Below, piece after piece: positions 1 through 34,828 of a DNA stretch of 34,828 nt. Made by a program: the position numbers and the translations under genes. This DNA comes from Anaerofustis stercorihominis (GTDB lineage Bacteria; Bacillota; Clostridia; Eubacteriales; Anaerofustaceae): contig NZ_SPHL01000020.1 in the NCBI RefSeq assembly GCF_005844425.1, forward strand, positions 1-34,828, in the 5' to 3' direction. The stretch's first letter is position 1. Each line of letters starts with the position of its first letter. A model generated the notes under the pieces. The model did no database searches. It was not told the DNA's origin and saw nothing but the letters and a program-made list of their open reading frames with translations.

Positions 1-249
1 ATATTCATAATTTAAATTTTCTTTTAACTCATATATATCAGCATAAATATTTAATAAATTAAAGTATTCTTTTTCATCCAAATTAAAAAGGCTTAAATTT
101 AAGAGTTTTCCTATTGAAACTATTATTTTATCGGCTTGTTTTTCTCCTGTTTTAAAAATTTCATGGCTATTTTCCATAATAGATAAACATTTTGATATTT
201 TTTCTTTATGTTTTTTTTGACCGTCATATAAATCTATTAGTGTTCCCAT
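1..249 (-). CDS. Unknown protein, N-terminal 83 residues (cut by window edge)
   Basis: An open frame runs from an ATG at 249 leftward to the window edge with no stop. The start is supported by an AAGGAAAAAAGT ribosome binding site directly upstream. The 83 visible residues are Lys/Glu/Leu-rich, begin MGTLIDLYDGQ and look all-helical, with no signal peptide, membrane segment or motif that I recognise. The protein is probably cytoplasmic. It is transcribed in the same direction as the glucosaminidase gene upstream but is separated from it by a strong hairpin, so it probably has its own promoter. I assign no function; the rest of the gene lies outside the window. Confidence 0.7.
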   Translation of the reverse strand, partial: MGTLIDLYDGQKKHKEKISKCLSIMENSHEIFKTGEKQADKIIVSIGKLLNLSLFNLDEKEYFNLLNIYADIYELKENLNYEY

Positions 250-311
250 ACTTTTTTCCTTTTTGGTAGTATATTATAAGATACTAATATTATACACGAT
301 TTATAGTAGGA

Positions 312-345
312 TATAAAGAAGCAATTTAAAAATTGCTTCTTTATA
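312..345 (-). terminator. Rho-independent terminator after the glucosaminidase gene
   Basis: A perfect 16-bp inverted repeat (TATAAAGAAGCAATTT at 312-327, its complement at 330-345) lies three bases beyond the glucosaminidase stop codon. The outer stem is A/T, so the U-run is formed by the stem base. It separates this gene from the partial gene at 1-249. Confidence 0.75.
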
Positions 346-348
346 GAT

Positions 349-2727
349 TTATTTAAGTGTAATTGTTTTTGGATAAGTATAAGTATAATCTCCATGGGTG
401 AATTTAACTTTATATTTTCCTTTAGGGAGAAGTTTTTTATTATACTTATCATAATTTCCGTATCCTTTAAAAGTTACGGAGTTTTTTGTATTTGCCTTTT
501 TGTAGTAAAATACTTGTTTAAAAACCAGCCTGTTTTTACTGTCATAGATTCTTACCATGCTTGTTCCAGGTCTGTTTGGGGTCATATATAATGTTGTTGA
601 ATACTTTCTTTTTATTGATGTTTTGGTTATTCCCGTAGAAAGCTTTGTAGCTTTTGAGTAAACCTTAATTGTATAATCTTTTGTTTTTGTGCTTTTTCCT
701 GAAACAGATAATATGACTCTAATAGTATAATTATTTCCTTTTGAACTTCTATTTACATAGCTTCCCGTTTTATATCCTGCTTTGTTATCCTTTGTTGCTT
801 TTCCGTCCCAGTAAATTTTTTCTGTTGTTGTTCCTGTTTTTGATTTTGTTAAACTTTTCTTTGCAACAAGCTGTTTTTTTGAATTATAAACCTGAAGTTC
901 TACTTTTGCATTTTTTATATTTGAATATGCACTTATGTCAACTCTTAAGTTATTTGCATATCCCGGAGTAAAACCGTAGCTTAAGGCAGGGTATATCTTA
1001 ATTGAGGATATTGATATTTTAGGTGTTGTGGCATTATCTTGAGTTATGCTTGTTTTTCCTTTTCTTACAATATCAACATCGCTTTTTTTGATGTATCCAA
1101 CTGAAGAAGTATGATTATATAAATTTTCATAGTGAACAGAAGAGTTTACAACTCCTATGTCAGTTTGTATTTTATAATAATCACCTTTTTCTCCGATTAT
1201 AACAACAGGCATTCCAGTAGGTGTACTGGAGTTTTTGTTTGCCATTTTATAGTAAGTTTTGCTGCTACTATCTGCATTTTGATATACGTTTGTGGTTTTG
1301 TTGGTTATGGCTATTGTGTATTTTTCATAGTCTTTGCTTCCCATGTTTTTATCTTGAAGATATACGTTACCGCCTATTTTTTCACCATGATATGGGTCTG
1401 AGGCATACTTTACGTTTACTCCAATCTTTTTATTGCCGGGAGAAGTTCCATAATATCTAAAGTCAGAGTTTGCGTCAAAATATGCTCTGCTTAAGTGTCT
1501 ATACGCATGTTCTTCTATACACTTTGCGGGGCTTGAAAAGCTATAAGCATTATCGGGATTTTCATCATATGCGGCAATTCCAAAAAGGTTATTTTTTGTT
1601 TGTGCATAAGAGCTTGTTCCGTATCCGCTTTCAAGGTTTGCAAAGCCTAGTTCCATAAGAGCATTTATACCGTATTTATTTTGAACGTTTATTAAGGTTT
1701 CACCCATATTTTTAAGTTTTGAATTTGTAGGGTAGGTGTTTATTCTTTTATTTATTTCTGCTGCTGTGTAGCTTGTTTTAGTTCTATATGAAAGATATGT
1801 AAAGTAAGGATAATGTGTTCCTGCTTTACTTGATGAAGTAAGGTATTTTGAAGTATAAAAGTTTACTCCGTCCATGCTATAATACTTAGTGCCGCTTTTC
1901 ATAAAAGAAGGTGCTTTATCTACAACAAAACTTTGCAGCATAGATTTTTCGCTGTTTTCATATCTTTGTGAATTTACTGCGTCACTTAATACCGATACAT
2001 AGTGATATAAATCTGAGTTTGAATTTACGCTGTAATAACCCATATTGTATTTTTTTGTATTAGATGAACCTGATACATACAAATCGTCAAATAAGACTTC
2101 CGGAACAAATGTAAGATTATCTGAAGATGTATAATTTGTTATTCCGCTTATTCCTATTTTGCATTTTGAAGATGTGTAATTTCCATTATTTTCCGCACCT
2201 AAATAAAATACTTCTTGGTTGTTTGTGATATATGGATTGCTTGAGCCGTAAGCATTATCAAGAACGAGCATAGCCGATGGGGCAGAAATATAAGCTCTTC
2301 CTGTTTTCATGTCTATTACTTCTTCATCTTCATTTAAAATAACAAGTCCTTTAGCTTTTTTTATGTATTCGCTTGTATTTATATTTATATATTCGTTATA
2401 AGTATTATCCATATAATTTTTTGCATTTGTAAAAGTATCAAAGGTTTTTAATTTTTCAAATTTTACAATACTGTTGTATTCATCGCTTTGTTTGTTTTTT
2501 GCAGAGTATGCATATGCAACATAAAAACTATTTGATATTTCTTTTGTTCTTTTTGCATTAGAGTTTAAATATTCTTTTGGTATTTTGTCTGTTTTGTAAT
2601 ATTGTTCATTTTGTGCTTCGTTTTTTACGAAATCGGGTATTTCAATATTATATAAATCCTGTGCTTCTACGTTTAAACTTGGAATCATTAACAAGATAAT
2701 AAGTAATATAGCTATTATTTTTTTCAT
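349..2727 (-). CDS. Secreted cell-wall glucosaminidase (LytB/GH73-like) with SH3-like and FlgD-like repeats
   Basis: A 792-residue exported protein. Residues 1-22 form a signal peptide (MKKIIAILLIILLMIPSLNV, then EAQ). Residues about 340-460 form an endo-beta-N-acetylglucosaminidase domain: ANLESGYGTS with likely catalytic Glu366, followed by the conserved NNLFGIAAYD and a late GEKIGG segment. This fold cleaves the GlcNAc-MurNAc backbone of peptidoglycan. Residues about 470-555 resemble a bacterial SH3 domain (TTNVYQNADSSSKTYYKM ... GYIKKSDV). Two C-terminal beta modules (about 570-692 and 700-792) resemble FlgD-type Ig domains (YNSKKQL ... WDGKA ... YDSKNRL). The N-terminal 100-300 region is unassigned. 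The start is fixed by AAGGAGTTATACAT before ATG 2727. It is monocistronic, with its own promoter and terminator. It is probably a daughter-cell separation or wall-turnover enzyme; the exact role is inferred. Confidence 0.85.
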   Translation of the reverse strand: MKKIIAILLIILLMIPSLNVEAQDLYNIEIPDFVKNEAQNEQYYKTDKIPKEYLNSNAKRTKEISNSFYVAYAYSAKNKQSDEYNSIVKFEKLKTFDTFTNAKNYMDNTYNEYININTSEYIKKAKGLVILNEDEEVIDMKTGRAYISAPSAMLVLDNAYGSSNPYITNNQEVFYLGAENNGNYTSSKCKIGISGITNYTSSDNLTFVPEVLFDDLYVSGSSNTKKYNMGYYSVNSNSDLYHYVSVLSDAVNSQRYENSEKSMLQSFVVDKAPSFMKSGTKYYSMDGVNFYTSKYLTSSSKAGTHYPYFTYLSYRTKTSYTAAEINKRINTYPTNSKLKNMGETLINVQNKYGINALMELGFANLESGYGTSSYAQTKNNLFGIAAYDENPDNAYSFSSPAKCIEEHAYRHLSRAYFDANSDFRYYGTSPGNKKIGVNVKYASDPYHGEKIGGNVYLQDKNMGSKDYEKYTIAITNKTTNVYQNADSSSKTYYKMANKNSSTPTGMPVVIIGEKGDYYKIQTDIGVVNSSVHYENLYNHTSSVGYIKKSDVDIVRKGKTSITQDNATTPKISISSIKIYPALSYGFTPGYANNLRVDISAYSNIKNAKVELQVYNSKKQLVAKKSLTKSKTGTTTEKIYWDGKATKDNKAGYKTGSYVNRSSKGNNYTIRVILSVSGKSTKTKDYTIKVYSKATKLSTGITKTSIKRKYSTTLYMTPNRPGTSMVRIYDSKNRLVFKQVFYYKKANTKNSVTFKGYGNYDKYNKKLLPKGKYKVKFTHGDYTYTYPKTITLK

Positions 2728-2759
2728 TATGTATAACTCCTTTTATATTTGTAAATTGA

Positions 2760-2787
2760 ATTATACATAAAAAAGTTTTGATTACAA
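2760..2787 (-). promoter_or_regulatory. Candidate sigma-A promoter of the glucosaminidase gene
   Basis: Reading the minus strand, a perfect TATAAT (2760-2765) is preceded at 16 bp by TTGTAA (2782-2787). It sits 33 bp upstream of the start codon. The -35 matches only 4 of 6 bases, so confidence is moderate. Confidence 0.5.
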
Positions 2788-2822
2788 CATAAAGATAAAA
2801 TTGGCAAAATTGGAAAAAAATA

Positions 2823-2848
2823 AAAAAATCCTCAAATGAGGATTTTTT
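2823..2848 (-). terminator. Rho-independent terminator after the MetE-core gene
   Basis: The stem AAAAAATCCTCA / TGAGGATTTTTT overlaps the stop codon of the 2847-3959 gene and ends in a U-run on the minus strand. It is symmetric but only the minus-strand gene abuts it. Confidence 0.8.
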
Positions 2849-3959
2849 AAGCATCTTTCCAAACTTCTGTTGCTATTTCTTTTACAAGTTGTAATTTTTT
2901 AAATTGGTCTTCTTCTGTTATGTTATTTCCGTCTTCTGTTGAAGAGAAACCACACTGTGGACTTAAACATAATCTTTCAAGAGGAATGTATTTGCTTGCT
3001 TCTTTTATTCTTTCTTTTATTACTTCTTTATCTTCCAAAGTTCCTTCTTTACTTGTAATAAGACCAAGTACAAGTTTACCTTCTTTTAATTTCTTTATTG
3101 GTTCAAAAGAGCCTGCTCTGTCTGTATCGTATTCAAGGAAAAATCCGTCAAATGGAGCTTTAAATATATAATCTTCAACGAAAGAATAATCTCCTTCATA
3201 TAACCAGCTGCTTTTGAAGTTTCCTCTACAACAATGTGTAGTTATTGTCATATCGTCAGGTCTATTTTTAAGAGAGTTTACCGTGATTTCTGCGAAGTCT
3301 TTTACTAAATTTTTTGTATCTATTCCTTTTTCTTCCAAAGCTTTTCTCTGTCCTTCGCTAAATAATGCACCCCAAGCAGTATCATCAAATTGAAGATATC
3401 TGCATCCTGCGTCATAATATGCTTGTATTGCATCTTGATATACTTTTGCTATATCTTCTTTTAATTTTTCAATAGATGTATAATTTGTGTCTTTTTTAAA
3501 TAAATCAGAATTTACAACTCCGGAATAATAAATCATGTTAGGTCCCGGAATTGTTGTTTTTGCAACAGCATCATCCCCGCATAATTCTTTTAAATATTTA
3601 AAGTCATAAAGGAATGGGTGGTCTTTTGGGAAAGAAATTGTATCTTTAACATAGTAAGATTTTAATTTGTTCATTGTTCCTTGAAATTTACCTTGCATAT
3701 CTAAAACGTAAGTCTTTATGCCATTTAAGTGAGCGATAAAATCATAATGCCAGTATTCTCTGTTAAATTCTCCGTCTGTAATTGCTTTTAAGCCGATTTC
3801 TTTTTGTTTTTCAACGATTTTTTTTATTTCTTCTCTTTCGATTTTTTTATAATCTTCAAAAGAAATACTTTCATTTTCTAAATTTTTCTTTGCTTCTTTA
3901 AGTGTATTTGTTCTAAGTAGGCTTCCTACTTGGTCATATCTGAATGGTCCTTTTGTCAT
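2847..3959 (-). CDS. MetE-core (cobalamin-independent methionine synthase II) family methyltransferase, YxjG/YxjH-like
   Basis: A 370-residue TIM-barrel protein equivalent to the C-terminal catalytic half of MetE, without the N-terminal folate-binding half; that is the size of the Bacillus YxjG/YxjH group. It opens with RYDQVGSLLR, and KAITDGEFNREYWHYDF is also typical. Zinc ligands are visible: His242-x-Cys244 in THCCRGN, Glu276 in FFLEYDTD and Cys336 in SPQCGF. The family moves a methyl group to a zinc-bound thiol such as homocysteine. The methyl donor of this stand-alone subgroup is not evident from sequence. The start follows CGGAGGTATTAAAA. The gene is monocistronic. I see no S-box riboswitch, although Bacillus relatives have one. 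Confidence 0.85.
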   Translation of the reverse strand: MTKGPFRYDQVGSLLRTNTLKEAKKNLENESISFEDYKKIEREEIKKIVEKQKEIGLKAITDGEFNREYWHYDFIAHLNGIKTYVLDMQGKFQGTMNKLKSYYVKDTISFPKDHPFLYDFKYLKELCGDDAVAKTTIPGPNMIYYSGVVNSDLFKKDTNYTSIEKLKEDIAKVYQDAIQAYYDAGCRYLQFDDTAWGALFSEGQRKALEEKGIDTKNLVKDFAEITVNSLKNRPDDMTITTHCCRGNFKSSWLYEGDYSFVEDYIFKAPFDGFFLEYDTDRAGSFEPIKKLKEGKLVLGLITSKEGTLEDKEVIKERIKEASKYIPLERLCLSPQCGFSSTEDGNNITEEDQFKKLQLVKEIATEVWKDA

Positions 3960-4160
3960 TTTTAATACCTCCGAGTTAATATGTTATTTATTATACTCCT
4001 ATTTTTTTTGTTTGTATAATATATAAAAATATTGGTTTGATATAGTTTTAAATTATACCTGTAATGTAATATATTTTTTGTTTTATATAAGAACATATAA
4101 AATTTTATAAAGTTTCGTTTTTTATTTGATTATGTTTTGTCATATGGTTTTAGGTTTATA

Positions 4161-4179
4161 TGCAATCATTATGATTGCA
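4161..4179. promoter_or_regulatory. 9-1-9 perfect dyad, Fur-family-like operator candidate
   Basis: TGCAATCAT-T-ATGATTGCA is a perfect inverted repeat with a one-base centre, in the divergent intergenic region 82 bp from the TrmH-family start and about 200 bp from the MetE-core start. The N-1-N geometry is that of Fur/Zur/PerR operators. No cognate regulator is in the window. It could govern either neighbour. Confidence 0.45.
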
Positions 4180-4250
4180 ATGAAAAATACATTTACTTTT
4201 AATAAAATAAAAAGTATAATTAAATAATCAAATAATAAAAGAGGATAAAA

Positions 4251-4982
4251 ATGATAACATCTAAAACAAATAAATTAATTAAACTTATAAAAAGTTTAGA
4301 AAAGAAAAAATATAGAGATAAGAACAATATGTATATTCTTGAAGGAAGGAAGTTTGTTCTTGATGCAATAAACGGGGGAGGGAATATTAAATATATCATT
4401 GCAACCCCTGATTATGTGAAAGACTATAAAGATGCAATAGAAGTAAGCGAAGAGATATTTGATTATATTTCAACCACAAAAACACCTCAAGGGGTTCTTG
4501 CAGTTTTAGAAATAGAGTATAAAACATTAGATGATATAAAGGAAAGTGCTAATATATTATACCTTGATAATCTGCAAGACAGCGAAAATGTCGGAGGGCT
4601 TATAAGAAGCAGTGTTTGTGCTGATTTTGACGGTGTTGTAATAACAAAAACAACCGCTTCTCCTTTTTCTGCAAAGGCAGTAAGAGCCAGTGCGGGAAGT
4701 ATTTTAAATACAAAAATAATTAAAGATGAAGATTATGTTGTTTTAAATGAATTAAAAGAAAAAGGTTTTGAGATTATTGCTTCTACTTTAAAGGGAAGTG
4801 AGAAGAATGATTTTAATAGTAAAAAGAATGTGCTTATTGTAGGCAACGAAGGAAACGGAATAAGTGATGAGTGCCTAAAATATGCAACTAAAGAAGTAAA
4901 GATTCCAATGAGCGGAAAGTGCGAATCTTTAAATGCAAATGTAAGCGGTGCAATACTTATGTATAAAATTTATGGATATTAA
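4251..4982 (+). CDS. TrmH/SpoU-family RNA 2'-O-methyltransferase
   Basis: A 243-residue SAM-dependent SPOUT methyltransferase acting on a ribose 2'-OH in tRNA or rRNA. The N-terminal 1-95 is the L30e-like substrate-binding domain (YILEGRKFVLDAI ... TPQGVLAV). The knotted catalytic domain carries all three SpoU motifs: motif 1 SENVGGLIRS with the conserved Asn and Arg, motif 2 LIVGNEGNGIS and motif 3 IPMSGKCESLNANVSGAIL. The length is normal for YsgA/RlmB-like members. The exact RNA target cannot be read from sequence. The start ATG follows AAAGAGGATAAAA. It is a single gene converging on clpX and sharing a bidirectional terminator with it. Confidence 0.9.
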   Translation: MITSKTNKLIKLIKSLEKKKYRDKNNMYILEGRKFVLDAINGGGNIKYIIATPDYVKDYKDAIEVSEEIFDYISTTKTPQGVLAVLEIEYKTLDDIKESANILYLDNLQDSENVGGLIRSSVCADFDGVVITKTTASPFSAKAVRASAGSILNTKIIKDEDYVVLNELKEKGFEIIASTLKGSEKNDFNSKKNVLIVGNEGNGISDECLKYATKEVKIPMSGKCESLNANVSGAILMYKIYGY

Positions 4983-5008
4983 AAAAAGACCGAATAATCG
5001 GTCTTTTT
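4983..5008. terminator. Bidirectional terminator between the TrmH-family gene and clpX
   Basis: AAAAAGACCGA-(ATAA)-TCGGTCTTTTT forms an 11-bp stem flanked by an A-run and a T-run. It serves the plus-strand methyltransferase gene and the minus-strand clp operon. Confidence 0.9.
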
Positions 5009-6261
5009 TATTGTGCTTTTTTATCAAAAGCTTCTTTAACCATTTCTTTAGTAATGGTAATATCTTTCACATCTTCATTGTTTGGAGCTTCGTACATAAC
5101 ATCAAGCATAATATCTTCAAGTATGCTTCTAAGTCCTCTTGCTCCTGTTTCTCTTTTAACTGTTTCGCTGGCAATTAAATCTATTGCATCTTTATCAAAA
5201 TGAAGATTTACATCATCAAGACTTAATAAGTATTTATATTGTTTGATTAAAGCATTTTTAGGTTTTGTTAGGATATTTATAAGTGCTTCTTCATCAAGTT
5301 TTTTAAGAGATGCACTTATAGGAAGTCTTCCCACAAGTTCAGGAATCAAACCGTATTTTACAAAGTCTTGAGGTTGTGCCATGCTTAAAAGTTCATCAGA
5401 TGATTTATCTTTACTTCCTTGTATATCATTTCCAAAGCCCATTGAGTGGGTACCGAGTCTTTTTTTGATTACTTCGTCAAGTCCGTCAAAAGCTCCGCCG
5501 CAGATAAACAAGATATCTTTTGTATCAATTTGAATGAAATCTTGATGAGGATGTTTTCTTCCTCCTTGAGGAGGTACGTTTGCAACAGTTCCTTCAAGTA
5601 TTTTAAGAAGTGCTTGTTGAACACCTTCACCGCTTACATCTCTTGTTATTGATGTGTTTTCGCTTTTTCTTGCGATTTTGTCGATTTCATCTATATATAT
5701 TATACCTTTTTGAGCAAGTTCAATATTATAATCTGCTGCTTGGATAAGTCTAAGTAAGATATTTTCAACGTCTTCTCCAACGTATCCTGCTTCTGTAAGT
5801 GCCGTTGCATCAGCTATTGCAAAAGGAACTTTAAGTATTTTTGCAAGGGTAGATGCAAGAAGAGTTTTACCGCTTCCGGTAGGTCCTGTAAGCAAGATAT
5901 TGCTTTTTTGAAGTTCAACCTCGTTATCTTCTTTTTGTTTATCGGTAACGTTTATTCTCTTATAGTGATTATAAACTGCAACCGCTAAAGTTTTCTTTGC
6001 TTCGTCTTGTCCGATAACATAATCATCAAGTAATTCTTTTATTCTTTTTGGTTTTTCAACTTCATTTAGATTTGGAGTTAGAGTATCTGTAAATTCTTCA
6101 TCGTCATATAATGTTTCGTTGAACATTTCGCTGCATAAAGCGATACATTCATTACAGATGAAAACTCCAGGTCCGGCTACTAAACTTTTAACTTCAGATT
6201 GACTTTTACCGCAAAACGAACAATGGTTTTGGTTTTCGTAATTGTTATTTTCGTCACTCAT
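5008..6261 (-). CDS. clpX: ATP-dependent Clp protease ATPase subunit ClpX
   Basis: A 417-residue hexameric AAA+ unfoldase that recognises, unfolds and feeds substrates to ClpP. The N-terminal zinc-binding domain has C14-x2-C17 and C36-x2-C39 (CSFCGK ... CNECIALC). Walker A is GPTGSGKT (126-133), Walker B is IIYIDEID (187-194), pore loop 1 is GYVGED (159-164), and sensor 2 lies in ETGARGLRS. The ClpP-docking loop (IGF in most species) reads MGF in THSMGFGND. The start is set by AAGGAGGGCTATTATA. It is the last gene of tig-clpP-clpX, 18 bp after clpP, and ends in the shared bidirectional terminator. Confidence 0.98.
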
Positions 6262-6279
6262 TATAATAGCCCTCCTTTA

Positions 6280-6861
6280 TTATCTTTTTTCAAAGACCTT
6301 ATCTATTAAGCCGTATTCCATAGCTTCTTTTGCACTCATAAAGTTATCTCTGTCGGTATCTTTTTCGATTGTTTTTAATGTTTTTCCTGTTTGTTTGCTA
6401 AGTATTTTGTTTATGTCTTCTTTAATTTTCAAAAGTCTTCTTGCATGGATTTCAACATCGCTGCTTTGACCTTGGAAACCGCCAAGAGGCTGATGAATCA
6501 TAACTTCACTGTTTGGAAGGGCAATTCTTTTTCCCTTTGTTCCGCAAGCAAGCAAGAATGCTCCCATTGATGCAGCCATACCGATACAAATTGTAGATAC
6601 ATCGCATTTGATGTAATTCATTGTATCATATATAGCCATACCGGCAGTTACACTTCCTCCCGGAGAGTTGATGTAAAGTTGAATGTCTTTTGAGCTGTCT
6701 TGAGCTTCCAAAAATAACATTTCTGCAACAACAAGGTTTGCAACCTCGTCGTTTATTTCTCCGGTTAAAAATATAATTCTGTCTTTAAGTAATCTTGAGT
6801 AGATATCATAAGAGCGTTCTGCTCTACCTTCATTTTCCACTACCATTGGAATTAATGGCAT
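6280..6861 (-). CDS. clpP: ATP-dependent Clp protease proteolytic subunit ClpP
   Basis: A 193-residue serine peptidase that forms the tetradecameric Clp degradation chamber. The catalytic triad is intact: Ser98 in GMAASMGAF, His123 in MIHQPLGG and Asp172 in DTDRDNF. The substrate-strand region [14 protein letters not shown] and the N-terminal MPLIPMVVE are canonical. The length is typical. ACGGAGGTACTTTT precedes ATG 6861. The gene lies 23 bp after tig and 18 bp before clpX in one operon. No CtsR heptad or CIRCE element is visible ahead of the operon, so expression is probably housekeeping. Confidence 0.98.
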
Positions 6862-6884
6862 AAAAGTACCTCCGTATTGTAGAA

Positions 6885-8204
6885 TTATTTTGCTTCTTCT
6901 TCTTTTACCTTGGCATTTTCAATTAGGAAATCAAATAATTTTCTTTGTTTGATGAAGTTGTTGATATAATCTTTTGTTGTATCATCCATTGTTTTTTTGA
7001 AGTCTTCAACTTTTTGATTATAAGCTTTTGCAAAGTTTGCGATTTCTTCTTCAACTTCTTCATCTGTTGCTTCAAAGTTTTCAACTTCCATAAGTTTTGT
7101 AAGTACCAATTCTTGTTTTACGTCATGTTCAGCTTGTTCTTCGAATAATTTCATGAAATCATCTTCGTTTTTGCCGCCGTTTTGACTTTTCATTACATCA
7201 TAGTATGTTTTAGGGTCAATTCCGCTTTGCATGATTTGTTGTTCAAATTGAGCTTTTACGTCTTCTGCTTTTCTTTCGATCATGCATTTTGGAATATCAA
7301 TTTCAGTGTTGTTGCAAACTTCTTCAACGATTGTGTTGATAGCTGCTCCTCTTAAATTGTTTTCTCTTTGTTGTTTGATTGTTGCTTTTAAGTCTTCTTT
7401 GTATTCATCAAGAGTATCGAATTCGCTTACGTCAGCTGCGAAATCATCATCAAGTTCAGGAAGTTCTTTTGCTTTTACTTCATGGATTTTTACTTTGAAT
7501 ACACTGTCTTTTCCTGCTAAATCAGGAGCATGGTATTCTTCAGGGAATGTTACGTTAACATCAACTTCTTCACCTGCTTTTTTACCGATAAGTTGATCTT
7601 CAAATCCAGGAATGAAAGAGTTGCTTCCAAGAACTAATGGATAGTTTTCGCCTTTTCCGCCTTCAAAAGCTTCATCTCCTACGAAACCTTCAAAGTCGAT
7701 AACAACTGTATCTCCTTCTTTACTTTCTGTGTCTTCAACGCTTACTAATCTTGCGTTTTGTTCTCTTACTCTGTTAAGTTCGTCTTCAACGTCTTTTTCT
7801 GTTACTTCGTATTCGATAGGGTATATTTCGATACCTTTGTATTCGCCAAGTTCAAATTCAGGTTCTAATTCAACTTCAATAGTAAATGTAGCACCTTCTT
7901 CTTTGCTTATGCTGTCTAATTTTGTCATTGAAGGCATATTTACTGGTTTTAAATCATGTTCTTTGATAGCTTGTTCGTATTCAGCTGGGAAAGCTTCGTC
8001 TAAAGCATCTTCAAAGAATATTCCTTCACCGAATTTTCTTTCAATAATTTGTCTTGGGGCTTTTCCTTTTCTAAAACCGTCAATGCTGAATTTACCTTTG
8101 TTTTTTTTGTATGCAGCATCGATAGCTTTGTTAAAATCTTCTGCGGAAACAGTAATTGTAATTGTTGCCACATTGTTTTCTTTTTTATCTAATATTGAAC
8201 TCAT
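6885..8204 (-). CDS. tig: Trigger factor, ribosome-associated chaperone and prolyl isomerase
   Basis: A 439-residue protein with the three trigger-factor regions in order: an N-terminal ribosome-binding domain with the L23-docking signature GFRKGKAPR (43-51), an FKBP-type peptidyl-prolyl isomerase domain from about 164 to 245 ([13 protein letters not shown] ... [17 protein letters not shown]), and an acidic helical substrate-binding C-terminus. It shields nascent chains at the exit tunnel. TAGGAGGT lies 12 bases before ATG 8204. It is the first gene of the conserved tig-clpP-clpX operon and is preceded by a good sigma-A promoter. Confidence 0.98.
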
Positions 8205-8244
8205 TTATAATTTTACCTCCTAAGTCCCATCTAATCAAAATAGT

Positions 8245-8272
8245 ATTATATCATAAATGACGAGAAATTCAA
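8245..8272 (-). promoter_or_regulatory. Sigma-A promoter of tig-clpP-clpX with extended -10
   Basis: On the minus strand TTGAAT (8267-8272) is followed after 16 bp by TATAAT (8245-8250), preceded by the extended element TGA. It lies about 40 bp from the tig start codon. Confidence 0.75.
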
Positions 8273-8334
8273 GGTTTACGAGAGTTTTGTTTGTAATATA
8301 TGTTTATTTTTTTTGTTTTTTTTATAAATTCATA

Positions 8335-9219
8335 TTACCTTTTGATTTTAGCTATTTCTTTTTCAATTTCTTGTAAAAATTTTTCTTTTACTTTTGAAAA
8401 AATTTCCTGTTTTCTCCATGCAAAAACCACTCCTACTTCCATTTTGGGTTTTAGGGGAATAAAAACCAAATTGTTTTCTTTTGTACCTTGAATTATCTTA
8501 TCTAAGCAAAGAGCATATCCTATGTCTTCCATAACCATTAAAGATGCATTATATAAAAGATTATATGTTGCTTTTATGTTTAAAGATTCAAAATCACCGG
8601 AAATAAAACCGCTGAATTCATTTTTTACTATTTGCTGAGATGATATTATAAGAGGAAGTTTTTTTAAATCTTCCTTTGTTATATATTCTTTTTTTGCGAT
8701 TTCACTATCTTTTTTTGCTAAAATTCCCCATGTATCATGATAAGGAAGTTTTATGTAGTTATATTTTTTTATGTTTACAGGCTCAATGAAAAGGGCAAAG
8801 TCCAAAAGACCTTTATCCAGTTTTTCTCTTATGTCGTTGGAATTTCCGCTGGTTATGTGAAACTTTACGTCATGTTGTTTAGAGAAGTTTTTCATTGCTT
8901 TTGCTATCATTCTTACAGAGTATGATTCACCACAGCCTATATATATCTCTCCCTTTAAATTTTGTCCTAAATATAACATTTCTTCTTTTGTTTTGTTTGT
9001 AAGCTCTATTATTTCTTTTGCTCGTTTTTGTAAAATTCTTCCTTCTTCTGTTAATGTTATTTTCCTTCCTCTGATAAAAAGAGTTTTTCCAAGCTCCTCT
9101 TCAAGTTCTTTGATTTGTCTTGAAAGAGGAGGCTGGGTCATATTTAAGACTTTTGCAGCAGATGATATACTTTCTTCTTTTGCAACGGTTAAAAAATAAT
9201 TTAGTACTTTTATATCCAT
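8335..9219 (-). CDS. LysR-family transcriptional regulator
   Basis: A 294-residue regulator with the normal LysR architecture. Residues 1-60 form the winged helix-turn-helix (LNYFLTVAKEESISSAAKVL, then NMTQPPLSRQIKELEEELG). Residues about 90-290 form the periplasmic-binding-like effector domain (GEIYIGCGESYSVR, LDFALFIEPVN). Its inducer cannot be inferred. The start follows AAGGAGCGTTTAA. It is divergent from the acetyltransferase gene, and a T-N11-A dyad (9239-9255) lies between them, the usual arrangement for autoregulation plus control of the divergent gene. I see no clear terminator hairpin after its stop. Confidence 0.92.
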   Translation of the reverse strand: MDIKVLNYFLTVAKEESISSAAKVLNMTQPPLSRQIKELEEELGKTLFIRGRKITLTEEGRILQKRAKEIIELTNKTKEEMLYLGQNLKGEIYIGCGESYSVRMIAKAMKNFSKQHDVKFHITSGNSNDIREKLDKGLLDFALFIEPVNIKKYNYIKLPYHDTWGILAKKDSEIAKKEYITKEDLKKLPLIISSQQIVKNEFSGFISGDFESLNIKATYNLLYNASLMVMEDIGYALCLDKIIQGTKENNLVFIPLKPKMEVGVVFAWRKQEIFSKVKEKFLQEIEKEIAKIKR

Positions 9220-9238
9220 TTAAACGCTCCTTTATTAG

Positions 9239-9255
9239 TATACTTTTAAAGTATA
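9239..9255. promoter_or_regulatory. LysR-type operator candidate (T-N11-A dyad)
   Basis: TATACTTT-T-AAAGTATA is a perfect 8-1-8 inverted repeat containing T9241-N11-A9253. Its centre is 28 bp upstream of the LysR start and 94 bp upstream of the acetyltransferase start. The position is consistent with autoregulation and divergent control. Confidence 0.55.
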
Positions 9256-9340
9256 TTATCTTATATAATATATATATTTGATATTATAACATTTAGGATT
9301 TATAATTAAAAGAGAAGTAGTTTATTAAAAAGGAGATAAC

Positions 9341-9913
9341 ATGGAATTAAAAGATTACTTAAATCATTTAAACGAAGGTAAGGTAGTTAAAGGCGGAAGC
9401 GACGTACATTTATATATGCATAAAGTAAGCGATGAGGCAAGAAGAATTACATCACAAATAAATGGAAAGTATCATACAAACGATGAAATAAGAGAATTAT
9501 TCTCAAAACTTATTGGAAAAGAAGTTGATGAAACATTTGCTTTGTTTCCACCTTTTTATTCTGACTGTGGTAAAAATATAACCGTTGGTAAAAATGTATT
9601 TTTCAACTCCGGCTGCTGTCTGCAAGATCAAGGAGGTATTGAAATAGGGGACGGTTCACTTCTTGGGCATAACGTTGTAATAGCAACCCTTAATCACGAT
9701 TTTAATCCAAATAAAAGAAGCGATATGCATCCAAAACCTGTAAAAATTGGTAAAAACGTATGGGTTGGCGCAAATTCTACAATAGTACCGGGAGTAACCA
9801 TAGGAGACGGAGCAATAGTTGCCGCAGGGGCTGTTGTAACAAAAGATGTTGAAGCAAATTCAATCGTAGGAGGAGTTCCCGCAAAATTTATTAAATATAT
9901 TATTGAAGAATAA
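9341..9913 (+). CDS. Maltose/galactoside O-acetyltransferase-like hexapeptide transferase
   Basis: A 190-residue acetyl-CoA-dependent sugar O-acetyltransferase of the LacA/Maa/NodL type. The N-terminal mac-like helices span about 1-55. The left-handed beta-helix of hexapeptide repeats runs from about 72 to 180 ([24 protein letters not shown]-type turns, [20 protein letters not shown]). His119 in TLNHDF is the likely catalytic base and [11 protein letters not shown] is the usual C-terminal closure. These enzymes are cytoplasmic trimers that probably acetylate non-metabolised sugars; the acceptor here is unknown. AAAAGGAGATAAC precedes the ATG. The gene is divergent from a LysR gene that may control it and ends in its own terminator. 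Confidence 0.9.
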
Positions 9914-9915
9914 AG

Positions 9916-9940
9916 CACGGTTGTTACCGTGTTTTTATTT
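9916..9940 (+). terminator. Rho-independent terminator after the acetyltransferase gene
   Basis: CACGGT-(TGTT)-ACCGTG followed by a long T-run. The next promoter begins within the same T-rich stretch. Confidence 0.88.
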
Positions 9941-9944
9941 TTTT

Positions 9945-9973
9945 TTGACAATTTAAGTATTTAAGAATATACT
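9945..9973 (+). promoter_or_regulatory. Strong sigma-A promoter of the ferredoxin-arsR operon
   Basis: A perfect TTGACA (9945-9950), a 17-bp spacer and TATACT (9968-9973). It is 26 bp upstream of the ferredoxin start codon, so the 5' leader is very short. Confidence 0.85.
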
Positions 9974-9978
9974 TAAAT
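9951..9978. promoter_or_regulatory. 10-bp inverted repeat inside the promoter, probable ArsR operator
   Basis: ATTTAAGTAT (9951-9960) and ATACTTAAAT (9969-9978) form a perfect inverted repeat with an 8-bp spacer. It fills the -35/-10 spacer and covers the -10 box, so a bound dimer should block RNA polymerase. The ArsR-type protein encoded last in the same operon is the obvious candidate ligand. Confidence 0.6.
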
Positions 9979-9998
9979 AAAAAAATTAGGAGAAGTTA

Positions 9999-10202
9999 AT
10001 GAAAAGTAAATTTTATGCGGTTGTTTCAAATAATTGCGTGGCCTGCGGTGCTTGTATGAAAGTATGTCCAAGAGAGGCCATAAAAGTAAAAAAAGGAGTA
10101 AGAGCTTTTGTTGATGAGTCTTTATGCGTTGGATGCGGGCTTTGTGTCAATACCTGCCCTGCGGGAGTAATCAGCAAAGTAGAAAGGGGAAAAGATGAAT
10201 AA
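9999..10202 (+). CDS. 2[4Fe-4S] ferredoxin
   Basis: A 67-residue clostridial-type ferredoxin with two complete CxxCxxCxxxCP motifs: Cys13, 16, 19, 23 and Cys43, 46, 49, 53. It carries low-potential electrons in the cytoplasm. TTAGGAGAAGTTA precedes the ATG. It overlaps the next gene by 8 bp, which implies translational coupling. In the related NapH/YccM-type membrane proteins a ferredoxin domain is often fused to the C-terminus. Here the neighbour stops right after its second cysteine motif and this separate ferredoxin may fill that role (inference). Confidence 0.93.
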   Translation: MKSKFYAVVSNNCVACGACMKVCPREAIKVKKGVRAFVDESLCVGCGLCVNTCPAGVISKVERGKDE

Positions 10203-10752
10203 GAAAAAACATTGGTATGATTATTTGTGGATATATACACCACTATATTTGATTTTAGGTTTATTTAACATATTATTTGCATGGCTTGGAATGATTGAAT
10301 TTTTAATTCCTCTTTTTATTGCATTATTTGGAGGAGGAAAAGCTTTTTGCAATAAATATTGTGCAAGGGGGCAGTTATTTGATATACTTGGTAATAAGTT
10401 AAATTTATCAAGAAAAAAAGTTCCTCCAAAATTTTTATCGTCTAATTGGTTTAGATATTCATTTTTATTATTTTTTATGAGTATGTTTGTTTTAATGATA
10501 ATAAACACCATAAACGTATTTTGGGGAGTTAATGATTTAAAGGAAGTAATAAAAATTTTATGGACTTTTAAGGTTCCTTTTGGATTTTCTTATACTTCGT
10601 CTATTTTCCCAGACTTTGTAGCACAGTTTGCATTTGGAATGTATGGCATGATGCTTACATCTTCTATTTTAGGTTTTGTTACGATGTTATTTTTTAGACC
10701 TAGAAGCTGGTGTGTGTACTGTCCTATGGGAACAATGACACAGTGTGTGTAA
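10195..10752 (+). CDS. Integral membrane 4Fe-4S protein, NapH/NosR/YccM-like
   Basis: A 185-residue protein with about four hydrophobic helices (roughly 15-45, 88-108, 140-168 and a short one between). It carries two cysteine motifs typical of the Fer4_5 membrane family: FCNKYCARGQLFD (Cys52, Cys56) and CVYCPMGTMTQC (Cys173, Cys176, Cys184). Relatives pass electrons across or along the membrane to periplasmic or membrane acceptors. The protein ends directly after the second motif, so it is short for the family and lacks fused ferredoxin clusters. AGAAAGGGGAAAAG precedes ATG 10195, and the frame overlaps the ferredoxin gene by 8 bp. The electron acceptor is unknown. Confidence 0.82.
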   Translation: MNKKKHWYDYLWIYTPLYLILGLFNILFAWLGMIEFLIPLFIALFGGGKAFCNKYCARGQLFDILGNKLNLSRKKVPPKFLSSNWFRYSFLLFFMSMFVLMIINTINVFWGVNDLKEVIKILWTFKVPFGFSYTSSIFPDFVAQFAFGMYGMMLTSSILGFVTMLFFRPRSWCVYCPMGTMTQCV

Positions 10753-10772
10753 AATAAAGGAAGGTGGTTTTA

Positions 10773-11054
10773 GTGGAATTAAAAGCGCAGAAAGTAAGTG
10801 ATGTTTTAAAAATAATATCAAATAAAAATCGTCTTCTTATTCTATGCTATTTGGAAGAGGGAGAATTAAGTGTAGGTCAATTAAGCGAAAAAATTGATTC
10901 CATTTCCATGGCTGCAATTTCACAGCATTTAAACGCACTTAAACTTGCGGGTATTGTAGAAAGCGAGAAAAAGGGATTAAGTGTTTTTTATCATATAAGT
11001 GATATGAGAGTTGTTGAAGTTATGAAAACTTTAAAAGAACTTTACTATAAATAA
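10773..11054 (+). CDS. ArsR-family regulator lacking the alpha-3 metal-binding cysteines
   Basis: A 93-residue winged-helix repressor. I choose GTG 10773 because AAGGAAGGTGG lies 5 bases before it; the upstream GTG at 10764 overlaps that site and would be untranslatable in practice. The recognition region reads SISMAAISQHLNALKLAGIV and the wing is ESEKKGLSVFYHI. In arsenic sensors the alpha-3 segment is ELCVCDL; here it is ELSVGQL, and the only cysteine is Cys25. Classical As(III)/Cd(II) sensing at alpha-3 is therefore unlikely, and another site or signal must apply. It is the third gene of the ferredoxin operon and probably binds the inverted repeat in that promoter. Confidence 0.88.
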   Translation: MELKAQKVSDVLKIISNKNRLLILCYLEEGELSVGQLSEKIDSISMAAISQHLNALKLAGIVESEKKGLSVFYHISDMRVVEVMKTLKELYYK

Positions 11055-11084
11055 AAAAAGAAAGTATTTATACTTTCTTTTTTT
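11053..11084. terminator. Bidirectional terminator between arsR and the 11084-11554 gene
   Basis: A 14-bp perfect stem (AAAAAAAGAAAGTA / TACTTTCTTTTTTT) around a TTTA loop, with A and T runs on both sides. It serves two convergent genes and overlaps both stop codons. Confidence 0.85.
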
Positions 11085-11554
11085 TAAACTTCGTTGATGA
11101 TTTGTACATCTTTCATTTGTTCTTTTATGTATTCGATGTTTACATCTTTTATCCATATATTTCCATTGTCAACACCAAGTTTATTTCCGTCAATATAGCA
11201 AATAAGCTTTGTTGAATCTTTGAAATATACATATAAGATTTCGCTGGTGGATTCGTTGTTCCCAAGAATTTTAATTTTATAACTGTCCAAAGATCTTATT
11301 ATTTTTGTTACTTCGTTGTCATTTCCGCTTATGGATTTTTTTTCTTCCACAACCGACATGAAAGGCTCGCCTTTGTATTTAATGTATTCTATTTTTGTTA
11401 TTTCTTTACCGGCTATTTGGTTATCCATTACGGAAGATAGCATGCTGTTTTTTGCAATCTTCGGAGTCAGAAACAAAATTAAAATTAGTATTATTCCTAT
11501 AGCAATAAATGGAATATATTTTTTTTTGAAATTTAAGTTAATTTTAGAATTCAT
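11084..11554 (-). CDS. Small single-pass membrane protein of unknown function
   Basis: A 156-residue protein with a basic N-terminus, one membrane helix at about 13-30 (IPFIAIGIILILILFLT) and a roughly 120-residue beta-rich extracellular part. That part shows alternating short strands (ITKIEYIKY, KIKILGNN, EILYVYFKD, KLICYIDGN) and no cysteine cluster or enzyme motif. I do not recognise the family. It starts 10 bp after the stop of the PII-like gene, with only a weak AAAGAAAA ribosome site, so it is probably expressed by coupled translation from that operon. Confidence 0.7.
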   Translation of the reverse strand: MNSKINLNFKKKYIPFIAIGIILILILFLTPKIAKNSMLSSVMDNQIAGKEITKIEYIKYKGEPFMSVVEEKKSISGNDNEVTKIIRSLDSYKIKILGNNESTSEILYVYFKDSTKLICYIDGNKLGVDNGNIWIKDVNIEYIKEQMKDVQIINEV

Positions 11555-11564
11555 TTTTCTTTAA

Positions 11565-11915
11565 TTATTTTAAATCCTTTCCTTTATAACCAATTACTTC
11601 CATTACAGGGATTACGAACATAAAGCCAAGCCCTTTGGTTTCTATATTGCCAAGGAGTTTCATAATTTCTATTTTTACTTCATCAAGCTTTTCTTCGCTT
11701 TTGATAATTGAAATTATTGTAACGTTCTTAGGTTTGTTTCCGTTTAAAATTTTTCTGATAGAAGTAAATGTATAATCTTCATTATTATAATGCATGTTTA
11801 CTTTTCCAAGTCCCGTTGAATTAAACAATGTTCCTCCCACTTCACATCTGGACAATATTTCATGCACATCATCCACCAAATACATATCGTTTAAAATGAT
11901 AAACAGAGCATACAT
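11565..11915 (-). CDS. PII-like small signalling-fold protein
   Basis: A 116-residue cytoplasmic protein with the beta-alpha-beta-beta-alpha-beta pattern of PII/CutA-type trimers: MYALFIILND ... VDDVHEILSR ... GTLFNSTGLG ... KNVTIISIIKSEEKLDEVK ... GFMFVIPVMEVIG. The stretch at about 36-57 would be the T-loop. Canonical GlnB motifs (the uridylylated tyrosine, the ATP-binding signature) are not recognisable, so nitrogen sensing should not be assumed. ACGTGTGGAGGTAGAAAA precedes the ATG. It is co-oriented with and 10 bp from the membrane protein gene downstream, a pairing that suggests it regulates or senses with that protein (inference). Confidence 0.6.
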   Translation of the reverse strand: MYALFIILNDMYLVDDVHEILSRCEVGGTLFNSTGLGKVNMHYNNEDYTFTSIRKILNGNKPKNVTIISIIKSEEKLDEVKIEIMKLLGNIETKGLGFMFVIPVMEVIGYKGKDLK

Positions 11916-12004
11916 TTTTCTACCTCCACACGTATCATATATAATTTAGTGTAACACAATTTTTTAAAAAAATCTAATAAAAAACAGAGGTTTGGTATTT
12001 TTTC

Positions 12005-12033
12005 TTGTATTTTAAATTTAGTTAGGGTATAAT
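12005..12033 (+). promoter_or_regulatory. Sigma-A promoter of the bactofilin gene
   Basis: TTGTAT (12005-12010), a 17-bp spacer and a perfect TATAAT (12028-12033), 52 bp upstream of the start codon. Confidence 0.7.
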
Positions 12034-12084
12034 TAATAAATGATTAGACAATTTCTAAAGATTATTTAAAGAGAGGTTGATATA

Positions 12085-12531
12085 ATGGCAAAAAGCAAGC
12101 TTCAAGTATCTAATAAAAGGGTTAATTACGAACAAATTGATACTATTGTGGGAAGTGATATAACTTTTATCGGAGATCTTGCAGCCGGTGGAAACGTAAG
12201 ATATGAAGGTAACTTAAAAGGTAATGTTAATTTAGCCGGTAATATTATTGTCGGAAGAAATGCGTTTATTGCAGGTAACATTAATGCTAAAAATGTTCAT
12301 ATAATAGGTACGGTGGAAGGAATTGTTACATGTGAACAATTAAAAATATTATCTACCGGTAAACTAACCGGAGACGTTTATGTTGATAACATCATCATTG
12401 ATGAAGGTGCTATTTTTATAGGTGCATGCAAAACAAAAGTTGCAGATATGGAAGATGAAACTCAAATAAGCGAAGCAATGGCAAGCGATAAAGATGTAGA
12501 CTTAGACACAAAAGAATCTGAAGAAGCTTAA
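12085..12531 (+). CDS. Bactofilin (polymer-forming cytoskeletal protein)
   Basis: A 148-residue protein with the central beta-helical bactofilin domain at about 22-115. It is built of short glycine-spaced rungs (FIGDLAAGGNVRYEGNLKG, NVNLAGNIIVGRNAFIAG, GKLTGDVYVDNIIIDEGAIF). It has a short basic N-terminus and an acidic, disordered C-terminal tail (about 120-148). Bactofilins polymerise without nucleotide at the membrane and often position wall enzymes. GAGAGGTTGATATA precedes the ATG. The DUF1858 gene follows after 80 bp, possibly by readthrough. Confidence 0.9.
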   Translation: MAKSKLQVSNKRVNYEQIDTIVGSDITFIGDLAAGGNVRYEGNLKGNVNLAGNIIVGRNAFIAGNINAKNVHIIGTVEGIVTCEQLKILSTGKLTGDVYVDNIIIDEGAIFIGACKTKVADMEDETQISEAMASDKDVDLDTKESEEA

Positions 12532-12611
12532 TTTGTGATAACCTTAATCTAAAGTTTAAATAAATTCTTTATTGAAAAATTTAAACAATTTAATTATTTG
12601 GAGGTAAGAAA

Positions 12612-12803
12612 ATGAAAATAACAAAAGAAATGGGAATTATGGATATAGTAAACAAATATCCTCAAGCTGTTTCAGTATTTCAAGCATACGGAATGGGATG
12701 TGTAGGATGTATGGCAGCAAGATTTGAAACATTAGAAGAAGGAGCTATGGCTCACGGAATCAACGTTGACGAACTTGTTGATGATTTAAACGAAAATATT
12801 TAG
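12612..12803 (+). CDS. DUF1858 small redox-disulfide protein
   Basis: A 63-residue protein of the DUF1858 family, some members of which occur beside hybrid-cluster (prismane) proteins. Typical features are MKITKEMGIMDIVNKYP, VFQAYGMGCVGC with the Cys30-x2-Cys33 pair, and the LEEGAMAHGINVDELVDDLN helix. The CxxC suggests a dithiol/disulfide or metal-binding role, but no biochemical function is established that I can name. TTTGGAGGTAAGAAA precedes the ATG, and a strong terminator follows 4 bp after the stop. No hybrid-cluster protein gene is in the window. Confidence 0.9.
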   Translation: MKITKEMGIMDIVNKYPQAVSVFQAYGMGCVGCMAARFETLEEGAMAHGINVDELVDDLNENI

Positions 12804-12807
12804 TTTT

Positions 12808-12835
12808 AAAGCCTCTTTTATCAGAGGCTTTTTTT
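12808..12835 (+). terminator. Rho-independent terminator after the DUF1858 gene
   Basis: AAAGCCTCT-(TTTATC)-AGAGGCTTT followed by further Ts. The same stem sequence recurs in the terminator after hppA (29368-29389). The next gene's ribosome site begins immediately after the T-run. Confidence 0.92.
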
Positions 12836-12845
12836 GAGGAGATTT

Positions 12846-13400
12846 ATGGCGAAACATTTGTATGAAAATATATATGAAAAAGCAGATTATGTAAGAGAGA
12901 AATATTTTGTTGATACTTATCCCGTAAGTTTTGATAAATTTGATGAAATATTTGAAGATTTACACTATAAAGTGAAATTTTTTGATAATTGCGATAAGTC
13001 ATGCGTTATCGGAAATATGCTTATTGTAGGTAATACTTCAATGGATGAAGAAGAATTTTTAAGGAAAAATTCTACACTAAGTGATGAGACAAAAAAGAGG
13101 AGAGAGGCTTTGGCTCATGAAGCAGGGCATTTGTTCTGTCACAGCATAAATCAGCTTGAAAGTTTAGACTTATCCCTTAATAAAGAAGAAGCTCAGGCTG
13201 ATGCTTTTTCTTTGTATTTTCTAATTCCCGATGATTTGTTTGAGAGTTTTTATAAAGAGTCTTATAATTCTTATGGCTCTTTTAATTATTATGAAGCCAG
13301 TGATACTTTTGGGGTTACTGTTGAATTTATAAAAAAGAGAAAAAAATATTTTGAAAAAAGTATGAGACACGAAAAAGAAAGGTTCTTTGATGATTTTTAA
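12846..13400 (+). CDS. ImmA/IrrE-family zinc metallopeptidase
   Basis: A 184-residue protein starting at ATG 12846 behind GAGGAGA; an upstream TTG at 12834 lies in the terminator T-run and is rejected. The zinc-binding helix is ALAHEAGHLFCH (HEAGH at 91-95, with Glu92 catalytic). The third ligand is probably Glu115 in the EEAQADAFSLYFLIP segment, the usual family pattern. Such peptidases cleave a partner repressor (ImmR, DdrO), usually encoded next door, but no HTH partner gene is adjacent here, so the target is unknown. Its translation start is only 10 bp beyond the previous terminator, so a promoter of its own is not obvious and some readthrough is likely. Confidence 0.88.
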   Translation: MAKHLYENIYEKADYVREKYFVDTYPVSFDKFDEIFEDLHYKVKFFDNCDKSCVIGNMLIVGNTSMDEEEFLRKNSTLSDETKKRREALAHEAGHLFCHSINQLESLDLSLNKEEAQADAFSLYFLIPDDLFESFYKESYNSYGSFNYYEASDTFGVTVEFIKKRKKYFEKSMRHEKERFFDDF

Positions 13401-13430
13401 AACTTCCTTAATATTTGAGGAAGTTTTTTT
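13399..13430 (+). terminator. Rho-independent terminator after the ImmA/IrrE gene
   Basis: AAAACTTCCT at 13399-13408 pairs with AGGAAGTTTT at 13418-13427 around a 9-base loop, followed by Ts. It begins at the stop codon. Confidence 0.88.
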
Positions 13431-13463
13431 GTGACTAAAATGTGACCAAATGTTCTAATATTA

Positions 13464-13492
13464 TTGCAATTTACCTAAAAATATATTATCTT
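13464..13492 (+). promoter_or_regulatory. Weak candidate promoter of dprA-topA
   Basis: TTGCAA (13464-13469), 17 bp, TATCTT (13487-13492); each box matches 4 of 6 consensus bases. It is 30 bp upstream of the dprA start codon, in the only intergenic space available. Confidence 0.35.
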
Positions 13493-13521
13493 TAACATAT
13501 ACATATAAAGAGGAGAGAAAA

Positions 13522-14649
13522 ATGAACATATCAAAATGGCTATGGCTTATTTCAACTCAAAATATCGGTGCAAAAAGAGCAATTGATTTATATGATTATT
13601 TCGGTTCAATTGATGCGGTATATGAAAATGATAATATAAGCGAATATATGAAAATAAAGGGCATAAATATGGATACTGCTACAAGAATGGTTACCGACAA
13701 GGATTTGAAGAAATACGATAGAATAATAGATAAAATGTATAATGAAAGCATAAACTATATTACCATGGACGATAAGTATTATCCTTGTGCTTTAATGGAT
13801 ACATACGATTATCCTCCTGTGCTTTTTTATAAAGGAAAGAATCTATTTATGGAAGATAATCCAATGATTTCAATGGTTGGAACAAGAAGAGCAAGCAATT
13901 ACGGTATGAATGTCGCAAAGCAGTTTGCAAGAGAATTTTCAAATAACGGTCTTGATGTTGTAAGCGGTATGGCAATAGGAATAGATACATATGCCCATAA
14001 AGGAGCCTTAGAGGGAATGGGGGATACCATAGCTGTTTTAGGATGCGGGGTAGATAAAGTTTATCCTAAATCAAACAGGAAGATATATGATGAAATAATA
14101 GAAGGAAGAGGTATGGTTGTTAGCGAATATTTGCCAGGAACGGAACCTTTAAGTCATCATTTCCCTGCAAGAAACAGAATAATAAGTGGGCTTTCGCAAG
14201 GAACTGTTGTTATAGAAGCATCCTTTAAAAGCGGGTCTTTGATAACTGCAAAATATGCTAACGAACAGGGAAGAGAAGTTTATGCAGTTCCGGGAAATAT
14301 AACTTCCAGAGTATGCGAAGGCAGTAATGCATTATTAAAAGACGGTGCCAAAATTATTTTAAGCGCAAATGATGTTTTGGAAGATTTATATTATATTTTA
14401 AAAAGACCTGTTATGCATAAGGTGACGGAAATTATAAAAGAAGAAGATTTTTATGATGATATTTTGAATAAATATAATTTAACAAAAGAAGAAAAGCTTA
14501 TATGTGAACTTATAAGAGATGGTGACAATACGGCTGATTTAATAAGCAGAAAGCTTTCAAAAGAAATAAACTTTATAAATTCAACCTTGACAATGTTAGA
14601 AATAAGAGGTATTGTTATTAGCACAGGCGCAAAGCTTGAATTAAGATAG
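13522..14649 (+). CDS. dprA: DNA-processing protein DprA (Smf)
   Basis: A 375-residue protein that binds incoming single-stranded DNA and loads RecA during natural transformation. The N-terminal helical (SAM-like) part covers about 1-100. The Rossmann-type DprA core runs from about 113 to 300 (MVGTRRASNYG, VVSGMAIGIDTYAHKGAL, TIAVLGCGVDKVYP, HFPARNRIISGLS, SGSLITAKYANEQGREVYAVPG). A C-terminal winged helix closes it at about 312-375 (ISRKLSKEINFINSTLTMLE). The length is normal. AAAGAGGAGAGAAAA precedes the ATG. It is followed after 36 bp by topA, the conserved Firmicute order; no com genes are visible here, so competence cannot be concluded. Confidence 0.96.
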   Translation: MNISKWLWLISTQNIGAKRAIDLYDYFGSIDAVYENDNISEYMKIKGINMDTATRMVTDKDLKKYDRIIDKMYNESINYITMDDKYYPCALMDTYDYPPVLFYKGKNLFMEDNPMISMVGTRRASNYGMNVAKQFAREFSNNGLDVVSGMAIGIDTYAHKGALEGMGDTIAVLGCGVDKVYPKSNRKIYDEIIEGRGMVVSEYLPGTEPLSHHFPARNRIISGLSQGTVVIEASFKSGSLITAKYANEQGREVYAVPGNITSRVCEGSNALLKDGAKIILSANDVLEDLYYILKRPVMHKVTEIIKEEDFYDDILNKYNLTKEEKLICELIRDGDNTADLISRKLSKEINFINSTLTMLEIRGIVISTGAKLELR

Positions 14650-14685
14650 GCTTTGAAGTCTATTATTACTTGAAAGGAGCAGTAG

Positions 14686-16752
14686 ATGTCTTATAGATTA
14701 GTAATAGTCGAATCACCTGCTAAAGCGAAGACAATACAAAAATATCTTCCAAAGGATTGTAAGGTTGTAGCCTCAAAAGGACACGTTATAGACCTTCCAA
14801 AATCAAAACTTGGAATTGATATTGAAAATAATTTTGAACCTGAATACAAGACTATAAGAGGTCAGGGGGAAAGACTTAAAAAACTTAAATCTGATGCAAA
14901 AAAAGCCGATGAAGTCATTCTCGCAACTGATAACGATAGAGAAGGAGAAGCTATTTCTTGGCATATCGCCAACTATCTTGGTCTTGATTTGAATGATAAA
15001 AACAGAATGGAGTTTTTGGAAATTACTCCATCAGCAATAAACAACGCCATTAATCATAAAAGAAAAATAGATATGAACATCGTTGATGCACAACAAGCAA
15101 GAAGAGTTCTTGATAGGCTTGTTGGTTATAAAATAAGCCCTGTACTTTGGAGTAAAGTACTTCGTGGACTTAGTGCGGGAAGAGTTCAATCTGTTGCTCT
15201 TAGAATGATTGTTGATAGAGAAAATGAAATAAGAAACTTTGTAAGTGAAGAATACTGGATAATGGACGGTATTTTTAAAAAAAAAGATACAAAAGAAGAA
15301 TTTTTCAGTAAGCTTGCTTTAATAAACGGTAAAAAAGCCCAAATAAATAATAAAGAAGAAAGCGATAAAATAATAGAAGAATTAAAGAAAAATGCTTTTA
15401 TTGTAAAAGATGTTAAAAAAGGAGAGAAGAAGAAAAATTCACCGCCTCCTTTTGAAACAAGTTCTCTTCAACAAGATGCAAGCAATAAACTTGGTTTTTC
15501 AATTTCCAAAACAATGATGCTTGCTCAACAATTATATGAAGGGGTTGAAGTTGAGGGAATAGGACAAATAGGTCTTATCACTTATCTTAGAACTGACTCT
15601 ACAAGACTTTCAAAAGAAGCAGTTGAAGCGGGAAGTAAGTTTATAAAAGATAAATATGGAGATGAATATCTTGGATATACAGGTCCTAAAGGCAAAAGCA
15701 ACAGTAAAATTCAAGATGCCCATGAAGCAATTAGACCTACTGATGTAAACTTAACTCCTGAAAAATTAAAAACATCTCTTACTGCTGATCAGTTAAAACT
15801 TTATACTTTAGTTTATAACAGATTTTTGGCATCTTTGATGAGCCCTGCTGTTTATGATACTTTAAGGGTTGATATAGAAAACGGAAGTTACACATTCCGT
15901 TCAACAGGTTCAAGGGTAAAATTCAAAGGTTATCTTGAAGTTTACAGTTATGCTTCAAAGAAAGAAGATGAAAATGAAAGTATACCACTTGTTGAAAAGG
16001 GCGAAGAGGTTTTATTAAAAGAATTAAAACCTGCTCAAAAATTCACACAGCCTCCTGCAAGATATAACGAGGCAAGTCTTGTTAAGGTTTTAAAAGAAGA
16101 GGGAATAGGAAGACCTTCTACATATTCTCAAATAATCAATACAATAAAAAACAGAGGATATGTTGAACTTGACCAAAGAAGATTTGTTCCAACAATGATA
16201 GGGGAAGCCGTTGATAAACTTTTAAGGGAGAATTTCGAGGATATAGTAGATATAGATTTTACGGCGAACATGGAAAGTAACCTTGATGATATTGAAGAAG
16301 GAAGCAAAAAATGGAAAGACGTAATATCTGATTTTTACAAAGGACTTGAAAAAGAACTTGAACATGTTAAGGAAATTGAAAGAATAAAACTTCCGGAAGA
16401 ACAAACCGATGAAGTATGCGAAAACTGTGGTAAACCTATGGTTATAAAATACGGTAGATTTGGAAAGTTTATGGCTTGTAGCGGTTATCCGGAATGTAAG
16501 ACCACAAAGGCTATCGTTAAAGAAATTGATGCTTCTTGCCCAAAATGCGGCGGTCAAATTGTTGAAAGAAAAAGCAAAAAGGGAAGTGTATTTTACGGAT
16601 GTAAGAACTATCCTAACTGTGATTTTGCTTCTTCACAAAAACCAACGAGAAAACTTTGCCCTAAATGCGGAGAAATTTTATACGAAAGCAAAGGTAAAAA
16701 GAAAAGTTTATTTTGCAAAAACAAAGAATGTAAATATAAAGAAGAATTATAA
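14686..16752 (+). CDS. topA: DNA topoisomerase I (type IA)
   Basis: A 688-residue enzyme that relaxes negative supercoils by a 5'-phosphotyrosine intermediate. The Toprim domain has the invariant Glu9 (IVESPAKAKTI) and Asp82-x-Asp84-x-Glu86 in TDNDREGEA. The gate domain has GLSAGRVQSVALRMIVDRE, and the catalytic residue is Tyr300 in IGLITYLRTDST. From about residue 578 there are three C-terminal zinc ribbons: CENCGKPM ... CSGYPEC, CPKCGGQI ... CKNYPNC and CPKCGEIL ... CKNKEC. AAAGGAGCAGTAG precedes the ATG. It is the second gene of dprA-topA and is closed by a strong terminator. Confidence 0.98.
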   Translation: MSYRLVIVESPAKAKTIQKYLPKDCKVVASKGHVIDLPKSKLGIDIENNFEPEYKTIRGQGERLKKLKSDAKKADEVILATDNDREGEAISWHIANYLGLDLNDKNRMEFLEITPSAINNAINHKRKIDMNIVDAQQARRVLDRLVGYKISPVLWSKVLRGLSAGRVQSVALRMIVDRENEIRNFVSEEYWIMDGIFKKKDTKEEFFSKLALINGKKAQINNKEESDKIIEELKKNAFIVKDVKKGEKKKNSPPPFETSSLQQDASNKLGFSISKTMMLAQQLYEGVEVEGIGQIGLITYLRTDSTRLSKEAVEAGSKFIKDKYGDEYLGYTGPKGKSNSKIQDAHEAIRPTDVNLTPEKLKTSLTADQLKLYTLVYNRFLASLMSPAVYDTLRVDIENGSYTFRSTGSRVKFKGYLEVYSYASKKEDENESIPLVEKGEEVLLKELKPAQKFTQPPARYNEASLVKVLKEEGIGRPSTYSQIINTIKNRGYVELDQRRFVPTMIGEAVDKLLRENFEDIVDIDFTANMESNLDDIEEGSKKWKDVISDFYKGLEKELEHVKEIERIKLPEEQTDEVCENCGKPMVIKYGRFGKFMACSGYPECKTTKAIVKEIDASCPKCGGQIVERKSKKGSVFYGCKNYPNCDFASSQKPTRKLCPKCGEILYESKGKKKSLFCKNKECKYKEEL

Positions 16753-16777
16753 AAAGAGAGGAAACTCTCTTTTTTTA
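16751..16777 (+). terminator. Rho-independent terminator after topA
   Basis: AAAAAGAGAG-(GAAA)-CTCTCTTTTT with a GNRA tetraloop, followed by Ts, overlapping the topA stop. Confidence 0.92.
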
Positions 16778-17165
16778 TTATTTATATAAATATTTTCGAT
16801 TTATTATTTATAATATAAATACACGTTTTAGATATCCTATGGGTATTTTATTTAATGTTTATAGAAATTTAAAATTAAAAATAATATTATTTTTCACTCT
16901 ATTGTGTTTTATAAATAATAATATTAAGAATAAAACTTTAAAAATATAAATTAATATAAATAACCGATAAAATAATTTTTAACTATATTTATTTAAAATG
17001 TTAATTTACGATTTGCTTTGTTAAAAACCAGGATTAGTGCATATAAAAGTGCCTATAAAAAAATATTAATTTTTCACATATTAACTATTTATTATTATAA
17101 AAAGTTTTAATTTTTATAGTATAATATTAATTAATAAAAAACGAAAAGAATCAGAGGAGAAAAGT
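16778..17165. other. AT-rich non-coding gap upstream of the alcohol dehydrogenase gene
   Basis: About 390 bases, very AT-rich, with no open frame carrying a ribosome site and no RNA gene that I recognise. A TATAAT at 17120-17125, 41 bp before the dehydrogenase start, is a possible -10 without a convincing -35. Confidence 0.5.
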
Positions 17166-18323
17166 ATGAATAATTTTTATTTTCATTTACCTACAAAGGT
17201 TTATTTTGGTAAAGGACAGATAAAAAATTTACCTGAAATTTTATCCGGCTTAGGTAAAAAAGCATTGTTAGTTTACGGGGGAGGAAGTATTAAAAGAAGC
17301 GGACTTTATGATGAAGTTTTATCTTTATGCAAACAAAGCGGTGTTGAATTGTTCGAGCTTTCGGGGGTTGATCCAAACCCAAGAGTTGAGTCTGTAAGAG
17401 AAGGGGTAAAAATTTGTAAAGAAAATAATATTGATGTTGTTTTGGCAGCTGGTGGCGGAAGTACAATAGACTGTGCAAAAATGATTGCTGCTGCAGCAAA
17501 AAGCGAAGAAGATGCTTGGGAACTTGTAATACATCAAGATAAAATAAAAGATGCTCTTCCTATCGTTGATATTCTAACTCTTTCTGCAACAGGTTCCGAA
17601 ATGGACCCATTTGCAGTTATAAGCAATATGAAAGAGAATATGAAAATAGGGGTTACCAGTGAGCTTTTTAAACCTAAAGCATCAATTATGGATCCAAGTT
17701 ATACATGTTCTGTTCCTAAAAATCAAACGGCTGCCGGAACTGCCGATATAATGTCTCATATTTTTGAAAATTATTTTTCAAACGTAAAAGAAGGCTTTAT
17801 GCAATCAAGAATGGCAGAAGCATTATTAAAGACTTGTATAAAATACGGTCCTATTGCTTATAATGATCCTGAAAATTATGAAGCAAGAGCAAATCTTATG
17901 TGGGCTTCTTCATGGGCTATAAACGGATTACTTAGCTCAGGAAACGAGGTTGAATGGTGTGTTCATCCTATGGAACATGAACTTAGCGCATTCTATGACA
18001 TAACCCATGGTGTAGGACTTGCAATTCTTACTCCAAGATGGATGGAATATGTTTTAAATGAAAATACTCTTGATAAATTTGTTGAATACGGAATAAACGT
18101 TTGGGGAATTGCTCCTCATAAAGAAAAAGAAGAAATTGCTAAAGAAGCAATAAAAAATACATATGATTTCTTTAAAGGACTTGATATTCCAATGACTTTA
18201 AAAGAAGTTGGGATTGATGAAACTCACTTGGAAGAAATGGCAGAAAAAGTAGGGGAAATAAAAGGAGCTTATAAACCTTTAAATAAGGAAGATATGTTAA
18301 ATATTTATAAGATGTGTCTATAA
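17166..18323 (+). CDS. Iron-containing alcohol dehydrogenase, YqhD/butanol-dehydrogenase type
   Basis: A 385-residue group III alcohol dehydrogenase that reduces aldehydes to alcohols with NAD(P)H in the cytoplasm. Residues 1-180 form the nucleotide-binding half (YGGGSIKRSG at 37-46, AAGGGSTIDCAK around 94-105). The metal half has Asp194 and His198 in GTADIMSHIFE, His267 in CVHPMEHEL and His281 in ITHGVGLA, the full iron/zinc ligand set at the numbering of E. coli YqhD. Cofactor preference is uncertain. AGAGGAGAAAAGT precedes the ATG. It is monocistronic with its own terminator and probably serves fermentative NAD(P)H disposal or aldehyde detoxification (inference). Confidence 0.94.
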   Translation: MNNFYFHLPTKVYFGKGQIKNLPEILSGLGKKALLVYGGGSIKRSGLYDEVLSLCKQSGVELFELSGVDPNPRVESVREGVKICKENNIDVVLAAGGGSTIDCAKMIAAAAKSEEDAWELVIHQDKIKDALPIVDILTLSATGSEMDPFAVISNMKENMKIGVTSELFKPKASIMDPSYTCSVPKNQTAAGTADIMSHIFENYFSNVKEGFMQSRMAEALLKTCIKYGPIAYNDPENYEARANLMWASSWAINGLLSSGNEVEWCVHPMEHELSAFYDITHGVGLAILTPRWMEYVLNENTLDKFVEYGINVWGIAPHKEKEEIAKEAIKNTYDFFKGLDIPMTLKEVGIDETHLEEMAEKVGEIKGAYKPLNKEDMLNIYKMCL

Positions 18324-18349
18324 AAAAAAGAGGAGAAATCCTCTTTTTT
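18324..18349 (+). terminator. Rho-independent terminator after the alcohol dehydrogenase gene
   Basis: AAAAAAGAGGA-(GAAA)-TCCTCTTTTTT starting right after the stop codon. Confidence 0.92.
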
Positions 18350-18433
18350 ATTTTATATAATATTATGTTAAAAATGAATGTAAATTGTTATATCCTTATA
18401 TAATATTTTTTACTTAAGTTTTTTATTTAATAA

Positions 18434-18457
18434 AAAAAGGAGCCTTAGCTCCTTTTT
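18434..18457 (-). terminator. Rho-independent terminator after desulfoferrodoxin
   Basis: AAAAAGGAGC-(CTTA)-GCTCCTTTTT, 9 bp beyond the dfx stop on the minus strand. It is symmetric, so it also backs up the dehydrogenase terminator. Confidence 0.9.
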
Positions 18458-18466
18458 AATGTTTTA

Positions 18467-18841
18467 CTATTTTTTCCATAATCCGTGAAGATTACAATGT
18501 TCGTAAGCTGCTACGAATTCATCACCGTCAGCAAGGATAAATTCAGCTTTTGGTGCATCACCTGGTTTTAAGTTTTTAACTTGGTGACCAAGTTTTGTTT
18601 CAATCCAAATGAATTCGATGAAGTGTTCTTCAAGCATTGGATGTTCAACTTCACCTACTTGTACGCTTACTTTGTTGCCGTCAACTGTTACAGCTGGTAC
18701 GTGTTTTTCTAAAGCACCGTCTGTTTGACCTGGTTTTAATTCTTCCATTTTTTCTCCGCAGCACATTACAGGTACTCCTTTGTTTACTGCAAATACTACG
18801 ATGTTTCCACAATGTTTACATTTAAAAAATTTAGCTTCCAT
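18467..18841 (-). CDS. dfx: Desulfoferrodoxin, class I superoxide reductase
   Basis: A 124-residue protein that reduces superoxide to peroxide without making oxygen. I start at ATG 18841: AAAAGGATGGG lies about 10 bases before it, whereas the in-frame ATG at 18853 sits inside that ribosome site. The N-terminal desulforedoxin domain holds Cys8, Cys11, Cys27, Cys28 (FKCKHCGN ... VMCCGEKM). The catalytic domain has Glu45-Lys46-His47, His67 (VEHPM), His73 (EEHFIEF), Cys116 and His119 (EHCNLHGLW), the complete Fe(His)4Cys site. It is the last gene of the crp-fprA-dfx operon, 46 bp after fprA. Confidence 0.95.
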   Translation of the reverse strand: MEAKFFKCKHCGNIVVFAVNKGVPVMCCGEKMEELKPGQTDGALEKHVPAVTVDGNKVSVQVGEVEHPMLEEHFIEFIWIETKLGHQVKNLKPGDAPKAEFILADGDEFVAAYEHCNLHGLWKK

Positions 18842-18887
18842 TTTTATTCCCATCCTTTTCTTAATTTTTTATTTTTAATAAATGTAG

Positions 18888-20099
18888 CTATTTATTAATT
18901 TCATTTACTATGTTTTCAGCTAATACGTCAAGTTGTTGTACATTTTCATCACTTAATGCAGATTTTATTGTAATATCTCCATCAATGTAGTTGATGTTTT
19001 TAAGTTTTTCAACGATTGCTTTCATTTTCTTTGTTGCCATTGGACCCCATGTTCCGTTTTCAATGAATGCAACGTTTCTGTTTTGAAGATTATGAGCTAC
19101 TATTTCATGAAGAAGTGTTTCCATTTTAGGGAAGATTTCGTTGTTGTAAGTTACTGATGCAAATACAATTGTTTTATATTTGAAAGCATCAGATAAGATA
19201 TATGAAGGATCAGTTTTTGATGCATCGTATACTTTTACATTTTTAACGCCTTTATCAGCGATTTTGTCTGCAAGAGCATTTGCAGCCTTAGCTGTATTTC
19301 CGTAAACTGATGCATAAACAACCATTACAGAATTTTCTTCTGCTTCATATGTGCTCCAGTGATTGTATTTGTCTAAAATCATTCCGATATCGTCTTTATC
19401 TCTCCAAAGATGTCCATGAAGAGGGCAAATTAGTTCAATATCAAGTGTTGCAGCTTTTTTAAGTAGAGCTTGAACTTGTGGACCGTATTTACCAACGATG
19501 TTTGTGAAATATCTTCTGTTTTCATCAATCCAGCCGTTTTCATAATTTACTTCGTCTGTGTATAAGTTTCCGTCAATTGCTCCGAATGTACCGAAAGCAT
19601 CTGCTGAGAATAAAATTTTATCTGTTACGTCATATGTTACCATAGCTTCTGGCCAGTGAACCATTGGTGCCATAACGAAAGCAAGAGTATGTTTACCTGT
19701 GTTTAAAGTATCATTTTCTTTTACGATTAAAGCTCTTGAATCAATATCAAAATCAAAGAATTGTTTAATCATGTTAACTGTTTTTTGGTTGCATACAACT
19801 TTTGCTTCAGGGTAGCGGTATACTACTTCGCTAAGCATAGCACAGTGGTCAGGTTCCATATGATTTACAACGATATAATCAAGATTTTTTCCGTCTAAAA
19901 CTGCTGTTAAATTTTCAATGAAATCTTCTCCTGCTGTTTTGTCAACAGTATCGAATAATACATTTTTTTCATCAAGTAAAACGTATGAGTTGTAAGAAAC
20001 TCCGTTTTCAACAGGATAAATGTTTTCGAATAATTCAATTCTTCTGTCGTTTACTCCAATAAAATATAAATCTTCTTTTACTTTTCTGACATTTTTCAT
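18888..20099 (-). CDS. fprA: Flavodiiron protein FprA (A-type flavoprotein; O2/NO reductase)
   Basis: A 403-residue protein that reduces oxygen to water or nitric oxide to nitrous oxide. The N-terminal beta-lactamase-like domain has the full diiron ligand set: His80, Glu82, Asp84 and His85 in NHMEPDHC, His148 in MVHWPE, Asp167 in SADAFG and His228 in CPLHGHLW. From about residue 255 follows a flavodoxin domain with the FMN loop YASVYGNTAK. There is no fused rubredoxin, so a separate donor is needed. GGAAATTTGTAAATT precedes the ATG. It lies 21 bp after the Crp-type gene and 46 bp before dfx, forming an oxygen/superoxide detoxification operon. Confidence 0.96.
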   Translation of the reverse strand: MKNVRKVKEDLYFIGVNDRRIELFENIYPVENGVSYNSYVLLDEKNVLFDTVDKTAGEDFIENLTAVLDGKNLDYIVVNHMEPDHCAMLSEVVYRYPEAKVVCNQKTVNMIKQFFDFDIDSRALIVKENDTLNTGKHTLAFVMAPMVHWPEAMVTYDVTDKILFSADAFGTFGAIDGNLYTDEVNYENGWIDENRRYFTNIVGKYGPQVQALLKKAATLDIELICPLHGHLWRDKDDIGMILDKYNHWSTYEAEENSVMVVYASVYGNTAKAANALADKIADKGVKNVKVYDASKTDPSYILSDAFKYKTIVFASVTYNNEIFPKMETLLHEIVAHNLQNRNVAFIENGTWGPMATKKMKAIVEKLKNINYIDGDITIKSALSDENVQQLDVLAENIVNEINK

Positions 20100-20120
20100 A
20101 ATTTACAAATTTCCTTTCCC

Positions 20121-20804
20121 TTAACTGTTTAAACATAGTTGTTCTAGTTTTTCCAAATTCAAAATTTCTATATGCTTTTTGCTTACTTTTATTAAATTTT
20201 CTTTTTGCATTTTCATTAAGCTTCTGGATAAAGACGGCCTTTTTACTCCGAAGAAATCAGCCATATCCTCTCTTGTCATGTATATTCTTACTTTGTTGTT
20301 TCTATCTTTGTTTTCAAGTAAATACAAAGATATTTTTTCTTCCAAAGTCGTTGCTGAGAGAATATGTATTTTTTTCATAAGAGCAAGAGATTTATCTGCC
20401 TGAAGATGCATGATGTTTCTTATTAACATTTTATGAAACTTACAGGCTCTTTCGCATACATTAAAGAAGAAATTCCAAGGAATTATGAGTACTGTTGATT
20501 TTTTTGTTGATATTGCATCATAATAATTGTAATCATTAGATTCACCTTGAAACAAATCTCCAAATATTTCTCCGTCATTTATTTCATAAAATATGTTTCT
20601 GTTTCCCGACGGATAATCTTTTACTATCATTACTTCGCCTTTTAAGAGAACATATAAGTAATTAGGTTTGTCTTCTTCTTTAAATATGAGTTCATCTTCT
20701 GCATACTCTTTAATTTTTGATTTTGAACATATCATCATTTCTTCTATTGATTTTATGTCAATATCATAAAACAATTCGGATTTTGCTATTAAACCATAAT
20801 CCAT
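20121..20804 (-). CDS. Crp/Fnr-family regulator of the fprA-dfx operon
   Basis: A 227-residue regulator. I use ATG 20804, which has GGGAG 6 bases upstream; an earlier ATG at 20831 lacks a ribosome site. Residues about 20-115 form the cyclic-nucleotide-type beta-roll (YVLLKGEVMIV, INDGEIFGDLF). The usual cAMP-phosphate Arg-Ser motif is absent, so cAMP is unlikely. A long dimer helix follows. The C-terminal HTH is at about 176-206 (MTREDMADFFGVKRPSLSRS). Cys26, Cys117, Cys121 and Cys224 are present but not in the Fnr N-terminal spacing. It is first in the operon with fprA and dfx. A haem- or redox-sensing HcpR-like role is plausible but inferred. A perfect dyad upstream is its likely binding site. 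Confidence 0.85.
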   Translation of the reverse strand: MDYGLIAKSELFYDIDIKSIEEMMICSKSKIKEYAEDELIFKEEDKPNYLYVLLKGEVMIVKDYPSGNRNIFYEINDGEIFGDLFQGESNDYNYYDAISTKKSTVLIIPWNFFFNVCERACKFHKMLIRNIMHLQADKSLALMKKIHILSATTLEEKISLYLLENKDRNNKVRIYMTREDMADFFGVKRPSLSRSLMKMQKENLIKVSKKHIEILNLEKLEQLCLNS

Positions 20805-20848
20805 CTTTTTCTCCCAAATACCATAAAGCATGTTTAATGAATTTTCTA

Positions 20849-20892
20849 TATAGTAACAAATTATAGAAATAAATTCCGTAACATTTGTTACG
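20849..20892 (-). promoter_or_regulatory. Promoter region of crp-fprA-dfx with a Crp/Fnr-type dyad
   Basis: CGTAACA-TT-TGTTACG (20877-20892) is a perfect 7-2-7 palindrome. A GTAACA half-site recurs at 20853-20858. On the minus strand two -10 candidates follow: TATAAT (20860-20865), whose -35 region would be covered by the dyad, and TACTAT (20849-20854), which would put the dyad near -42, the class II activator position. Which is used decides between repression and activation. Confidence 0.65.
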
Positions 20893-20986
20893 CTTTTATA
20901 GATTTTACATTAAAAATTTATTAAAATCAATCAAAATTTTACAAAACTAAAAAAATTTAATAAAATTATAATATAAAGAGGTGTTT

Positions 20987-21492
20987 ATGTTGAATATTAG
21001 AATAGAAGAAGGATATTTGTATAAAGAGGAAATAAAGGAACTTTTTAGGGAAGATACAAATATGCTTGTGGAAAATGATGAAGAATTAAAAAATTATCTT
21101 GAAATTCAAAACTACGATGAAGAGTTACATGATTTAGAGTTAAAATATTCTAAACCATGGGGAAGGCTTTATATTTTTTTTGTGATGATAAACCTGGCGG
21201 GTGTATTGCGCTAAAAAAATTAGATAAGTTAAACTGTGAGATGAAAAGGCTTTAAGTAAGAAAAGAATACAGAGGTAAGAAAATAAGCGAAAAACTTATA
21301 AATAAAATTATCGATGACGCAGTAAATATAGGGTATAAGCATATGTTTTTGGATACTCTGCCTTTTTTAAAGAGTGCTATTCATTTATATAATAAATTTG
21401 GTTTTTATGAGATTGAAAGTTACAATAATTCTCCTATGGATACTTCAATATATATGAAGTTGGATTTAGATAAAAATCAGTTTGCCGAATAA
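20987..21492 (+). pseudogene. Decayed GNAT-family acetyltransferase
   Basis: The start ATG 20987 has AAAGAGG at good spacing and the frame reads MLNIRIEEGYLYKEEIKELF ... KPWGRLYIFF. In the T-run at 21174-21181 (eight Ts, where nine would keep frame) it shifts. The continuation from 21181 reads CDDKPGGCIALKKLDKLN ... RKEYRGKKISEKLINKIID, then ALHLYNKFGFYE-like GNAT text (AIHLYNKFGFYEIESYNNSP) to a stop at 21492. There is also an in-frame TAA at 21253-21255 where GNAT proteins usually have a residue before VRKEYRG. Two independent lesions argue for a true pseudogene rather than one sequencing error. Acetyl-CoA loop (RGKKIS) and the C-terminal YNKFGF remain recognisable. Confidence 0.85.
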
Positions 21493-21716
21493 AATTTTTT
21501 AATTGTAATTTATAAATTTTATTTATAATGGTAAGTTATCAGTAAATAGCAATTCATTGTTTAGTGATTTTGATATTAATTTAATTATAAAAAAATAAAA
21601 TAATACTCTCATCGTAAACATCAATACACATTAAAACAAATCAATATTGCATATTCATAAAAATATTGTTATTATTATAGAAAACATTTTGAACAAATAA
21701 AAATTGAGGTATAGAT

Positions 21717-22718
21717 ATGTCTGAAGATAAAAAAACTATTTTAAGCGGTATACAATCAAGCGGAGAATTTACAATAGGAAATTATTTCGGAGCAATAAAA
21801 AACTGGGTTGAACGTCAGGATGATTATAATTGTATGTATTTTATAGCAGATATGCATGCAATAACAGTAAATCAAGTTCCTGCGACTTTAAGAAAGAGAT
21901 CTTTTGAATGTGCGGCAATGCTTCTTGCAAGCGGTATTGACCCTGAAAAATCTCTTTTATTCATTCAGTCTCATGTTCATCAACATGCAGAACTTGGCTG
22001 GATACTTAACTGTTTTACTCATATGGGCGAACTTTCAAGAATGACACAATATAAAGATAAATCAAAAAATCAAGGTGAAAACATAAAAGTAGGACTTTTT
22101 GATTATCCTGTTTTAATGGCTGCTGATATACTTTTATATCAAGCGGATCTTGTTCCTGTGGGAGATGATCAAAAACAACATCTTGAACTTACAAGAACAA
22201 TAGCAAACAGATTTAACAATACATTTTCACCTACTTTCAAAGTTCCCGAAGGTTATTATGGTGAAAGCGGGGCAAGAATAATGTCTCTTCAAGATCCAAG
22301 TAAGAAAATGTCTAAATCAGACGAAAACAAAAACGGATTTATTTCAATGATAGATAAAAAAGATGTAATTATGGCAAAATGTAAAAGAGCCGTTACAGAT
22401 TCTGATATGAATATTATTTACGACAAAGAAAACAAACCTGGAGTTTCAAATCTTCTTGAAATATATTCTTGTGCTACAAACAAAACAATAGAAGAAGCCG
22501 TAAAAGATTTTGAAGGAAAGAATTACGCATACTTTAAAACAGCTGTAGGGGAAAGTATCGCAGACAGACTTACTCCTATTCAAGATGAATTTGAAAGACT
22601 TTGTAAAGATAAAGCATATGTTAACGAAGTTTTACAAAAAAGCAGTGAACAAGCAAGCTGCATTGCAAACAAAACACTTAGAAAAGTTAAAAAGAAAGTT
22701 GGATTTTACAGTTTATAA
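21717..22718 (+). CDS. trpS: Tryptophanyl-tRNA synthetase
   Basis: A 333-residue class Ic synthetase that charges tRNA-Trp. The HIGH-equivalent is TIGN (19-22) after LSGIQSSGEF. The second signature is KMSKS at 197-201. GDDQKQHLELTR and the YFIADMHAIT segment are typical. The length is normal. A GAGGT lies 8 bases before the ATG. It is monocistronic with its own terminator. The 224-base upstream gap is AT-rich and shows no T-box specifier stem or antiterminator that I can recognise. Confidence 0.97.
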   Translation: MSEDKKTILSGIQSSGEFTIGNYFGAIKNWVERQDDYNCMYFIADMHAITVNQVPATLRKRSFECAAMLLASGIDPEKSLLFIQSHVHQHAELGWILNCFTHMGELSRMTQYKDKSKNQGENIKVGLFDYPVLMAADILLYQADLVPVGDDQKQHLELTRTIANRFNNTFSPTFKVPEGYYGESGARIMSLQDPSKKMSKSDENKNGFISMIDKKDVIMAKCKRAVTDSDMNIIYDKENKPGVSNLLEIYSCATNKTIEEAVKDFEGKNYAYFKTAVGESIADRLTPIQDEFERLCKDKAYVNEVLQKSSEQASCIANKTLRKVKKKVGFYSL

Positions 22719-22742
22719 AAAGAGGAGAGATCTCCTCTTTTT
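22717..22742 (+). terminator. Rho-independent terminator after trpS
   Basis: AAAAAGAGGAGA-GA-TCTCCTCTTTTT, a 12-bp perfect stem followed by more Ts, overlapping the stop codon. Confidence 0.93.
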
Positions 22743-23055
22743 TTATTGTATATAAATTATGTATGAGGTTAATTTAGTCTTTTTATGATAAATAAATGAT
22801 ATAAAGGATAAGGTAAATATAGATTACAGTTTATAATTACTTTGACTATATTTATAAGATATGTTTACAATGTATGTTTGTGAATTTAAAAGAAGATATT
22901 TATTTGATATCATGATTTTTTATAAATAAAAAGGTAAATAAAAAATATGTTTTATCATTAAAAACAATAAAGTACATATAGAAATGTATTTATAGAATAA
23001 ACTTTTTATTAATAAATTTTATTTTTATATTTTAATAAAAAAAATAAAAAAACAG
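22743..23055. other. AT-rich non-coding gap before the DUF3793-flavodoxin promoter
   Basis: About 310 bases with no ribosome-site-backed frame, no recognisable RNA gene and no terminator hairpin of note. The regulatory region described next starts at its right end. Confidence 0.5.
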
Positions 23056-23084
23056 TTGACAAAGAGAAAAAATAATGATATCTT
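23056..23084 (+). promoter_or_regulatory. Sigma-A promoter of DUF3793-flavodoxin
   Basis: A perfect TTGACA (23056-23061), a 17-bp spacer and TATCTT (23079-23084) with an extended TGA element. The start codon is about 240 bp downstream, so the leader is long. Confidence 0.7.
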
Positions 23085-23092
23085 ATATACAA

Positions 23093-23108
23093 GTTAGCAA
23101 TGACTAAC
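23093..23108. promoter_or_regulatory. GTTAG-N6-CTAAC operator, copy 1
   Basis: GTTAGCAATGACTAAC, a 5-6-5 inverted repeat beginning 9 bp after the -10 box, so it overlaps the expected transcription start. It resembles half-sites of DtxR/IdeR operators (GTTAG/CTAAC) but with wider spacing. A DtxR-type regulator is encoded at 24542-24916. Confidence 0.65.
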
Positions 23109-23154
23109 AACAAATAAAGGTGAAAGAATTATACCCATATTTTTTTAACCGCAT

Positions 23155-23170
23155 GTTAGCAAAGACTAAC
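23155..23170. promoter_or_regulatory. GTTAG-N6-CTAAC operator, copy 2
   Basis: GTTAGCAAAGACTAAC, identical to copy 1 except one central base. It starts exactly 62 bp after copy 1, about six helical turns, so both lie on the same DNA face. It is within the transcribed leader. Confidence 0.6.
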
Positions 23171-23244
23171 AATATTTATCTCTTTTATATATGAATCGGA
23201 TATGTTTCGATTTATAAAAATTTCTTTTCATTACATTATAGAAT

Positions 23245-23303
23245 TCAAGGTACCGTGACATATATGTTTTAGCCTTCCAATTATTCCCTTCACGGTACCA
23301 TGA
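23245..23303. repeat. Two TCA-N-GGTACC-N-TGA near-palindromes, also a 10-bp RNA stem
   Basis: TCAAGGTACCGTGA (23245-23258) and TCACGGTACCATGA (23290-23303) are paired near-palindromes 45 bp apart. Because GGTACC is self-complementary, the same elements give a perfect 10-bp stem between 23249-23258 and 23290-23299 with a 31-base loop. No T-run follows, so this is not a terminator. It ends about 15 bases before the ribosome site of the DUF3793 gene. Confidence 0.6.
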
Positions 23304-23325
23304 CTTTCTATAAATGGAGGTTATT

Positions 23326-23877
23326 ATGATTGAAAAATATTTAATTGAACATTGTTCTCCAACCCTTGCAAATCTTAAAACGGCAAATTTGTTTTCATTT
23401 AAAGTTAGTGACATAAAAACTTTAAAAGAAAGTATAAGGGCATGGAATTATGAGCTTAACGAAAAAGGCATATATTTATCTTTACTAAATGTGAAAAATA
23501 ACTTAGCCCTTGTTTATGTATACAGAAGAAAAAAACTTGAAGAAGATTTAAAGAAGGACGGAGTAGGTGAGATATTAAATATTTACGGATATAAAAACAC
23601 TAATATTGATTATGCAATAAACACATTAAAAGAAAGGCTTAAGTTTAGCGATAATTTTCCTCATGAAATAGGTTTGTTTCTTGGTTATCCCCTTGAAGAT
23701 GTTAAGGGATTTATAGAAAATCTCGGTAAGAATTCAAAATGCTCGGGGTGCTGGAAAGTTTATTCAAACGAGTGTGAAAAAATAAAAATGTTTAACAAGT
23801 TCAATAAATGCAAAAAAGTATACTCAATGCTTTTTAACGGCGGCAGGTCAATTTCTAAACTTGCTGTTGGCATTTAA
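23326..23877 (+). CDS. DUF3793 family protein
   Basis: A 183-residue soluble protein starting at ATG 23326 behind TGGAGG; an in-frame ATG at 23314 overlaps that ribosome site. It matches the DUF3793 family by HCSPTLANLKTANLFSF at the N-terminus, FPHEIGLFLGYPLEDVKGFI at about 111-130 and the cysteine-rich CSGCWKVYSNEC. No enzymatic function is established that I can name. The family often sits beside flavodoxin and iron-uptake genes in Clostridia, and here flavodoxin follows after 28 bp. With the DtxR-like boxes upstream, an iron-limitation role is inferred. Confidence 0.88.
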   Translation: MIEKYLIEHCSPTLANLKTANLFSFKVSDIKTLKESIRAWNYELNEKGIYLSLLNVKNNLALVYVYRRKKLEEDLKKDGVGEILNIYGYKNTNIDYAINTLKERLKFSDNFPHEIGLFLGYPLEDVKGFIENLGKNSKCSGCWKVYSNECEKIKMFNKFNKCKKVYSMLFNGGRSISKLAVGI

Positions 23878-23905
23878 AATAAATATAAGCGAGGTATAAA
23901 ATATA

Positions 23906-24328
23906 ATGAGTAAAGTGGCAGTTGTATACTGGAGCGGAACAGGTAATACAGAAATGATGGCTCAAATGGTTGAAGCAGGTATTGTTGAAGCAGGCGGTAG
24001 TGCAAGTATGATGACAAGCGCAGAATTTACTTGTGATATGGTAGATGAATTTGATGCTATTGCATTTGGATGTCCTTCAATGGGAAGCGAACAACTTGAA
24101 GAAAGCGAATTTGAACCAATGTTTAGAGAAATAGAAGACAAGTTAAGCGGAAAGAAAATTGCTTTATTTGGTTCTTACGGTTGGGGAGACGGTGAGTGGA
24201 TGAGAAACTGGGAAGATGAGTGTTCATCTGACGGTGCCACTATGGCACATGAAAGTGTAATATGCTGTGGAGCTCCTGATGATTCAGCTAATGAAGATTT
24301 AAAAGCTCTTGGAAAAGCTCTTGTTTAA
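23906..24328 (+). CDS. Flavodoxin
   Basis: A 140-residue short-chain flavodoxin, an FMN electron carrier that replaces ferredoxin when iron is scarce. The phosphate loop is WSGTGNTEMMA at about 9-19. The aromatic FMN-stacking loops are in FGCPSMGSEQLEESEFE (about 54-70) and FGSYGWGDGEWM (about 88-99). GCGAGGTATAAAATATA precedes the ATG. It is co-transcribed with DUF3793 and ends in a strong terminator. Confidence 0.95.
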   Translation: MSKVAVVYWSGTGNTEMMAQMVEAGIVEAGGSASMMTSAEFTCDMVDEFDAIAFGCPSMGSEQLEESEFEPMFREIEDKLSGKKIALFGSYGWGDGEWMRNWEDECSSDGATMAHESVICCGAPDDSANEDLKALGKALV

Positions 24329-24356
24329 TTTAACCCCCTAAAATATATAATTACTT

Positions 24357-24387
24357 AGATGCAGAAACTTTTCTGCATCTTATTTTT
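24357..24387 (+). terminator. Rho-independent terminator after flavodoxin
   Basis: AGATGCAGAAA-CT-TTTCTGCATCT, an 11-bp perfect stem followed by TATTTTT. Confidence 0.9.
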
Positions 24388-24541
24388 GATAACAATATAA
24401 AAGTCATTAAATTTAATGTTTTAATATCTTATAAATAAAATATTGTTTTTTTTTATGAGATAATATAAAATATATAGAAAACGTAAATAAAATATATAAA
24501 TATATAGAAAATCATAAAAACAAAAATATTGGGAGATTTGT

Positions 24542-24916
24542 ATGAAAACACATGAATCCAGAGAAGATTATTTGGAAACTATACTTATTTTAAAGAAAAG
24601 ACTTGGAAACGTAAGAAGCATAGATATTGCAAACGAGCTTAACTATTCAAGACCAAGTGTTTCAAGAGCGATAAAATTGATGAAAGAAAATGAGTATATA
24701 ACCGTTGAAGAAAACGGGCTAATAAAGCTTACTGATCTTGGAGAAAAAGTAGCAAAATCTATTTATGAAAGACATACAATAATCGGTAATATGCTTATGA
24801 AACTTGGAGTAAGTGAAGAAACAGCATTTGAAGATGCTTGTAGAATAGAGCATGTTATAAGCAAAGAAAGCTTTGAAAAAATAAAAGAACATGCCGGTGA
24901 TTTCATAAAAGAATAA
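24542..24916 (+). CDS. DtxR-family metal-dependent repressor, iron-type ligand set
   Basis: A 124-residue two-domain DtxR/MntR-family protein with no C-terminal SH3 domain. The winged HTH spans about 5-65 (REDYLETILILKK, VRSIDIANELNYSRPSVSRA). The dimerisation and metal domain follows. Likely ligands are Asp9 and Glu12, His78 in YERHTII, and Cys100, Glu103 and His104 in DACRIEHVIS. The Cys at this position is found in iron sensors (DtxR/IdeR ACRWEH), whereas MntR has Glu, so iron is the better guess. TTGGGAGATTTGT precedes the ATG. It follows the flavodoxin terminator and is the likely ligand for the GTTAG-N6-CTAAC boxes. Confidence 0.88.
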   Translation: MKTHESREDYLETILILKKRLGNVRSIDIANELNYSRPSVSRAIKLMKENEYITVEENGLIKLTDLGEKVAKSIYERHTIIGNMLMKLGVSEETAFEDACRIEHVISKESFEKIKEHAGDFIKE

Positions 24917-24936
24917 ATGTATATATAAATAAGAAG

Positions 24937-24965
24937 CAAAGGGTTTTTCTTTGTTTTTTATTTTT
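24937..24965 (+). terminator. Weak terminator candidate after the DtxR-type gene
   Basis: CAAAG (24937-24941) can pair with CTTTG (24949-24953), followed by a long T-run. The stem is only 5 bp. Confidence 0.35.
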
Positions 24966-24980
24966 TTGACAAAAGATTAT

Positions 24981-25024
24981 TTGCAAGTAGTTAAATATTA
25001 TGTTAAAATAAATTGACTTTAACA
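24981..25024 (+). promoter_or_regulatory. Promoter of the NifU-like/GGGtGRT operon with overlapping dyad
   Basis: TTGCAA (24981-24986), 17 bp, TAAAAT (25004-25009) with an extended TGT. A perfect inverted repeat TGTTAAA (25001-25007) / TTTAACA (25018-25024), 10 bp apart, straddles the -10 and the expected start of transcription. Confidence 0.6.
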
Positions 25025-25063
25025 GACAAATAGATATTTGTGAAGTTTTTTTAGGAGGTTAAT

Positions 25064-25756
25064 ATGATTTATACACAAGAAGTAGAAAACATGTGCGTAG
25101 TTAAAAAAGGCGCAAATCATGGCCCTGCACCTATTCCTGAAGAAGGTAAATGGGTTAAATCAAAAGAAATCAAAGATATAAGCGGTCTTACACACGGTGT
25201 AGGTTGGTGTGCACCTCAACAAGGAGCTTGTAAACTAACATTAAACATCAAAGACGGTATCATAGAAGAAGCTTTGGTTGAAACACTTGGATGTTCAGGT
25301 ATGACTCACTCAGCTGCTATGGCAAGTGAAATTTTAATTGGTAAAACTTTACTTGAAGCATTAAACACAGACTTAGTTTGTGATGCTATCAACACAGCTA
25401 TGAGAGAATTATTCCTACAAATCGTTTACGGAAGAAGCCAATCTGCTTTCTCTGAAGGTGGTCTTGCTATCGGCGCTGGTCTTGAAGATTTAGGTAAAGG
25501 ACATAGAAGTCAAACAGGTACTTGCTATGCTACAAGCAAAAAAGGACCTAGATACTTAGAATTATCTGAAGGTTACATAACAGAAATCGGTTTAGATAAA
25601 AATGATGAAATCATCGGTTACAAATATGTAAATCTTGGCGTTATGATGCAAAACATTAAAAAAGGTGTCGATCCTATGGAAGCTATCGAAAAAGCTAGCG
25701 GTAAATACGGTAGATTTGACGATGCAGTAAAAACAATCGACCCAAGAAACGAGTAG
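25064..25756 (+). CDS. NifU/IscU-like Fe-S scaffold protein of the GGGtGRT operon
   Basis: A 230-residue cytoplasmic protein. The segment around 75-100 (ETLGCSGMTHSAAMASEILIGKTLLEAL) corresponds to the IscU/NifU region carrying its second cluster cysteine (here Cys77). Other cysteines are 11, 49, 56, 106 and 154, so a three-cysteine site is possible but its pattern is not classical. TTAGGAGGTTAAT gives a very strong ribosome site. It is paired with the GGGtGRT gene after 15 bp, an association known across Clostridia and Fusobacteria with no established function. Codon use is rich in C-ending codons (ATC, AAC, TAC), unlike most neighbours, which suggests high expression. Confidence 0.85.
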   Translation: MIYTQEVENMCVVKKGANHGPAPIPEEGKWVKSKEIKDISGLTHGVGWCAPQQGACKLTLNIKDGIIEEALVETLGCSGMTHSAAMASEILIGKTLLEALNTDLVCDAINTAMRELFLQIVYGRSQSAFSEGGLAIGAGLEDLGKGHRSQTGTCYATSKKGPRYLELSEGYITEIGLDKNDEIIGYKYVNLGVMMQNIKKGVDPMEAIEKASGKYGRFDDAVKTIDPRNE

Positions 25757-25771
25757 GAGGGAGGAAATAAA

Positions 25772-26770
25772 ATGGCATTATTTGAAAGTTACGAAAGAAG
25801 AATTAAACAAATCGAAGAAGTTTTAAATAAAGACGGTATCAAATCATTAGAAGAAGCTAAACAAATCTGTGATGATAAAGGTATCGATGTTGCAGGTATC
25901 GTAAAAGGAATCCAACCTATTTGTTTTGAAAACGCATGTTGGGCTTACACAGTAGGTGCGGCACTTGCTATTAAAAGAGGAGCTACTACTGCTGTAGAAG
26001 CTGCAAAAATTATTGGTGAAGGTTTACAAGCATTCTGTATTCCTGGTTCTGTTGCTGATGACAGAAAAGTAGGTCTTGGTCATGGTAACCTTGCAAGTAT
26101 GTTACTTTCTGAAGAAACAGAATGTTTCGCTTTCCTTGCAGGTCATGAATCTTTCGCTGCTGCTGAAGGTGCTATCGGTATCGCTAACTCAGCAAACAAA
26201 GTTAGAAGCAAAGACTTAAGAGTTATCTTAAACGGTCTTGGTAAAGACGCTGCTCAAATCATTTCAAGAATCAACGGATTTACATATGTTCAAACTCAAT
26301 TTGATTACTTCACAGGAGAATTAACAATCGTTAACGAAACAGCTTACTCTGACGGCCCAAGAGCTAAAGTAAGATGTTACGGTGCTGACGATGTTAGAGA
26401 AGGTGTTGCAATCATGCACAAAGAAGGTGTTGATGTATCTATTACAGGTAACTCAACAAACCCAACAAGATTCCAACATCCAGTTGCAGGTACATACAAA
26501 AAAGAATGTATCCAAGAAGGTAAAAAATACTTCTCAGTAGCCAGCGGTGGTGGTACAGGTAGAACACTTCATCCTGATAACATGGCTGCAGGTCCTGCTT
26601 CTTACGGTATGACAGATACAATGGGAAGAATGCACTCTGACGCTCAATTCGCCGGTTCTTCATCAGTTCCTGCTCACGTAGAAATGATGGGACTTATCGG
26701 TATGGGTAACAACCCTATGGTTGGTGCAACTGTTTCTGTTTCTGTTGCAATCGAAGAAGCTAGTAAATAG
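25772..26770 (+). CDS. GGGtGRT protein (function unknown)
   Basis: A 332-residue protein named for the signature SGGGTGRTLHPDNMA (259-272). Other strongly conserved-looking blocks are KGIQPICFENACWAYTVGAA (46-65), VGLGHGNLASMLLSEETECF (100-119) and the C-terminal GLIGMGNNPMVGATVSV. Seven cysteines (33, 51, 56, 89, 118, 202, 246) and its Fe-S scaffold partner suggest a metal or cluster link (inference). No known catalytic motif is visible. GTAGGAGGGAGGAAATAA precedes the ATG, and a terminator follows. Codon use is strongly biased to C-ending and GGT/GCT codons, like hppA, implying an abundant protein. Confidence 0.93.
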   Translation: MALFESYERRIKQIEEVLNKDGIKSLEEAKQICDDKGIDVAGIVKGIQPICFENACWAYTVGAALAIKRGATTAVEAAKIIGEGLQAFCIPGSVADDRKVGLGHGNLASMLLSEETECFAFLAGHESFAAAEGAIGIANSANKVRSKDLRVILNGLGKDAAQIISRINGFTYVQTQFDYFTGELTIVNETAYSDGPRAKVRCYGADDVREGVAIMHKEGVDVSITGNSTNPTRFQHPVAGTYKKECIQEGKKYFSVASGGGTGRTLHPDNMAAGPASYGMTDTMGRMHSDAQFAGSSSVPAHVEMMGLIGMGNNPMVGATVSVSVAIEEASK

Positions 26771-26790
26771 TTTTGTTAAAGTAAATTAAA

Positions 26791-26818
26791 AGATACCTTG
26801 TATAAGGTATCTTTTTTT
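26791..26818 (+). terminator. Rho-independent terminator after the GGGtGRT gene
   Basis: AGATACCTT-(GTAT)-AAGGTATCT followed by a T-run. Confidence 0.93.
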
Positions 26819-27113
26819 ATTTCTCTATAAGCGCCTATATATTAAATAAGAATTTTAATTTTTTTGAAAAAGAATGATGTACTTATGAAAAAATTATATA
26901 AATTTTATAGAATCTATTTGTGGAATATAAAAAAATATTATAATTAAATAAATAAAAGTATCTAAATCAAAGGGAAAACATAAATTTTGCATATTTAAAG
27001 GGATTTATGAAAAAAATATAAAAAATTTATTCAAAAAAATAAAAATATACTTTGATTTAGGCGGTTTGTATGATATAATACTAAACTGCAAGATTTATAT
27101 TTAGGAGGATAAA
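26819..27113. other. AT-rich gap with an 11-bp inverted repeat upstream of secG
   Basis: No gene is visible. CTAAATCAAAG (26962-26972) and CTTTGATTTAG (27050-27060) form a perfect inverted repeat 77 bp apart. The second arm overlaps the -35 box of the secG promoter, so a looping operator pair or an upstream-element effect is possible. Confidence 0.45.
27052..27079 (+). promoter_or_regulatory. Sigma-A promoter of secG-hppA with extended -10
   Basis: TTGATT (27052-27057), 16 bp, a perfect TATAAT (27074-27079) preceded by the extended TGA, 34 bp upstream of the secG start codon. Confidence 0.75.
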
Positions 27114-27347
27114 ATGGAAACAGTATTATTGGTGTTGATAATAGTATCAAGCCTTGGCTTAATTGCAAGTGTAGTATTGCAAGAAGGTTCTACTGCAGGC
27201 ATGGGTGGTGCTATTTCAGGCGGTGCCGAAGGTTTATTTGGTAAGAAAAAAGCTCATGGTATGCAAGGACTTTTAAATAAGATTACTTTAATATCAGCAG
27301 TAGTATTTTTTATATCAATTTTTGTTTTTGACCTTCTAACAAAATAA
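27114..27347 (+). CDS. secG: Preprotein translocase subunit SecG
   Basis: A 77-residue membrane protein that assists SecYE in protein export. There are two membrane helices at about 4-24 and 54-74. Between them is the characteristic cytoplasmic loop VVLQEGSTAGMGGAISGGAEGLFGKKKAHG. TTAGGAGGATAAA precedes the ATG. It lies 34 bp upstream of hppA in one transcription unit, an uncommon partner; in many Firmicutes secG sits near rnr and smpB. Confidence 0.95.
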   Translation: METVLLVLIIVSSLGLIASVVLQEGSTAGMGGAISGGAEGLFGKKKAHGMQGLLNKITLISAVVFFISIFVFDLLTK

Positions 27348-27381
27348 AACAATATAGTAAAATTAATTTCGGAGGAGAAAA

Positions 27382-29358
27382 ATGAGTGTTGAAACTTTAA
27401 AGTTTTTTGCCCCTGTTGCGGGTATTATAGCGCTTCTTTTTGCGTTATATCTTGCTTCTTCGATCAATAAAGTTGATCAAGGAACAGATAGAATGAAAGA
27501 AATTTCATCTCACATTCACGAAGGTGCTATGGCTTTCTTAACAAGTGAATACAAATATATCGTTATTTTTGCTGTAGTATTATTCGCTATTTTATTTGGC
27601 TTAATAGGTTGGGAAACAGCAGTTTGTTTCTTAATTGGTGCTTTATTCTCAGTTTTAGCTGGTTTCTTTGGTATGCAAGTTGCTACTAAAGCTAATTCAA
27701 GAACAGCTGCTTCTGCTAAAGACAAAGGCATGGGTGCTGCATTAAAAGTTGCTTTTAACGGTGGTAGCGTTATGGGTCTATGTGTTGTAGGTCTTGGTGC
27801 TATCGGTGTTAGTATCGTATACATGATCTTTGCTGATGTAAACATCATCACAGGTTTTGGTCTTGGTGCTTCTTCTATCGCTTTATTCGGTAGAGTTGGT
27901 GGTGGTATCTATACAAAAGCTGCTGACGTTGGAGCTGACCTTGTAGGTAAAGTTGAAGCCGGTATTCCGGAAGATGACCCAAGAAACCCAGCTGTTATCG
28001 CTGATAACGTAGGTGATAACGTAGGGGACGTTGCAGGTATGGGTTCTGACTTATTTGAATCATATGTTGGTTCTATTATTTCTGCTATGACTCTTGGTGG
28101 ACTTTTACTTGGAAGCATGGAAGCTGTTATGTTCCCATTGGCTCTTGCTGCAGTTGGTATCATTTCTTCAATTATAGGTTCTTTATTCGTTAAAGGCGGA
28201 GAAAATGCTGACCCTCATAAGAGCTTAAATCTTGGTACATATGTAAGCGGTATTCTTGTAATTATCGCTGCTTACTTCTTAACAACTTCTTTACTTAAAG
28301 ATATTACATACTTCTATGCTATTATCGCAGGTCTTGTTTGTGGTATCTTAATCGGTAAAGTTACAGAAGTTTACACATCTGAAGATTACAAATCAGTTAA
28401 GAAAATTGCTAGTCAAAGTGAAACAGGTGCTGCTACAACAATTATTTCTGGTCTTGCTGTTGGTATGATGTCAACTGCTATTCCAATTATCTTAATCGTA
28501 GCTGCTATCTTACTTTCTTATATGTTATCAACAGAAGGTTTATATGGTATTGCTCTTGCTGCTGTTGGTATGCTTTCAACTGCAGGTATGACAATTGCCG
28601 TTGATGCTTATGGTCCAATCTCTGATAACGCTGGTGGTATCGCTGAAATGGCTGAACTTGATGATTCTGTAAGAGAAATTACAGATAAACTTGATAGTGT
28701 AGGTAACACAACTGCTGCTATCGGTAAAGGTTTCGCTATCGGTTCTGCTGCTTTAACAGCTCTTGCTTTATTCGCATCTTACTCAACAGCTGTTGGTATC
28801 AAAGCTATTGACTTACTTGATGTAAAAGTTATTGCAGGTTTATTCATCGGTGGTATGCTTCCTTATGTATTCTCAGCAATCACAATGGAAGCTGTTGGTA
28901 AAGCTGCTAACCAAATGATTGAAGAGGTTAGAAGACAATTTAGAGAAATTCCTGGTATCATGGAAGGTAAAGCTAAACCAGAATATTCTACATGTGTAGA
29001 AATCTCTACAAAAGCTGCATTAAAAGAAATGATTGTTCCTGGTCTTCTTGCAGTAGTAGTTCCATTACTTGTAGGTTACTTCTTAGGTGCTACAGCTCTT
29101 GGTGGTCTTCTTGCAGGTGCACTTGTAACAGGTGTATTAATGGCTATTCAAATGGCTAACTCAGGTGGTGCTTGGGATAACGCTAAAAAATATATTGAAG
29201 GTGGAGCTCACGGCGGTAAAGGTAGTGAAGCTCACAAAGCTGCAGTAGTTGGGGATACAGTAGGTGACCCATTCAAAGATACTTCAGGTCCTTCATTAAA
29301 TATCTTAATCAAATTAATGACAATCGTTGCATTAGTATTTGCTCCACTATTTATGTAA
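27382..29358 (+). CDS. hppA: Membrane-bound ion-pumping pyrophosphatase, K+-dependent type
   Basis: A 658-residue protein with about 16 membrane helices that couples PPi hydrolysis to H+ or Na+ export. The PPi/Mg site is seen in [20 protein letters not shown], then [20 protein letters not shown], and in the C-terminal [17 protein letters not shown]. The segment [15 protein letters not shown] has Ala445 and Gly448 where K+-independent enzymes have Lys and Thr, so it should require K+. Whether it pumps Na+ or H+ is not decided here. TTCGGAGGAGAAAA precedes the ATG. Codon use is strongly biased towards preferred codons, indicating high expression. It ends in a strong terminator. Confidence 0.97.
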
Positions 29359-29367
29359 TAGAAAATT

Positions 29368-29393
29368 AAAGCCTCTTTATAGAGGCTTTTTTT
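29368..29393 (+). terminator. Rho-independent terminator after hppA
   Basis: AAAGCCTCT-(TTAT)-AGAGGCTTT followed by Ts. The stem is identical to the terminator at 12808-12831. Confidence 0.93.
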
Positions 29394-29681
29394 TATTGTA
29401 ATTTTAGATTGTATTTTAATAATATAAATTTAATATATTTTTATTGTAGAAGTAGTGATAAATTAAAGTAAAAATTATATTTAAAATTTATTATTCGATT
29501 TAACATATTATAAATGGAAAGTAGTAAGATATATTTACTATTGTCATTTTATTTTAGGGTTAAATTTAATTAATATAATAAAAAAGACTCAAAAGAGTTT
29601 TTTTATTTAATTTCTTTATGTATATTCTTTGTAAAAGCAAAGTAAATCCTTTGAAATAAAGAAAAATGCCTTTGCTTTTTT
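29394..29681. other. AT-rich gap with an orphan terminator hairpin (29580-29606)
   Basis: No coding frame is supported. At 29580-29606 an A-run, ACTC-(AAAA)-GAGT and a T-run make a terminator-like hairpin about 190 bp beyond the hppA terminator, with no gene directly before it. It may be a backup terminator or end an unannotated small RNA. Confidence 0.5.
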
Positions 29682-29690
29682 TGTTATAAT
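29682..29690 (+). promoter_or_regulatory. Extended -10 promoter candidate for the first yfhO
   Basis: TG-T-TATAAT at 29682-29690, with no recognisable -35. It is about 120 bp upstream of the start codon. Confidence 0.45.
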
Positions 29691-29811
29691 CCATATGTTA
29701 TTTTAAAACAAATAATATTTAAATAATTATTTGATTTGTTAAATATATAGTTTTAATGAGAAATTTAGATAATAAGTTTTGAACAAAATTAATTTTATAA
29801 AAGGGAAAAGC

Positions 29812-32595
29812 ATGGAAAATAACAATAGAAAAGAATTAAAAAATAAAGAAATATGGTATAAAAGGTGGTATGTAATTTATACTTTTCTTTTTTTAGCCTT
29901 GTGTTTCGTTATTTTTTTACCGTTTTTTATAAGCGGTAAGAGTTTTGTATGGGATACGGGAGGGCTTAATACAGGAGACGGATTTGTTCAGCACTTTACA
30001 TCTGCAGTATACTTTGGTAATTACTTTAGAGATATAATACTTAATTTATTAAAAAGTCACGAACTGGTTATTCCAATGTGGGATTTAAGTATCGGAACGG
30101 GGTATGACGTTTTAACATCTCTTAATTATTATGCTTTTGGAGATCCACTTAGCATTTTCTACATATTTACACCGGAAAAATTTATGGGATATACCTTTTC
30201 TTTTGTTATATTTTTAAGGCTTTATTTATCGGGATTATTTTTTTCATTTTTCTGTTTTAACTTTAAAATGAAGAAAACGCCTGTGATTATTGGGGCATTA
30301 TGCTATGTATTCTGCGGGTTTAGTTTGTATTGCTCTATTCGTCATCCATTTTTTATAAACCCTATGATATACCTTCCTTTGCTTCTTTTAGGCATTGAAA
30401 AAGTATTTAAAGGAGGTAAGCCTTATTTATTTATAATAATGGTTACCATAAGCGCTATAAGTAATTTTTACTTTTTATATATGTTAACCATTGCGGTTAT
30501 TATTTACGCTTTTATAAGAGTAATGTATATTTACAAAGAAAAAGGTGTATTTTTAAGAAAGCTTTTATATTACTTCTTTAAATTTCTTTTTTATTATATT
30601 ATTGGTATTCTGCTTTCGGCAGTTATTTTCCTTCCTGTTATAATATCCTTTTTTAACAGCTCAAGGCAGAGCGGTCAGGCTAACAATCTGACACTGGTTT
30701 ATAATTTAAGTTATTATATTAACGTTATAAAAAATATGTTTGCTGCTAATGATATAGGGCTTTGGGCATTTTTAGGATTTAATATTATAAGTATTATTTG
30801 CGGTGGGATTATATATAAAGATAAAAGCAAAAAGGGAAAATATTTAAAGTTTATATTAAGCATTTGTATTATCTCTCTTTTAGTTCCATTTTTTGGATAT
30901 ATAATGAATGGATTTAGTTTTGTGTCAAACAGATGGACCTTTGTTTTTTCATTTGTCATATCATTTATAAGTGTTTATGTAATGGGAGAATTGAAGAATT
31001 TTAAAAATAACATTAAGTTTATAAATGTATTACTTGGTGTGATTTTGTTTTTAAATATTTCTTTGACAGCTTTATATTTATACTTAGGTAAAGATATAAA
31101 ATATTTTTTATTTAACTATATTTTTATATTTATGGGATTTGTTTTCTTGTTTTTGATAAAAAACAGAAAGTACGGTATAAAAAGAATATATATGGTTTTA
31201 CTTATTATTGTTCTTATACAAATTCCTTTTTCTGCCTATATAAAATATTCGCCTTTTACATTAAATTATCCTAAAGAGTTTAAGTCTTATGATAAGCTAA
31301 GCAGTGCCATAAACCAAAAGGAATTTAATTATATAAAAAGCATTGATGAAGAAGAATTATACAGAGTTGATATAAACAACAACAGGTTGAATTATGGACT
31401 TATAAATGATATAAACGGTCTTTCTTCTTATTTCAGCGTTCAAAATAATAACAGCGTAAACTATTTCTTTTTAACCGGTCAGGTTGGACAGGCTACATTA
31501 TCGGGTAATCACGGTTATGACTGCCACCTTATAAGCAATGAACTTAAAGGAGTTAAGTATTTTGTAGGTAAAAATTATAATGCCGATTTGTATAAAGATT
31601 ACAAGGTTATAAAGGAATATGAAGACAGCAAGGTATACAAAAACGAAAATGCTCTTGGGCTTTTTTATACCTATGACAGCGCCATGGATGAAAACACCTT
31701 TAATTCTTTAAATGAATATGACAGAGAAATGGCAATGCTTCAAAGCGTTTATCTGGATAAAGACAGTATAGTTTCAAATGATGATGTTACTTCTTCTTCA
31801 AAGACTTTATTAGATTTAGAAGATCTAATGGAAAATGCACAGTATGACAAAGACAAAATAGAAATTAAAAAGGATAAAATAATAGTGAAGGAAGATGACA
31901 GTGACCTTAGTTTTAATATAGATGTAAATAACAGCGAATGTTACCTTGTAATAGATGATTTTGACTTAAATTTAGACAGTGAAATTAGTAAAGATACTTC
32001 CTTAAAGAGAAAGATAAGACATTTGCTTTATACCCCTGCAAAATATTCTTACATGAACATAAAAATTGACGGAAGCGAAGAGAGTTCTTTTAGATATTCC
32101 ATAAAAACATCTGATAATACTTATTACTTTGGTATAGAAGATTATGTATTGAATCTTGGGTATTATAAAAATGGGTTGCACAACATAAAGATTAACTTTG
32201 ATGAAAAAGGAGAGTATAATTTTTCCGATATGAAAGTAGTATCTCAGCCTATGGATGATTATGATAAATATGTAAATGAGTTAAAAGAAGACAAGGTAGA
32301 GAACTTTACCATAAAAGGAAATACAGTAAGTTTAAAAGTAAATACGAAAGAAGATAAAATAGGGGTGTTATCAATTCCTTATTCAAAAGGCTGGAAGGCT
32401 TATGTGAATGGTAAAGAAGTAGAAATTTTACAAGCAAACATTGACTCTATGGGGATAGAGTTAAACAAAGGTGAAAATGAGGTTGTGTTTACATATTGTA
32501 CTCCGGGGCTTAAAGTGGGGGCTATTGTTTCGCTTGTTACAGCATTTTTATGTATGATTTATATTTTTATTAATAAAAAGAAAAGAAATATTTAA
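29812..32595 (+). CDS. YfhO-family membrane glycosyltransferase, copy 1
   Basis: A 927-residue GT-C-type membrane protein starting at ATG 29812 behind AAAAGGGAAAAGC; an upstream TTG at 29779 has no ribosome site. There are about a dozen helices from residue 18 (WYVIYTFLFLALCFVIFLPF) to about 480, then a large extracytoplasmic domain ending in VLSIPYSKGWKAYVNGKEV, and a final helix with the tail NKKKRNI. YfhO proteins transfer sugars from undecaprenyl-phosphate donors to lipoteichoic acid or other surface glycans. The first 225 residues are about 69% identical by eye to the fused copy at 33690. Its N-terminus (RKELKNKEIWYKRWY) matches the fusion linker there, indicating a shared origin by duplication. 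Confidence 0.88.
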   Translation: MENNNRKELKNKEIWYKRWYVIYTFLFLALCFVIFLPFFISGKSFVWDTGGLNTGDGFVQHFTSAVYFGNYFRDIILNLLKSHELVIPMWDLSIGTGYDVLTSLNYYAFGDPLSIFYIFTPEKFMGYTFSFVIFLRLYLSGLFFSFFCFNFKMKKTPVIIGALCYVFCGFSLYCSIRHPFFINPMIYLPLLLLGIEKVFKGGKPYLFIIMVTISAISNFYFLYMLTIAVIIYAFIRVMYIYKEKGVFLRKLLYYFFKFLFYYIIGILLSAVIFLPVIISFFNSSRQSGQANNLTLVYNLSYYINVIKNMFAANDIGLWAFLGFNIISIICGGIIYKDKSKKGKYLKFILSICIISLLVPFFGYIMNGFSFVSNRWTFVFSFVISFISVYVMGELKNFKNNIKFINVLLGVILFLNISLTALYLYLGKDIKYFLFNYIFIFMGFVFLFLIKNRKYGIKRIYMVLLIIVLIQIPFSAYIKYSPFTLNYPKEFKSYDKLSSAINQKEFNYIKSIDEEELYRVDINNNRLNYGLINDINGLSSYFSVQNNNSVNYFFLTGQVGQATLSGNHGYDCHLISNELKGVKYFVGKNYNADLYKDYKVIKEYEDSKVYKNENALGLFYTYDSAMDENTFNSLNEYDREMAMLQSVYLDKDSIVSNDDVTSSSKTLLDLEDLMENAQYDKDKIEIKKDKIIVKEDDSDLSFNIDVNNSECYLVIDDFDLNLDSEISKDTSLKRKIRHLLYTPAKYSYMNIKIDGSEESSFRYSIKTSDNTYYFGIEDYVLNLGYYKNGLHNIKINFDEKGEYNFSDMKVVSQPMDDYDKYVNELKEDKVENFTIKGNTVSLKVNTKEDKIGVLSIPYSKGWKAYVNGKEVEILQANIDSMGIELNKGENEVVFTYCTPGLKVGAIVSLVTAFLCMIYIFINKKKRNI

Positions 32596-32624
32596 AACTT
32601 ATATTAATAAAGCAACATAAGTTT
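32595..32624 (+). terminator. Weak hairpin after the first yfhO
   Basis: AAACTTAT (32595-32602) pairs with ATAAGTTT (32617-32624) around a 14-base loop. No long T-run follows, so termination is uncertain. Confidence 0.3.
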
Positions 32625-32667
32625 AATTTAAACTATTTTTAAACGAACATTTATTGTTTTTATTAAT

Positions 32668-32696
32668 TTGACAAAATCTTTATATTTGTATAGAAT
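32668..32696 (+). promoter_or_regulatory. Sigma-A promoter of the GT2 - GtrA-YfhO operon
   Basis: A perfect TTGACA (32668-32673), a 17-bp spacer and TAGAAT (32691-32696), 48 bp upstream of the start codon. Confidence 0.8.
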
Positions 32697-32744
32697 AAAT
32701 TACGAATTTTATAAATTTCTAAATTAAAGAATAAAGAGGGAAAC

Positions 32745-33680
32745 ATGAATAGTGGTACTATGTCATTAGTTATACCTGCATATAATGAATCTGAAATAAT
32801 AGAAAATACAGCGAAAGTTGTTGTAAATATATTAAAAGAAGCAAATATACCATTTAAAGTTCTATTTGTAAATGATGGATCAAAAGATGACACATGGGAA
32901 AAAATAAGAAAAATATCAAAAGAATATGATTGTATAGATGGAATATGTTTTTCAAGAAATTTTGGAAAAGAAGCAGCTATTTTTGCAGGACTTCAATATG
33001 CAAAAGGAGACTGCGTTGCTGTAATGGATGCAGATTTGCAGCATCCGCCTGAAACTCTAATTGAGATGTATCAAAAATGGTGTGAAGGATATGAAGTAAT
33101 AGAGGGAATAAAAGCTTCAAGAGGAAAAGAAGGCATTGTTTATAAAATAGGTGCAAAAAGTTTTTATAAACTTATTTCAGATGCAACAGGAATAGATATG
33201 TCAACATCATCAGATTTTAAATTAATGGACAGAAAAGTTGTTGACTCAATAATAAGTTTACCTGAAAGACATTTGTTTTTTAGAGCTTTATCATCATGGG
33301 TAGGATATAAGACAACATATGTAGAATTTGAGGTTCAGGAAAGAATCGGGGGAGAATCTAAATGGTCATTTTCTTCTCTTGTTAAATATGCAGTTAGAAA
33401 CATAACGACATTTTCAACAGCTCCTATGCAGATAGTTTCTTTTGCAGGAATAATATTTTGTATTTTAGCAATAGTAATTGCCATTAGAGCCGTATACCAA
33501 TATTTTGTAGGAATTGCTCTTGGTGGTTTTACAACAGTAATACTTTTAATATTGATACTTGGAGCTATCGTTATGCTATCCCTTGGAATAATAGGATACT
33601 ATATAGCAAAAATCTATGAAGAAGTAAAAGGCAGACCAAGATATATAGTATCAAAAACAGCGAAGGAAGAAGAAAAATAG
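32745..33680 (+). CDS. CsbB/GtrB-like polyprenyl-phosphate glycosyltransferase (GT2)
   Basis: A 311-residue enzyme that loads a sugar from a nucleotide donor onto undecaprenyl phosphate at the inner membrane face. The GT-A domain spans 1-220 with LVIPAYNES, FVNDGSKDDT, the DxD motif Asp95-Ala-Asp97 (VMDADLQHPP) and the late ERIGGESKWSF that is typical of this subgroup. Two C-terminal membrane helices (about 229-251 and 262-287) are the hallmark of CsbB/GtrB proteins. AAAGAGGGAAAC precedes the ATG. The GtrA-YfhO gene follows after 9 bp. Together they provide sugar loading, flipping and final transfer. Confidence 0.93.
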   Translation: MNSGTMSLVIPAYNESEIIENTAKVVVNILKEANIPFKVLFVNDGSKDDTWEKIRKISKEYDCIDGICFSRNFGKEAAIFAGLQYAKGDCVAVMDADLQHPPETLIEMYQKWCEGYEVIEGIKASRGKEGIVYKIGAKSFYKLISDATGIDMSTSSDFKLMDRKVVDSIISLPERHLFFRALSSWVGYKTTYVEFEVQERIGGESKWSFSSLVKYAVRNITTFSTAPMQIVSFAGIIFCILAIVIAIRAVYQYFVGIALGGFTTVILLILILGAIVMLSLGIIGYYIAKIYEEVKGRPRYIVSKTAKEEEK

Positions 33681-33689
33681 GAGAAAATA

Positions 33690-34828
33690 ATGATAGAAAA
33701 AATTAATGGTTTATATGAAAAATATAAAGAAATTATTTTATATATAATTTTTGGGGGTCTTACGACACTTGTAAATTTTGTAATATATTTTGTATTTACG
33801 AATGTATTATCTATAAATTATCTTGTAAGCAATTTTATAGCATGGATAGGTGCTGTTATTTTTGCGTTTTTTACTAACAAGAAATATGTATTTAATGCAA
33901 ATAATACAGAACTTTTTAACTATATTAAAGAATTTGTAATGTTTACCTCTTCAAGAGGATTTTCTTTTTTGGTGGAAACATTTCTTTTATTCCTTGGAGT
34001 AGAATTGATTAAGTTAAATGATGGCATAGTTAAAATTGCAGTAGCTGTAATAGTAGTTATTTTAAATTATTTCTTTACAAAGTTTGTATTTAAGAACAAA
34101 GAGGAAAAAGAAGAAAAAAGAGAGATAGTAAAAGAAAATAAGAAGAATAATCTTAAAGATAGTGAAGTATGGTATAAAAGATGGTATGTTGTGTATACTG
34201 TTTTATTTTTAGTTTCAGCTTTATTTGTTTTCCTTCCTTTTATTGTAACCGGAAGATTATTAATTTGGGATACTCAAGGTATGAATGCCGGTGATGGCTT
34301 TACTCAGCATTATGCATCCGCAGCATATTTAGGTAATTATTTTAGAGATATAATAAAAAATTTAATCTTTAATCATGAACTTATAATTCCTATGTGGGAT
34401 TTAACAGTAGGAACGGGGTATGATATTTTAACATCTCTTAATTATTATGCTCTTGGTGATATTTTAAATGTATTTTATATATTTACACCTGAAAAGTATA
34501 CAGGTTATATGTATTCTTTTCTTATTGTATTTAGACTTTATTTATCAGGATTATTTTTTATATTATTTTGTTTTAAATTCAATAAAAATAAAATGTCTGC
34601 AATTTTAAGTGCCATTGGGTATGTTTTTTGTGGATATTCTTTATATGCATCAATAAGACATCCGTTTTTTATAAATCCAATGATATATCTTCCTTTAATA
34701 TTAATTGGAGTAGAAAATGTTTTAAGAGGTAAAAAACCGTATTTATTTATAATTATGATAACAATAAGTGCAATAAGCAGTTTTTACTTTTTATATATGT
34801 TAACAATTGCTACTATTATTTATGCTTT
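33690..34828 (+). CDS. GtrA-YfhO fusion protein, N-terminal 379 residues (cut by window edge)
   Basis: An open frame runs from ATG 33690 (AGGAGAAAATA ribosome site, 9 bp after the GT2 gene) to the window edge without a stop. Residues 1-136 are a complete four-helix GtrA domain (YIIFGGLTTLVNFVIYF, AFFTNKKYVF, ILNYFFTKFVFK), the proposed flippase for undecaprenyl-phosphate sugars. Residues 137-158 are a Lys/Glu-rich linker. From 160 a YfhO domain begins (WYKRWYVVYTVLF ... GDGFTQHYASAAYLGNYFRD) and is about 69% identical to copy 1 over 224 aligned residues. GtrA (GtcA) and YfhO are normally separate proteins. The frame was read codon by codon through the linker with no stop or slip. Confidence 0.9.
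   Translation, partial: MIEKINGLYEKYKEIILYIIFGGLTTLVNFVIYFVFTNVLSINYLVSNFIAWIGAVIFAFFTNKKYVFNANNTELFNYIKEFVMFTSSRGFSFLVETFLLFLGVELIKLNDGIVKIAVAVIVVILNYFFTKFVFKNKEEKEEKREIVKENKKNNLKDSEVWYKRWYVVYTVLFLVSALFVFLPFIVTGRLLIWDTQGMNAGDGFTQHYASAAYLGNYFRDIIKNLIFNHELIIPMWDLTVGTGYDILTSLNYYALGDILNVFYIFTPEKYTGYMYSFLIVFRLYLSGLFFILFCFKFNKNKMSAILSAIGYVFCGYSLYASIRHPFFINPMIYLPLILIGVENVLRGKKPYLFIIMITISAISSFYFLYMLTIATIIYA

Follow-up and report, generated by a model that had tools for sequence, protein, structure and literature searches.

A GtrA-family protein, the putative flippase of lipid-linked sugars, and a YfhO-type (GT-C) glycosyltransferase are joined in one reading frame at the end of a contig of Anaerofustis stercorihominis, and the same two families are joined in other genomes by fusions that apparently arose separately several times, once in the reverse order. 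The stretch analysed (the window, 34 828 nucleotides) is the whole of contig NZ_SPHL01000020.1 (C12) of assembly GCF_005844425.1 (genome 2.03 Mb, 85 contigs), and it stops at 34828 because the contig ends there. We think it likely that the locus is a three-component transmembrane glycosylation system in which flippase and GT-C transferase are fused and whose acceptor is a wall polymer or surface proteins.

One reading frame carries GtrA, a charged linker and the start of YfhO

The preliminary description of this DNA had proposed that a single frame holds a GtrA domain, a charged linker and a YfhO N-terminus, with a GT2 gene 9 bp upstream, and both proposals stand (Table 1). The frame 33690–34826 has no stop over 379 codons and continues past the window edge. 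It starts with ATG, preceded by a GGAG motif at six bases and by the GT2 stop codon at nine. Both Pfam families score above their curated cut-offs: GtrA_DPMS_TM (PF04138) with E 7.1e-19 and 68.6 bits (cut-off 26.1), and YfhO (PF09586) with E 1.9e-23 and 83.2 bits (cut-off 28.5), the latter over profile positions 7–197 of 835 only, i.e. the first quarter. The linker (aa 135–166) contains 11 K/R and 8 D/E residues. Four transmembrane segments are predicted for the GtrA domain from hydropathy, the K/R counts per loop, ending with the linker, being 3, 0, 4, 1 and 11; the domain is probably N-in/C-in and the linker cytoplasmic by this simple hydropathy and positive-inside count of our own, used in place of a dedicated predictor, which was clear for the window proteins and indecisive for most other fusions (in the L053 fusion 17 K/R fell on one side and 37 on the other, with transmembrane segments missed). 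An AlphaFold model of the 379 residues (mean pLDDT 71.2, pTM 0.64), built on an alignment of 25 rows in which the two halves were unpaired, had block means of 35–66 over aa 11–150, which is nearly all of GtrA, and was uninformative about the interface. A PDB sequence search with the fusion gave no relative (best E 0.96).

Table 1. Features of the GtrA–YfhO locus at the end of the window
Feature	Position	Strand	Basis or remark
H+-pyrophosphatase, upstream synteny anchor of the cassette	27382..29358	+	Pfam
Stand-alone YfhO paralogue, 938 aa	29779..32595	+	Pfam; YfhO tree; GT-C fold
GT2 polyprenyl-phosphate glycosyltransferase, GtrB/CsbB/PgfS-like	32745..33680	+	Pfam; PDB 5ekp; NCBIfam PgfS
GtrA–YfhO fusion ORF	33690..34828	+	Open at contig end, 379 codons seen
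GtrA_DPMS_TM domain, aa 18–133	33741..34088	+	Pfam; family search; GtcA residues; hydropathy
Charged linker, ~aa 134–166, predicted cytoplasmic	34089..34187	+	K/R count per loop
YfhO (GT-C) domain, N-terminal part, aa 179–379	34224..34826	+	Pfam; 74% DNA identity to paralogue

GtrA–YfhO fusions occur in other genomes

Fusions were sought in 61 genomes (the window's own and its relatives), in 391 genomes of the class, scanned twice, and in 398 genomes of the phylum; as at most four or five candidates were scored per genome, all counts are lower bounds. A GtrA-first match over both domains was found in at least eight of the 391 class genomes (G000, G002, where the gene is broken, G027, G142, G145, G177, G343 and G415), and G308 has the reversed order, YfhO first and GtrA last, giving a class total of at least 9/391. 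The second class scan, with a wider profile, returned the same eight GtrA-first genomes and added none among the matches listed, and among those listed for the phylum sample only G000 and G145 appeared. A further fusion, in G032, came from the 61-genome search. The search for GtrA–YfhO architectures suggested in the preliminary description thus yielded, outside the genus, seven uninterrupted GtrA–YfhO ORFs of 1013–1152 aa and one YfhO–GtrA ORF, in eight genomes. Their lengths are 1031 aa (L053), 1021 aa (L054), 1152 aa (L096), 1027 aa (L097), 1044 aa (L098), 1098 aa (L099), 1013 aa (L100) and, for the reversed fusion, 956 aa (L102), where the values for L096–L100 and L102 run from stop to stop and the proteins may be somewhat shorter. 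In all eight fusion proteins tested both Pfam families exceed their cut-offs and the YfhO match reaches profile position 835 of 835. A GT2 gene lies directly upstream in 7/10 fused loci; in the stretches around G145, G343 and G308 none was found by our own profile.

Nine further loci gave no fused GtrA by our own profiles, and G333 was rejected as a fusion candidate, its GtrA being a separate 153-aa protein. The long YfhO ORFs L136, L137, L138 and L142 matched no second Pfam family; in the first of these (L136:6-4811, minus strand, G116; 1602 aa) YfhO begins at aa 400 and the first 399 residues match no Pfam family. Other joins were seen in passing. An ORF of 1134 aa in G358 (L139:1692-5093, minus strand) fuses YfhO to DUF4422, and a 643-aa ORF in G135 (L106:3505-5433, minus strand) has GT87 followed by GtrA, a flippase fused to another GT-C family. 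A single 906-aa ORF in G492 (L104:3444-6161) contains GtrA, GT2 and PMT_2, so that by family assignment one predicted polypeptide would combine the sugar-charging, flipping and GT-C transfer steps of a pathway.

The fusion apparently arose more than once

In a careful GtrA tree of 46 rows, from which 15 long-branched or distant rows had been dropped beforehand, the fused state changes seven times and at least four of these changes are forced by starred branches. A single clade of the nine GtrA-first rows was rejected on this domain (AU p 1.8e-5), as was a clade of the window genus with G027, G032, G415 and G177 (p 0.0056), both values being indicative since the groupings were chosen once a first tree had been seen. 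A quick GtrA tree of all 61 rows gave six changes, at least three forced, and a quick YfhO tree (49 of 52 rows, the three dropped including the C8 piece described below) gave seven, at least six of them forced by starred branches. A change on the tree may be a loss or a gain. Taken together, these trees indicate that the fusion apparently arose separately several times, once in reverse order.

Unfused neighbours of the two families may hint at the route. GtrA followed by YfhO as separate, overlapping frames occurs in G634, G294 and G622, and YfhO followed by separate GtrA in G797 and G259. Among these, G634 adjoins the fusion genome G142 in both trees (100 starred in YfhO, 90 in GtrA), and G622, with the order GT2, GtrA, YfhO, adjoins G415 and G177 in the YfhO tree (99 starred). 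For the reversed fusion of G308 the picture is mixed: its nearest unfused YfhO relatives are arranged YfhO, GtrA, GT2 (G797) and GT2, GtrA, YfhO (G687), and its GtrA falls among other lone GtrA proteins, away from the one in G797.

The preliminary description had read the one fusion as Rosetta-stone evidence. That reading is strengthened by eight uninterrupted fusions elsewhere, in both orders, with a single origin rejected, and recurrent fusions, one reversed, are good Rosetta-stone evidence that GtrA and YfhO are linked in function and probably also physically. One competing account, which we consider a real prospect although a less than even one, is that each fusion is only a merged operon, formed by loss of a stop between neighbours and yielding both parts in equal amounts, with no channelling or special contact. 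It draws on the unfused neighbours in G634, G294, G622, G797 and G259, on the widely varying linkers (one of them Gly-, Ala- and Asp-rich) and on the window's second YfhO without GtrA, which also argues against exclusive channelling. On the other side, a single accident would not account for fusions that recur in several families and in both orders, although selection for equal dosage would explain them too.

The neighbouring genes and the likely acceptor

The GT2 protein (311 aa) matches PDB 5ekp (sll0501, GtrB) with E 1.6e-70. The stand-alone YfhO paralogue starts with TTG (an ATG lies 11 codons further on), is complete and uninterrupted, has no GtrA of its own and shares 69% identity over 219 codons with the fused YfhO part (74% at the DNA level). 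Its model (mean pLDDT 77.3, pTM 0.80) aligns with the yeast OST chain 8age_A (Z 21.6, 437 residues, rmsd 5.4), AftD 6w98_A (Z 20.6, 592 residues, rmsd 5.4), PglB 5ogl_A (Z 18.7, 430 residues, rmsd 4.7) and ArnT 5ezm (Z 16.5, 464 residues, rmsd 5.8), and AftD ranked top in Foldseek (E 1.1e-6); the GT-C fold is thus found in the predicted structure of the paralogue rather than in that of the fusion itself. Residues 673–824 of the model form a beta-sandwich matching Eph ligand-binding domains and a xylanase binding module (Z ~9). As the paralogue is sister to the window's fused YfhO in the quick YfhO tree, to the exclusion of the G002 fusion (98 starred), it most likely arose from a duplicated fusion with GtrA left behind. 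A candidate GtrA remnant before it (29608–30510, aligned to query residues 77–379 through seven stops) was rejected, no GtrA-like run being visible by eye in the three-frame translation, and was taken as read-through noise. The only other GtrA found in the window genome belongs to a 350-aa GT2–GtrA protein on contig C10 (L126:1975-3024).

An ORF with the same start sequence as the H+-pyrophosphatase gene is found at the equivalent place in the other two genus genomes, G002 and G001. No two of the three genus genomes share the same glycosylation genes between this gene and an Xaa-Pro peptidase-like gene (window, 29359 to contig end; L052; L055 and L103), and the spot is a variable glycosylation locus. 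In G001 it is occupied by DUF6020-type proteins, GT2s, DUF2304 proteins and a lone GtrA (Pfam was run on one DUF6020 and one DUF2304 protein), and the fusion query gave no YfhO match in that genome.

Decoration of lipoteichoic acid (LTA), the role put forward in the preliminary description, did not hold up as the leading idea. The sulfatase family that includes LtaS-type enzymes (PF00884) was matched in none of the three genus genomes (the control search gave matches in 10/14), nor in G027 or G032, both of them order-level fusion genomes. It is present in G142, G145, G177, G343, G415 and G308, so LTA is possible there. All three genus genomes encode TagB/TagF-like transferases, and the acceptor is more likely a TagB/TagF-type wall polymer or Pgf-like surface proteins than LTA.

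Of these two, surface proteins alone, with the cassette as a Pgf-like system of PgfS and two PgfM-like membrane enzymes, is a reading to which we give appreciable weight without favouring it. The best NCBIfam matches are PgfS for the GT2 (263.6 bits) and PgfM2 and PgfM1 for the YfhO proteins, yet all scores are far under the curated equivalog cut-offs (500 for the GT2; 1500 and 1400 against 88.4 and 85.5 for the paralogue), and the TagB/TagF-like enzymes offer a polymer as acceptor instead. In L053 the GT2 gene is preceded by an ORF that we take to be GalE-like from a motif at its N-terminus, and the pgf operon holds an epimerase. One GT2 with two YfhO-type proteins is also the make-up of the Streptococcus mutans pgf operon as given in the accessible text of PMC5856776.

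The second half of YfhO and the state of the gene in the genus

The sequence beyond 34828 was sought and the contig was found to end there, but a second contig, C8, ends in a C-terminal piece of YfhO (38912–39718 of 39726), with a stop near that contig end. The three ORFs that follow it, which we take from their sequences to encode an Xaa-Pro peptidase, an antiporter and AlaS, are the same three that follow the fusion in G002, where H+-pyrophosphatase, GT2, GtrA–YfhO and these ORFs stand in one stretch. Because the G002 synteny runs across both contigs, the fused gene very probably spans the gap from C12 to C8, with the C8 piece as its remainder, which leaves about 424 residues (245–668 in paralogue numbering; ~1.3 kb) unassembled. 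In the C8 piece an in-frame TAA occurs ~20 bases short of the contig end; a shifted frame is open there. The G002 copy is split into ORFs of 335 and 723 aa, and three-frame comparison traces the split to what look like three frame changes at A/T runs, all inside a stretch of ~80 bases. These breaks may be sequencing errors or real damage; with the C12–C8 gap, the C8 stop and the G002 frame changes, no uninterrupted full-length GtrA–YfhO gene was read in the genus. A break in the linker or a truncated YfhO had been named beforehand as fatal to the fusion: neither genus copy has a break in the linker, and breaks do occur further into YfhO (G002) and near the end of C8.

It is conceivable on this evidence, although we think it improbable, that the fused gene is a decaying remnant in the genus and that its function falls to the stand-alone YfhO and the other GtrA protein. 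In favour, a gap or breaks in the frame affect each of the genus copies, the frame of the YfhO paralogue is unbroken, the GT2–GtrA protein of C10 is at hand and G001 has its different cassette at the same place. Against decay, the breaks are few and clustered, they fall at A/T runs or the contig end and are flanked by long open frames, and the window's 379 codons are clean. Between window and G002, dN and dS are 0.21 and 0.98 for the GtrA domains and 0.39 and 1.07 for the start of YfhO; between the C8 piece and the window paralogue they are 0.28 and 1.14. The dN/dS ratios of ~0.2 (GtrA) and ~0.25 (C8 piece against paralogue) speak against decay as well, and they place the GtrA and YfhO parts under selection until lately at least. 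Given the GtrA values and the seven uninterrupted GtrA-first fusions in other genomes, the fusion is not a product of chance.

The fused GtrA domain keeps the residues conserved in GtcA

Eight residues are described in the accessible text of PMC7389260 as conserved in >99% of GtcA homologues, and all eight are found in the window GtrA (A59, N63, V67, F68, F85, R89, K115 and N126) with the spacing of Listeria GtcA. According to the same text, glycosylation of both LTA and wall teichoic acid (WTA) is defective in the Listeria R95A and N132A mutants, that of LTA in K121A and that of WTA in F74A and F91A, while A65S, N69A and V73A leave glycosylation unaltered; five of the eight, all kept in the window GtrA, thus give glycosylation defects when mutated. 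The full set is kept in 6/10 fused GtrA domains. The fused GtrA of G032, G027, G415 and G177 (L053, L054, L097 and L098) is without the equivalents of R95, K121 and N132, and on this comparison not all fusions carry a GtcA-like GtrA.

These four domains are one reason to consider that the GtrA part might anchor the GT2 or the GT-C enzyme in the membrane, or recruit it, rather than act as a flippase, another being the dispute over what the mycobacterial GtrA protein Rv3789 does (PMC7389260, accessible text). We judge this quite unlikely for the window protein, which keeps 8/8 residues including the equivalents of R95, K121 and N132 that Listeria needs for LTA and/or WTA glycosylation. An assembly chimera or sequencing artefact, suggested by the position of the gene at a contig end, is refuted for the GtrA–YfhO junction and can be set aside as extremely improbable overall, as G002 has this join too, seven further genomes have it uninterrupted (G177 being a single-contig assembly) and the paralogue has only 74% DNA identity and no exact run in common with the contig end. 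Repeat collapse at the contig end was rejected, no exact run of the C12 end being present in the paralogue nor of the C8 end in the window.

Discussion

The mechanism that we propose assigns charging, flipping and transfer to the three components because the three-component scheme reviewed in PMC8035078 has GT2 charging, GtrA flipping and YfhO transfer, as far as its accessible text goes. On the cytoplasmic face the GT2 would charge undecaprenyl phosphate with a sugar, as its homology to GtrB suggests, and the GtrA part would then move the lipid-linked sugar to the outer face; biochemical proof of flipping by the GtrA family is described as lacking in the accessible part of PMC5836110. The YfhO part, with the GT-C fold and extracellular beta-sandwich seen in the paralogue model, would attach the sugar to an acceptor outside. 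The linker, probably cytoplasmic, would hold flippase beside transferase at a fixed 1:1 ratio. The second YfhO would have to borrow the fused flippase or the other GtrA of the genome. A broader proposal, which we put forward tentatively and hold to be less probable than not, is that direct complexes of GtrA with YfhO-type GT-C enzymes are the rule, that the lipid-linked sugar would be handed over within them without mixing into the membrane pool, and that such a complex has repeatedly been locked into one chain, in either order and with a junction that is probably cytoplasmic; the same would apply to Pgf-type protein glycosylation.

In the accessible literature GtrA proteins are treated as putative flippases and separate components. 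A natural single-chain flippase–transferase makes direct handover of the sugar to the outside enzyme testable, being one protein with a built-in 1:1 complex in which GtrA mutants can be made in cis. Apparently independent fusions, one of them reversed, hint more strongly at physical coupling than one case would by itself. The likeness to PgfS and PgfM suggests that a GtrA partner is worth seeking in streptococcal adhesin glycosylation. No mention of a GtrA–YfhO fusion was found in the accessible text of the openly available papers searched: in papers on GtcA, YfhO and GtrA the words 'fused' and 'fusion' refer to cloning, tags or an instrument or are absent from that text, and the word GtrA is absent from the main text of PMC10584680 and PMC11983588. 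Domain-architecture databases may list the fusion already, and the family of each component and the logic of the pathway are known.

Relation to known systems

The Gtr system of Shigella phage SfX (GtrA–GtrB–GtrX) follows the same three-step logic with a small GtrA and GtrB, as described in the accessible text of PMC7389260, but consists of three separate proteins and has the LPS O-antigen as acceptor. GT2–GtrA (DPM1-type) fusions, such as that on C10, likewise join GtrA to a pathway partner; there the partner is the cytoplasmic charging enzyme, whereas in the window fusion it is the extracellular transferase. The S. mutans Pgf system (PgfS, PgfM1, PgfE and PgfM2) shares one GT2 and two YfhO-type membrane proteins with the window and supplies its best NCBIfam matches, but the window proteins score below the equivalog cut-offs. 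In PMC5856776, as far as its text was accessible, pgf serves streptococcal adhesin glycosylation and the PgfM proteins are modelled as sugar transporters; the words GtrA, YfhO and flippase are absent from the main text. The CsbB–GtcA–YfhO systems of Bacillus, Listeria and Staphylococcus have the same three parts as the window locus, a GtrB-like GT2, a GtrA with the eight conserved residues and a YfhO-type GT-C enzyme. The window locus differs from them in that GtrA and YfhO form one polypeptide instead of separate proteins, that a second YfhO is present, and that the genus is without a match to the sulfatase-family LTA synthase.
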